Source: Antedon mediterranea
Lineage: Eukaryota > Echinodermata > Crinoidea > Comatulida > Antedonidae
Length of the DNA stretch: 64,000 nt
Reading direction: 5' to 3'
Assembly (NCBI RefSeq): GCF_964355755.1
Contig: NC_092673.1
Span: forward strand, 21,209,001-21,273,000
Both the position numbers and the translations under genes were made by a program. Positions 1-64,000 of the stretch are shown in pieces (the first letter of the stretch is position 1; each line of letters begins with the position of its first letter). The notes beneath the pieces were generated by a model. It had not been told where the DNA came from and did no database searches. It worked only from the letters and a program-made list of their open reading frames with translations.

Positions 1-702
1 GAGCCAGGTAAGTTGTTATATTTATAAATACATTATTCTTAACGTTCTTTTATGGAATTTATTTACATTTAATTATTTTAGCAAATCAAGTTTATAATAA
101 TTATCTTTTGTTAACAGATGATGTTACAGACCCACATCATGAGCCAGGTAAGTTGTTATATTTATAAATACATTATTATTAATGTTGTTTTATGGCATTT
201 ATTTATATTTAATTATTTTAGCAAATCAAGTTTATAATAATTATCTTTTGTTAACAGATGATGTTACAGACCCACATCATGAGCCAGGTAAGTTGTCGTA
301 TTCATAAATACATTATTATTAATGTTGTTTTCTGGCATTTATTTACATTTAATTATTTCAGCAAATTAAGTTTATACTAATTATCTTTTGTTAACAGATG
401 ATGTTACAGAACCACGTCATGAGCCAGGTAAGTTGTTATATTTATAAATACATTATTCTTAACGTTGATTTATGGGATTTGTTTTTATTTAATTATTTAA
501 GCATATCAAGTTTATAATAATTATCTTTTGTTAACAGATGATGTTACAGAACCACACCATGAGCCAGGTAAGTTGTTATATTCATAAATACATTATTATT
601 AATTTTGTTTATTTACATTTAATTATTTTAGCAAATCAAGTTTATAATAATTATCTTTATTTCTAGCAGATGATGTTACAGAACCACACCATGAGCCAGG
701 TA
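1..702 (+). repeat. Tandem array of 30-nt micro-exons with their introns
   Basis: Five complete units and the end of a sixth lie head to tail with a period of about 140 bp (exon starts 118, 258, 398, 538, 670). Each unit has a pyrimidine-poor acceptor ending in AACAG or AGCAG, a 30-nt exon and a perfect GTAAGT donor. In phase 1 every exon encodes DDVT(D/E)P(H/R)HEP, so any number of units keeps the frame open. The other two frames are stopped or unrelated to the downstream frame. Introns are nearly identical between units, so the unit duplicated as exon plus intron. The array runs off the left edge of the window. Confidence 0.85.
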
Positions 703-3700
703 AGTTGTTATATTCATAAATGTTTTATTTCATAATTGTAAGAGTGTCTAGAAAACACAGATCTGATTATTGTCCTATATATATAATATATATATATATA
801 TAAATCTGAAGGCAAATTACTGAAAATAATAACAATGCTATATATATACATATATAAAAAAGTCAAATCGACAAAAGAATCGTTTTATTATTAATAAGAG
901 GGTAGTGCGGTCAATTTGCATAAAATGCTGGTACAGTATATTTCAGATATTCATGATATAAGAACACTATTCAATGACTGATTGTGCATAATGCATAAAC
1001 ATTTTATTTATCTTTAAATCTCCCCGCAATAGCCTAAATATATAGGCTAACATAACTTTGTAGTTTGCATTACATTATGACAAATATTTTGATATTTTGA
1101 TATTTTTAAAAAGGTAAACAGCAAAGACGACACACTGGATTTGCCAAGATTGAAAACGTCGGCTATAATTCGCCAATTACATTTTCTTCGTCGGAGTCTG
1201 AGGTTTCTCTAAATAATCTCGAAAAAGGAACAAAAAACATAAACAATTTATTTAGTTCGGATTTGGACAACCAAGGTTTGTTATTAATTTTACAAAACCT
1301 ACTTTATCCTTGTGTGACACACATACATTTTAATGTCGAAAAACTAAATTTATTTTCATTTTCAAAATGTTTACTTATCGATCTGAAATTCTATTTTTAT
1401 AGTACGAAAAAACAAAACAACCACTATAGTATCCATATCATCTGATTTTGATGACTTAATACCACAGGTTGATGCTACAGACTTTCCCTCCGATTCTTTC
1501 CATAAATGTGATATGATTTCCATATCTCCACTTTCCACAACCAACAACGAAAAACAAACAGACACATAGAGGGCGACAATACAAAAAAAAAATTATTCAA
1601 ATTTGTTTTCGGTATTTAGCATTTTTTACCTCCGCCAAGGAGGTATATGTAATCGATCGCGTGTGTTTGTTAGTTTGTCTGTCTAGACAGTTTGTTTGTT
1701 TGTTAACAGGATTACTCAAAAAGTAATTACAAGGTCTTTACCAAAATGAATGTACAGATAGATATGTGGTCAACGACCATTCCATTAAATTTTGGGACCA
1801 TTTCGGACCACGGTCCCAATTCTGGACCACTTTTTAGTATACTTTTCAGACCTGCTAGTGTTAAAAGATAGGACAAAATTTTTCAAACGCCGGCGAGCAG
1901 TCTTAAAGTAACAAGTAAACTGTAATTGAATTTTCTCGAAAACTACTTGTCCAAAAAACTTCATTTTTGTACAAGAGGCAAGAGTTCTAATTTCTGATTT
2001 GTAATTTTAAAACATAATTTTATTTAATGTGCACATTTTTTGATGCGAGTAGTTTAAAAAAGCCTATTTCTTTTCAAATTCACTCGTTTGATTTTCGCGT
2101 TGCTGTTCTTAGTCAACTGAAGCTATTGTTAATTGTTGAAAGGCTTGTTACATAACCATTACACCAAACTCGTATACATATGCTTGTATTTAAATTAGCC
2201 TAAATCAGAACACACAAATATATACAGTATATATTTTTTTTTTACCGGAGAAATCTTATGTAGGAGAATTTTACAGTAGGCGGAGGTATGCACTCTCAGA
2301 GTGGCTTTCTAGTTTATTTTGTTTTTGGTTGTTTTCGGTTTGTGTTTGGTTGCTTTCGGTAATTAGACTGACCATTTTTGTTGTTTTCGGTTGTTTTTTT
2401 TATTGTTTTCGGTAATTAGACTGATCCTACATTATTATTAATGTTGTTTTCTGGCATTTATTTACATTTAATTATTTTAGCAAATTAATTTTATAATAAT
2501 TATCTTTGTTTATTAACAGATGATGGTAAGTTGTTATATTCATAAATACAGTTGTTTTATGGCATTTATTTACATTTAGTTTATAATAATTATCTTTTGT
2601 TAACAGATGATGTTACAGAACCACATCATGAGCCAGGTAAGTTGTTATATTTATAAAATACATTATTTTAAACCTTTTTTTATGTATGTTATGTATTGAA
2701 TTTGGCATTAAATTAAAATCCCTTTTGAGATTTGTTGTTAATCACCACATTGTTGAAACCAAAGAATTGTGTTATTAACCACATTGGTTTCTCTCATCTG
2801 TCTTGGATAAAAGTTTTACATTTTAGAATTTTATATGCACCTATTTATATTATTTATTCAGTAGATGAAGGGGATGATGAAATGGAAAGTGATTGTAAGT
2901 AATCTGAAATGTATTCAACTAAAGGGCGGTCCTATCCTTTATATAAAAAAATTTAAAAAAGTGTATGACCGATTTTGTTAGCCCTGGTTTTTAGTTATGC
3001 AAAAAAAATAACTTCTTGATAAAATGTTAAAATATGTATAGTTTATGAATTGTAAGATAATATTGCATGGGATTTCGCTCTGTGCCCATTAGAAATTCTG
3101 CAGTGAATGTTTTCTATTTTGTCATTCTAATTTGGTTTTCTTTACTTTGTGTTTATATTATAATAACAGTATGTACTACATACATTATAACAATTACTTT
3201 TCATTTTTTAGTTGATGATGATGAACTTTTAAATCTATGTAAGTACATAATTGTAAACGATAAAAGAATTGATTTAGTTTGCACAGCGTAGAAAAAGATA
3301 CAACAAACAATACAGAAAGTATAAAGCATACAAGTTAGATAAATAAGTTCAAAATTTGTTCAAAACATGGATGGGAGCAGTGGACCATCCGACTCAAGCC
3401 ATTTCAAATCAATGGGAGCACTTAATGCCGACCTACAGGGTATATAGGCTGTAAATATAAAGGTATATCAAATTGCCCCAGCTTAAGTTAAATCCCCATC
3501 TTTCCCCTTGCTTGAGCTATTGGGTAAGTGTTGTTTCTGTAGCAAAATGTGAATGTAAAAATTAGTAAAATAGACAAATTTTTATTCTAGCTGAACTAGA
3601 TATATCCTGGACAAAGGATGAAAGCTGTGAGTATACTAATTGTTTATTATTAATACGTAATAAGAAATGTATTAATATGTAATAAGAATAATTTGTTTGG

Positions 3701-6700
3701 TAACCGATGAATAAATAACAATACGTAAAAAAAGGCTGCAAAAATAGTAATGAAATAAGACAACATACAGAATGTAACTACTGTATATATCATGAATAAA
3801 GTGTTTTGTAATACAGTAAACATTAAACAACTTACCGTAACAAATATTAAAAACAAAGTTGTCTAGCATTCATATTATCATCTTATTATTATCATATAAA
3901 TTATTCTGCAGCCAAACTAGATGTGTCCTGGATAAAACAAGAGACTTGTAAGTACATAATACAGGATTGGAGTACTGTTATGGAGGATTCTCACAAATTG
4001 CCTTGCTATTTACCTATATCTTATTAAATAATTATATTTATTCACTTACCAAGATGGGTTAGAATTAATTTATATGATTCAATATTGGTAATCAATGAAA
4101 TATAAAATATAATTACAGGAATTATTAAAAATTAAAATTAACTTTCATTTATTATCAATAGCTATTCAGAATTGTTATTATACAAAGGATTTGGCTGTTA
4201 AAGGTAACTACTGTTTTAAAAACCAAAGTTAACAAACTGCATGAATGTTTAAAGTGATACATACAGTAATGAAGCTAACAATAACAAGCTATGAAATACA
4301 CAAAACATTATAAGTGAATGGTACTGCAATATTTACTAATTACTGTGCTATAAAACAAGTTAAATTGCTAATTTAAAATCTATCAATGGCATAGAAATGT
4401 CTATATTCAATTATTAGTATCAAAATGAAGCTAACCTTCAGATATAATTTAAATATTGTAAAGTAAATTTTTCTTATATTAAATTTAGCTCTTGATTCAG
4501 CTTGGAATTTAAGTCAATTGGACCAATGCCTAGTCAGTAAGGTATCCGGTATTCAGGTTTTTAAAAACGACCTATCCACCATTCGAGATTGGCTATCAGA
4601 CAAGGTAAACATGTACTACTTAATTATTGGTTATCCGCTCTCTCTAATTGTCAATTTTTTTTTTTTTTGCTATTATTTTTTCTTTCTGCCATCTTTTTTC
4701 TAAAACTTGCAATCATAACATATCGTAAATTTCTTAACATATTGACATTTATGTTCTGCCTACATTTTCATAACAATTGTACACTTGTCCAAAGTGCAGG
4801 TTCAAATGTAATATGTATTTGTCCATGTACAGACATGTATTTTTCACTATAATTTTTGTACAAAAACAAACCACTTAAAAATACTGTAACTTCACACAGT
4901 AATTAGTCAACAACAAAAATACACCAGAAATTAAAACCACCTTTTAAATCTTTCAGGTAATTGACGTATTCCTAGAAATACTAGTTCTCCGAAACACGGT
5001 AAGTGGTGGTTCTGTGTTGTTTTAAAGGTTGAATTGAAATTTACTGAAGATGTGTTTATACTGTATTCCCAAGAAGCATAGATTATAATATTCATTAACA
5101 ACCATACATATATTATTACACATTTATAGAATGAATGTTTAGTGTTTCTAAGTTTGATAGTTCTTTATAAAGTATTTAAAATTATTATGTTTCATTCATT
5201 GTTCCAGTAGTCTTAGTGTACTTAATTGTGAATAGCATATTATCTTTTACAGGAAAAAAAAATACTAAGGATAGAATCTGTCATTTTGACAGATATTCTT
5301 AATGGTTCATGCAAACCAAGTCACTTAAGGAAGGTATGTATCATGACACAAATAACACATTTATTGATAATAAAAAAAACTGCTTTATTGATAGTTTATA
5401 ATTTATAAAGCACAAACAAATTTATAGGTCTTCCAACAATAAACAATTTGTTCTTAAACTAACTATTCAATGAAAAATAGTTAATTAATAAACAGGGATA
5501 GATGCTGTTTGGGTTTCTTTATAAGCTATAGTTTGTGTTATCAACTTTCTATTGTGTAGTAATGCTAAAAAAAACACTACTACTGCACAGTACTAAAATC
5601 TCAAGTAACATTTTAAAAATAGAACTATGCTACAAAATTTAAAACTGTTTTTAGGTCATATTATGACTAACTTTTTTTTTATATATGGTAGGTTGATTTC
5701 TCCAATTTTGATACCATAATTGGTGGGTTACATGAACCAGGCCATTGGACTTTTATAGTAAGAAGGTTTTATTCAAACTTATTCATGATTGTTAATTACA
5801 AAAGTCTTTTGTTAAAGAATTTTATTTTCAGTCCTGTGAATGTTTTGATAACAATTATTATACTATTTCAGATTGGATACCCAGAGCAGAATCTGCTATT
5901 ATATCTAAATCCCCTAGGAGAGTTGCAGGAAAAATGCACTAGCATTAAAGCTAATTGGAAGTAAGTATTGATGTTACAATGTGGCTGGCAGGCTGTAGTA
6001 TCATATAGAAATGATTGTAAGACAAAACAGTTTATGATAGGTAAATCATTCTGTGAATTATTGAAAAAAACATCTAAATATGTACAACTGTATACTAATA
6101 ATTATTATAACTTTGCCTAAAAATGTTTTGCTAAATTAACTAAATTTTATGATTTTCAATATTGATAGTATTTAAAAAATGGCACCTCCTCTTTTATTTT
6201 TTTTATTTCCATAAGTTGACATTACTTAGTTAACCTGTAAGATAATTTGTCTGTGTTCGATGTCATTTTTTGTTTCAGTCTGTTTATGCAAATTAATGAG
6301 TAGTTAATATGGCAATCAGCATGTTGGCAATAGTTCACTGTTGGTGCGGATATCAATAAATAAACAAATTATCAGACTTTCCAATCTATAAAATGTTGTA
6401 TGTATTGTTTCGTTCACAGTAAATTCATGAAAATGAGATTTAACACCAATGCACCAGGAGGAAGTGCACAAAGGTGGGATGTGTCCACATCTGTGCATGC
6501 CAAACAGAGGGACAGTTCTTCTTGCGGCATTTTTGTACTCAAGGTAACTAATATCTAAAAGTAATATTAAATAATTATAATAATAAGGAAGATGTAATTG
6601 TCATAATGGTAATAAAATATTGGAAAATAAAATAGTTATTAAACCTGTTTTTTCCTAAGTTTGCAGAGGCTTTTATAGAAAGTAGAAGTTTAAAATTTGC

Positions 6701-7871
6701 AACAGACTCTACATCTATATTACAGTACAGGCATGAAATTGGAGTACAGATATTGATGGCATCTGGTAAATTATAGTTTTATATTCTTGATATTTCAAAT
6801 TTTACTAAAAACAAAAAAGTAACAAAAATGTCAGACAAAATGCCTACCTAATGTTTTTTGTATTTACAAAAAAATCCTAATTTTTGAATTTATCTTTCAG
6901 AAAATTTAACACCATATTGCCGGTTTTGTGGTAATGAGGAGGTACCAAGTGGTCTGTATGAAGAAGAGACAAGACCCAAACCCAAATCAACACAGTGGGT
7001 GCGTAATTATCACTTTTTGGAATTTAATGATAATAATGCTACTAATTTCAAATGTTTTCTTTTTCTGGTTTTGATATTAAAATATTTATAGCTATAATTG
7101 TGAAGAGTTATCACTTAAGTCATCTATCAATACCACATACTAATATGAGAGATAGAAGGGAAGGGGGAGCAAGAGGGTGGTAATTTTTAAATAAATACCC
7201 CTATTTCATCTGCCTGTCTTTTTACCCCTTGAAATGTACTACCTTTTAGTCTTTAAACCGTTATGTATTCATTTTAATGTTGTTATCAACTATTCAGGGT
7301 ACAATGCACAAATCTGTTTGAGATATAAAATCAAATTTCATTTTTATTTGTTAAAAATTAGGTTGCATGTGACACATGTCACAAATGGTACCACCAGGAT
7401 TGTTTAGATGTGCCAAAAACAAACTTTTCATCAGAAAAAAAATTCATTTGCAACAGCTGCAAAAATGAACAGCAGCAGCAACAACAACATAAAAGAAAGC
7501 AGCAACACCCACAACAAAAACAAAAAGAGCCGCAGCAGCATCAACCACAACAACCACAGCAGCAACCATATGAACTTGTAAATATAACTAACAGAATTAA
7601 AAAATGCAAGGGATGCAGAAATTATTTCAAAAAACCAGTAACTCCACCATATGACTTAGTGATACGGCACAAAGAAAAACTACATTTTTACAATCCAAAA
7701 ACTCAAACACAACAACTGGGAAATTTACAAAATGTTTATTATCACCCCAAAATTAAATGTGTGCAAATTTGCCACCCACAATTCCAGGCCAAAGACCTAG
7801 TCCTGTCAGAAGGAACAAAATTAAAGTCTGCCCACAGACATCTCCTAAAACGCAGGGGATGGGTGCTATAA
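1..7871 (+). CDS. Ulp1/SENP-like cysteine protease with PHD finger (5' end outside window)
   Basis: Exons read by eye: <1-7, 118-147, 258-287, 398-427, 538-567, 670-699, (optional 1114-1275), 2520-2525, 2607-2636, 2862-2894, 3212-3238, 3591-3626, 3912-3947, 4162-4203, 4489-4604, 4957-4998, 5253-5333, 5692-5757, 5872-5960, 6420-6543, 6660-6765, 6901-6998, 7362-7871. All phases agree, giving 532 codons in the window without the optional exon. Exons 4957-6543 carry the C48 fold: GHWTFI (catalytic His), LYLNPLGE (Asn at the usual Asp position) and Q-R-D-S-S-S-C-G-I-F (oxyanion Gln and nucleophile Cys). Exons 6901-6998 and 7362 onward form a C4HC3 PHD finger (YCRFC, VACDTC, WYHQDC, FICNSC). A Gln-rich tract follows, then a C-terminal domain with CKGC, PPYDLV and NVYYH. 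Known family role: removal of SUMO or a related modifier. The PHD finger suggests chromatin binding. Either a host gene or a domesticated transposon gene; the substrate is unknown. Confidence 0.75.
1114..1569 (+). other. Two candidate alternative exons encoding SIM-like motifs
   Basis: 1114-1275 is a 162-nt open segment with a symmetric phase 1-1 fit to the micro-exons. The acceptor is weak (AAAAAG before GT) and the donor is GTTTGT. It encodes residues including ITFSSSESEVSL. 1403-1569 begins after TTTTTATAG, continues phase 1 and ends at a TAG (1567-1569). It encodes TTIVSISSDFDDL. Both contain a short hydrophobic run followed by Ser/acidic residues, as in SUMO-interacting motifs. The second exon would give a short isoform lacking the protease and PHD. 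No AATAAA was seen close behind the stop, so it may be a dead exon. Confidence 0.4.
1627..2315 (+). mobile_element. 'CCTCCGCCAAGG' dispersed element, copy 1
   Basis: Starts with ACCTCCGCCAAGGAGG and ends with GGCGGAGGTATGCACTCTC, followed by AGAGTGGCTTTCTAG. The same sequence recurs at 22310-22750 and, reversed, at 54690-55890. The interior has a GTTTGTTTGTCTG run and a conserved GGATTACTCAAAAAG block. I see no intact open frame. It is a dispersed repeat, probably non-autonomous; the class is not clear from this window. Confidence 0.6.
2440..2640 (+). repeat. Displaced continuation of the micro-exon array
   Basis: Two more units of the array lie 1.8 kb downstream. One has a normal 30-nt exon (2607-2636). 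The other is reduced to a 6-nt exon (ATGATG, 2520-2525) between an intact AACAG acceptor and an intact GTAAGT donor. Both keep phase 1. The gap from about 730 to 2430 holds two possible alternative exons and a dispersed repeat, so this looks like an array split by insertion. Confidence 0.75.
7467..7564 (+). repeat. CAG/CAA-rich tract coding a Gln-rich linker
   Basis: Mixed CAG and CAA codons, with AAA and CAC interruptions, encode a Gln/His/Lys/Pro-rich linker between the PHD finger and the C-terminal domain of the protease-PHD gene. It is in frame and likely variable in length between individuals. Confidence 0.8.
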
Positions 7872-8020
7872 CTATATTTTGAAATAATTTCTGCATCCCT
7901 TGCATGTTTTTAAATGTATTTTTATTTGTATATGTATTTGTATATGTATTTTTAAAGGGACAGCTGGCCTTTGGGTCATAGAGATATTTTTTCTTTAGCT
8001 GTCCCTTACCATTTTTGGTA

Positions 8021-8030
8021 AATAAATAAA
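8021..8030 (+). terminator. Polyadenylation signal of the protease-PHD gene
   Basis: Overlapping AATAAA hexamers lie about 150 nt after the stop codon at 7869-7871. This suits the 3' end of the transcript. Confidence 0.55.
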
Positions 8031-8478
8031 TGAAAATACCGGTAGAGTATCACTAAAAAAAAATTTTAAATAAAAAATGTATACATTTATATACTTATAT
8101 ACATAGTATATTCATATATACTTGGAGTCGATTTTATATTACTGTACTAGTTTATTCCACAAATTAGCTACCTGAAAGGGAAAACTTTAAAAAAAATTTA
8201 TTATTAGGTGTTTGATCTATAAAATTATAATTTAATATCATGTTCTTTGAATAAATTTCTTGAATAATTTGGCATTGTGGTATAGAGCAATCTTAGTATA
8301 ATTTTGGTGTTGAGATTAAATCTAGTTTAGATATATGTTACTAAAGCTTCAGAACTTTTACTGATATATGTTATGTTGGGAAAGAAATATTTACTTTTTT
8401 ATGTAACCCTCGAATAAACGCCCCGGGCCATTAGTGTTGATATTTAAATCTGAATAATTTTTGTTTCTGTGAGATCCT

Positions 8479-8860
8479 ATGATCATATTGTATATTTTTA
8501 TGGTGCCAGTTTCAAGTTTAAGGCTAGATCAAACACTTGCAACATGCAAGTGGTCAAATGTAACCACCGGTATTTGCACACTATGTAACAATGGTGATTT
8601 TGAAGACATTCAGCATTTTGTTTTGAACTGTAATGCATTTGACAAAATTAGAAAAGAAGAACTAAGAAAACTAGAAAATGATTTGACCCTCTGTGATGAT
8701 TATGACATGGACATTATTTGTAAACGCAAATGATGAAAACAAATTAAGTTTTATCTTAGGAGGAGAGGATGTCTTTCTTTCTAATGAATCATACAATTTG
8801 TTTGATAAATTTTGTAAAACATTAAGTTCTGCATGGGAGAAACGGTATTGTTGCTTGTAA
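8479..8860 (+). pseudogene. LINE ORF2 C-terminal relic
   Basis: The frame at 8479-8733 encodes a segment with ICTLCNNGDFEDIQHFVLNC, the CxxC...HxxxxC knuckle found near the C-terminus of many non-LTR retrotransposon polyproteins. The match resumes in a shifted frame after 8735 (NKLSFILGG through WEKRYCCL, then stop near 8860). The frameshift and missing upstream reverse transcriptase mark it as a dead 5'-truncated copy. The subfamily is not determined. Confidence 0.55.
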
Positions 8861-10286
8861 ATAGTTCTTAGTTTAGTTATTCATATTTTTTTCTTAAAAT
8901 ACAATTTGAAACAAGTAAAATTCATTCAAAATATTTACAATTTATTAACAGGACATTGGTACCTAGGGCATGGAAAAAAACACTTTATTTTCCTTGCTTA
9001 TCAATAGACTCTATTTTTTTTATTACTGTATTTCATTTTTCGCATTTAATATTTTTCGTTGTTATAATTATTTGATGCTCTGTGTTTTTTATGCCATTTT
9101 AATTTTGAAACAACTCATGTTTGCTGTTAATAGTACTAAGTAATCTTATTCATCGTAATGTTAACTTGTATGTAGTGTAAATGTAAAAAGGTTAAATATT
9201 GTAATTTTTCTTTCTATGTCAGTCGTTTAAAGTTAACGCACCTTTACTTAAAAGTGTGCCGCTGTTATAAAGCAAAGTTCAAAAAATTATTATTGTTATT
9301 ATGGTTTGTTAACATTCAAAGTTTTAAACATTTTTGGGCAAATTTTTATCATCTCATTTGTGATTATAGGATAGGATAATTGTTTGTTAACTGGCAGTAA
9401 ACAAAAATAACATCAAATTGTAAATACAACCAGAAACAATAAATACAATTGAATAATATCATGCTTCCTAATTTATTTTTTTAGTATATTTTTACTAAGA
9501 CTAGAGTGGAAATGTTTTTGGTTTTGCCAGCGCAAGAAACGCTAGTAATAGTAAGATATCATGGCCTACTACTACTGGGATCCCTACTACTACTAGCTAG
9601 GCAGCTACAGTAGCAGATGCCTGCTTTCTTTCTGCAAACCATCATCCTGATTTTTCACGCCAAATAAACCAGAGAGAGTCATCTCTTTATTTAAGAAAGG
9701 TTCTAGTGACAATCTTGGAAACTATACAAAACTAATTAATCTCTTAAAAGTTAAGTAGCCTTCAATGATCATCAATTATTCAGGAAGAAGTACAGCACAA
9801 CATTTTTGCATTTTTATAGACTTTTAAAAAGCCTTTGACTTATAAAATATTAATACTGTTAGTAAATTGCAATACTCAGACATTCCAACCTAAATGAATT
9901 AAAAAATCGGGAGAGTATACCGCCACCAACGTTAACACTGTGAAATGCTATTTGTGCGTGTAAAAACGCGTCAGGGTATATGCGCGTATGCGTAAATCAT
10001 AATTAATAACTTTTATTGTAGACACATGCTCGTGTTTATAATATCCCTATACGAGCTTTGATTGCACATCATCACATCACATATGTGGCTGCGTGTCCAC
10101 CCACAAGGGTTAGTTTTAGGTCGATTATTTTTTAATTTAGGCCTAGGTTATTTGCAGATGCAGTTATTTGTTTATGATTTCTCTGGTAAGATTATTGATC
10201 TTTTTATAATAAATCATAATTTAAAACAAGAACAGCAGCAACAAGTAGGCCTACCAGGCTGGCTAGGAAGGCCTACTACGGTGTCA
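8861..10286. other. Gene-free AT-rich interval
   Basis: Homopolymer-rich sequence with short CTACTACTAC runs near 9565-9600. No exon-like frame with matching splice sites was found on either strand. Confidence 0.5.
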
Positions 10287-12258
10287 GATGAAATCGGTCG
10301 CGTCTGAAATCGGTCGCGTTTGAAATCGGTCGCGATTAAATCAACTTCCGGTATTTTGTATGGCGCGCCGCTAGAGCTATACGTTTAATGATATCGGTCG
10401 CGTTTGAAATCGGTCGCGCTATTTTGCATGGGACGCACTAGATACATTTTTAATGAAAACGCTAATTATTATGTTTTTAGTTTATTTTGAATATAGAATT
10501 TCTAATACTATTAACATTTCTTTTACCTTGATCGTTATTATTTTTTTAGTACAGTAAATATAAATATTTATTTCGTTATTTATAAATAATTTGTGTTTTC
10601 ATTTTATCCTACAGGTGTCAATGAATAATTGTAATGTGTTCGTTTAGAAAATCGTTTTAAAAAGTTTTTAAAAAGATTAGCATGCCACTGTTTAAAGTTT
10701 TAAAAATGTTGAAATGATTTAATATTAAACAAGTAGACGCGCGCGCCTATTGCGTATCACAGTTAATTACGAAACTAGTTCTATACCTGCAAGTGGATAC
10801 CAGCCACGAGGTTTATGCAATAAATATGATGTATGACGATGATTTTTACGTTCGATATCCACCACTCTTACGTGAGCATGGTTTTAGGATAATACTAATA
10901 AAATAATATGCCGTTATAAATCAATCTACCGGGCCTATACAGTAGGACTATGCTGTACAGGACAGGACCACAATGCAAAACAAGTTTATTTCTACTTGAT
11001 TGTGTTTTATCCTGTATAAATATGTTGTTAAATAAATAAATACAATAGGCCTAGATGTGAGAATAATAATGGATGGATAATAAAGGTGGGCAAGATTCTC
11101 AAAGAGGTAATCTTGCACTGATATTTAAACATTTAGATTTACGAACGGTGTACGGATATGAGACACTTGGTAGGCCTACTTAATTATTTACATTAAGTGA
11201 TCATTATAAATGAAGAAATAAAAGATATTCAAATTAAAAACTATAGTATCGCCGACGTATATACGTATTATATACATCGTTTCAAAATGGAACTAGGTTT
11301 CACAAAAACACGTGCAGGCCTATTGATGTTTCAACCGTATGGTTATTAGTAATAGGCCTAGTAGTATACGTCATCTTTACATGGCCATGGACAACGATCG
11401 TACGTGTTTTGTCCATGATTTGACACACTAGTGCGTGTTTTTTTTAAAGGGAATCCCCGTCAGCAAAATAACGTGCAGTTAACGTCTGCACGATCATAGA
11501 AGGTGCATCCACGATATGGCATATTTCGGGGTTTATTTCAGTAACTCGCCTTTAAACGATCCGCATATAATAATCATTTTTTACTAGAAAATATTTTAGG
11601 CCTAAACATTAGTAATAAAAATATACACGTGATTTGTCTCAACAATAATCATTATAGGCCTATACTTAATATTATCCTACATAACGTACGGACATAAATA
11701 AAATAGAAATTAAAATTAGGTGATCCAATAATAGTAAGTTTTTAACGACATGGATATTATCTGCCACAAAAATGGATATGCTGGCTTACAATTATTGTTT
11801 TTAAATAAATTGTTCTCTTTTACGTAATGGTTTGCATAATAAAAGACACAGACGTATATTCTCTATATATATTAATTACAGTACATAATAAAATAGAGGT
11901 AAATTATTATATGCCTAATAAAATATTTAAACGTGTTTAGAAATGGCCATTTTGAAAAGCACGTAGTCCTTCTTCTCTGAGACCTGTGTAATAAAATAAA
12001 ATGATTGATAATAAACATTTATTAACCAAAATAAAAAATATCCACATAAATAATCTAGTTCCTAAAAAATATCAATTAAATCTAGACTATATAAACGAAG
12101 AAAATGATTATCCCGCTAGCATGCATCTCGCTCCATAAAAAATAGCGCGACCGATTTCAAACGCGACCGATTTCAAACGTATAGCTCTAGCGGCGCGCCA
12201 TACAAAATACCGGAAGTTGATTTTATCGCGACCGATTTCAAACGCGACCGATTTCATC
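10287..12258. mobile_element. Non-autonomous DNA transposon with ~120-bp terminal inverted repeats
   Basis: Left end 10287-10425 and right end 12140-12258 are near-perfect inverted repeats. Each holds GATGAAATCGGTCGCG, tandem copies of TGAAATCGGTCGCG, a CTTCCGGTATTTTGTATGG block and GGCGCGCCGCTAGAGC. The left arm has one more GGTCGCG copy than the right. The 1.7-kb interior has no long frame. No target-site duplication could be identified, so the superfamily is undetermined. Confidence 0.75.
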
Positions 12259-12279
12259 GTAAACCCCTACCACTAGCTA

Positions 12280-12620
12280 ACTATAAAGGCCTAAATAGCT
12301 AGGGCTAGCTTGAGTAGTAGGCCTAGGCTAGCTAGCTACTACTACTAGGGTAGGCTAGCCTAGGCCTACTACTAGTATTAGCCTAGGCTAGCTACTAGTA
12401 GCTAGGCCTAGCTAGGTCGGAAAGGAGGCTTCTTATTTATATCAATTATATTTAAAATACAGTATTAATAATAATAGGTCCAATAGGTCTAGGTAGGCTA
12501 GGCTAGGCTATAAATTTAGCCTTGTTTTCCTATAATGCCTAGCCTAGTAACAGGGAGCTAAAATGCTCTAAACTATTTCTTTCCCTGCCTAGGCATAGGC
12601 CTAGGCCTAGGCCTAGGCCT
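12280..12620. repeat. AGGCCTAGG / GCTAGC palindromic simple-repeat cluster
   Basis: Runs of CTAGGCCTAGGCC, GGCTAGC and CTACTAGTAG, all self-complementary. The same motif returns at 13125-13500, 14305, 40380-40500, 44810-44885, 45265-45290 and 46490-46735. Confidence 0.7.
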
Positions 12621-12777
12621 TGATAGTTACAATTATAAAAACTCAGCTACAGTATTGCGTAGGCTTCTCTAGCCTTAGATGTAGTAGAGATCGAGGCTAG
12701 AGCGTTGTAGAGATCGAGAGGAGGCTAGAGCGTTGCTGCTGTGCTGAAGAGAACACCTCGACACACATAAAGACTAG

Positions 12778-12976
12778 AGAGGGGGGGTTGAAAATTATGG
12801 GCGGATTTATGTTAATAAATAACCGATGACGTCATTTGATTGACACAAGGGGGGTTGAGAATTATGGGGAGGTTGGATTTCTTAGAACAGTGGCACCAAC
12901 AATGTCGTGAAAAAATAGCGAGGGAAAAAATGTTCTTAAAAAAAACAATTCATTTCTTTCCAAATGCCAATCATTT
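12778..12976 (+). promoter_or_regulatory. Putative promoter / 5' UTR of the SIMC1-like gene
   Basis: A perfect CRE palindrome TGACGTCA at 12827-12834 lies 143 bp before the start codon. It sits between two copies of a G-run followed by TTGA(A/G)AATTATGGG (about 12780 and 12850). No TATA box is evident. The extent of transcription is inferred from position only. Confidence 0.4.
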
Positions 12977-15900
12977 ATGATCCTCGATACCTTAAGAAGG
13001 ATGAATAACGGGCCCATTTTAATTAGTTCAGATTCTGATGATTCTGAAGATGATGATGATGATCTGGACTTGGTGGTCATTAACTCTTGGACATCGCCTA
13101 CCAAAGCCAGGAAGGAGTCTTGTGATATAGGCCTAGGCCTAGGATTACCAGACAGGCATAAGGCTACACCTAGGCCTAGGCTATGTCCAAAGTTGTTTAA
13201 AAATAGGCCTAGGCCTACAGCTATCTTAGGACCTATAATTGTCATAAGTGACGACGACAGTGACAGGACAACTGGAGATGAGTGTGTTGTATCCTCCGAC
13301 TCAGAGTCGACAAAAGTAAGCAAATAATATAATAATTAATATAAATTAATACTACTAGGCTACTACTAGGCTAGGGCCAGCCTAGTAGTAGCTAGCTAGC
13401 TAGGCCTAGGCCGTAGTTAATACTGTAATAATAAATTATAACTCTATAGGCCTGGCCCTAGCAGTATAGGCTAGGCGCCTAGCCTAGGCCTATTTTATTA
13501 TAATAATTTTTACAGAATTGCAAGAAATTAGTTTTGTACTGTATTTTATTTATATTTTGTATTGATGACACTCTATTCGACAAGCCAGAAGTTTATTGTA
13601 AAGTAATGATATAGATTTATAATTGAAAATTAATCAACCTTATTAGTATCACAATTCAATTGTGTTTACGAATTTTCCCCAGAAAGGTCAATTGAAGAGA
13701 TTTTCCAGATGTTTTTATGCCATTGGTCCATAATTAAACTCCAAAAGAAAACAGTTGATTTGACCTCTAACCATTCACATAAAACTATTAGATATTGACA
13801 GTTTTAAGCAGAGATTCGACAGGGCCAATTCATCATTGTAACCCCCCAGATAAGATCAATCACTCCCATCCAAACTACTGTACCTGGACAGAATTAGGAC
13901 CAATCATTAAACTCACAGATAATGTAATGACAATGCTAATGAACTGAAGCCGATATATTCCCAAGTGTGAGAATAGCAAAGGCACACCTTACAGACACTT
14001 CTTCGAAGACACACCTCGCAGACACTTCTCGGAGCGCACACCTTACAGACACTTCTCGGAGAACACACCTCACAGACACTTCTTCGGAGCACACATCTTA
14101 CCGACACTTCCTCAGAAGCACATCTACAGCCACATCTCACTTACAGCATCAATCTTATACTTTGTTCCTGTTTCTTTATATTTGTATCGTATTGAATATT
14201 ATAACGAATTATTGAATAAACAACTGTAATATTCAATCAACCAAGCGAGTAGAGTCTTTACAGTAAAACCTCCACACATTATATTATTATATTACATTAT
14301 TGTTAGGCCTAGGCGAGGCCTAATGCACTTGTCAATTGTATGACCCACTATACGATCCCCGGGAGAGATGCGTCATTATTATGTATTAAATAGCATTCAT
14401 TACCAGCTTTATAACCATACTGTATATGGTAGGATTGTAAGCCAACCTACAGTATTGGTACATGCTGAACAGGGTGTACCAGTACCAATCAATGTACAAG
14501 AAATGATTTTCAAAAATGTTTGTGTAATACACTTACAGCCAGCGATGAAATCAAGGGAGGGACAACCGATAATTCAGTATTTTGCGAGCAACAATGGGAT
14601 GGGGGCCAGGGGACCGCCTACGACCCCCGGCCGGGGTGCCCTGTGGAAGCTTTGGCGTTTCAGGGCAACCTAGATCATTTTAATCAGTTTACTGTACGTG
14701 CGCACAAATATGACAATGTTATTGGTAACACTAATTATACACTTCAACAAAAGGTTTGCTCGAGAACGTTAGTTGCCGTAGACTTTGACCAGGTTCACCC
14801 CGCATACTACAGTATGTTTTCCTCAGTTCTTGCATTGTTGTGTGATATCAAACTGCCTGTAGCGATGTTTGCAGCACTGCTGCGTCGGCTGTTCCCACGT
14901 CGTTTGTTTCAATTTTGTTGAAAACAAGTTGATAAAATTGCGATTTGACGATTTGTTGTGAAGGGGACGATGTGTTTAAATTGTTTGTTTTTTTCCCTAA
15001 AAAATTACGGAGGGGGTGAGGTCAGTGTTCAACAACTGCTTATCAAAATGATTAAATCTAAAATCTGTTTATTACAACTCTATGTAGAAACACTTTTATA
15101 CTTATAGTTCTTTATATAGTAGTAGGCCCAGCCATATATGAAGTTCACTACAGTATTTGTAGGTCAAGTCAACCAGGGTGATGTTTTATGTTTCATTAAA
15201 CCATCCTTTTTCCCTTTCACACAATCTTTTCAGACAAGTGTGCGTTGTTTCTTTGTCTACTACCAGCAGATCTACTACCAGCAGAATAATAAAGCGACTT
15301 ATAGGGGGATTGCATATGAGGTCAAAAGGTTATAAAAGTTGACTTCGCTACGCTCCAATGCTCATAGTTGCCATTTCTGGCATTATTATGCTTTTTGGCA
15401 TTATTTAGAGGCCCACGGCATCTGGCATAATGCCGCGGCATTATTTAGCCGTTTTTAGCATAATCTGGCATAATTTTGTGTTTTTTGAACAACCAAAAAA
15501 ATAATATACCACAGAACAAAAATAAAATATTTTGTTAATCTTGCAATTTAATACATATCATCACCTTACACAATATCATATCGTACAAAACAGATCTGTT
15601 CGGGTTTTCGGTACAATAGTTCTTCCATCCTTTTGTTTCGGACTTAAATAGACTCTTCGGATAGGAAGGCTGCTCGAAAACTACCGTGTGTGCGATATAG
15701 GCAGCACAGCAAATCCGAAGAGGCTAGCTATTGGCCAATTATGTTGCTCTATTTCAGAGACCATGCAGGTTATTGGATCCCCAGAATATAGAGACAATTG
15801 AACGAAAACATTATGAAAGGGGTTTTGTTGTTTCAGTTCATAATTATAAGTGGCCGCACCCCTACCCCAACCCTTGAAATGGCAATTTCCAGTAACTAAT

Positions 15901-18900
15901 TAGAAGCTCTAATTTTAAAAAGAATTTCTTCTAGGAGAATTTGTTTTCCATATTTCAAATTATGTTCCATTTGCATCGTCGTAGCAACCCTATTTTTCCA
16001 AATGTTCTTCACCTCTCAGCCCCAGTAGTGACCATGTGGGCGAGGTAATTTTTATTTAAAATTAAGTGCCATCTCCGCCCATCGAGCAGCTCTATTTTTC
16101 CATTTTTTTTTACCTCAGCCCCAACCATTGTGGGGCTGAGGTCATGGAGACACTTAATATATATTTTTATTTTCTATTTTAAATTATAATTGCCATTTTC
16201 AAAACTATGATGGGCTAAGATCCTGGAGGTACTAATAAATATATTTTTATTTCATATTTGAAATTAAGTGCCATTTCCGCCCATTGAGCAGCTCTATTTT
16301 TCCAAATTTTCTTACCTCAGCACCAGCCATGGTGGAGCTAAGGTCCTGGAGACACTTAATATATATTTTAATTTCCTATTTTAAATTATAATTGCCATTT
16401 TCTAATTATGGTGACGTGGGCTAAGATCCTTTCATATTTGAAATTAAGTGCAAATATCGAGCAGCTCTCATATTCAGCTCAAAAATTCTAAATTTCCATG
16501 GTTGTAACAGGTTTTTTTTTTTTGGGTGGGGGGGGTGGGGGGAGAAGGGTTCGTGGGTTGGTGTTTGTGTCATTTGCAAATTACCATTTTCGCACCCCAG
16601 ATATTTTTAGAATTATTAGTTATTACTCACAAAACTAAAAATACAATTTTTGAACGACATAGGGATACAATTTAGGCCCTATTTTGTGTCAGTTGGGGTT
16701 TTACAAACGTTTATTAGACATACAACCGTTGGTGGCGCTGTTTAGGACCACATTTTGGGGATCTGGCATTATTTTTCCCAATCTGGCATTATTTGAGACA
16801 GGATACGGCATAATTTAAATTTTATCGCTGGCAACGCTGCCAATGCTCCTGGTAGACAAACAACCTCCAGTTACTATGCTCACACATGGACAGTGATTAC
16901 ATCCTACTAACTTTAAATGTATTTTCTGTATCAACTTCTGTAGTTTAAACCTTCTGATCAATGTTCTGTTAACTTTTAAAATGAAAGAGGATACCTATTC
17001 TCAAAGTGTTCTCATTCCAGGCTGGGGACATGGATTATCCAATACTGTACCAATTAAATTGTTTTATTTCGTCAAGCACTCTGGCTCAAAAATTTTCTTT
17101 CTTGTCACTTTTATATAACATATAGTTTAACATATGATTGATATGGGTAAAATAGTTACACAGTACGACACAAAATCTGTATTTACTCTCAGTACAAAAT
17201 TACAATGCACCTATTTATTATTCAAATGTTTATTACTGTATTTGAATATCACTCTGCTGCCACACTTGTACAGTAATTCAGAATTAATTCTCATGACCTA
17301 CTGTACTATTACCCAGCTTAAAATAAACAAATAATGCCTTTATTTTTAAGTCCATTGGAAATTCACAACGCCTATTATTTGCACTGTCATGATGCAATCA
17401 TCCAGAGCCTTTCTATAAACGTTCTCATTGGTTGAGAGTAACAATAGATTCACCAATGATTGTATTGGTTGGTACAACAAGGTTACGTGGCTTTAAAAGA
17501 ACAATAATACTGTACTGTAGCTCCAATAGATTGCTTCCCATGCATCACTCTGTGTTATCTTTTTTAAACTGTTCAAATGGTCACCAGGTAGAAGGCAAAG
17601 CGTGTTGTTCAGTTGGTCAATAGTCCAGGTACTTAGTGGTAAGTTAGGCATTTGTTCATTTAAGCTGCTTAGTTGTGGTGGTATTGTTAAGCTTGTTCTA
17701 GTTAGGTCTATAGCAAAAAAATTGTTTCTTTCTCTACTACCAGCAGAATAAAAAATCAACATATATAATAAGCATTCATACTAATATTGAACAATCGGGG
17801 AAAATTTTCATTTAAAAATTTTGTTTAGCAATATTGCTAATCAAACTGATTTTTAAGTCGAGAAACATAGTTTTGTATAGTATTTTTTGCTACACAATTT
17901 TCAAAATGTGTAGCAATAAGGTTGTTTTGTATAGCTTTTTGCTATGCTACACTGGCGAAAATGTTCCCTGACAATTATTGTTAATGTTATCATACACAGT
18001 AATAAATGATTTTGGATAATTGGGACAACATATAAACATATCTAAATGTATTTTTGTAATAAATTAAAATACAGAAAACTGGATAGGGGTGTTGTGCGCT
18101 TCTTCACCTCTCCCCATCTCATTGAATCTGTCTATTATTATTAGTAGATGCTTTAATTAACACAGAGAGATATAGTGAGGAGTACTTCCATAAAAAATTA
18201 CAGATTTATAAACTAGATGCAATTGTTCTCACATAAATAAACTTGAATTTTTATGAAAGCATTTGCTACTTAAATACTACATAGTGTAAACACAGAGCTA
18301 TTTAGGTCCATGGTCCAAATATATCATTCCTGTTTCTATTTAAATTGAAACTATCTGATCTTTATTATAATTTTACCATCTTACTTCCTTGTCTATTCTT
18401 TAGTTCATGTATATTTTCAGAATTTAATATTTAATTACAAATTAGCATTCTACACGCTTTCAAGCTGATGTAATATTAATGTTTTATTACTTCTTTCAAG
18501 CTAAAGTAATATTATGAATGTTTTATTACTTTTTCCGGTGGCTAAACTGTGGAACAAACTCAAATAAATATCTTAAAATATAAAATTTTTTTCGAATAAA
18601 TAAAAAAAAATGTTTTTCCTTATGAGTACCTACTGTAATAATAGCGTAGGTGTATTGTTTTTATTGCCTTTGTTTATGCAACTAATTCCTTGTTTCCTTA
18701 TATTAAATTTTAATCTGGAGCTTGAATGTGATACATTAGGTGTACATCCCCATTAGAACTTTATGGTCAAAATCCTTATCAGATATATCAACTTAAGCAG
18801 GTGATTAATGACCTGGATCTTATTATACCCCTGTGATATTATTAGCTCTCTTGTAATTGATTGATTAGGACAAGGTACATTCTTCAGTATGCAAGGTCAA

Positions 18901-21900
18901 TGGTCAGGCAAAAACTAGCAGAAGTCAGCAATGATTAAAAGGTTTAACGACCTGCCTATTTCGGGTAAAAATGAACACATTCTCTAATGGGACTGTACAC
19001 ATAATGTAAAATAAATTTTTGTTTTGTTTTAAAATTAAAACTCTCATACTGTACAAAGGCAATAATATTGTTTTTCTCTCAGCATTTTATTTATGTATTA
19101 TATTATGTTATTGTTATGTATTATGTAAATTATATTATAAATAAAATTAAAAACGTCATGAATATTTGGTACCAGCAGGCATAGATGATAATTATTATTA
19201 TTAATAGTTTTGAGATTATGAATGCTGTGCATGTTCTAAATTTAGATTTAAGCTTTAAGGCCCATTCACACTAGGACGATAACAATCGACGATAATAGAC
19301 AATAATTTACATTTTTCATACATAAAATAAAAGAAATATAAAACCTTTTCATTCTAGAACTATAGAATAACCATCTATGCTTCCTTTGATGAAAATTATA
19401 TTTCCATACGTCCAATCAAATGACGTCATGATTACTTTAAAATGTAGATGTGGTTCAGGTTTATAGTACAGTAGTTCATTGACCTACTACAGTATTTACA
19501 AATCAAAATATTCTCTTTTTATTTTAACATTAACAATTCGATTCACTTGAGCACACTGTTGTTCAAGGTGTAAAAGTCATCTAATCTGTCCATTGGGATG
19601 GGAGATTACTTACATTACTTATTACTCTGGTATGCTAGTACTGTAGATGGAATGCAATTGTGAGGTTGAATAGTGTACAGTAGATAGTTTGGTATTATCA
19701 GGTTAACTGTACATATATTTAAGGATTGTAGATAAATTAGTCATTCTACAGTATACAGTTGAGGAATAGTACTGTACTGTATTCTTGAAGTACAGTATAG
19801 TCTGGTATGATAAATCTTCATACATATGATTTGATAAAACATCGTTTTCCAGAGACATGACTACAAAGTGTAGTATAGTTAAGCAAAAGCGTTAGGTTGA
19901 TTTCATTCTTTGATAATATTTTAAATAAATAGCAATTATTCTAATTTTATAATCCTACTATGATAAAGCTTCGTACGATTTGATAACACACCATTTTTCA
20001 TCCTTTGATAATATTTTGTAAAGAAAATTGAGAGAATTGTTATGGTGTGGTGACCCACAGCGGTAAAAATAACCTTTCTTGCATCATTAACCAAGTATTT
20101 TGATACTACTGTATCTTGTGTGATTTTTTTCTAAAGCACAGTTAGTGAAAGCAATTTAAAATATGTTAAAATCAATTCATTGTACTTTTATGCTATTTAT
20201 TAGGTACAGTACAGTATCTCTATTTCTTCATTATTTCATTTTTATTATACTGTATTTAATTTTGTTTAATTCTTCAAGATGAGGACACTGCGCACCGCAG
20301 CCACAATATTGACACAGATTTAAGGAACTCAAAAATTAATGAGTGGTAGAGAACAAGTCAGACTTAATTATGTAATACTGACGGTCCAGTTTACACATCT
20401 AGCTAGTGTGCTTCCCGGGGTCACTCTTAAATATTTTCATGTCAAAATGTCACAATTTATCGCACAATTTTAGCAGGGATTTTAACTATACTGGATGCTA
20501 AGCCCATCGCTAAATTGATCCTACCTTTGAATCAATGAATACTAGCCGCCTATGTTATCACAAACCCTGTAATGAACGGTCGCCCTTTTCCTGTCGTCTT
20601 GGTAGTTCAAGTCCATAGTATTTTTCAGTAAAACAGGTAGCACCCTCATGTCTTGAAGTGGCTGCTGCACCTCCCTGTTTGGTTTGTATATACAAGTGAC
20701 CACCGTCACCCCACCCTCCGGGGTGTGCTTTTAAATAACACAGTTAAAGAGTAGGGGGTTACTGTACCAGTGTTCCACCACTCCAGTGTTTAGGTTCACT
20801 TCTGCTCGTCATTTATCGCTATGTTGGGTTAACAGCCCTACTACTGTACCTGTAGTTAAATATTCATTTTCATCAAAGTAAACACAGTATTTAATTTTTT
20901 TGTTTTTATTTACAGTATATTTTTGTTTTCAGGATAATTTAATTTGCAGTACATATATTTCTATATAGTCTAATATAGTCTTTTAAAGCTTTTTTTTTCT
21001 TGTATTGCAGGAAAACCAATTTGTTGATGACCTACTTGATATAACATTTGATGATATAAATGATGAAACAAAACCTCAAAATATGGAAACATCGCCTATC
21101 ACACCCTTCATGGAAAGGCACACCCTGTCGCCACAAAACTTCCTTAAAACAAACAATAAATTTAGTCCTATAAAAAGATCAGAAACATTAAAAGGTTCAA
21201 TAAACAATAACTCTAGGACAATCAAGTGCATTAAACCATTTCGGAACTTAAATATAAAACAAGTTTGGCATCACTTAAGCAAAAAAACAAAAGATCAATT
21301 GTCAAAGATCTCAAATGAGGTGATAGTATTAAGTCATAATCAACATAGCCAGCTATTGTCTTCAGCTTTGCCAACTCATCTGAATAACGATTTCTATCGA
21401 GATGTCCAACGACCACATATGAATGATGTTCAAAACCAGACTGTAGAAATGAGTAACATTCACAACAATATAATTGAGGGTCACCAAGAGGAAGAGGTAC
21501 ATTCTGAAGCAATCACATATATTCACGATTTTACAACAACTGATATCTATCCTGAAAAACAGTGTTTAAAATATTTATTAGACACCCTTGTTGCGGTTGG
21601 AAGTAGAGATCTTACTTGTCAGACCTATAAAACTCTGAAACATATCCAGAACCACCATAAGCTAACTAGGAAAGACTTTTCAGAAGATTGGAACCAAATT
21701 ATGGACATTTTAAAACCTCTAGAAACTGAATGTAATATTTTATTCTATAGGAACAGACTTCTTTACTTAGATTTATTAACATCTGTCCTAGAAGAAGATC
21801 TTAACAAACATAAACTTAGGAATACAACGGCACAATCGTTTTTATGTAAAATGTTAAGCCCAGACCATGAAATGGCAAATCTAGCCAGTTTAAGTCTGTG

Positions 21901-24037
21901 TTTACTCAGTGTTTTGCAAAGAACGTTTGATAATTCTTCAGATATGTTTTTGGAAGAAGGTATTCAACGTTCTTTGTTGTTGCTACAGAAGATACTAACA
22001 CTTAGTGTAGAGGTCTCCAAATCACGTCCTGAGGGTGCCATGAAAATAGCTGAACACTTGCTCTATCCATTTCGTAATCTATCAAAAGTGGAACATAGGA
22101 GTCAACTACTTGAGGTACGCTTTTATTAACTTTTTTTTTAAATTTCGAATTAAAAGACGTTTACTATATTTCAATATAAAATTTAATGACAAAAAGAGAG
22201 ATCGACGTTTCGGTATCATCATACAGTAGAACCATTTTCAAGATCAACTGAATACAAAAAAATAATAATTATGTCCTGTCACCAACTTTGTTGCCTAGTG
22301 CACATAATTTACCTCCGCCAAGGAGTATATGTAATCGGTAGCGTGTGTTTGTTTGTTTGTTTGTTTGTTTGTTAGCAGGATTACTCAAAAAGTAATTACA
22401 AGATCTTTACCAAAATGAATAGACAGATAGATATGTGGTCAAGGACCATTCCATTAAATTTTGGGACCATTTGGGACCACAGTCGCAATTCTGGACCACT
22501 TTTTAGTATACTTTTTTAGACCTGCTAGTGTTAAAAGATAGGACAGAATTTTTCAAAAGCCACCGAGCAGTCTTAAAGTAACAAGTAAACTGAAATTGCA
22601 TTTTCTCGAGAACTACTTGTCCAAAAAACTTCATTTTTTAACAAGAGGCAAGAGTTATAATTTGTGATTTGTAATTTTAAAACATAATTTGATTTAATGT
22701 GCACGTTTTTTTATGCGAGTAGTTTAAAAAAACTATTTGGCGGAGGTATATTAGATTTAATGTACAAGTTTTTTTATACGAGTAGTTTAAAAACCATATT
22801 TCTTTTCAAATTCACTCGTTTGATTTTCAAATTTCTGTTCTATTGTTAGTCGGCTAAAGCTATTGTTAGTTAATTAGAGAGATCGACGTTTCGGTACCAT
22901 CATACAGTAGAACCATTTTCAAGATCAAGTGAATACAAAACAATAATAATTATGTCCTGTCACCAACTTTGGTGCTTAGTGCACATAATTATTATTTTTT
23001 TTTTTTTTTTTTTATATTATTGTAGCAAAAGGAATATGATTTAAACAATGTAAAAGTGTTCTGATTAAAATGGTACTGTACCACATCCTGATTAGTGACA
23101 TTCCATGGAAGACCAACCTCAGGAATATGAACCTAGTTAAGTAGACATTGAGGAGAATCACCTGTTAAGAATTAGTCTCACCATGTTACACAACATAGAA
23201 ACTATGTAATACTGTAATGTTTTATTTATTTGTGTTATTGTTAGTTAATACAACAAATTATTTATACCTTTCAGACAATGCAGAGTAATCTTCTAAGAAT
23301 AAAACTAATAGAGTTATGGCTAGAAAACTGCTGTGTGGTTAGAGACGTCTGTATACCTACATCTGGTGACCCAATATCCATCAATAAGATCCTGAATCGC
23401 CATTTCAGGTGTACGCCCTCATCGACTGTTGAAGATGCTAGCGTTGCCTGTGAAGAGTTAGCTATGATGCTGTATTTGCTCCTCAAGTCATACCTTGCAT
23501 ACAATGCAGGTTAGTTGCTTTATACAGTACGGTACTTAAAAAAAAATTTAAATCCAACATAATCTATCTACTGTAAATTTCAAAATAGTATCAAAACAAT
23601 AATATGTGTGTAGAGTGTATTATTACAAAAATAAAGATTTCAATAATCCAAAATTTATATTTCAAGTTCATTTTATTTATTTAAAAAAAAAAACGTTTTA
23701 GGCGCCTGCCCATAATGTCCAGATTTTAGCTAGGTACAGAATATTACTGTAATTTTCTTCTGGTATTGCACACAGTTGGTGTAACATCTTTCTATAGAAA
23801 CAACATATATAATACTTTTTGGAATTTATTACAGAGAAAATCCATCCAAATGCAACAGACAATGCATCTTGTTATTGTGGTTTAAAGTTATCAAGAGAAG
23901 AATCAACATTGTTTCTAACAATGGGAGATGTTGTGACCAAGCTACGTAATCATCTCAGTTCATATGGGGAACTCACCACTAAGACGCTTGCCTACCTCAG
24001 TTATATAGAATCTCTGCAAGATCTTGTGGATATTTGA
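12977..24037 (+). CDS. SIMC1/SLF2-like SUMO-interacting-motif protein
   Basis: Four exons: 12977-13315, 21011-22114, 23275-23509, 23835-24037 (stop). Phases 0, 0 and 1 join cleanly to give 626 residues. Exon 1 encodes at least three SUMO-interacting motifs: PILISSDSDD (residues 13-22), DLVVINS (31-37) and GPIIVISDDDSD (85-96), plus a weaker ECVVSSDSES (102-111). A basic/Pro linker lies between. The other exons encode a disordered stretch, then from about residue 290 a Leu-rich helical repeat domain with no catalytic motif. SIMs followed by a helical domain resemble SIMC1/SLF2, which recruit SMC5/6 to SUMO-marked DNA. This assignment rests on architecture and needs a profile search. The start is the first ATG of its frame. 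Intron 1 (7.7 kb) carries a hAT-like element; an extra short exon there cannot be excluded. Confidence 0.55.
13960..14125 (+). repeat. Minisatellite, ~27-bp unit
   Basis: About five imperfect copies of CACACCTTACAGACACTTCT lie in intron 1 of the SIMC1-like gene. They are open in both directions, which makes artificial short frames. No splice fit to the flanking exons was seen. Confidence 0.65.
15355..16847. mobile_element. hAT-like non-autonomous transposon with 8-bp TSD
   Basis: CCAATGCT (15355-15362) is repeated exactly at 16840-16847. The element between (15363-16839) starts CATAGTTGCCA and ends TGGCAACGCTG, an imperfect terminal inverted repeat. Both subterminal regions are rich in CTGGCATTATT / GGCATAAT. 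An 8-bp duplication and CA(t/g)..TTGCCA ends fit the hAT superfamily. No transposase frame is present. Confidence 0.7.
16058..16470 (+). repeat. Internal tandem repeat of the hAT-like element, ~200-bp unit
   Basis: AAATTAAGTGCCAT..CCGCCCAT and GAGCAGCTCTATTTTTCC occur at 16058 and 16261, with a shortened third copy at 16441. Each unit includes CCTCAGC(C/A)CCA(A/G)CCAT and GAGACACTTAATATATA blocks. Confidence 0.65.
17040..20990. other. Remainder of the SIMC1-like first intron
   Basis: AT-rich with many TACTGTA/TACAGTA words. Short frames on both strands lack coding character and matching splice sites. No RNA gene was recognised. Confidence 0.4.
22195..22995. mobile_element. Composite: ~115-bp direct repeats flanking a 'CCTCCGCCAAGG' element
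   Basis: GAGATCGACGTTTCGGTA and about 100 bp after it (to GTGCACATAATT) occur at 22197-22310 and again at 22876-22990. Between them lies copy 2 of the CCTCCGCCAAGG element (22310-22750) and a partial second copy of its 3' part (22755-22860). It sits in the intron between coding exons 2 and 3 of the SIMC1-like gene. Confidence 0.6.
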
Positions 24038-24064
24038 TTAGTCAAGTAGCCAATGTCTAGGTAA

Positions 24065-24320
24065 AAAATTTGATGATTGAGGCCTACTAGAAAAAGAAGT
24101 GATGATTGAGGTCTACTAGAAAAAGAAGTGATGATTGAGGTCTACTTTGTAAAAAGGTTAATGAGAGAGGTCTACTTTGATAAAAAAGGTTGATGAAAGA
24201 GGTCTACTTTGACCCCAAAAATAGTTGATGAGAGCAGTATATTTTGAAGAAAGAGAGATCTACTTTGACAAAAATTGATGAAAGAGGTCTATTTTGAAAA
24301 AAGGGTTATGAGTGCTCGTC
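24065..24320 (+). repeat. Degenerate ~30-bp minisatellite in the SIMC1-like 3' UTR
   Basis: About eight drifting copies of GATGA(T/A)(T/A)GAGGTCTACT followed by an A-rich spacer start 28 bp after the stop codon. They probably lie in the 3' untranslated region. Confidence 0.6.
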
Positions 24321-24369
24321 TACCATGGGAGTGTGGTCTACCATGGAATGCCTTCCCTGGGTCTACTTT

Positions 24370-25960
24370 TGATGTTGATGACTGAGGTTGAAGTTTGTGG
24401 TGAACTGTACTTAGAAGAAGTACAGTATTGTAGATGTCGTCAGTATCCAGGTAATAAGTTTTCATACAAGTGAGTAATATACATCATATATACATCTTGT
24501 GAAAACTAATAGATTTCATAATGGAAGAATACCTAAAATGTCTTTCTATAAATTAAATGTACATAAAAAAGTTATTATTATAATCAGCATTTTATCTTTT
24601 GGACACACATCAGTAGAAAACAATGTAGAGCCAAGAGAAATATCGTTAGATTCATAAAACCAAATATTTTTTGGTTTATTTTAGAAACCATACTGTCCAC
24701 GTTCTACTTTAAATCATATACTGACCTGCTTTAAACAATTGTTTAGTTTAAATAGATATAGCAAGAATTTGTTGATATAGTGTACACAACTAGGGTTGGC
24801 CCACCAAATATTTCCAAAATTGTTTTTTTTCTAATCTCTATGTTGATGATGTTATCTGTTTCTGCCTTGACCATTTTGTAGTGTGTATGACCAAAAATTA
24901 TTTTTAACAAATTCATTTTTGTTTACGTATTAAAGTTTGTATACATTTTTTTAGACAGAAAGTGAGTGCATATTCTACACTGTTGCATTTTGCTTGTCAG
25001 GAATGTTATTATATTATATAATAATAATTATACTTCAATATATAATTTTTTATATTATATAAAATAGGTTTTAATAAAGAAAATATTAGTACTGTACGTA
25101 GCTCTAGTCAGTATATTGAAACGCACATAGTGAGTGCACATTCGATACTGTGAAAGTTGCATTTAGATTGTAGTGTAGAATATACTGTAGTATATAAGCT
25201 TGTTAAAGGTGTGTTCACACAGATTAATTATTAGTTTTAAGGCATATTGTCAATGTTGAACAAATTATCTTGTTTTTACAACCACATTAATGGTACAGGT
25301 ATGTACAGTTTTAATTCATATATGCAATAAAGTCACATTGTGTACATCTGTCCGAACGTTTGTTAAAATAGAACATTAATTTTTGTAATTGAGTGTATAA
25401 TTTAGACGTTATTTCTGCTACAACAACTACTACTGTGCTCTTATTGGTCAGTTATTTTATACTTTTATATTTAAATTGGAACGATTTTTATTGATATACT
25501 ATTGATTTATGCTACTTTTTATTTATATATTTTATAATATAGTACCATTGTGGTACCTGTGTGAAAGCGTTTTTATTTTTAATACAGTACGGACACAAGT
25601 TGAGTGTTCAGTATGTATCCTTAAATTACTTTAAAATCTGATTAATGTTAATTTAATTATTTTATAGTAAGTTGAGTTCTAAGTTGAAGTTATGCTGTTA
25701 CTTGTAGTTTTGTTTCGAAAGCAAGAAAGTGTTTCATTATCAAATTGATAGGTAAATTGCTTGTTTGTTGTATGTAAACGCCTGGATGATACTGTATTAA
25801 TACATTTTTAATCTTTTGATACAACACAATGATTCTCCATTCACTTCATGTTTGTATTTTTTTAAATATATTTCTTCATTCTATATACTGTATATAGATA
25901 GAACAATAAAAATATATGCTTGATTATTGATTCAAACCCACGTCCTCGATAAATACAAGA
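24370..25960. other. Gene-free AT-rich interval
   Basis: Likely the remaining 3' UTR of the SIMC1-like gene and intergenic DNA. Nothing exon-like was found. Confidence 0.4.
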
Positions 25961-26164
25961 GTGTATTGCAACGTAAGAACGTAGACGCAACGCAAGCGAG
26001 TTGACCAATGGCAAGCGTTCGGATGGTCCATCGCACGCGTCGTGATATAAAAAAATTGCTTTCGTTCTTCGTTGCGTCCAAGTGGTAATCAAACTTTAAT
26101 TACTGTATGTACATATTTTTAAATAAATAACGTGTGTGAACTGTTTGTTATGAACTATGCCTTA

Positions 26165-26341
26165 AGCGTGGTTCCCACTAGCGACGCAACACAAGGACGT
26201 AACGCAACACAAGGACGTAACGCAACGCAAGTGAATTGACCAATCACAAGCGATGGCTAACTGTCTATAACTTCGCTTGTCATTGGTTAAAACGCTTGCG
26301 TTGCGTTTACGTCCTTGCGTTACGTTCTAGTGGGAACCAAG
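26165..26341. mobile_element. Fold-back MITE, 'GGTTCCCACTAG' family, copy 1
   Basis: The arms are TGGTTCCCACTAG, then runs of ACGCAAC..AAGGACGTAACGCAA and TTGACCAATCACAAGCG. The inverse closes the element with CTAGTGGGAACCA. A diverged half-copy lies at 25968-26090. Other copies: 54401-54553, 59768-59953 and 59955-60080. Confidence 0.75.
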
Positions 26342-28463
26342 TAGGTTACGAACAATCTCGGAGCTGATCTTCAAAAGCAGGCAATATCTCGTAAAGAATG
26401 GGTCTACGATAATATGTATGATGAGGGAATATATACCAAGAATATGCGTAAATTTACTACGGTAAATTACGGTAACAGAAACGGTAAATAAACATGTCAT
26501 AATATTTTTAGAATCATAGATGTTAACACACAAAATATACAAACAACAACGAGAGCACTAATTAAATATTATGGTATGCTTTGAAAAAATATCAATTTAA
26601 ATCGATACAATAATCGCTCTGAACATAAGTGAAATGACGCATCATATTTGTTTATCTACAAAACCAAGCAAACAGTATTAATTATTCAACAAGTCAAATA
26701 TAATACTGATTGAACAAATTGGCTTGTAAAGAGAAAATACAAACTAAAGTAAAGTATAATATCCCTACATTTCCCCGACATTTTGTGTCTTTTATGCTAA
26801 GTTTAATTAGGCTACTACACTATCTTTGGGCTAGTCTATCTTTTAACATTAACAGGTCTGAAAATAATTGTAAAAAGTGGTCCAGAATTAGGATGATGGT
26901 CCAGATTGCCTCCGAAATTTAATGGAATGGTTCTTGACTTTTCAATATTTTGGTAAAGATCTGGCAAAAAAAATACCGCGAACATTTCGTACGTAAAGTA
27001 TTATTTATCATGTTTAATATGCAAGTAATTTGACCAATCACGACGCGGTAGATATGCAGAACTATGAGATGAAAAGTATTATAGCTTCCACGTTTCTCTA
27101 TTTTTAATGACACGTATATCGATGTAGTGTTTATTTTGTATCTCAATCTACATCCAACTGTTACTCAAAACAGCAGCTATTATTCTCATGATTTGCTGTT
27201 GGGGGGATATAGTATAGTAGGCCTATTATTAAAAATGGATGTAGGCTTTCTGAAAAACTACCCCATCGGAACAATTACCACACTCATAATACCTCCACCG
27301 GAACCACTAAATAATTTTAAATAACAGAGGGTGAACTAAATCGAAAACGTAGAATTTTCAATGCCTTCAGATGTTGATATATACATTGTCTTTATTATAA
27401 TAATATTATTATATTCATTACCGTGCTAATATTAATATTCAAGTCATCTGTGTCCGAGTGTAGTGACGGCGCATATTATAACATGTTTATTATGAATAGA
27501 GCTTTTGTGTTATTTGTACTCAGTAACGCTCAACTGAATAAGAAATGATCGCGCATTTATTAATAATTGGTAAACTTACAAGATACAAAATATAATTTTT
27601 TTTATCAGTTTTAAAATACAAATTAAAATTCGTTTTATTGATGCTAAACAACAACACAGATGATAAATTATCATATCCTTCCTTAGAAGGGTCTACGCAA
27701 AAAAAGAACAAAGGAAATTCTCTGTTGCAATAACGTGCACCATCTAAGCAAAAACTTGTCATTCGAACAAGCAAACGAATTTATTGTGCACCAGGTGAGA
27801 ACATGTTAATGACGGCCCAGAACAATGTACTTAATCTCATCGATGTATATCTGCAAACTGTGGTCACTATAGTCTATAAATTCAAGCTAAGCCCTATCAT
27901 AAACTTTGGAGAATTTAAGAAGAAATGTTACTGCATTTAGTGATAGCTTCATTTCATACCAATCAGATAGTTAGCCTGCTGTAGCTACTAACACAAATGA
28001 ATATCCGGCTTCCCGCCACAATCTAAGAAAGTCAAGTTTAGAAATGCATATTCGAAGGAAGTGAAATAGTCAACTCAGTGCCGGTTGTCAAGAACCGGTA
28101 TTATACCGGTAATATACAGGAGCGAATTAGGTCGAAATTAGGTCATATTTTGTAGACATTGATATGTCTAAACAATAAAATTACTGCAATTTAATCCATC
28201 CGCCAAGAGCTGCATGCCTCGTGGCTACTAACATAATTGAATATCCCGCCACAATTAGCAAGTGGTAGGCCTACTTTATAGGAATGCATTTGATTGTTGG
28301 AAGGATGGAGAGTCAAATAGTCAAAACCTAAAAATAATGTTCTTCAAAGCAATATGCCTACCGGTAGGCTTACCGTATTATTGCATCGGAAACTTGTACA
28401 GGGGCGAAAGTAAGAGGACAAAACGAAGTTTGAGGATTTGTCTGGCCGTGTTTGGAATGCTGA
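26342..28463. other. Gene-free interval
   Basis: Several short frames on both strands but no supportable exon. A stretch near 26845-26910 matches the 'TCTGAAAATAATT..TGGTCCAGAATT' part of the CCTCCGCCAAGG element in reverse, so a fragment of that repeat is present. Confidence 0.4.
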
Positions 28464-29187
28464 TGTTATGCGCGATTTGAACGATTTGCGCAATTTAAAA
28501 TTGCGCAAAGAATTCCTTGCGCAATTTGAATTGAAACATCTGTTTCAAATTGCGCAAGCAACGTATTAAATTGCGCAAGTAATCTGCAAATTGCGCAAGG
28601 TTTTTTTCGACAGATTGTGAAATCATGCACACCCATATTTTTATAGTAATTTCTAAGAATGATTCAAAATTAAAGATAATATCGCATTTCCTTATTTTTT
28701 GTAGTAGTGAAAATATTGTTATTGAATAGCATATCGTCGAAGACCCGACAAAGGACCACAAAGGTGGTGTTCCCGGCGGGCAGGTGCACGGCGGGCGGCT
28801 AATACTACTCTAGCCTACTACTGGCTATGTTTTGATAGCAAGTCTAAACGTTGTGTATTACTACATTAATTTTTTTTATTTTTACATTTATTTTGATTTA
28901 TTTTAAGTTACAATGAGTGATAATATTATTCAATTGTGTATGCCATTTATGTTGTGTATTATACACATGTTATCTTCGCATTTATTATGTTTCATTTTGA
29001 GTTATTAGTTTCGAATAAATTATTATTATTGTTAACCGATCGTCGACGTTAGCACGCATTCTGGTAGAATTCTGCTGCGCAATTTGACAATTTTACAAAT
29101 TGTGCAGCGCAATTTGAAATTGCGCAAGGATTTTCTTGCGCAATTTGATATTGGAAATTGCGCAAATCGTTCAAATCGCGCATAACA
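28464..29187. mobile_element. 724-bp inverted-repeat element with TTGCGCAATTT subterminal repeats
   Basis: Both ends read TGTTATGCGCGATTTGAACG inward. Behind each end lie multiple copies of the palindrome AAATTGCGCAAG/CTTGCGCAATTT (six or more at the left, about five at the right). The interior has no frame. No clear target-site duplication was found. Confidence 0.7.
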
Positions 29188-29823
29188 CTTAGGCCTACAT
29201 GAAAATTGTAATGTATTTTACGAGCAGAAAATAAACACGCGTGTAGTTGAAAATCTAAAGGAGTAATTAATTTGTGTACAAAATAAGGATACTATGACAT
29301 CAAGAGCTGATAGTTGCATGATACGCAAAGTATTAAATTGTAAACGCTAAACAGCATCCAAAGAATGTATGATTTAACAAATGGGAAAAACATTAGTGTG
29401 GACAAGAATGAAAGGTAAGTTATTACTTTTAATCCTTCATGCTCAAACTTTATTGTGGATGATTCGTTGATTCCGTTGAAGCGTATGGTGCGCACTTCTG
29501 CTCCTTTACATTGTGTCGTCCAGTTAAACAATTATGCTTGATGGTCACTTTAGTTCCTGTGTACCGATAGGCCTGCCGCCCAAAATGCGCAATTGCCCAA
29601 ACCTGCGTCTTCCCTTTTGAACTATTCGCGCCCTTTGGAACTATTTTTTATGTTTAACTGTATATTTTCTGTTCAAATTGAAAGAAACAATCTCTCTAAA
29701 CCAACCAAGAACCTAGTATATAGCGAGATAGATAAATATACAATTGTCTATAGGCCTACTGTATTCTTAATTAATATTTTTGGTACGTCTCACGAATTGT
29801 GTGTTTTTAGTTTTCCTCGTCTT
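29188..29823. other. Gene-free interval
   Basis: No exon or RNA gene recognised between the two inverted-repeat elements. Confidence 0.4.
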
Positions 29824-30176
29824 TTAAAGATGTATTGTCCCCCTGAAAATATTTTTTTTTTAATTTTTGTTGTTGAATATGCCATTTTAATGTTATATAA
29901 TAGTTATTGACTTCGACCAAGAATTGGATCCGAAAAAAATGTATTTACATGAAGAAACTGGAATTTAAAGCAAAAATGGTCAAATTGGCTGCCAGCCAAT
30001 GGATTTTTGGTTGAATTTAACCATTTATCATGTTATTTTATAAGTGAAAACATTATTTTTTTCCGTCTTTTTTTTACGGAAGTGATTCACTTTATTAAAG
30101 CTACAAAATAACTTATTCAAAGTCTGATTTAATTAATCTTTATTTTTCATGTTTTTGGGAGACAATACATCTTTAA
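29824..30176. mobile_element. piggyBac-like MITE, copy 1 (TTAA TSD)
   Basis: TTAA, then AGATGTATTGTCCCCC at the left, and GGGAGACAATACATCT then TTAA at the right. The 350-bp body (CCAGCCAATGGATTTTTGG, GAAGTGATTCACTTTATTAA) is shared with 34565-34916, 46838-47110 and 48587-48920. The TTAA duplication is typical of piggyBac. Confidence 0.75.
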
Positions 30177-31494
30177 ACATTTATCGAAATTTATTTCACA
30201 TATTACCGTAATTAAATTTTTGTGTAGGGTTCTCGCGAATGAAACAAACCAGGGGGCGCTTTTAATATATTCCGTTTTAAAATAATAGTATCTATTTAGC
30301 GATCATTCTCTGTACGGTATCTTTATTAATACATTTTGTATTTTATAATGTATACAAAGATATCATAATAGCCATAAACAACCTTGAAAGACAAAAAAAG
30401 TAAAACTTGATTAGAATAGATATTCACTAAATTCCATTTAATTTATTTATATATCAAGAAAAAAAAACATTAAATGGGTTACCCAAAACCTGACTAGTTA
30501 TAAAACCCCAAACTGACTAGTTCTCTAGAAGGATCACACACACCAAAGTAGAAAATAGTTACCCTGACTGATATTTATATAAATATAGACACTATGTGAA
30601 ATTTTACCTAAACAATTGATTACATTGAATACTGTAATAATCAAGGTTTAATTGGATAAGTGCACACGTTGGCTCAAAACGTCTTTGGTTCAATCACAAT
30701 TATTAAAGTAAGTGTTTGAACTATAAAGGCTAAGAATGAATTCTTGTATAAATAAAAAGCATAATAAAATTGTGCAGTTAAATTATAACATTAAAAGTAT
30801 AGACACATCACACATACCTATAAATAGGTTCATGAACACACCACCACATATATAAATAATAAAAAATAAAAATATTTGTTTACTTTTAACTTTTAGTTAC
30901 ATTCAAAATAGAAACATTTATCCTAGAAATGTCCAAAGAAAAATGTCTCCAATTAATGACAAATATTAAAATAAATGTTGAACCATCAGAATAAGACTCT
31001 TGGTGATACATAATATACATTATTATAATTTTAAGTAATAATAGCCCAAAATATAATCTGTTAATTCTTTTTCAATTAGCATACATACTTTGTGTGTTAT
31101 TTAAAACAATTTGTGATTGTTGACAATTTATTGACAACAATAACCATTATTTTTGTGATGAATCTCTTTACAGTGATTGTTTCTAAAAATATGTACCAGT
31201 ACCCGACTGATAATTTACCCTTTTTACATCGCCTAGCAAGACTCTAGATTTTATACGCACCTGGTCCGACATCATGGGTTAACACCCCAGTGTGTGTAAA
31301 CTACAGAATTTTGATAGACAATGTAGAAGTGGTATATGACTAATAGCTACTACAAACAGCCAATGCCATAATTATCAGTTTTACAGTAATATAATATATT
31401 GGCCAATACTTGACGCCTAAACCCCTATCCCCTGCTAATAATTTCTTGCATAGTATTTCGAAGCATGCAACTTTGTCTAATAAAAACGATGGCA
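30177..31494. other. Gene-free interval / downstream of the tetraspanin gene
   Basis: Probably includes the tetraspanin 3' UTR on the minus strand (a candidate AATAAA lies near 31127 in that orientation). Nothing else was seen. Confidence 0.35.
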
Positions 31495-34400
31495 TTAGTT
31501 GAGACGTGCTCGGGATGAGTGTTCATAACGTTCTTTCTCATTTTCAATCTCTCGGCAAAGAACATATGCTAAAACGATTCCAGTGATCTGTTTAAAAAGA
31601 AAATTATTATTGCATTATTATATTTGTTATTATAATTATACAAATATGTTGTAATTTTTTAGCATTTAATCCTATTAATAAAATACATTTACATCTGTAT
31701 TGAGGTTTGGATATATTGTATTACTGTTTGTTTTGTTGTTACTATACTAACATACTATTTAACATCCAAATCTTTGCATATCTCTAACCTTTGTGAAGTC
31801 TGGGATTTCCCAATCAGTTATCAGTGAATGTGTTTGTTGAGCGGTAAAAAGCACAATATCAGAATGTAGAATAAACACAAACTACAAATTTGTTTAACAC
31901 GCTCAATTAAACTTTATCATTACGCTAACGCCTTAAAAAAGGCCATTAATAAAAGAAAGTAAACAGATAAAAATATATTTGAAGATCAATACAGATTGGT
32001 CGCTGCCAGCAATAATATTTTTTGACCTGTTACCTTGTAACCACACATAGAATGTTCTAGAACATACAAAAATAGAAAATTAGCTGATCATATAACCTCA
32101 ACACCTTGGGTTAGAATTTCTTATTAAGCTTGAATTTGTCCCAAGAAAAGCACAGTCAATACTATTTAGGATTTTAAAAAAAGTGGGGGGGGGGTATGCT
32201 TTGTAATGTAACAAAGAATAACAAACCTGAAAGGCTGCAACCATTATAACAGTAACTCCCACAATGTAACTCTTTGTCTTAATTTCATCTAAGAGAGCTT
32301 CAACGCAACCCACTGTATAGATTTTATCGTTTGCTTCCACAACCTAGAAAAATTTAAAAAAAACATTATCATAAGCAGCTGCTTATCTACTAATTTTTTT
32401 AAATAAATTTTTTTAAGGCGTGAAATTTTATTTTGATGTCTTCTGTCTTGTACAGTACTTCATGACTTGTATGACACGCCACATCTGTCATAACATTGGC
32501 TATTTAGTAGTGGAGCTGTAGCTTAGTGTTTAACATGCTTGTCTTCCAATCTAAAGGTCCGGGGTTCAATCCTGACCTAGTGCCAGGGTTGTAAATCACG
32601 ACCATTTCAAATCCACTCTCTAAACCTCAAATGAGACTTAGTTTATAAGCACAATAAAATAATAAATAGTTTATCCATGGAGGTAATCATTTTTATACCT
32701 CCATGGTTTATCCATCCTGTTATTGGCGAGTCACTCGCTGTTGGATGCGTATGAAATAAAATAAAAAAATATTTAGTGAAATGCAAACTTGAAGCTGAGT
32801 CTAACATTACTAAACGATCACTCACTGATAATCGCTGTGTGTTGTAACCACACTGTGTATTGATAATTTCTTGTTCAGTATTACTATTGAGACAACATGA
32901 GTATGGCACGCCACATTTCTCAAGACTTGGATTGCTTGGTGTACAATTAAAGTACTTGTTTTTGGTCCAGTCTTCATATGATGAAGCAGCTCCACAACAT
33001 TCAAACTGTTGAAAGAATAACCTTGTGTTTACAGATGTCTTTGCCATAATTCATCTGCTGTGAACAGTGTAATTATTAACTTGAATCACAAAAAAGGGCA
33101 CATTTGAAATTGAACTCCAGAGTTGACGCCCCGGTGTTTTGGTGTGAAAGGTAAACCCAAACAATTCTCCGGAGGGCACACCGCGGGGAAACACTAGTGT
33201 TTTGGCGTGAAAGGTACAAACATCAAACTCCGGAGTTTTTAGGTCAAACGGTCATCCTCACCCGATCAATCATATTTCTACAAAATATATAGCGGATTGA
33301 AAAATAAAATATAATTAGTATAAATAAAACATTATGACTTCTGAGATTAAATTAAAAATATTATAAATTGAAATGATTATGATGATCGTCGCTATGTAAA
33401 CAAACAAAATAGAGGGCGGTATTTATGATTATATTTTAAAAAACCTGGTGTTGCTAGGTTGGTGTGAATGGGGTATCTCCGGAGTTTCTTGATGTTTTGA
33501 ATGGTCAAAACCCTGAGGTGTCTCTGGAGACCACTGCGGAGGTTCGGTGTGAAAGGGGTAAATGTTACTTACCGTTCTTTGTGAAAAGTCAATGAAGTTT
33601 GTGAGATCCTCATAGCCAGGTTGTCTGTATCTCATTATTGATGTTTCAACTATATCATTCGCTTCCTGTTCAAACTATCAAACAAAACAAAATATGTTAT
33701 CTCTCACAAAACTTAGTTATTTTCTTTTATTGTTTATTGATTGTTTTTCCATTGGAGGTGAACATGAACACAATAAACATAAGTCATAGTCATCCCCAGT
33801 AGAGTAGCCAATGTTGAAAACAAAATCATGCCAGGTGGCAGCACAAAATTATGCCAGGTCATGCTAGGCACAATTATGGCCAAATGTCACCAAACATTGT
33901 ATCAGAGCGCGGTATATGAGTACTGTATATGTACCGTACTACAAAAGCCAAATTATGCTAGATTTGGTTACAATTATACTAGATTTTTTCGAAAAAATTC
34001 TAGAAAAATTGCTAGATCATAGAAAATATGCTTCAAAATTGGTTTTCCATAATGTCAAATTATGCTACAGTAGATTTTCTAAAATTATACCTAGCATAAA
34101 TTCTAGATGGGTCAACATTATGCTACATTGAATAATTACGCTAGATTTGGCCACTATGATCACTATGAACCCCATAAAAAAATGATTGCGTTTTTTGTTC
34201 GTTTTTATCTGTTTTTGTTCTTGTACAGTATGGTATCGAAATAAATCAAATCATATGTTGTCGCACATGAAAAGATTGTAATATTGACAAGATATTGTTT
34301 AATCTCTTTGTCTTGCATCCCTATAATATATTGACCCCATTATGCTATTTACAGGTGGTTAGTAAATCATCTTACCTCATCTGAATATATAAACACTAGA

Positions 34401-37400
34401 ACACCTGCCATAACTTCCAAGACAAAAATTAGGAGCAAAAGCAAGTAAAACTGAAATCAAGATCAGCGGGAAAAATGCAGGTTAAAAACACATGCTGTTA
34501 GTTAAATAGTAGACAATAAAAAAGTATACAAACAAATATTCATTAACTTTTGTTTTAGATTTGTTTAAAGATGTATTATCCCCCGAAGATTAATTAAATA
34601 AGACTTTGAATAGGTTATTTTGTAGTTTTAATCAAGTTAATCACTTCCATAGAAAAAAGTGCGTAGAAAAACCGAAAAACAAATTATGTTTTCACTTATG
34701 AAATAACATAAATGGTTAAATTCAACCAAAAATCCATTGGCTGGCAGCCAATTTGACCATTTTTTGCTTTAAATTACATTTTTTGGGGTAAATAAATGTT
34801 GTTCAGATCCACTTTTTGGTCAAAGGAGATAACTATTATGTGAAATTAAAATGGCATAGTCAACAAAAAACAAATTATATAATAAAATATTTTTCAAGGG
34901 GACAATATATCTTTAATGGGAGTATTTCAATTCAATTTGGTTTTATATTTCAACAAGTTCTGTGCTACGAAGAGCAAAAATATCTAATAATATGAGACTC
35001 AACCAAAAAACAAAGCAAAATACTGTATAATGGATGATACTGTACATTATATTGATTATTTATAAATTTGAATAATTTTCAAATATATTATTAATACTAA
35101 TATACAGAATACTATAAATGTGTTTTTTTTATAATATCGTCGTCGGTCATTAAATGTATTTATCAATTAACTAAATGTTTGGAAATACTGTATGTTAATT
35201 TTTTAATATTATCCAAATTTTTGATTTCTGTTCACTTGAAACTTTGTCAACTAAAAGTGAAATTTCATTTTAGTTACATACAGTACTTCCCACTGACGGG
35301 TGACTCGCTAACTTTAATTATGATGATGTAACAACATTTTCTACTAATTGGATACTTCCTGAAGACATCACATGACGAACAAAGAAATAAAAAGATTAAT
35401 GTATTTAAAGTTTTTGGCTAAATGCCCTCTTTAAGTCTATCCAGAATGATTTCTAATTTTTATAGTTTATTTAGTATAAAAATAAATGTATAAAATATAT
35501 GTCGCATGCTTTTACATTCACTTTACTATTCATTGTATAAAAAATATATAATGTCACTTTAAAGTGGATCACTCTGAATGTCACAGACAAACTTTTTAGG
35601 AAAAAGGGTATGCATGCATGTTAATTAACTGAGAGATATTTTGTTAATATTTCTTCATGCCAATGTACCTTTAATGGAGCAAATGCGTACTGTATGCCAA
35701 CAAGCTTCATTTGTAATGTCAAATCCATGTCATGTCAAAGGTCAAATGCATTTTATGCAAACTAGCAAGTCCTACCTTCCCTTTAAGGGCAAAGGCCATT
35801 ATCCCACAAATCACTTCTATTAAGAAAAGGATTGCTATGGATACGTAGAACTACGCACAAATAAAAATATTGGTTAATAATACACTTCATTCACAGAACA
35901 ATTTTAATTAAATTTCAGACGTTTTGTTTATGATACACAGTAGCGATTTCGTCGTACAAATCAAAAAAAAATATTACAGATGTACTCAGATTGGTGAAGA
36001 AATGACAATTTAAATTGTGATATTTGGCTAAAAAGGCATTCAATCTGCATATTTACGTTATGTTTTGCTGATACAATATTCGCATAATCACATATTGGAA
36101 TACTGTATATAATCGTATTTGTAAATGTCAGTTGGTCATATTTTAGATCTAATACTTACAATCGTCAGGAGCACACAATTTTCACGGAGTGCACCAACAC
36201 ATCCCGAGAAACCGAGAATAAAAGCCAAAGCACCAACAACAATAAGAACAATTGAAGGGTCCGTGAAGAAGTCCACGTAAGAGTTGATGCTTGTCTCACT
36301 CTCTCGCTCTACGAGTGCCCATATGCCAATTCCCATCAACACGATGCCAAATAACTATAAAATAAAAACAATTTAAAACATATAGAGTAGTCTATTGTAT
36401 AAGCAATTATATTACATAGCCTATGTAAATACGCGAACGTGATTGGTTGAAACTGCATCACATGACTACCGCTGCGAGGATCGTAAATCGTATATATCCT
36501 CGAGAACGATGATATTGACTGTGTAATTTTCGCGTAATTATCGTGTCCCCTGTCATTAAACATATAGATTCTCGAGTTCGATGATATTGACTGTGTAATT
36601 TTCGTGTACCAACACTCGCGTTGCCGATAAATAAACAAAAGTCATCAACTCGATCTTGAACTCGGGTGGAATTGTCACTCCATCGCAAGACAACGCTTCA
36701 ACCGCTGCGCCACTGAACTTGCTTGAAGAAATTAATCTTCTAAACTATTTAAGCTATGCATACATAGCGCCCTCATTTGTTATTAGTCCACCCTAAATGT
36801 GATGAAACACCGTTTGTGATTGGTCAATACTCACGGTGTAGTAACCTAGTAACTAGTACGCGCTGAACATCCGGTGATTCGGCTCCTCGAAGAGAAGTTA
36901 AGAAGACGAATTTTTATTCGGCCTACCTGATTATAATATTATTATTAATAGGCTTATTGATGGAAATTCTTCTGTTAATTTAAACGACCTACAGTAGGCC
37001 TAAGTGAATATTTTATTGCCAAGGAATCATTAATTAGTAATTATCTGTATATTATTCTTCGCAAGGTAAGGTGTCTAGGCAGGCTTGTTTAAATACAATA
37101 CAAATATAGGTAGGAGGCCTAGCCTAGCTTCACCCAACCCAGCAGACTTGTTCTTGGCTATATAATATAACAGATATTGCCTTTTATATCGGTTAAATAT
37201 AAGATTTGACATCCCCTCGGGAATGATATTAAGTTCTCGGGAAATATATATTCCCTCGAACTTAATATCATTCCCTCGGGGATGTCAAATCTTATATTTA
37301 ACCTCTAAGCAGTCAATATCTGTATAATATTTCATAGTGAAGATCACAATGCATTGTGGTATCATTCATTAATAAGTTCATTACAACACCCTGGTCTTAG

Positions 37401-40400
37401 CAAATGCCAGGCCCAACTTGATTAAAATATATATATATTTTTTTATTTAAAGACACCTTCCCTGCATTTTTAGTCGCGTGGACGCGACTCTATAGTTCAC
37501 TATGTCGGTCGGTTGGTCTGTCTGTCTGTCGGTCCGGTATCACTATGCGTTTTATCGCTTTCTGACCTTATCTTGATATCAGTTTAATCTAGCTAGGTCA
37601 ATTTTTCACAGTATATTCCTTATGGCCAGGAATCGATGTGGTTATGTTTTCACGGTGCGCAATAAAAAATTACGCGGTCTACGCACGATTTAACGAAATC
37701 ACGTTTGTAATCATATCTTCACAACCATGAATCACAATTAAATAAAATTTGATACTCATAAATTTCAGGGCATAAATCATCATATGGCAATACAATTACG
37801 TGCGTAGCGCGTGTAACGCATGCGTACGCGCGCTTAAAATTTATTTTCGATGAAATAAGAGTACGTTTCAGGCAATTTTAAGCGTTTACAAAATTGCCAT
37901 GAGTGCGCATATTTTTGCGCGCGCACTACGCGTTAAATGTTATTGCACACTCTTTTTGCCCGATTTCTGTTTTCTTGACTTACTTTTCAACTCGAAATTA
38001 CGTTATACGAGCACGTCAAAAGTGACAGGCTACGCACGTGTAAATTAAAATAATATAAATGTTTTTAAACATTTCAACATTTTTAAACATGTTTAGTAAT
38101 TTCGGTCAGTATACAGTAGTTCACTATGTCGGTCGGTCTGTCGGTATCACTATGCATTGTAGCACGCGACTTAATGGCTGTTGGCCTTGTTTTATCTAAT
38201 TTAAGCTCACAAACTATATTTAATGTAAAATTAATACTACCGTATATCCTATTGCGATAAGTTTTTTCGTCTCTAAATGGTTAAAAATGTAAAAAATAAG
38301 TCGATTCTAATAATTATAGTGGCCCGCTATAAATCCCAAAATGCATTGCGCGCGGATTGATATTTTTGTTTTTCTTCTGTAATTCACCCACTTTTCGATC
38401 GATCGTTAGGCCAAAACAAATGGAAGACTCCTAACTTTTCAGCGAAAATACCGGGTTTTCCCCAATTTGTACCAACGGAGTCTGGCAAAAATAGAAAGAC
38501 ACTTAATGCAGCAACTATATAATACAACGTCAGGCTAGGTATATAGCTAGCGTACGATGTTCAGGCGCTAATGCAGTTTCGTACCCACCCCTTAAAATTA
38601 CTCAAAATCTTCATCCAACCTACTCACGAGTTGTCTACAACATTCTGCAATCATAAAATTGTAAAAAATCGATAATTTTTTATTTAAAACTATTTTTAAT
38701 CAATTAATACTGAGCACCCTTCGGAAATACATCGCCAGCTTAGCTTCGCGAAAATCATCGCTAGGCCTGCCGATAAAAGTACGGAGGCCTCACAGGACAT
38801 TAACTCTATAGAGTAAACAGTTACGTTCTATAGAGGGCGTAGTTACTAACGTTTAAAGCACGCACCAAATAATTATAATTTTCATTATTTCCGACATGCG
38901 TTTCGTATTTTTAATAAAGAAAAGAAATACTATACAATTGCTGTATTCATCATTGTGGGTATCATCATAATTATCTTATGTTTTTAATTTGTTCTTTCAT
39001 TTTACTAGTAGAATTTCACACAGAAAAGAAGATAAATATGGAACTGCTGACTCTTGAAGATAAAGTACTGACCAATTTTCCTCTGTTTTAGTTTATTTTA
39101 CATTATGGTTTGTAGGTCAAATAAATAAATGAAATGAATAAAAAGAATTACAGTACTTCATTCCTGAGTTACATTGTTAATGTTATAACACAATAATCAA
39201 GCTATGACAAATTAATTGTTTTAGTATTTGTTATCACTAGCTATACTAGAAACGCTAATGGTTTCCATGTTTTAAGATTTTATAGAAGTATATTATTATT
39301 AATTAACATTTTTTATTCACCTATGAAAGACCTCTTCAAATACATGGAAATAGGAAATGCAACAAAAACAGAAAGATATAATTTATTGAAATGTAATGTA
39401 CAATAATACAATAATAATTATAATAAAAATGTTTTCCATCAATTACTAGAATTTATTTTACTTCTGCTGACACTGAATACATCATTTCATGTCTATTCAT
39501 TAATTTATTTCAACAATATTTTATGAGGGTGGTCCATCCAGCCGAAGCTGATCATTAGAGACCCTTACAAAAAATATAATTTGACAAGACAATAACACAC
39601 AACATTCAAAATAAATAGAATTCAACATAATTAAACACAAAATATTTCTTTATGAAAAAAACTTAAAATCTGTTTCACGAGGAACATGTAAAAAATATTT
39701 TATTATCGCCATAATATGATCATAATAACAGCGTCCTCTTTAGACTTTAGATCGATGCCCTATGAGGCCTCCGTACTTTCATCGGCAGGCCTAGCGATGA
39801 TTTTCGCGAAGCTAAGCTGGCGATGGATTTCTGAAGGGTGCTCAATTATTAATTGATTAAAAATAGTTATAAATAAGAAATTATCGATATTTTACCATTT
39901 TATGCTTGCTGAATGCTGTAGACAACTCGTGAGTAGGCTAGATGAAGTATTGAAATCATTTTGAGTAATTTTAAGGGGTGGGTACGAAACTGCATTAGCG
40001 CCCGATGTTCATACGTTACCGATGTTTACCAGCCACGCCTACAAAACTAAGCCTAGCTAGGCTAGGCCTAAAGACCGTCAACGAGAGGTCATTCGCCACG
40101 AGATACTTAGGTACAGTAGTGCATTGTTTCTCAATTTTTTTATCATAATTTAACATAAAACGTACATTTAAGATGTGGAATGACCTGGTTTAATGTTTTT
40201 AAAGTAATATGTATTATTTTTACAAAAGGTGTCTTTAATTTTTATTTTTTTTATTTATAGTTTTTAATTTTATACAGTAGGCCTATATAATTCGACTTAC
40301 TAATAAGATTAGGGGAGATCCAGATTAGATTACAGTACTAGGCCTATTATATAACTATAATTCCAATATTATCCGCCCCCTTTAATAGTCTAGGCCTAGG

Positions 40401-40655
40401 CCTAGGTCGATTCGACCAGTGTCGGCCAAGACAAATGTACCTAAAAAAAAGTCTTTTGATAGCCAGGCTGTAGTGGCTGTAGGAACTAGGCCTAGCCAGC
40501 CAGATCGATGACTCATTGTGAAACTCGAAAGTAATATTAACATCCGATACAGAACAGTAGTGATAAAATCGGAAACACTATTTACTTACCCAAAATAAGA
40601 AGTTAAAAACAAATAAAAGGTATTTGACTACCGGCCTCGTATCTTGATGGGACAT
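31495..40655 (-). CDS. TspanC8-like tetraspanin (TSPAN33/TSPAN5 group)
   Basis: Exons in transcript order: 40590-40655, 36160-36354, 35776-35850 or 34376-34450 (see separate entry), 33573-33674, 32826-33005, 32227-32343, 31495-31587. All junctions are phase 0. With one of the alternative exons the protein has 275 residues, normal for the family. Features: TM1 (VVKYLLFVFNFLFW..LFGIVLMGIG), TM2 with the conserved GCVGALREN, TM3, a large extracellular loop and TM4 (YIVGVTVIMVAAFQITGIV). The loop has the CCG motif, NKYFNC, GVPYSCC, NTQCG and VGC, giving eight cysteines. That is the hallmark of TspanC8 proteins, which escort and regulate ADAM10. The first intron is 4.2 kb and full of repeats. Confidence 0.9.
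32508..32660 (+). mobile_element. tRNA-derived SINE in a tetraspanin intron
   Basis: The head GTGGAGCTGTAGCTTAGTG (A-box region) is followed 35 nt later by GGTTCAATCC (B box), then a non-tRNA body and an A/T-rich tail (AATAAAATAATAAATAG). The cloverleaf is incomplete, so this is a SINE and not a tRNA gene. Confidence 0.55.
32668..32712. repeat. CATGGAGGT hairpin
   Basis: TTTATCCATGGAGGTA and TACCTCCATGGTTTATCC form an inverted repeat around a short loop. A similar hairpin (GCATGGAGGTATAACAACC, then TCCATGC) lies at 41103-41130. Confidence 0.6.
33110..33565. repeat. CCGGAGTT / GGTGTGAAAGG repeat block
   Basis: GGTGTTTTGG(T/C)GTGAAAGG and CTCCGGAG occur several times between 33110 and 33240, and related sequence (GGTATCTCCGGAGTTTC, GGTTCGGTGTGAAAGG) at 33470-33560. 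It looks like a dispersed repeat inserted next to tetraspanin exon 33573-33674. Its ends are unclear. Confidence 0.4.
34376..35850 (-). other. Duplicated, probably mutually exclusive TM3 exons of the tetraspanin
   Basis: 35776-35850 and 34376-34450 are both 75 nt, both phase 0 and both begin FY. Both encode a TM3-type segment: FYVSIAILFLIEVICGIMAF plus ALKGK, and FYLLLLLIFVLEVMAGVLVF plus IYSDE. They share F1, Y2, F9, E12, V13, G16 and F20. Both have good acceptors and GT donors. A tetraspanin needs only one TM3; using both would add a membrane span and flip the large loop. The intron between them holds a piggyBac-like MITE. Confidence 0.8.
34565..34916. mobile_element. piggyBac-like MITE, copy 2
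   Basis: TTAA-flanked, in opposite orientation to copy 1 (CCATTGGCTGGCAGCCAA near 34733). It lies between the two alternative TM3 exons of the tetraspanin. Confidence 0.75.
36498..36735 (-). mobile_element. tRNA-derived SINE head with duplicated segment
   Basis: Read on the minus strand, AGTGGCGCAGCGGTTGAAGC (A-box type) is followed by GAGTTCAAGATCGAG (B-box type) between 36725 and 36650. Next to it, CGATGATATTGACTGTGTAA and its flanks occur twice (about 36507 and 36579). It lies in the first intron of the tetraspanin. Confidence 0.45.
37168..37330. repeat. ~160-bp near-perfect palindrome (fold-back MITE)
   Basis: GGTTAAATATAAGATTTGAC and the following ATCCCCTCGGGAATGATATT are mirrored downstream (AATATCATTCCCTCGGGGAT, GTCAAATCTTATATTTAACC) around a TATATAT centre. 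A looser outer arm (ACAGATATTG / CAATATCTGT) extends it. Confidence 0.75.
37470..38170. repeat. Dispersed repeat with TTCACTATGTCGGTCGGT blocks
   Basis: GTTCACTATGTCGGTCGGT, followed by (C/T)TGTC units and GGTATCACTATGC, occurs at about 37496 and again at about 38119 in direct orientation. A CpG-rich stretch (GTGCGTAGCGCG, GCGCGCACTACGCG) lies between. No frame. Class unknown. Confidence 0.4.
38555..40011. mobile_element. MULE-like fold-back element with 9-bp TSD
   Basis: CGATGTTCA (38555-38563) is repeated at 40003-40011. The 1439-bp element between has about 250-bp inverted repeats, starting GGCGCTAATGCAGTTTCGTA at each end and reaching GGCCTCCGTACTTT. The centre has no coding frame. A 9-bp duplication with long inverted repeats fits Mutator-like elements. 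It lies in the first intron of the tetraspanin. Confidence 0.8.
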
Positions 40656-41269
40656 TTTGACGTTTAGATAAGAGTCAAACTTCGAACCATCAAAATCAAG
40701 CCAGCTACAAAGTGACAGTTTAGTTTGTGTGTGTGGACGCGATTTTTGATGACGAAAACAAACAAAGCTCGACTCCACCCACCTAGATATGGCGCGTCTT
40801 GTGTGCATTCAATTCAGATTAAAGCAACTCTCATGGGTGTGAAGAAAGTATATAATATTTTTAGAATCAAATTTTCGTTTCTAGTGAAGGACAAATTAAC
40901 GTTGAACAAAATATTTTTGGAAAGGAGATGAATTTATTCAATTTTATATAAATATTGTTTAATAATATATAGGCCTAATAATAAAAATATATAATAATGT
41001 TTTGTTTAAAAACTTATATAACAAATCAAAGGTATTTCTAAAGAAAGATGGCAGGATAGTGATGTTTAGGAAGGAATCACCTAGCAAACCCAGCACACAA
41101 AGCATGGAGGTATAACAACCTCCATGCACAAAGTAAATAATATAGCAAAACGTTTATTACTTCCAATGAAATTTATTCTATATTAATTGCACATACTCCC
41201 GAGTATTTCAAAATAGTTATACACAAATATCATATGTACATTTCTAGTTTATTTTATATATTACGTTAT

Positions 41270-41290
41270 AAAAGTATTTATTGTACATAT
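41270..41290 (-). terminator. Polyadenylation signal of creatine kinase
   Basis: AATAAA on the minus strand (TTTATT near 41276) about 65 nt after the stop codon. Confidence 0.45.
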
Positions 41291-41343
41291 ATTTACACTC
41301 AAATATTGCTATAATTAAATTAACTAATTCCATGGTTACGTCT

Positions 41344-44300
41344 TTAATGGCGTGGAATTAGGTCATTGATAGAGCGGCCTCGTTCCAGTCTTTTCTCCAT
41401 GTTCACAAGGAGTTCAACACCGTCAATGACGCGCTGGACGAGTTGGACCTGTAGCAAAAAAAAATAAAAAAAGAGGCCATTTAAAAATAACTGATTTGAT
41501 GTATTTCTTTCATCGATCCATGCTTTCGCACGCATCATTAACCTTTAATTCACGTGCGTAAAACAGGGCGGATCCAGGATTTTGAAATGGAGGGGATGGG
41601 GCGCTAAAAATGGTGAAATGAAGGGCTGAGCTTAATTTGATTCCTATCTTTTGCGAATGGGGCGGCCCTGGTGCGATTTTGTTTTCGTACATAAGTTGAA
41701 ACCATGTGAATTGAAAGATAGCCGTATATTACTGTAATAATTAAACCAGGAAAAAATAATTTCAAAACGTATACATTAACGTGTACTTACTTCTGATTGT
41801 CCCAAACGATCAAGGTTAGAGATATCAAACGTATCTCCTTCTGTGGAACTGTCTACTCCTCCGGTTCCACGTTTCTGTAGACGAAGAGAGGCCAAAATAT
41901 CTTCGAATCTCGGATCCTATAAAGAAAATAACGTTTCGTATAATGTTTAGTCGAATACTTAAAGCATTCTCGCCTCCTATGATAGTAACAGAACCTCACA
42001 CTGTCTCCTCCTCTCCTCACTATACCATTAAGAATACCTTACCATACTTACTACTAAATTAAACACGCGCGCAAACCCAAAACGCGTACCATATCAATTT
42101 GAGTGCGCGCGTAACACTTGATGCGCAGTACAATAGTAGCAATAAAGTATACAAAACCACCGATGATTTATTACCAATACCATACCTTATGGAGTTTGGT
42201 AAGCTTTACGTGAACACCCGCACGCAGACCAGTTCCCAGGTTGGAAGGGCACGTCAAAATATATCCTAAATGTTCACTCCACATAAACTCCCAGCCGTTT
42301 GATTTAATCTGCTTCTCAACCTGAAGAAGACAAAAAAAAAATCGATGTTAGTTTTTTTAAATTCAACATTTAAATTTTGAAATTATAAGTTTGAGATTCT
42401 TTAATTTACCTCTTTTAGTCCGTCACAGAACCTCTTAAATACACGTTTCATGTTTCCTCCTTTCTCCATGGAGATAACACGCGTGTGGTCCTCTTCGTTC
42501 ACCCACACGAGGAAGTTCTTTTGGTCGTTGTGCCTGGAAAAGAAAATGATGTTCAATCAATTGTCATTTTTACCCATTGCTATATGATTATAGCCTATTC
42601 AATAACATGTTAATTGTGAAACAAAACGATGTCTTACTCACCAAATTCCTCGGGCATCAGGCCAATCTCTTGCCATACCAGCACATGTTAGAAGTGGAGA
42701 GACTGGTTTGTCGAATAAGAAGTGATCGTTTATAAGTTGCTCCTGTTCGCTTTCTGTCATGTTGTTAAGCGGATAGTAAGTTCCTCGCAGATCTCCTTTT
42801 AATCCATCAAGGGCTGCCTTCACAACCTATAGAAGAAATATGAATTATATTAAATATATATTAGCTCATAACCCTTTTTTCTCCACTTTGTGCTCCCAAC
42901 GCATTAGTAGATAAAATTGCATGCAAAAATCAAACCTACACGTTCCACTTCTCGTCGTTCGCCCCGTGTACACGAGGGCGGTAAATCCAAACCGCGAATG
43001 CTACGTCCTGTACGAACACGAGAGGACAAGACATATTTTGAGTCAAAGTTTCCACCTCGGATCTTGGACGAATCGAGATCTGTTGGGTGGATGTCTTCTG
43101 GTCCATAACCATTATGACGTGTAAATATAATTGGATCAAATAGCTCCTTAAATACCTATAAAGAATGAAAATATGTTAAGATAAGGTTGGCATTTTAAAA
43201 ACAGTCTTTTTAGAGCAGAGTAGACAAAGGTGGATCTAGGCCATAATTCAACAACTCCTCCATGCTCAGAGATGTTTTTGTTGTTGTTATTAACTTCACA
43301 GACATAAGTTTTATCGCAAAATTTTCGCGACTCTTGTGCAACAAATCACGTACGTACGCGTCAAGATTCAAGATTCAAGAAATTTAATTTGTCCATAAAA
43401 TGGAAATTCACTTTGCTTGGTAGATTAAAACAACAATAAAAAACAAACATAAAAAATGTAGCAACAATTTAAAACGTGCAGTATTATAACAGATTAAAAT
43501 ACAAGATAAAAAGTTTGAAATAAAAAAAACTGTTAAAAATGTAAAACTATTTAAAAATTGCATTATCGTCTTACATTAGAATTAAAAATATGAATGCTAT
43601 TTACAACGAAGGATTTTCTAGTTCTACAAAGATTTGCTCTTGGAGGTCGTAGCCTAATACCTGATCTATTTAAGTTATAACAGTAATGTAACGGATGAGG
43701 TGGGGTCTTTCATAATATTGTTTACTTTTTTTAAAATACTCTTTTCATAGATAAATGAACGAATGAATGAAGGCGTTAGATCAGCTTTAATAATACGTTG
43801 TGCAATTTTACGTGGTCTCTCAATAGTTTTCTTATCATTATCGGTAAAGTTACCATAAAAACATCCAATGCTAAAAGATAAAATACTTTGAATAATACTT
43901 TGATAAAATACAATTAAAATAGTATTATCAACTCTAATTTGCTTGAGTTTTCTGAGAAAGTAAAGCCTTTGAGATGCCTTCTTGGAAATCATGAGAGAGT
44001 TTGACTCCTATTTTAATTTGTTGTCAATTATAGTACCAAGTATTTGTATTGGGTTACTCTTTCAACCTCGGTTTCTTTAATAGTTATTACATTATGTTCA
44101 ACCACGGTTTTAAGAAAATCTATATTATCATCTCTTTGGTGACGTTTGCTCCCAATACTTCCCACTGCTATTTGCGATAAACCTTATTCTTTTGAACCTG
44201 CATACAAAAAATATTGGTTTCAACAAATACCTCGTATGACTCTTCATCGCCAGCAACCATTCCAACTGTTTCAATAAAAGGGTGACCAGGATTGTCAACT

Positions 44301-44578
44301 CCCGTCTGAATACAGTCATCGATCGTGAAACCACTCGGCGTCTTGCGGTCCTTCAACTCCGCGTAGATACGTGGCGTCATGTAGCGCGCCATCAAATTAT
44401 TGTGGTTTTTAACGTCAGGAAAATCCGCAGACGCCGGATAGCATTTACGATTGTTTTCGGATTTGGCATATGCGGCGTTCTTGAAATCTGCCGCCCCTAC
44501 AAAACCGCCACCGACGGTCAGTGCCGCTAACATCCGCTTCCTCGCTGTCCAACTCAATCGTGAAAATATTGGGGACAT
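41344..44578 (-). CDS. CKMT: Mitochondrial creatine kinase
   Basis: Coding exons in transcript order: 44231-44578, 42940-43155, 42642-42826, 42410-42533, 42186-42320, 41791-41916, 41344-41448. The total is 412 residues, the usual length. Residues 1 to about 43 form an Arg/Ser/Ala-rich mitochondrial presequence ([20 protein letters not shown]...). The kinase follows: [14 protein letters not shown] and [73 protein letters not shown], and the active-site [15 protein letters not shown] with the reactive Cys. It transfers phosphate between ATP and creatine in the intermembrane space. The motifs and presequence favour creatine kinase over arginine kinase. Intron 1 of the coding part contains a LINE relic. 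Confidence 0.93.
43375..44160 (-). pseudogene. LINE reverse-transcriptase C-terminal relic
   Basis: On the minus strand [15 protein letters not shown] (about 44080-44040), [20 protein letters not shown] and [14 protein letters not shown] (43990-43850), then in another frame [20 protein letters not shown] (43670-43610). This order is typical of the end of non-LTR retrotransposon ORF2 proteins. At least two frame breaks show that it is dead. It sits in the first coding intron of creatine kinase, in the same orientation. Confidence 0.65.
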
Positions 44579-44809
44579 TTTTTACCGTTGTGATATTGAT
44601 GGCAGAAGAAGTCTGTTTAAAGAAAAACTATTTTTATTTATTTATTTATTTGTTTTAAATTTCATCAAAATCAACAGCAACGAAAGTTGCCACTTAAAGT
44701 TATGAAACAGAAAACAGATACAATAAATACTCTATTTATAAAGCAAACTTAAATAAATAAATTAGCCTATTGAGCACAATTATTTTAAAAATTGAATGAT
44801 GAATAACTA

Positions 44810-44885
44810 CTAGGCCTAGGCCTATAGGCCCTATTGAACAAAATATCAACATTCAGACCTAGGCCTAGGCCTAGCCTAGGCTATA
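44810..44885. repeat. AGGCCTAGG cluster
   Basis: ACTAGGCCTAGGCCTATAGG and ACCTAGGCCTAGGCCTAGCC palindromic runs upstream of creatine kinase coding exon 1. Confidence 0.7.
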
Positions 44886-45309
44886 TTATTGGACTCACTT
44901 AAATGGTTATACAAAGGCAAGCGTGTCTGAAAAGCTATAATTTTCGAGACATTTACTTTATTAAACAGAACATAAAAAGTGGACCTAACTCGTAGTTTTA
45001 CTAGAAGGAGCAAGAGAACAGCAGTACGTCGCAACCAAACAAACAATTGACACTCTTGTAAAGAAACATTAAATCTTCTAAACTTAGAGGTTCAAGACAA
45101 TTAACAACATCAAAACGTTTACAAAGAAACCTAACTTAAATAAAAAGTAGGCTAAATACTTCCATATTGTTAATCATTTCAAAACACAGATTTCTAAGCA
45201 CATACAATCTCTTGACTAAGTGGCTTTACCTTGTACAGTTTATATTTTTTATTTATGCTTAGGCCTATATAGCCTAGGCCTAGATAACTTGTTCATTTTG
45301 GCTATGCAT

Positions 45310-45550
45310 ATTATTACAAGGGCGGGTGGGTTGCGTCTTTATTTATGTATATTGTGAATTTATATGTATTTTTATATATATTTATTTATGTCCTTCAATA
45401 TTTGTATGTGTATGTTTTTGTTAGTGTTTTTATTGTAAAGGTAGTACAACGTTTTTTCAGGCTCTGCCTTAGTTGTACGTCCTCCATCTTAAATTGTATT
45501 TTTTTTATGTTTGTTATGATGGAAAATAAAGATTGATTGATTGATTGATA
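45310..45550 (+). mobile_element. LINE 3' end with (GATT)n tail
   Basis: A 3'-UTR-like segment ends GGAAAATAAAGATTGATTGA and continues as a short GATT microsatellite. This is the typical terminus of CR1/L2-type retrotransposons. No coding part remains. Confidence 0.45.
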
Positions 45551-45565
45551 AAGAAAAAACTTACC

Positions 45566-45612
45566 TGGCGTTCAGGTCCGCAGCTTGCCTCCTTGGTTAC
45601 ACTCCCCAGTAG
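45566..45612 (-). other. Putative non-coding first exon of creatine kinase
   Basis: On the minus strand the segment ends GAACGCCAG before a perfect GTAAGT donor. The coding exon begins after an AAACAG acceptor (exon start 44612), 34 nt before the ATG, so an upstream 5' UTR exon is expected. The 5' boundary is a guess. Confidence 0.35.
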
Positions 45613-46351
45613 AATGAAATAATAACAACATCATTTTGATGATGGGGTTTGCGTCTCAATTCGATTGTTCGATAAACAATAAGCGTATTAGGAGATACCA
45701 TTACGCCATTGGTCAGATTTCACATATGATGCGCCATGCGTTGTCATGGCCTAAAAAGCGCGTCGTCATGACTACACGCTGCAGCACTTTGGATTGGATT
45801 ATTTTGCGTAATTCCTCGGGATTTTGTTTAGTGGTTCGTCCAAATAAAAAGGACAGATAATAAAATAGAAAATTTTTAAATTTATACTCAAAATTGAAAC
45901 CCATTCCTAAATTAGAACATTTAATTATACTACTTTATGGAACAAATTTATGATGCAATTACTCTAATATGATATTTGTTACAATTAGGCCCATATACTT
46001 AAGTCCTAAAGCTCTATCTACACTATCAAACTTTACGTGAAAAAAAATATGATGTGCTCATAGACATATCACCATATTTTGGCATATCATTACCATTTTT
46101 ACGCACATCACACTTTTTTGACTGTGTAGACAGGGGCTGGTTAAAAAGTGTCCTGTCTTTTTCGTACCTAATTACGATGAAAACGGAGACTCTATATACT
46201 ACCATGAAACTCCGCATTTTTATTGCTGGTTTTTAGTTTATTCTTGACTTGAATTGACTTTCTGTTTATATTTATTTATAAATATTTATTATTATATTAA
46301 GTTTTTACAATTCAACAAAACCGACAAAACATACTTCACACATGAGGGCGG

Positions 46352-46457
46352 TATATATAAAAGAGCATTTGAAAAGTTCTAGAAAATTCATATGAAAATA
46401 TATAAAAGCTTTGTTGTAACATTAATTAATTTTAATCCAAGTCAAGGACAATAAAAT
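46352..46457 (+). promoter_or_regulatory. Putative AS3MT promoter: TATA boxes, heat-shock element, non-coding exon 1
   Basis: TATATAAAAG occurs at about 46354 and at 46399-46408. Between them TTCTAGAAAATTC (46377-46389) is three contiguous alternating TTC/GAA units, a perfect heat-shock element. About 50 bp after the second TATA box a GTAAGT donor (GT at 46458) follows AATAAAAT. This would end a short non-coding exon joining the acceptor at 47268 just before the AS3MT start. Transcription itself is inferred. Confidence 0.45.
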
Positions 46458-46489
46458 GTAAGTATGCATAACCCATAACAAAAATATGC

Positions 46490-46735
46490 TAGGCCTATGT
46501 TGTTAAGGCCAAGCCTAGGCCTAGGCCAAAGTTGTTAAGTCCTAGCCTAATACTAGGCCTAGGCCTAGGCCCTAGCCTAGTAGGCCTAGCCTACATTCTT
46601 GTCTGTGTTGTGTTGTCTAGCCCGCTTTGTAGCTGCTAGGCCTAGGCCTATATAGGCATCCAGACTGGCGCATGGCGCGAAGCCTCCCTTTTACTTTAGT
46701 TGTAGGCCTAGTAGTAGTCTAGATAATAGAATAAC
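46490..46735. repeat. AGGCCTAGG cluster
   Basis: Dense CTAGGCCTAGGCC runs at 46490-46645 and TAGGCCTAGTAGTAG near 46705, in the first intron of AS3MT. Confidence 0.7.
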
Positions 46736-46837
46736 TATGTCCAGAGGCTAAACAACATGACTGGATACTACAATCGATGTCATTAATTGACGAACAGTTG
46801 TTTATAAAAGACAAAAAAAAGATAATTTAAATTAATA

Positions 46838-47110
46838 TTAACTGCTGTCCCCCTAAACATTTTGTTCCCATTTTTTTTAATGTGCCAAGTGTCACATTAT
46901 AGTAAGTTATTCACTTTGACCAAAAACTGAATCGAAAAAAAAAATGTTGCCTGAAAAAAATACTTAAATTGTCTTTCAGACCATACAATGGTTTTTGGTT
47001 AAAAAATAAATAAATAAATAATAAATAAGTGAAATTATTCTTTTTTTGTTTTTTTACAGACTTTATTAAAACTGCAAGATTGCCTATTTAAAGTCTGATT
47101 TTTTTAATCT
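46838..47110. mobile_element. piggyBac-like MITE, degenerate copy 3
   Basis: Begins TTAA then CTGCTGTCCCCC. It keeps CACTTTGACCAAAAACTGAA, ATGGTTTTTGGTT and AAAGTCTGATTT from the family. The right end has decayed. Confidence 0.55.
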
Positions 47111-47277
47111 TCCTTTTTAATAAAAAGTTGTCATATTTTTGCATTATTATTTAATTAAAAATGTTTATATTTATATAATTGTAAACTTCTTATGCACTAG
47201 ATAAGAAAGTTATTAATTTACTAGATTCCTACTTATTAATAATAACTAAAAATGCTTTTTACTTATAGAAATTGAAA

Positions 47278-50200
47278 ATGTCTACTACAGCAGATTCTAA
47301 CCAGATTATTTCTGATGTACAAGATTATTATGGAAAAGTTCTTAAAAGTTCAGATGATCTAAAAACTCCAGTATGTTGTACAAGACCTCTGAACATGTCA
47401 AAGAATATCAAAGATGCATTGTCGCAAATACATGAAGAAGTTCAAAACAGGTACGCTTAAGATTAATTATGTAACAATGTTTAAAAGTTTCATGAGTCAG
47501 CAAGAATCAAGAGAGATAAGTAAAGAGATAGAGAAGTAAATATTTCAAATTTGACGTCGGACGATGACATTGCAACAAATGCCTAAATAGAAAACAATTA
47601 CATATGCATGGTAAAATATTAACTTATGTGTTGATAACTTTATTTTGTAGGTACTATGGCTGTGGTCTTTGTATACCAACTTGTCTAGAAGGAGCAAAAG
47701 TTCTAGATCTTGGAAGTGGTGCAGGACGCGACTGCTACTTGCTTAGTAAACTAGTTGGTGAAAATGGTCATGTGACTGGACTTGACATGACAGAAGAACA
47801 GGTATCCAATAACATTCAATATGTTCAGGTGTATTGATTTATAGGCCTACTGTGTTGTATACAACTTTATTATTTACAATAAAACCCCTAAACTTCCATT
47901 TTTCACTGAAAACTCTGGGGTGATTGGTTGAAATGATCATGTGATTGTCACAGATAATCATGTGTATAGCAGGTTACCTATTTGATAAAACATTGTAGTT
48001 TTATCTAAAATGATATTCTGTACTTACCTATCTATAACAAACAAACTTGATTGTACACCATATTGTTGGTTATGCAATAACAGGCTATAAACCTTAGTTT
48101 TCCTATACAATTACTGTATTGTATAGTCCCAGGGGCCTTAGTATGAAATAACAGTAGCAATAGAATTACTGAAGTCATGTGTTTGAATATAGTGGGTGGG
48201 ATTATATATGAACATACATATATATACTTGGTCATTTATACTTTAGTATTTATGTCTCTTTATTTAGTACAAAATTTTACTGTAAAATTTACAACAATTC
48301 AACCCCTTGGCTACCAATGTATTGATGGATGAATTTAGATAATAAAGATACCAAGATATATGTTTATATGTAATGTTCTTATTTCAGTTGGAAGTTGCCA
48401 GAAAATACAAAGATTATCACAGCAAGCTGTTTGGACACAAAGCCAGTAATGTTGACTTTTTGTTTGGTTACATCGAAAAGTTAACAGAGGCAGGAATTAA
48501 GGAAAACTTTTTTGATTTGATTGTGTAAGTGACTGAGTTTAAGCATTCAACTAAATAATAGTTTTGGCTATTTGTGAATGAAATAATTAAAGTTGTCCCC
48601 AAAAATATGAAAAATAAAGATTAATAAAAATCGGACTGAATATATTATTTTGTAGTTTTAATCAAGTTAATCACTTGCGTAGAAAAAACGGGAAAAAATT
48701 AATGTTTTCACTTACAAAATGACAAATAAATGGTTAAATTCCACCAAAAACCCATTGACAGCCAGCCTTTTTTTGCTTTAAATTACAGTTTTTAGGTAAA
48801 TACATTTTTTTCTATCTGAATTTTGGTCAAAGTGGATAAATATTAGGTGACATTAAAATGGCATATTCAATAAAAAAAATGTTTCAGAATTATTTTTCCA
48901 GGGGGACAATACATCTTTAACTTGTTTTTGTTAGATCGAACTGTGTAGTTAACCTGTCTCCTGACAAAAAAACAGTCTTAGAAGAGGCTTTCAGAGCTCT
49001 GAAAGAAGGAGGAGAACTGTACTTCAGTGATGTGTATGCTAGCAGGCCTGTGCCAGAAGATCTGAGGCAAAACAAGGTATTGTGGGGTAAGTAACTCTAA
49101 ATATAACAGGGCCCGGGCGTAGCTACCAGTATAGTTTGTAAGGTTTCAACCTGACCACTTTTTTACAGAGGTCTTTGACAACCCAGTGGCTTGAACAGAG
49201 CTTTAGGAATTGTACGGAACCATTTAGTAGTTATTTTGAACCAGTTTAAAGCAAATATGTATAATATCAGATATTTAAAAAATATTTTTTACAGGAGAAT
49301 GTTTGTCCGGTGCTCTTACGTGGAAGGATTTGGTCAACTTTTCAAAAGAGGTTGGCTTTTCTGCTCCACGCCTCGTATCAGTCGCACCTATTGACATCAC
49401 AAATCCAGAGATCGTCAAGCTTGTAGGTATGTTATCTCTTTACTTTTCACAACCACCCATTTCGAATGAGATCCATAGTCTACTGCAGTACATTTACATT
49501 TTACTGGAGTAACACAATTTACTTACTCCATGGTTACTTTTAGGTGATATGAAGTTTATCTCTGTGACATGTAGAGTGTTCAAATTACCAGCTAAGAAGG
49601 AAGAAGCTGGTGAGGTTATATATGAAGGCACCGTCACTGATCATCCTGACAGCTTGAATATTGACATCTCTTCAACATTTAAAGTATGTCTGCAAGTTGA
49701 GTAATCGTATTCAAACACAATAGTATAAAAATAGTATAAAAATAATGAATGTTTAGGAGTGTAATGGTACAAATAATAGCATGAGGTAAATTATGAACTA
49801 TAACCTTTCATCATTCACCAAATGCCATTATTTGTACCATTACACGAATATAAAACATTTATTATTCAACATATCTTTCTAGAAATGTACTTCCATTACG
49901 AAACCAGTCACAATATTCAATATTTGCAGCGGAAGTACAAAATAGGTGGCGCTGTTTTATTTCAAAAGCAATAGTATTAAAAAAAAAGATTTTCCAAACA
50001 CGAAAAGATTTTTTTTCCGCACATGAACAAAAATGTACCATTGAACGACTGTTCAATAGTGCATACTATTGCACGCCATTTGACTCGCAGTCCAATCAAA
50101 TTACAGGAATATATTTAGGCATTATATAATACAATAATCTGAAATAATTCAGTAAGTCGGTAGTGTAATGCAGATTACTTGAAAGAAATCTATTCAAGGA

Positions 50201-50710
50201 AATAAAGGCAGAAAACAAGATGAAATGCAAAACTCATAATAGGGATCATTTGCTAATTCTCTACTTTTCTCTTTTGCAAAAACAGGCAAGCTGTCCTACA
50301 TCTGTTGACAGTACCATGGCAACAATTCTTAAATCCAGTCGCTATGCAGATGATTTTACCTTCAATACCTCTGGTCCTTCAGAGGCTAAGAAATCATGTC
50401 AACCTAAAAAACTTGTGAGTACTGTTACAGTTGTTTTGTTGTTTAAGTGTTTAATAGCGAATAAACCCTACAGCATGTGGTACGGAAAATGTTTTTATCT
50501 ATTTCCTTAAAGAGTTAGAGAAAAATGTTTTATTATTTTAGATTAAAAGTATTCAATAACAATAACAAAAAATATCAATAACACAGAAAAACTTTATATG
50601 AATATTGGATATTATTTTGACAGGACTGTACAATGGATCCATTTGTATACCTTGAGACGAAGCCTGTGGCGTCTGGGTGTGGTCCAAAAACAAGTGGCAA
50701 ATGCTGTTAA
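47278..50710 (+). CDS. AS3MT: Arsenite methyltransferase
   Basis: Coding exons: 47278-47450, 47651-47801, 48388-48524, 48935-49086, 49295-49426, 49544-49683, 50286-50414, 50624-50710. Phases agree and give 366 residues, close to the usual length. Motifs: YYGCGLCIPTCLEG, SAM-binding VLDLGSGAGRDCYLL, GHVTGLDMTEEQ, SNCVVNLSPDKKTVL, GGELYFSDVYASRPVPEDLR, GECLSGALTWKDL, a C-terminal CPTS segment and a terminal KCC. These match AS3MT, which methylates trivalent arsenic in the cytosol using SAM, with cysteines binding As(III). The start is the ATG nine nt inside the exon that follows the TTATAG acceptor. Introns 3 and 6 contain MITEs. Confidence 0.93.
48587..48920. mobile_element. piggyBac-like MITE, copy 4
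   Basis: TTAA (48587-48590) then AGTTGTCCCC, and GGGGGACAATACATCT then TTAA (48917-48920). It ends 14 bp before the AS3MT exon at 48935, so the element supplies sequence next to the acceptor. Confidence 0.75.
49759..49845. mobile_element. 87-bp hairpin MITE in AS3MT intron 6
   Basis: GTGTAATGGTACAAATAATA is mirrored as TATTTGTACCATTACAC after a 40-bp spacer. No coding content. Confidence 0.65.
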
Positions 50711-50895
50711 ATTGGAACCTGCTAGTTATAGTAGATATTGAAAGCATGCTGCATGCAGAGTCATAACCGAAATTGGGAGACAAATACAACATTATTTAGT
50801 TCCAATAGCTAATCATGTGGAGCTGCGCAGTGAAAAATTTGTGACATGATTATGTGTTTATCAGATTTGCATCTATCTTGAAGAAATAATTATTT

Positions 50896-50906
50896 CTTAA
50901 ATAAAA
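50896..50906 (+). terminator. Polyadenylation signal of AS3MT
   Basis: AATAAA lies about 190 nt after the stop codon. Confidence 0.5.
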
Positions 50907-50910
50907 CAAA

Positions 50911-51385
50911 TGAATGAGACATGATAATCATATTTAGTGCTCAACTTTTTGATTGATTACTTTCTAACTTGCCCATTTAAATTCCAGCCATGAGAAGACA
51001 TTTGTTTTGTTTTTGTTACATGTAATGTACAGTAATAATGATTGAGGAATTGAAAATCAGTAATTTCATGTGTCACAAATTGTTTAACTAAATATCCTTG
51101 ATTTTAACCAACATTTTAAAAATCGGACAAGAAAACCCAATAATATATTATTTTCCTTTATTAATAATGATTATATTTACTAATCAGGTTGATGGGTAAA
51201 TAACAAAAGTTTAACTTTTAATTTCATTATTGTCTCCTGCCATCAAATGGAGTTTAGCAATAAAGTTATTGTACAGTAAATTGATTAAACAAGTAAAGTA
51301 TTTGTAACTTTTTTAACAGTGTATTGCATGTCGCCCTCTATAGTACACAGATAATAGCAATCCTTCCCATCATTCACTTTTTAAA
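50911..51385. other. Intergenic / ADO promoter region
   Basis: AT-rich, with no TATA box in a convincing place. No other feature was seen. Confidence 0.4.
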
Positions 51386-52117
51386 ATGGCAGCGTTGACG
51401 ATAAACAAAGTTGTAAGCGCTGCTCGGGAAACGTTTAAGACCATTTTGTCGGATAAAACTGTGCTAATGGAACATTTACAGAAACTTAAAATCTGTTGTA
51501 ATGAGATTAAAGCATCGGATTTAAATATAACCGCTGGGGTTACGCAGGAACTGTTTTCATCGTCTAGTAGGCCTGCTGATCGTAAGCCCCCGGTTTCATA
51601 CATGCATCTGTACGAGGATGAGGGGGTTTCGATGGGTGTATTTTTTCTGAGAGGAGGTAGTCGCATTCCTTTGCACAATCATCCTAACATGTACGGATTG
51701 TGCAAAGTGTTGTATGGTACCATTAATGTTCAAAGTTTTTCACCTATAGTCAAAGATAATAATTTAGATATTCCAGAATTTAATGAATTCCAACAACAAG
51801 AAGGTAGGCCAACAACACCACGAGAACTTTTGACACCTACGAAGCACTACGTGACCGATAACGTTACCTCGGATTCGGATGTATGTTTGCTGCTCCCGGA
51901 CGTTGGCAACTGTCATGAATTAAAAGCTGTTGATGGACCGGCTGCATTTGTGGATATTTTGGCCCCTCCTTACGCCCCCGATGAAGGCAGAGACTGTATG
52001 TATTATAAGTTGTTGACGGCGAAGAAAGGAGGAGACATTAAATGGTTGTTGGAGATTCCTCCACCGGCTGAATTTTGGACTGATGAAATACCATATACTG
52101 GTCCTGAAATAAAATAA
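51386..52117 (+). CDS. ADO: 2-aminoethanethiol (N-terminal cysteine) dioxygenase
   Basis: A single open exon of 243 residues. It contains the PCO_ADO cupin: GVFFLRGGSRIPLHNHPNMY with the HxH metal ligands (about residues 98 and 100), KVLYGTINVQSFSP, and the third His in VGNCHELKAVDG, then AAFVDILAPPYAPDEGRDC and YYKLL. Members are Fe(II) enzymes that add O2 to cysteamine and to N-terminal cysteines of proteins, acting as oxygen sensors. The absence of introns is also seen in the vertebrate gene. The start ATG sits in a good context (AAAATGGCA), and this is the full expected length. Confidence 0.95.
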   Translation: MAALTINKVVSAARETFKTILSDKTVLMEHLQKLKICCNEIKASDLNITAGVTQELFSSSSRPADRKPPVSYMHLYEDEGVSMGVFFLRGGSRIPLHNHPNMYGLCKVLYGTINVQSFSPIVKDNNLDIPEFNEFQQQEGRPTTPRELLTPTKHYVTDNVTSDSDVCLLLPDVGNCHELKAVDGPAAFVDILAPPYAPDEGRDCMYYKLLTAKKGGDIKWLLEIPPPAEFWTDEIPYTGPEIK

Positions 52118-52381
52118 ATAATGAAATATTATTATTGTTCTCTTAGAAAGAGAAATATATGTTCCTTGTCACTATATGGCTTTCTAAGATTGAGAAGTAT
52201 ATTATAAGTTAAGAACTTTAAAAATTAGAAATTACAATCCAAAAGATAATATATCTTGATCACTTTATTTTACCATGTTTAGGCCCTCAATCAAAATCCT
52301 GGATCCTCGACTGTCCAGCAGTGGGAATGCATTGTTTGTAATTTGCTCCTACCTAGGCTAATTGCAAAGATAAATGAATAT

Positions 52382-52520
52382 GTTGAATGAAAGAGTTTTA
52401 ATTAATACAAATATAATGTGTATATACTGTAAAAACTAATATTGAACCGTATATATATATACCGTAATTATTTTGTTGAATGAAAGAGTTTTAATTAATA
52501 AAAAATATAATGTGTATTAT
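52382..52520 (+). repeat. Two-copy direct repeat downstream of ADO
   Basis: TTGAATGAAAGAGTTTTAAT and the following ~35 bp (ATATAATGTGTATATACTG) occur at about 52383 and 52475, separated by a TATATATA run. Confidence 0.6.
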
Positions 52521-52699
52521 ACTGTGAAAACAAAAACCAATAAAAAACTGAATCGTATGTTTAAGAGAGTGTCTTCATGTGCGCAGTGTACTATAGATAC
52601 GAATTTAACCAGTGTAAATATGTCGTATATTGTATTTACACATCTCGTAACAATGTCGGCCATTTTAAGAAAGAAAGTATGACAGATATTCCGGTAATA

Positions 52700-53095
52700 A
52701 AATAATTTTATGTGTGACACAGTGTGTTGGACGTTCTGATCGTAAGATCGAGGTTCGACTACTGATCGTGAGATCGAGGTTCGACTACTGATCGTGAGAT
52801 CGAGGTTCGACTACTGATCGTGAGATCGAGGTTCGAATCCAACTCTCGCCGCATTGCTTGTATCCTTAGGCAAGATACTTTACTTACGTTTGCCTCTCTC
52901 CACCACCCAGGTGTATAAATGAGTACCCGGTTAGATCAAGACATAACTTTGCGCTGATAACTAGCTGTATTATTGGAATATGTTTCCATACGTGTTTGAT
53001 CCAAAAAAAATGACAGAGGTAATAATGTTCAGCGCATTGAGAGCTTGCTTATATGCGCTATATAAGAATTTACTATTATTATTATTATTATTAAT
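52700..53095 (+). mobile_element. tRNA-derived SINE with amplified B-box segment
   Basis: The head ACAGTGTGTTGGACG (A-box type) is followed by four exact-period 26-bp copies of GATCGT(A/G)AGATCGAGGTTCGA starting at 52738, 52764, 52790 and 52816. Only the last reads GGTTCGAATCC, a good B box. The body contains the common SINE segment CTCTCCACCACCCAGGTGTA. The 3' end is a (TTA)n microsatellite. Confidence 0.75.
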
Positions 53096-53733
53096 CAATC
53101 GTTCGATATGCTATCGATCATATTATGTAATACGGTATTTTACAATTAATTATTAACATTCAAATGTATTTATTCAACTTCTCATTAAAATGCATATACA
53201 TTAGACACATATCAGTGAGGGATAGAGGACCAACAGGTGGTAAACACCTCTATAAAAAAGTCCAGACTCAATTGCACAATGAAAACGTTGTATGAAATTG
53301 TAATTATGTATGACGTTTTTCCTTTAAAGACAAATGCAGAAAAAATGTTGTACCAAAAGTGACGCAAGATAAACAGTGTCAAAGAGTGAATGGAAAACAT
53401 CTATAACATTACTTACGTATGATGTAACGTATGATGTAATGTAAGTACTGTACAAACTATCCTTTCTTTTAAAACATAGTGTATACTGTAATATAGTTGC
53501 AAAATGACTCGCTTATAAATAAATAGGTATTGAAAAGAGAGACCTTAACACCTACACAACAGTGGAAAAAGGAAATAAAATGTGCCTTAAAATAATAATT
53601 GCAACAATGAATGCTACTGTATTTATTTTGGGCAGCAGGTGTAGAATAGGGTCGATCGGCGGGGGCGTCATTTGGATTAGTAAAAAATAGCCTAAATATC
53701 AACAACACCATTGTCGACTAACTAATGTTTAAT

Positions 53734-54260
53734 ACGCGACAAGGACTTAATGGTCTACTTATATATTATGGTATGACAAGCGATTTGGAAAGTGATGGGA
53801 TGGTTGAATTAACATTTAATTATATATAATTCTGAAAAGATAATTATTTTGTTTGTTAAATATGAAATTCGTGGCTTGAAACCGCAACTGTATACCTACT
53901 GTTGTTGGGAAGTAAATACAAGTAAGTAACTTGGCCAATCACAAGCGATGGATTACCCAAACTGTCGCTTGTCATTGGTCAAGCGTTGCGCTCGCTCGTC
54001 ATTTTTGATACGCGACACGGACTTAATTGTCTACTGATAATATTATGGTATGACAAGCGATTTGGAAAGTGAGGACTGAATTAACATTATATATAGGCCT
54101 AATACAAACAATTTAAAACGACTGTATCTGAAAAGATAATTATTTTGTTGTTATAGGCGTGACTTTAAACCACAACAGATATGCCTACTTTTGTTGGGAA
54201 GTAAATAATAGTAAGTAACTTGGCCAATCACAAACGATGGATTATCCGGACTGTCGCTTT
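53734..54260 (+). repeat. ~275-bp tandem duplication carrying old fold-back MITE halves
   Basis: ACGCGACA(A/C)GGACTTAAT, then ATTATGGTATGACAAGCGAT, TTGGAAAGTGA and on to GGCCAATCACAA(G/A)CGATGGA occur at 53734 and again at 54010. The second copy has small deletions and insertions. Confidence 0.65.
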
Positions 54261-54400
54261 TCATTGGTAAAGTGTTGCGCGTACGTCCTTACGTTGCGTT
54301 CTCCAGCAGGGAAGAGTTTCTTCTCTGGTTCTAGTGGGAACCAAGCTTTATTCCCACTAGAATGTAAGGCATATGGACGTAATGAGGGAAAGCGTAGTAA

Positions 54401-54553
54401 AGCTTGGTTCCCACTAGGACGCAACGCGTACAGACAACGTGAGTGAGTTGATCAATCACAAGTGATGGATTATTTGAACTGTCGCTTGTCATTGGTTGAC
54501 ACGCTTGCGTTGCGTTTAAATCCTTGCGTTGCGTCCTAGTGAGAACCAAGCTT
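54401..54553. mobile_element. Fold-back MITE, 'GGTTCCCACTAG' family, copy 2
   Basis: AGCTTGGTTCCCACTAGGAC at the left and GTCCTAGTGAGAACCAAGCT at the right, with CAATCACAAG.GATGGATTAT between. Fragments of an older copy precede it (54230-54360). Confidence 0.75.
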
Positions 54554-54689
54554 AAGGAGGACAAGCGTAGTAACTAAGCTAGAGTAACGTTTTCTTTCGG
54601 ATCGTATATTACTTTCTCAAAAAATAATTGGAAATACCACATTACCGGCCCTTTCTTTTCTCATTTAGATACATGATTAAACTAGAAAG

Positions 54690-55890
54690 CCACTTCGAGA
54701 GTGCATACTTCCGCCTACTGTAAAATTCTCCTACATAAGATTTCTCCGGCAAAAAAAAAATATATATTTGTGTGTGTCTTAATGCTGTGTGTGATTTAGG
54801 CTACTACAAGCATTGTGTATGCGAGTTTGGTGTAATGGTTATGTAACAAACCTTTCAACAATTAACAATATAGCTTCAGTTGACTAACAATATACGAAAA
54901 TCAAACGAGTGAATTTGAAAAGAAATAGGTTTTTTAAACTACTCGCATAAAAAAACCTGCACATTAAATCAAATTATGTTTTAAAATTTCAAATTACAAA
55001 TTATAACTCTTGCCTCTTGTACAAAAATGAAGTTTTTGGACAAGTAGTTCTCGAGAAAATGCAATTTAAGTTTATTTGTTAATTTAAGACTGCTCAGCGG
55101 CTTTTGAAAATTCTGTCCTATCTTTTCACACTAGCAGGTCTGAAAATAATTCTAAAAAGTGGTCCAGAATTGGGACCATGGTCCAGATTTTCACCAAAAA
55201 TGGGCAGTGTCGTCCTTGCACCAGTCGACATGTATGGCAGTAATTTGGAGTCATTCGAATCAAAATTGTGAGCGCTAGAGTGATGACAAACAAACAAACA
55301 AACACACACACACACAAACCAAACAGATCAACATACTTGGCCAATTTTCAATTTGGCCAAGTAACAAACAGACAGACAAACCAAACAGATCAACATACTT
55401 GGCCAATTTTCATTTGGCCAAGTAACAAACAGACAGACAAACCAAACAGATCAACATACTTGCCCAATTTTCAATTTGGCCAAGTAACAAACAGACAGAC
55501 AAACCAAACAGATCAACATACTTGCCCAATTTTCATTTTGGCCAAGTAACAAACAGACAGACAAACCAAACAGATCAACATACTTGGCCAATTTTCATTT
55601 GGCCAAGTAACAAACAGACAGACAAACCAAACAGATCAACATACTTGGCCAATTTTCATTTGGCCAAGTAACAGACAGACAAACCAAACAGATCAACATA
55701 CTTGGCCAATTTTCATTTGGCCAAGTAACAAACAGACAGACAAACCAAACAGATCAACATACTTGCCCAATTTTCATTTGGCCAAGTAACAAACAGACAG
55801 ACAAACCAAACAGATCAACATACTTGCCCAATTTTCATTTGGCCAAGTAACAAACACACGCTACCAATTATACATATACCTCCTTGGCGG
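54690..55890 (-). mobile_element. 'CCTCCGCCAAGG' dispersed element, reverse copy with internal minisatellite
   Basis: The left edge AGAGTGCATACTTCCGCC and right edge ACCTCCTTGGCGGAGGTAAA are the reverse complement of the copy at 1627-2315. Its GTTTGTTTGTCTG region has expanded into the minisatellite at 55318-55857. Confidence 0.65.
55318..55857 (+). repeat. Minisatellite, nine copies of a ~60-bp unit
   Basis: The unit is AACCAAACAGATCAACATAC, TTG(G/C)CCAATTTTCATTTGG, CCAAGTAACAAACAGACAGAC. Copies start at about 55318, 55379, 55439, 55500, 55562, 55622, 55681, 55742 and 55802. Most units contain a small palindrome (ACTTGGCCAA ... TTGGCCAAGT). Confidence 0.85.
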
Positions 55891-56920
55891 AGGTAAATAA
55901 AGTCCTATTTAGCGTCCTACTCTCCTTCACATTCGTGATTATGTATATTAAATAGAAATAATAAAATTCAATTGACGTTAACATGTTAATGATTGGCTTC
56001 TTGTGACGTTCTGTGACATTGTCCTGGCATTGTTCTCTATGTGTAATCTGCCTAATGAAAACGTCACGTTGTTACGTAAAAAATAATGAAGTCTTTAACC
56101 TGTTTGTGCAATGTATTGTTTGTGTCTTCCACCGCGAACTCCACATATTAATTAAATTAATTTCTGTAGAAATAAGTCGAGTAAATTATTGTTATAATAA
56201 GTCTAACGTATTAATTGTGTTTATTTAATCATTTTTATTACCTTTATAATTCAATATTGTTTAAAAATGAATTGTTCATGTAGAAGTGAAAAAACTTCCA
56301 CCACCTGAGGCAATCATCTTCATTATTATTTGTACACCAACTCTTCATTATTATAGCTCCCATGTGAATCTAATAATTTTAACATTAAAACTTGTTTGAA
56401 AGATACTGTATCCTTATTATTATCTCCGATCAACGCCCCTGAATGTTTATCCATGAACGTGGCTACCGTGTGAACGGGGGGAAAATCTTCTATAGTAAGT
56501 TCTTTAAAATCAAGTTATGAGGCTAGTGCTACAATGTTAATAAGTGTCTTTAATTATGCTGGCAGTGATTGAAGTGTGTTTTTCTCTAAAGAGGAGATTA
56601 ACTTATTTTCTACGTCATTCAGTTATCGTTGTCATTTTACGTCATATCCTGGATACGCCGAATTCCTTGGTGTTTTTAATTTTTTATTACATATTATTTA
56701 TCTATAGGTCCCGTCAGTGTATCTTGAAAGCGACCAATTTGTTAGAAGGACCCTTGAATATGGCCTATAAAGAGTATTATTCTCCAATAATTCTTGTCGG
56801 TTATGTTAGAAAATGAAGCTACGTCATATCTTGTTTTTAGGGAAATCCCCTGTCTAACGCCACCGATGACGTCATTTGTAACATTAGTTATTCCCATGTA
56901 TAATGATAATACTTCTTCTT
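55891..56920. other. Gene-free interval
   Basis: A plus-strand frame at 56544-56816 is AT-rich without recognisable motifs. Nothing else was supportable. Confidence 0.4.
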
Positions 56921-57610
56921 CTTCTTCGTATTAGGAGCCAACTTCATATGTGAAGACTCTGCTCCTCCAACTCTGTTTTGCTAGCTCTACTGTATTTGGT
57001 TGTGTATTATTGTTCTATTTAGTTATTCTTTTACAGAGAGAAACTGACTGCCTTATTTATTTATAATTATTATTATTAATTATCATTATTATTATTATTA
57101 TTTTTTTTTAATTTTCTTTTTTTCCCCTTACTTCTCCTTTCACTTTTCTTTCTCTCTTTTCTTCCCTTTCCCTTATCTCTTTTTTTATATATACATGTTT
57201 AGTATGAATATATATAATTATTGGATCTATCCTATCTATTATATAATTGTATTGTATTCAGACACCTTGTAAAGAGTAAAAAAAAGGAGTAAACTGTACC
57301 CAACATTAACACTATGGAAGTCTACCGTCCGTGCCAACCGCTATCACTTTCCTGGGCCGCTACCTAGGAGGCAGAATAAAGTAGCTGGATACCCATTTAC
57401 CCCGCCTCAGCCATCCAGTTGCCCAGCGAGCTGTCACCAAGACAGAGACCCCCAGAGAGTAAGTTGTGACAAGGGGTACCCTATTTAATTAAGTTTGGAC
57501 AATATGGGTTTTGAATTCCAGAATAGAAGTACAATTTACAACCTTATCTGGTAGATGATTCCAGTCGATGGCAGTGCGTGGAAAGAATGAATACCTAAAA
57601 TACACATGTA
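56921..57610 (-). pseudogene. LINE 3' fragment (ORF2 end and UTR)
   Basis: On the minus strand at about 57600-57480 the frame reads YSFFPRTAIDWNHLPDKVV, then SILEFKTHIV and a stop. This is the usual last segment of CR1/L2-like ORF2. A UTR-like region follows and ends in a (GAA)n tail near 56925. Truncated and inactive. Confidence 0.55.
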
Positions 57611-59700
57611 ATAGGCCTGTAAGTTGATGACCTCTATGCTAAGCACAAAGTTCGTATTGTAAGAAAGATGTTTATGATAACAGCGTGGGATGACTGTAGT
57701 CCTGGCGGAGGAGGAATTATGAGGGTTGAAATTAGGCTACCATTCTCATTCTCATCATCATTAGACGTAATATTACAAAATGGCGGTAAACTTGATTGAC
57801 ATTTTTAAAGTTCATTGGCAGCGTTTAGTTTGATACACTTGTGGGCATTTGGAATCAACAGGGTTCAACGCACCTGTCGTACATTCATCAAGAGCATGTC
57901 GTATCCGGGATCGGAATACGACAGATCGTCAACATTGTCACGTGCCGTACCAAATTTCCTATTGTGGCTAAATTAAAGTTATCATATATTATAGTCTAGG
58001 CCTATTGCATAAAATAATAGCTTGTAGTATCACACAAACTCGACGTTCAGGTTCTAGCTTTTCCGTTTCGTTTCAATTTACGACGCGTCACCAATAGAAT
58101 TGAACGGCGCCGTCAAATTACGTGAAACGGAACACGTGTGAATTTATGTATAGCTTTTGAGTCGAGATTACAGTGGATAAGGTGGAGTACATCATAGCTC
58201 ACGTCACGCTCCAGTTCTACTGGAATTAATATCGGGCAAATACAGAGTCGACGTCAACTCGGCCAAACAATAGCGCATACGATCCTTGAGCCGAGTGTGA
58301 CGTAATATTACGCGTCGTAGAGAGTAAATCATCAGCGATCAATATGAGTGATTGCAATACAGCAGGTATATTTATACAAAATCTGATGCAAATGTGAGCT
58401 ATCTACGTTGTTACAACTCATTAACTACTTAAGATTGCGACCGATGACAACAATCGTGTAGTATTTATAGCGTTGTGGTTAATATTTATTACTGCAAGCG
58501 ACTCGCTCATTCAAATGACAGATTTTGTACTTTATTTTTTAATTTAGGCCTAAAAATACAATATATTATTATTAATCTTGACCTATACGGAAATAAAAAT
58601 AGGCTTAAAGTATAACATTATCGGATGTTTGCTATTGTATTACAACGATAGAGTGAAAATTAGCGTTTTTTCATGTATTGATCACATAACTCTTGGTGAA
58701 TATGTTCAAAATAAAATAATTAGATTTTTACAACTATATGATTTTTGCCAAAAGTATGCACTTATGTTTAATGATTTATTTATTCGATTGATCAAGCCGA
58801 ACAAGTGTTTGTTAAAGTGTAAAATAAAGACCCGAACAAAACGGAAATTACCTGGAAGCGAAACTAGAAAAAGAGTATCGGTGACGGTAGATATACTATT
58901 CAACACCTTCTTATCCGGTTTGTTATAAGTTCGGGTAAGTGTCGTGAGCACAGTTATCGATCGCTTCTTGGTGGATAGGAACCAACCATATATCCGGGTA
59001 GTGAACTTTAGGAAACGCGTACACTTGCCCCAAGTCTGTAGTATATTACTGTTATTGTCTTTTTTATGTTAGTCCACCAGTCGGCGATTCGAGTTTTGTC
59101 AAGTAGTATACGCATGAAACGCGATATATGCCAAAATATTTATCTTTTTACTAATAATATTATAAACACACTAAATAAATACTGATAATAAGTAGATGAA
59201 AATATTAATACGCATGCGCATTAGTGAATACTTTAGATTTGCGCGAATAGATTCGTCTGGTGGGGAAACCCGGGTACTTGCGTCAAATTTCCCCTCACTT
59301 TCGTGAAACGAAAATAAACCAAATAAACCAATCAATGATACGGATGGACTGAAACTGCTGGGATAGGATTTGGTAACGCTAAAGTAACTTTAATCGGTCG
59401 GTGACTTTCTGCCCACGTAACACAAGCTCTTTAATAGTTCATGTCAGGACACATAATAACAGCTGATTTATGAATCCAAAAAGCTGTCCCTCTTGTTGAC
59501 CTTTATACAGTGCGCGCACATAGCGCGTGGGAACGCTCATCAACAATTCTGGTTCATACAGCGGCGGAGCGTAATATAATTTACCTGTGGCCGTTTTACT
59601 TTAAAAAGTATAAAAAACTGTCTGTAAAATCAATTATCCTAGAAACTTTGGGGTAAAATCGTTTGATGGCGTTGAATGTTGAGATATTAAACCAATTTAT
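57611..59700. other. Gene-free interval with CpG-richer part
   Basis: 58030-58350 is less AT-rich and holds CACGTG, GACGTCA and TGACGTAA sites, like a promoter. A short ATG segment ending GCAG before GTATAT lies at 58342-58362, but no continuing exon was found. The frame at 58578-58928 shows no motif. Confidence 0.3.
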
Positions 59701-60650
59701 TTATTCATCAGCTCAATAACCTCCGTGAGCGGCCACCTCCCGTAAGCGGCAACCTTCTTTATGCCTACCTTAAGCGTGGTTCCCACTAGCGACGCAACAC
59801 AAGGACGTAACGCAACGCAAGTGAATTGACCAATCACAAGCGATGGCTTATTCGCTTGTGATTGCTAACTGTCTATAACTTCGCTTGTCATTGGTTAAAA
59901 AGCTTGCGTTGCGTTTACGTCCTTGCTTTACGTTCTAGTGGGAACCAAGCTTTATGCCTGATTCCCAAGACGCAACACAACGTAAGTGCTTTGACCAATA
60001 ACAACTTAAAAGGTGATGGATTATTACACTGTCGCTTGCCATTGGTCAACACGCTTGCGTTGCGTCTACGTCTGGCTTTAACGGCGCACTTTCAAACGCC
60101 CGTTTCAAACGCCCGTTTGTTCTTCCTATCTAATTAGTGCATTTGGTACCTCCCCAGTACCTCCCGTAAGCGACCACCTCTCGTAAGCGACCGCGGCAAC
60201 TTTTTTTTACTAATAAAAATTATACATTTTGTATGGTAAACTACCTCCCGTAACAACAAAAATACAAGTTTTATACTTATTGTGTTTTATATATTAGCTT
60301 TATTTGGAAGTGGTTTTAAAAACATTTCTGTAAAGAACATTTCTGTGTTTTTTAGATGAGATGAGAAAAACTACACAGATTTTGACCAACCATTTCATAT
60401 GATAAAACCTTTAAAATTTGTTTGAAAATAATAAATAATACTAAACCACCTGATCATAAACCATAAAATACAATTAGCTGGAGAATTTAGAGGCCCGTTG
60501 CGTTAATAACGAAATTATCGTGCAGCCATAACGTGATTTTAGCCCTCTACCGGCAGAGCCTTTCGTAAGCGGTCGCCTCCCGTCGTAAGCGGCCACTTTT
60601 TCCGGTCCCAATAGGGTGGCCGCTTACTGTTCAACACTCTAGATGAGAAA
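59700..60650. mobile_element. GTAAGCGGCCACC repeat element with nested fold-back MITEs
   Basis: TGAGCGGCCACCTCCCGTAA (about 59727) faces GTAAGCGGCCACTTTTTCCG and GGGTGGCCGCTTAC (60590-60632). Further CCTCCCGTAAGCGACCACC motifs lie at 60160 and 60255. Two fold-back MITEs (59768-59953 and 59955-60080) are inserted inside. No transposase frame. Confidence 0.5.
59768..60080. mobile_element. Fold-back MITE, 'GGTTCCCACTAG' family, copies 3 and 4
   Basis: Copy 3 runs from GTGGTTCCCACTAGCGACGC to CTAGTGGGAACCAAGC. Copy 4 follows directly, starting CTGATTCCCAAGACGCAACA, and is more diverged. Confidence 0.7.
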
Positions 60651-61035
60651 ATCATGTTTGTTGTCTATATCTGCATCCAAGAACTTTGTACGCATGCCCA
60701 CTGGTGTGGAAACTCCGTCGTGCGCGTCTTTACTACCGGTTTCTTTGTTGTTTTTCTTTTATTTGTGTTTTACACGTGTGTACAATGTCAGTATTTGTTT
60801 ATATTATAAACCCTAGCCTTGACCTGCTTTTGCAAAAGGAGGATATAGAATCTCATTAATTACAATTTATAGATTTAAATTAGGGTTTGAATGTTTATAT
60901 TTATTTTAATGTTATATACTGTAGGCCACATCCTTTATCGAAAATACCTCAAATATTACACGTGATTTTTGTTAGCCTACTCAATATTTTTAAACTTTTA
61001 AGTACTTCCAGTCGTTTGTTTGTTTTGAGAAAAAT

Positions 61036-62675
61036 GTCACTAAAGGGGGTGTCCTGAATATAAAGATGCCACTAATAGGGGTGTTATGTCCTGGATATAA
61101 AGATGTCTCTAATAGGGGTGTCCTGAATATAAAGATGTCTCTAATAGGGTGTCCTGGATATAAAGATGCCACTAATAAGGGTGTCCTGAATATAAAGATT
61201 CCACTAATAGGGGTGTCCTGGGTATAAATATGTCTCTAATAGGGGTGTCCTGTGTATAAAGATGTCTCTAATAGGGGTGTCCTGAATATAAAGATGCCAC
61301 TAATAGGGTGTCCTGGATATAAAGATGCCACTAATAAGGGTGTCCTGTGTATAAAGATGTCTCTAATAGGGGTGTCCTGAATATAAAGATTTCTCTAATA
61401 TGGGTGTCCTGAATATAAAGATGTCTCTAATAAGGGTCTCCTGAATATAAAGATTTCTCTAATAGGGGTGTCCTGTGTATAAAGATGTCTCTAATAAGGG
61501 TCTCTAATATAAAGATGTCTCTAATAAGGGTGTCCTGAATATAAAGATGTCAATAATAGGGGTGTCCTAAATATAAAGATTTCTCTAATAGGGGTGTCCT
61601 AAATATAAAGATGTCTCTAATAGGGGTGTCCTGTGTATAAAGATGTCTCTAATAAGGGTCTCCTGAATATAAAGATGTCTCTAATAGGGGTGTCTTGAAT
61701 ATAAAGATGTCTCTAATAAGGGTCTCCTGAATCTAAAGATGTCTCTAATAGGGGTGTCTTGAATATAAAGATGTCTCTAATAAGGGTCTCCTGAATATAA
61801 AGATGTCTCTAATAGGGGTGTCCTGAATATAAAGATGTCTCTAATAGGGGTGTCCTGAATATAAAGATGTCTCTAATAGGGGTGTCCTATGTATAAAGAT
61901 GTCTCTAATAAGGGTGTCTTGAATATAAAGATGTCTCTAATAGGGGTGTCTTGAATATAAAGATGTCTCTAATAGGGGTGTCCTGAATCTAAAGATGTCT
62001 CTAATAAGGGTCTTCTGAATATAAAGATGTCTCTAATAGGGGTGTCCTGAATATAAAGATGTCTCTAATAGGGGTGTCCTGAATATAAAGATGTCTCTAA
62101 TAGGGGTGTCCTGTGTATAAAGATGTCTCTAATAGGGGTGTCTTGAATATAAAGATGTCTCTAATAAGGGTCTCCTGAATATAAAGATGTCTCTAATAGG
62201 GGTGTCTTGAATATAAAGATGTCTCTAATAGGGGTGTCCTGAATCTAAAGATGTCTCTAATAAGGGTCTCCTGAATATAAAGATGTCTCTAATAGGGGTG
62301 TCCTGAATATAAAGATGTCTCTAATAGGGGTGTCCTGAATATAAAGATGTCTCTAATAGGGGTGTCCTGTGTATAAAGATGTCTCTAATAGGGGTGTCTT
62401 GAATATAAAGATGTCTCTAATAGGGGTGTCTTGAATATAAAGATGTCTCTAATAGGGGTGTGCTGTGTATAAAGATGTCTCTAATAGGGGTGTCTTGAAT
62501 ATAAAGATGTCTCTAATAGGGGTCTCTTGAATATAAAGATGTCTCTAATAGGGGTGTCTTGAATATAAAGATGTCTCTAATAGGGGTGTCCTGAATATAA
62601 AGATGTCTCTAATAGGGGTGTCTTGAATATAAAGATGTCTCTAATAGGGGTGTGCTGTGTATAAAGATGTCACAA
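61036..62675. repeat. 32-bp satellite with 256-bp higher-order period
   Basis: About 50 copies of AAAGATGTCTCTAATAGGGG plus TGTCCTGAATAT. Variants (CCTGTGTAT, TCTTGAATAT, AAGGGTCTCC, GAATCTAAAG) recur in order. The GAATCTAAAG variant appears at 61726, 61982 and 62238, exactly 256 bp apart, which is eight units. The left part is more diverged than the right. Confidence 0.9.
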
Positions 62676-62814
62676 AAGAGGGATTTCTACTGTATTATTC
62701 TAATCGTTTTGTATTTCGCATAATTATACTTAATAAAATTCATACAAAAACTTTAAAAAACATAATTAATATGTATTTTTACGGACAGGAAATTTAAATG
62801 TAAATAAACTAATA

Positions 62815-62976
62815 ATAGGGAGCTTTCGCAGGAGCACGTAAACGTTAACTTTAACGTAATTTAACAACTAGAAGTACGTTAGCGCACAACTGAACTATGC
62901 TGTTATGCAAAATGAGTAGAATGTTGACGTCATCCGTTAAAGTTAACGTTTACCTGCTCGTGTGAAAGTTCCCTAA
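62815..62976. mobile_element. 162-bp MITE with ~40-bp inverted repeats, TA TSD
   Basis: TA then GGGAGCTTTCGCAGGAGCAC, ending TGCTCGTGTGAAAGTTCCC then TA. The inner arms read GTAAACGTTAACTTTAACG and CGTTAAAGTTAACGTTTAC. The TA flank fits Tc1/mariner-type elements. Confidence 0.7.
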
Positions 62977-63780
62977 TGTTAGTTTATTTAGCTTTTAACA
63001 AGAAAAACATATTGTGTCTAACCGTGGCTTTTATAATGTTTGTTTCGTTATATGCTGTACAATAAACATAATAATTTCGTTTGTTGCGCAATACGAATTA
63101 TTGTTACGAATGTGTTAATTTACTCAACGCGCTACATTGGACATGGGGCAAACGAGACACACAGATTGGTTAAGAAAGCAATTCCAACGTGGTTGATACA
63201 CAGTTATTAAATTTAAAGAAGCTTTTAAATGTTAGTTTTTGGGGGTGTAAATCTCTTAACGAGTACTAAGCTATGTCGTTATCTTGTAATTACTAAGTTT
63301 TAACCCCACGCCGATATTCGTCGTTGGTCAACGGAGTGCATAACACACCTCCTACGCCACAACTAATTGTTACGGTACTCTGAACAGTGTTAACATAATA
63401 ATAATAATTATGTTGATTGCACGACAAAAAAAGTGCTACACTGCGACCCTGTTCTGAGTTTTTGGCGCATATTGGTAGCTTTCACGTGCACAACGTCGAT
63501 CTGTTTATTGACATGCGCAACCGATCGTAATCCGCGCTCTCTGTTGCTACGTCGTACTAATACTGGAGGACTTTTTTTTTCAATCTGCTATAGCTCCTCA
63601 GAGTGTATTCTGTGTATGATATATTTTTCACACAAAATTCATAACTATTATTATTATTAAAGAAGTGAAAAAGTACAATAAAATTTTGAAGAAATAGGAC
63701 TACCACAAACAAGTATTTGATCCGTTGCACCTTAACTTAAAATATAAATTTACAAATAAATTACACAAATGTTTTTATAC
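62977..63780. other. Gene-free interval
   Basis: No coding segment or repeat was recognised. An AATAAA on the minus strand near 63794 may end the partial gene to the right. Confidence 0.35.
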
Positions 63781-63933
63781 AAGTTAAAATGGTTTATTTG
63801 AAAAAAAATTAGACTTATATAGGAGATGACCAGCCCTGTCATCGCCTAATGACTAGTGACCCGCTAGTGCTAATTAGACACGGTTATCATTTTCCTCTTC
63901 AGACGTGTTCATTAGCAAAGCGGAAGATTTTAG

Positions 63934-64000
63934 CTAATGTAAGGTATAAACATCTTTAAACCTCCTCCTGGATTTTTGATCAGTTTTGGAGTAGGAGTCA
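63934..64000 (-). CDS. Possible terminal exon of an unidentified minus-strand gene
   Basis: The minus strand is open from the window edge to TAG at 63934-63936. It encodes DSYSKTDQKSRRRFKDVYTL plus H. A minus-strand AATAAA lies about 140 nt downstream. The basic, polar tail could be a protein C-terminus, but 21 residues are too few to name a family, and this could also be UTR. Confidence 0.3.
   Translation of the reverse strand, partial: DSYSKTDQKSRRRFKDVYTLH

Follow-up and report, generated by a model that had tools for sequence, protein, structure and literature searches.

The Ginger1 DNA transposons encode an integrase of H2C2, rve and GPY/F regions followed by an Ulp1 domain, and one Hydra family also carries a PHD finger (PMC2836005). 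In the sections of that description used here, the C-terminal protease is of the Ulp1 or OTU type, sometimes with a PHD finger, the inverted repeats measure about 40–270 bp, the 4-bp target duplications are CCGG or CCGT/ACGG, and the elements, introns present (0–4), are about 2.6–7 kb long (PMC2836005). The products of schistosome MEGs are secreted or membrane-anchored, and MEG-26 has an internal duplication, according to the part of the MEG literature cited (PMC5825161). For spider silk genes, the excerpted source reports a proposal that the intron aids unequal exchange (PMC9779670). Symmetric micro-exons are already known, and so are exon-intron repeats that have been homogenised. We found no report of both combined in a transposon in the exon-array, micro-exon, silk and Ginger1 literature, a search of mostly open-access papers.

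The locus described here begins upstream of, and continues into, a 64,000-nt window of the Antedon mediterranea genome (C4:21209001-21273000, contig NC_092673.1), and was compared with the searched assembly of 354 Mb in 18 contigs. The gene on contig C4 and its paralogue on contig C1 are like Ginger1 in domain order, inverted repeats, 4-bp duplications and introns, and unlike the elements in the cited sections in their size (30.4 and 25.6 kb), their exon number (46 in the C4 model), their micro-exon array and their long internal tandem repeats (PMC2836005). They share a Ginger1 integrase with introns with the host genes Gin-1, Gin-2 and Imagin, but have inverted repeats, unlike those genes as the excerpted accounts present them (PMC2836005; PMC12863088). 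Like schistosome MEGs they contain runs of short symmetric frame-neutral exons (6–36 bp in MEGs), whereas the portion of the MEG source cited mentions no homogenised array of one exon-intron unit (PMC5825161). In MEGs most of the coding sequence consists of short symmetric exons; in the C4 gene the array and short linker exons account for only ~900 of some 3,430 coding nt. The likeness to spider flagelliform and MaSp2 silk genes is that exon-intron repeats are homogenised together, but the silk repeat exons are, in the part of the source cited, structural rather than 27–30-nt micro-exons in a transposase gene (PMC9779670).

The C4 gene model comprises 46 exons (7 + 25 + 14) with a predicted product of about 1,143 residues, an arithmetic count of 1,103 from the zinc-finger exon onward plus 40. 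The reading frame is open across the model, and the domains run in the order H2C2, rve and GPY integrase, array, short phase-1 exons, Ulp1/C48 and PHD. Six exons 5' of the array encode the H2C2 zinc finger, rve core and GPY region, with Pfam matches to Integrase_H2C2 (1.6e-17) and rve (4.2e-15). The DDE residues (GIDLMGP, SDNGKEF, 35 residues, then E) and a GPY/F motif (NFSGPYIV) were seen by eye in the translation; Pfam gave no GPY/F match. The first exon has its ATG at position 4364 of the 10-kb stretch adjoining the window upstream (L007, C4:21199001-21209000) and its phase matches that of the zinc-finger exon, as it does in the C1 paralogue. A candidate 35-nt second exon (L007 4606-4640), which threw the remaining gene out of frame, was dropped because in C1 nothing intervenes between the first exon and the zinc-finger exon, whose phases match; without it the C4 join is in phase by arithmetic. 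The initial annotation had placed the array ahead of a protease domain, and C48 and PHD exons do follow downstream. The Ulp1/Peptidase_C48 region (Pfam 2.6e-11) spans seven exons at window 4489..6765 (+), and the last two exons (6901..7873, +) encode the PHD finger (Pfam 1e-07), a Q-rich stretch, a C-terminal Cys/His region and the stop. His, Gln and Cys of the protease are kept in C4, with Asn at the usual Asp position. An Rfam search of the window at gathering scores gave no match.

Reading AG-exon-GTAAGT along the upstream stretch and the window gave an array of phase 1-1 exons, of which 24 measure 30 nt and one 6 nt. The first begins 2,412 nt 5' of the window; 17 array exons are complete in the upstream stretch, which ends 23 nt into the 18th. 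Inside the window the last 7 nt of that exon (1..7) are followed by six full 30-nt exons, at 118..147 and 258..287 (both DDVTDPHHEP), 398..427 (DDVTEPRHEP), and 538..567, 670..699 and 2607..2636 (all DDVTEPHHEP), the last being the final array exon, and by one exon reduced to 6 nt with frame and splice sites intact (2520..2525). Each lies on the + strand in phase 1-1, between an AG acceptor and a GTAAGT donor. Tandem Repeats Finder reported a 140-bp unit at window 1-721 (5.2 copies, 91% matches). About 1.7 kb of other DNA (722..2428, edges approximate, by eye) separates these copies from two further units, one of them that with the trimmed exon, after which a shortened intron gives a spacing of 111 instead of the usual ~140. 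AG, GTAAGT and a 30-nt exon were present in 23/23 contiguous C4 units, and the two units past the insertion also keep AG and GTAAGT (exons of 30 and 6 nt). The initial annotation had described at least seven ~140-bp units at 1-2636, each with its own acceptor, GTAAGT donor and frame-neutral phase-1 exon. The in-window exons, seven full or partial 30-nt exons and the 6-nt one, agree with that count and structure; the array is present at that position, but it is split at 722-2428 and most of it lies 5' of the window.

Five short exons on the + strand follow the array. The first is a 30-nt phase-1 micro-exon with an acidic product (DEGDDEMESD, 2865..2894). Next come phase-1 micro-exons of 27 nt (3212..3238) and 36 nt (3591..3626), both with intronic flanks conserved in the C1 paralogue, then a 36-nt phase-1 micro-exon resembling the preceding one in sequence (3912..3947) and a 42-nt phase-1 exon (4162..4203). 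The sequence GTAAGTACATAAT occurs at three C4 linker donors (L007 7409, window 3239, window 3948) and at the C1 27-nt exon, and is absent from the donor at window 2895; it may be the trace of an older exon duplication or a common splicing signal.

The C1 paralogue (~C1:2118.8-2131.9 kb) has the same ordinary exons as the C4 gene. Protein identity was 42–60% over the three parts compared, and synonymous sites were saturated (pS 0.79–0.90, pN 0.26–0.36). An array occupies the same position in the gene, with a unit exon of 27 nt encoding DNITEPQEP. All 25 core units had AG, GTAAGT and the 27-nt exon. At the edges four more units were usable by reading (24-nt exon; donors GTAGGT, GTAAGT and GTATTT), and three lacked the usual 27-nt in-frame exon. 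A third locus, at C2 24.2 Mb, has three units; it also carries an inserted element, and a deletion there extends into the last protease exon. None of the exon indels seen shifts the frame: the exon at window 2520 has lost 24 nt, and the C4 and C1 units differ by 3 nt.

Both genes lie within elements with terminal inverted repeats. The C4 element, about 30.4 kb (C4:21191445-21221889), encloses the array gene between a left repeat at L019 2445-2485 (C4:21191445; TGTTCTAAGAAATCC...) and a 41-bp right repeat at window 12849..12889 (-) that is 97.6% identical to the left. Its flanks, GCGG on the left and GTGG on the right (window 12890-12893), differ by one mismatch. The C1 sister element (25.6 kb, C1 2.11/2.13 Mb) bears the paralogous gene and has 55-bp inverted repeats (98%; end sequence TGTTCTAAAATTTTAGG...). 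Long tandem repeats occur inside the ends of both. When only the neighbourhood of the gene was searched, C4 gave no inverted repeats and C1 a 42-bp inverted match; a host gene without terminal repeats is ruled out by the element ends further out at C4 and at C1. C1-type ends recurred as five inverted pairs (C1 2.11/2.13, C1 13.18, C7 4.30, C6 16.86 and C3 24.78 Mb) and C4-type ends as three (C4, C2 6.83 Mb and C11 14.22 Mb). Perfect 4-bp target duplications surrounded 4/7 readable elements: ACGA at the C1 gene-bearing element, ACGG at C7, ACGG at C3 and GCGT at C6. The flanks of the C2 6.83 Mb element (ACAC/ACGC) have one mismatch, the flanking 4-mers at C1 13.18 Mb do not match, and the C11 14.22 Mb element, its right end not read exactly, falls outside the seven. 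Of the CCGG or CCGT/ACGG targets given in the cited Ginger1 sections (PMC2836005), ACGG accounts for two of the four perfect duplications; the other two share only a central CG. From these sequence features we classify the C4 and C1 loci as Ginger1-type DNA transposons, which may still be mobile.

Six of the eight recurring end pairs enclose no such gene. Among them are C7:4303801-4312121, C6:16856004-16868034, C1:13178190-13190644 and C3:24782231-24797349 (C1 type), and C2:6830204-6841663 (C4 type). None of the six examined had an integrase or Ulp1 match at E 1e-3 or contained the array unit. The five listed are 8–15 kb long and filled largely with tandem repeats. Long tandem repeats are present in 6/6, with a unit of ~94 bp in the C1 type and 187 bp in the C4 type. 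The 94-bp unit includes part of the terminal repeat. We take these gene-less elements as non-autonomous relatives.

At least four integrase loci exceeded 75% identity (C4, C2, C4 15.47 Mb and C1) among the 150 of 592 candidates scored. The C4 15.47-Mb copy had been considered a sign of segmental duplication on account of a shared satellite; this was dropped, and the copy more likely represents a decayed element because the satellite sits inside the element. Genome-wide unit searches, which may miss matches, matched C4, C2 and C1 only, and the idea of a repeat family spread across the genome was set aside on that result. Loci at C3 3.53, C4 13.33 and C8 17.5 Mb, and integrase genes at C4 14.89 and 12.56 Mb (6 kb each), had no array unit or 27/36-nt micro-exon above the maximum of 20 shuffles, with one score equal to that maximum (C8 17.5 Mb, 27-nt exon). 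For the relative at C7 4.29 Mb the comparison was confined to protein sequence. In the locus at 12.56 Mb, another Ginger1-like gene or remnant, a 60-bp tandem repeat of 7.2 copies within an integrase-core exon (L012 780-1208, C4:12555780-12556208) duplicates ~20 residues around the first catalytic Asp. Elsewhere in the window, tandem repeats of 32 bp (61030-62671; 51 copies, 90% matches) and 61 bp (55301-55856; 9 copies, 96% matches) were observed.

Variation within the arrays was measured over 22/23 contiguous C4 units and 24/25 C1 core units; two C2 units were aligned too, and the C2, edge and beyond-insertion units were left out of the counts. Mean unit identity was 92% within each array. 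Exon length was constant among aligned units and intron length varied (C4 102–114, C1 102–122). Diversity was 0.044 in exons vs 0.081 in introns for C4, and 0.062 vs 0.080 for C1. The proportion of variable columns did not differ significantly between exon and intron in C4 (5/30 vs 24/92, p = 0.34) or C1 (7/27 vs 28/90, p = 0.81), in tests whose units and columns are not independent. As the exon was not significantly less variable than the intron, and 9/12 exon changes (counted from the exon lists) alter residues, selection on the peptide was not seen. Core splice columns (donor 6 plus AG 2, both arrays) varied in 0/16 cases vs 52/182 for the intron body (Fisher p = 0.008, treating columns as independent and leaving out the intron tail before AG). 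This invariance applies to core units only; C1 edge donors include GTAGGT, GAAAAT and GTATTT. The closest copies were often 3–8 units apart, as multi-unit block exchange would give. The initial annotation had called the array recent or homogenised. Exons are indeed homogenised along with introns, but recency applies to the copies now present and not to the design, which is old: the unit and its intron are common to a paralogue diverged to synonymous saturation.

The C4 and C1 consensus units agree at 21/27 exon and 59/90 intron positions. Their array-intron consensuses align at a score of 30 (shuffle mean 14.7, sd 3.6, maximum of 1,000 shuffles 26.5), and 528/528 individual array-intron pairs score ≥21.5. 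Scores ran from −2.5 to 12.0 for 13 homologous ordinary intron pairs, compared at their ends only, and from −3.0 to 18.5 for the C4 array intron against 14 ordinary C1 introns. We also compared exon flanks in 17 exon pairs, setting each real pair against 272 mismatched pairs. For 40 nt downstream, mismatched pairs matched the real pair in 0/272 cases for the array exon, 0/272 for the 27-nt exon and 2/272 for the 36-nt exon; the upstream values were 25/272, 2/272 and 8/272. With 60-nt flanks the counts in the same order were 0, 0 and 0 downstream and 0, 6 and 0 upstream, against a minimum of 10 for ordinary exons. The result depends on flank length, a 25-nt flank being weaker downstream of the 36-nt exon (26/272). 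One of the 14 ordinary exons came close (E3 downstream, 2/272), and the 42-nt exon at window 4957-4998 showed no flank conservation in this test. We read the flank conservation as probable constraint for splicing very short exons. Its main rival as a source of intron likeness is gene conversion or recombination between the C1 and C4 families. Tandem repeats are conversion-prone, and the three units on C2 provide a third locus. However, units are far more alike within arrays (92%) than between them (intron 59/90, exon 21/27), and the single-copy 27- and 36-nt exons behave like the array exon, and there the blastn match stops close by (26 and 38 nt outside the 27-nt exon, 23 and 19 nt outside the 36-nt exon), leaving the introns uncovered. 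We therefore regard conversion between families as improbable.

The splicing of the array exons themselves would be in question if the array were a minisatellite in a large intron, its exon-like segments unspliced and intact only because the copies are recent. Exon columns that vary about like intron columns and units about 92% identical are what this would predict, and tandem-repeat amplification is common here, in both gene-bearing elements and in 6/6 gene-less relatives (187-bp and 94-bp arrays). Yet the unit, splice sites and intron are common to a synonymous-saturated paralogue, the exon indels seen are frame-keeping, the single-copy micro-exon neighbours also have conserved flanks, and the gene-less relatives lack the unit, so that an unspliced minisatellite appears unlikely. 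Alternative inclusion of real exons is compatible with the favoured reading given below and would add regulated or stochastic skipping, one element giving a ladder of linker lengths in the manner of schistosome MEGs. Phase 1-1 throughout the array and in the five short exons after it would make skipping harmless, and the three C1 edge units without a 27-nt in-frame exon would need to be skipped or spliced otherwise; the uniform GTAAGT donors, on the other hand, give no sign of regulated skipping. We entertain alternative inclusion tentatively, as a possible though not the favoured addition.

We consider it likely that the units are real coding micro-exons, spliceable and in frame, that expand by unequal exchange into an acidic linker of a Ginger1-type transposase. 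Each 140-bp unit carries one micro-exon that is symmetric (phase 1-1) and has both splice sites complete. Through the repeated introns, unequal exchange or gene conversion would add, remove and homogenise units, and the frame would hold whatever their number. The units would encode an acidic, Pro-rich and probably disordered linker that connects the integrase half to the Ulp1-PHD half. On this reading residues would be less constant than frame and spliceability, and the constancy would extend to intronic sequence next to the micro-exons. The initial annotation had suggested metal binding by the His-containing decapeptide. This was unsupported, and we reject it as a general function, as the C1 unit (DNITEPQEP) has no His. 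A flexible acidic spacer between the two halves seems to fit better, because the C4 decapeptide and C1 nonapeptide share acidic and Pro residues and not His.

The transposase thus probably lengthens its internal linker through copying of whole exon-intron units. We would stop just short of favouring the stronger proposal, a serious possibility, that micro-exon and conserved intron with its splicing signals form a self-expanding module in which a new copy works at once, a design kept by two families since before synonymous saturation. Splicing is usually difficult for exons this short. With 48 intact core units, two diverged genes and single-copy neighbours, kept and free intronic positions are visible, and the signals for splicing a 27–30-nt exon are therefore directly testable. 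For the Ginger1 family, these elements extend the size range to 25–30 kb and may offer a route by which a transposase grows an extendable linker. If the self-expanding module is real, linker length would change by recombination without risk to the frame.
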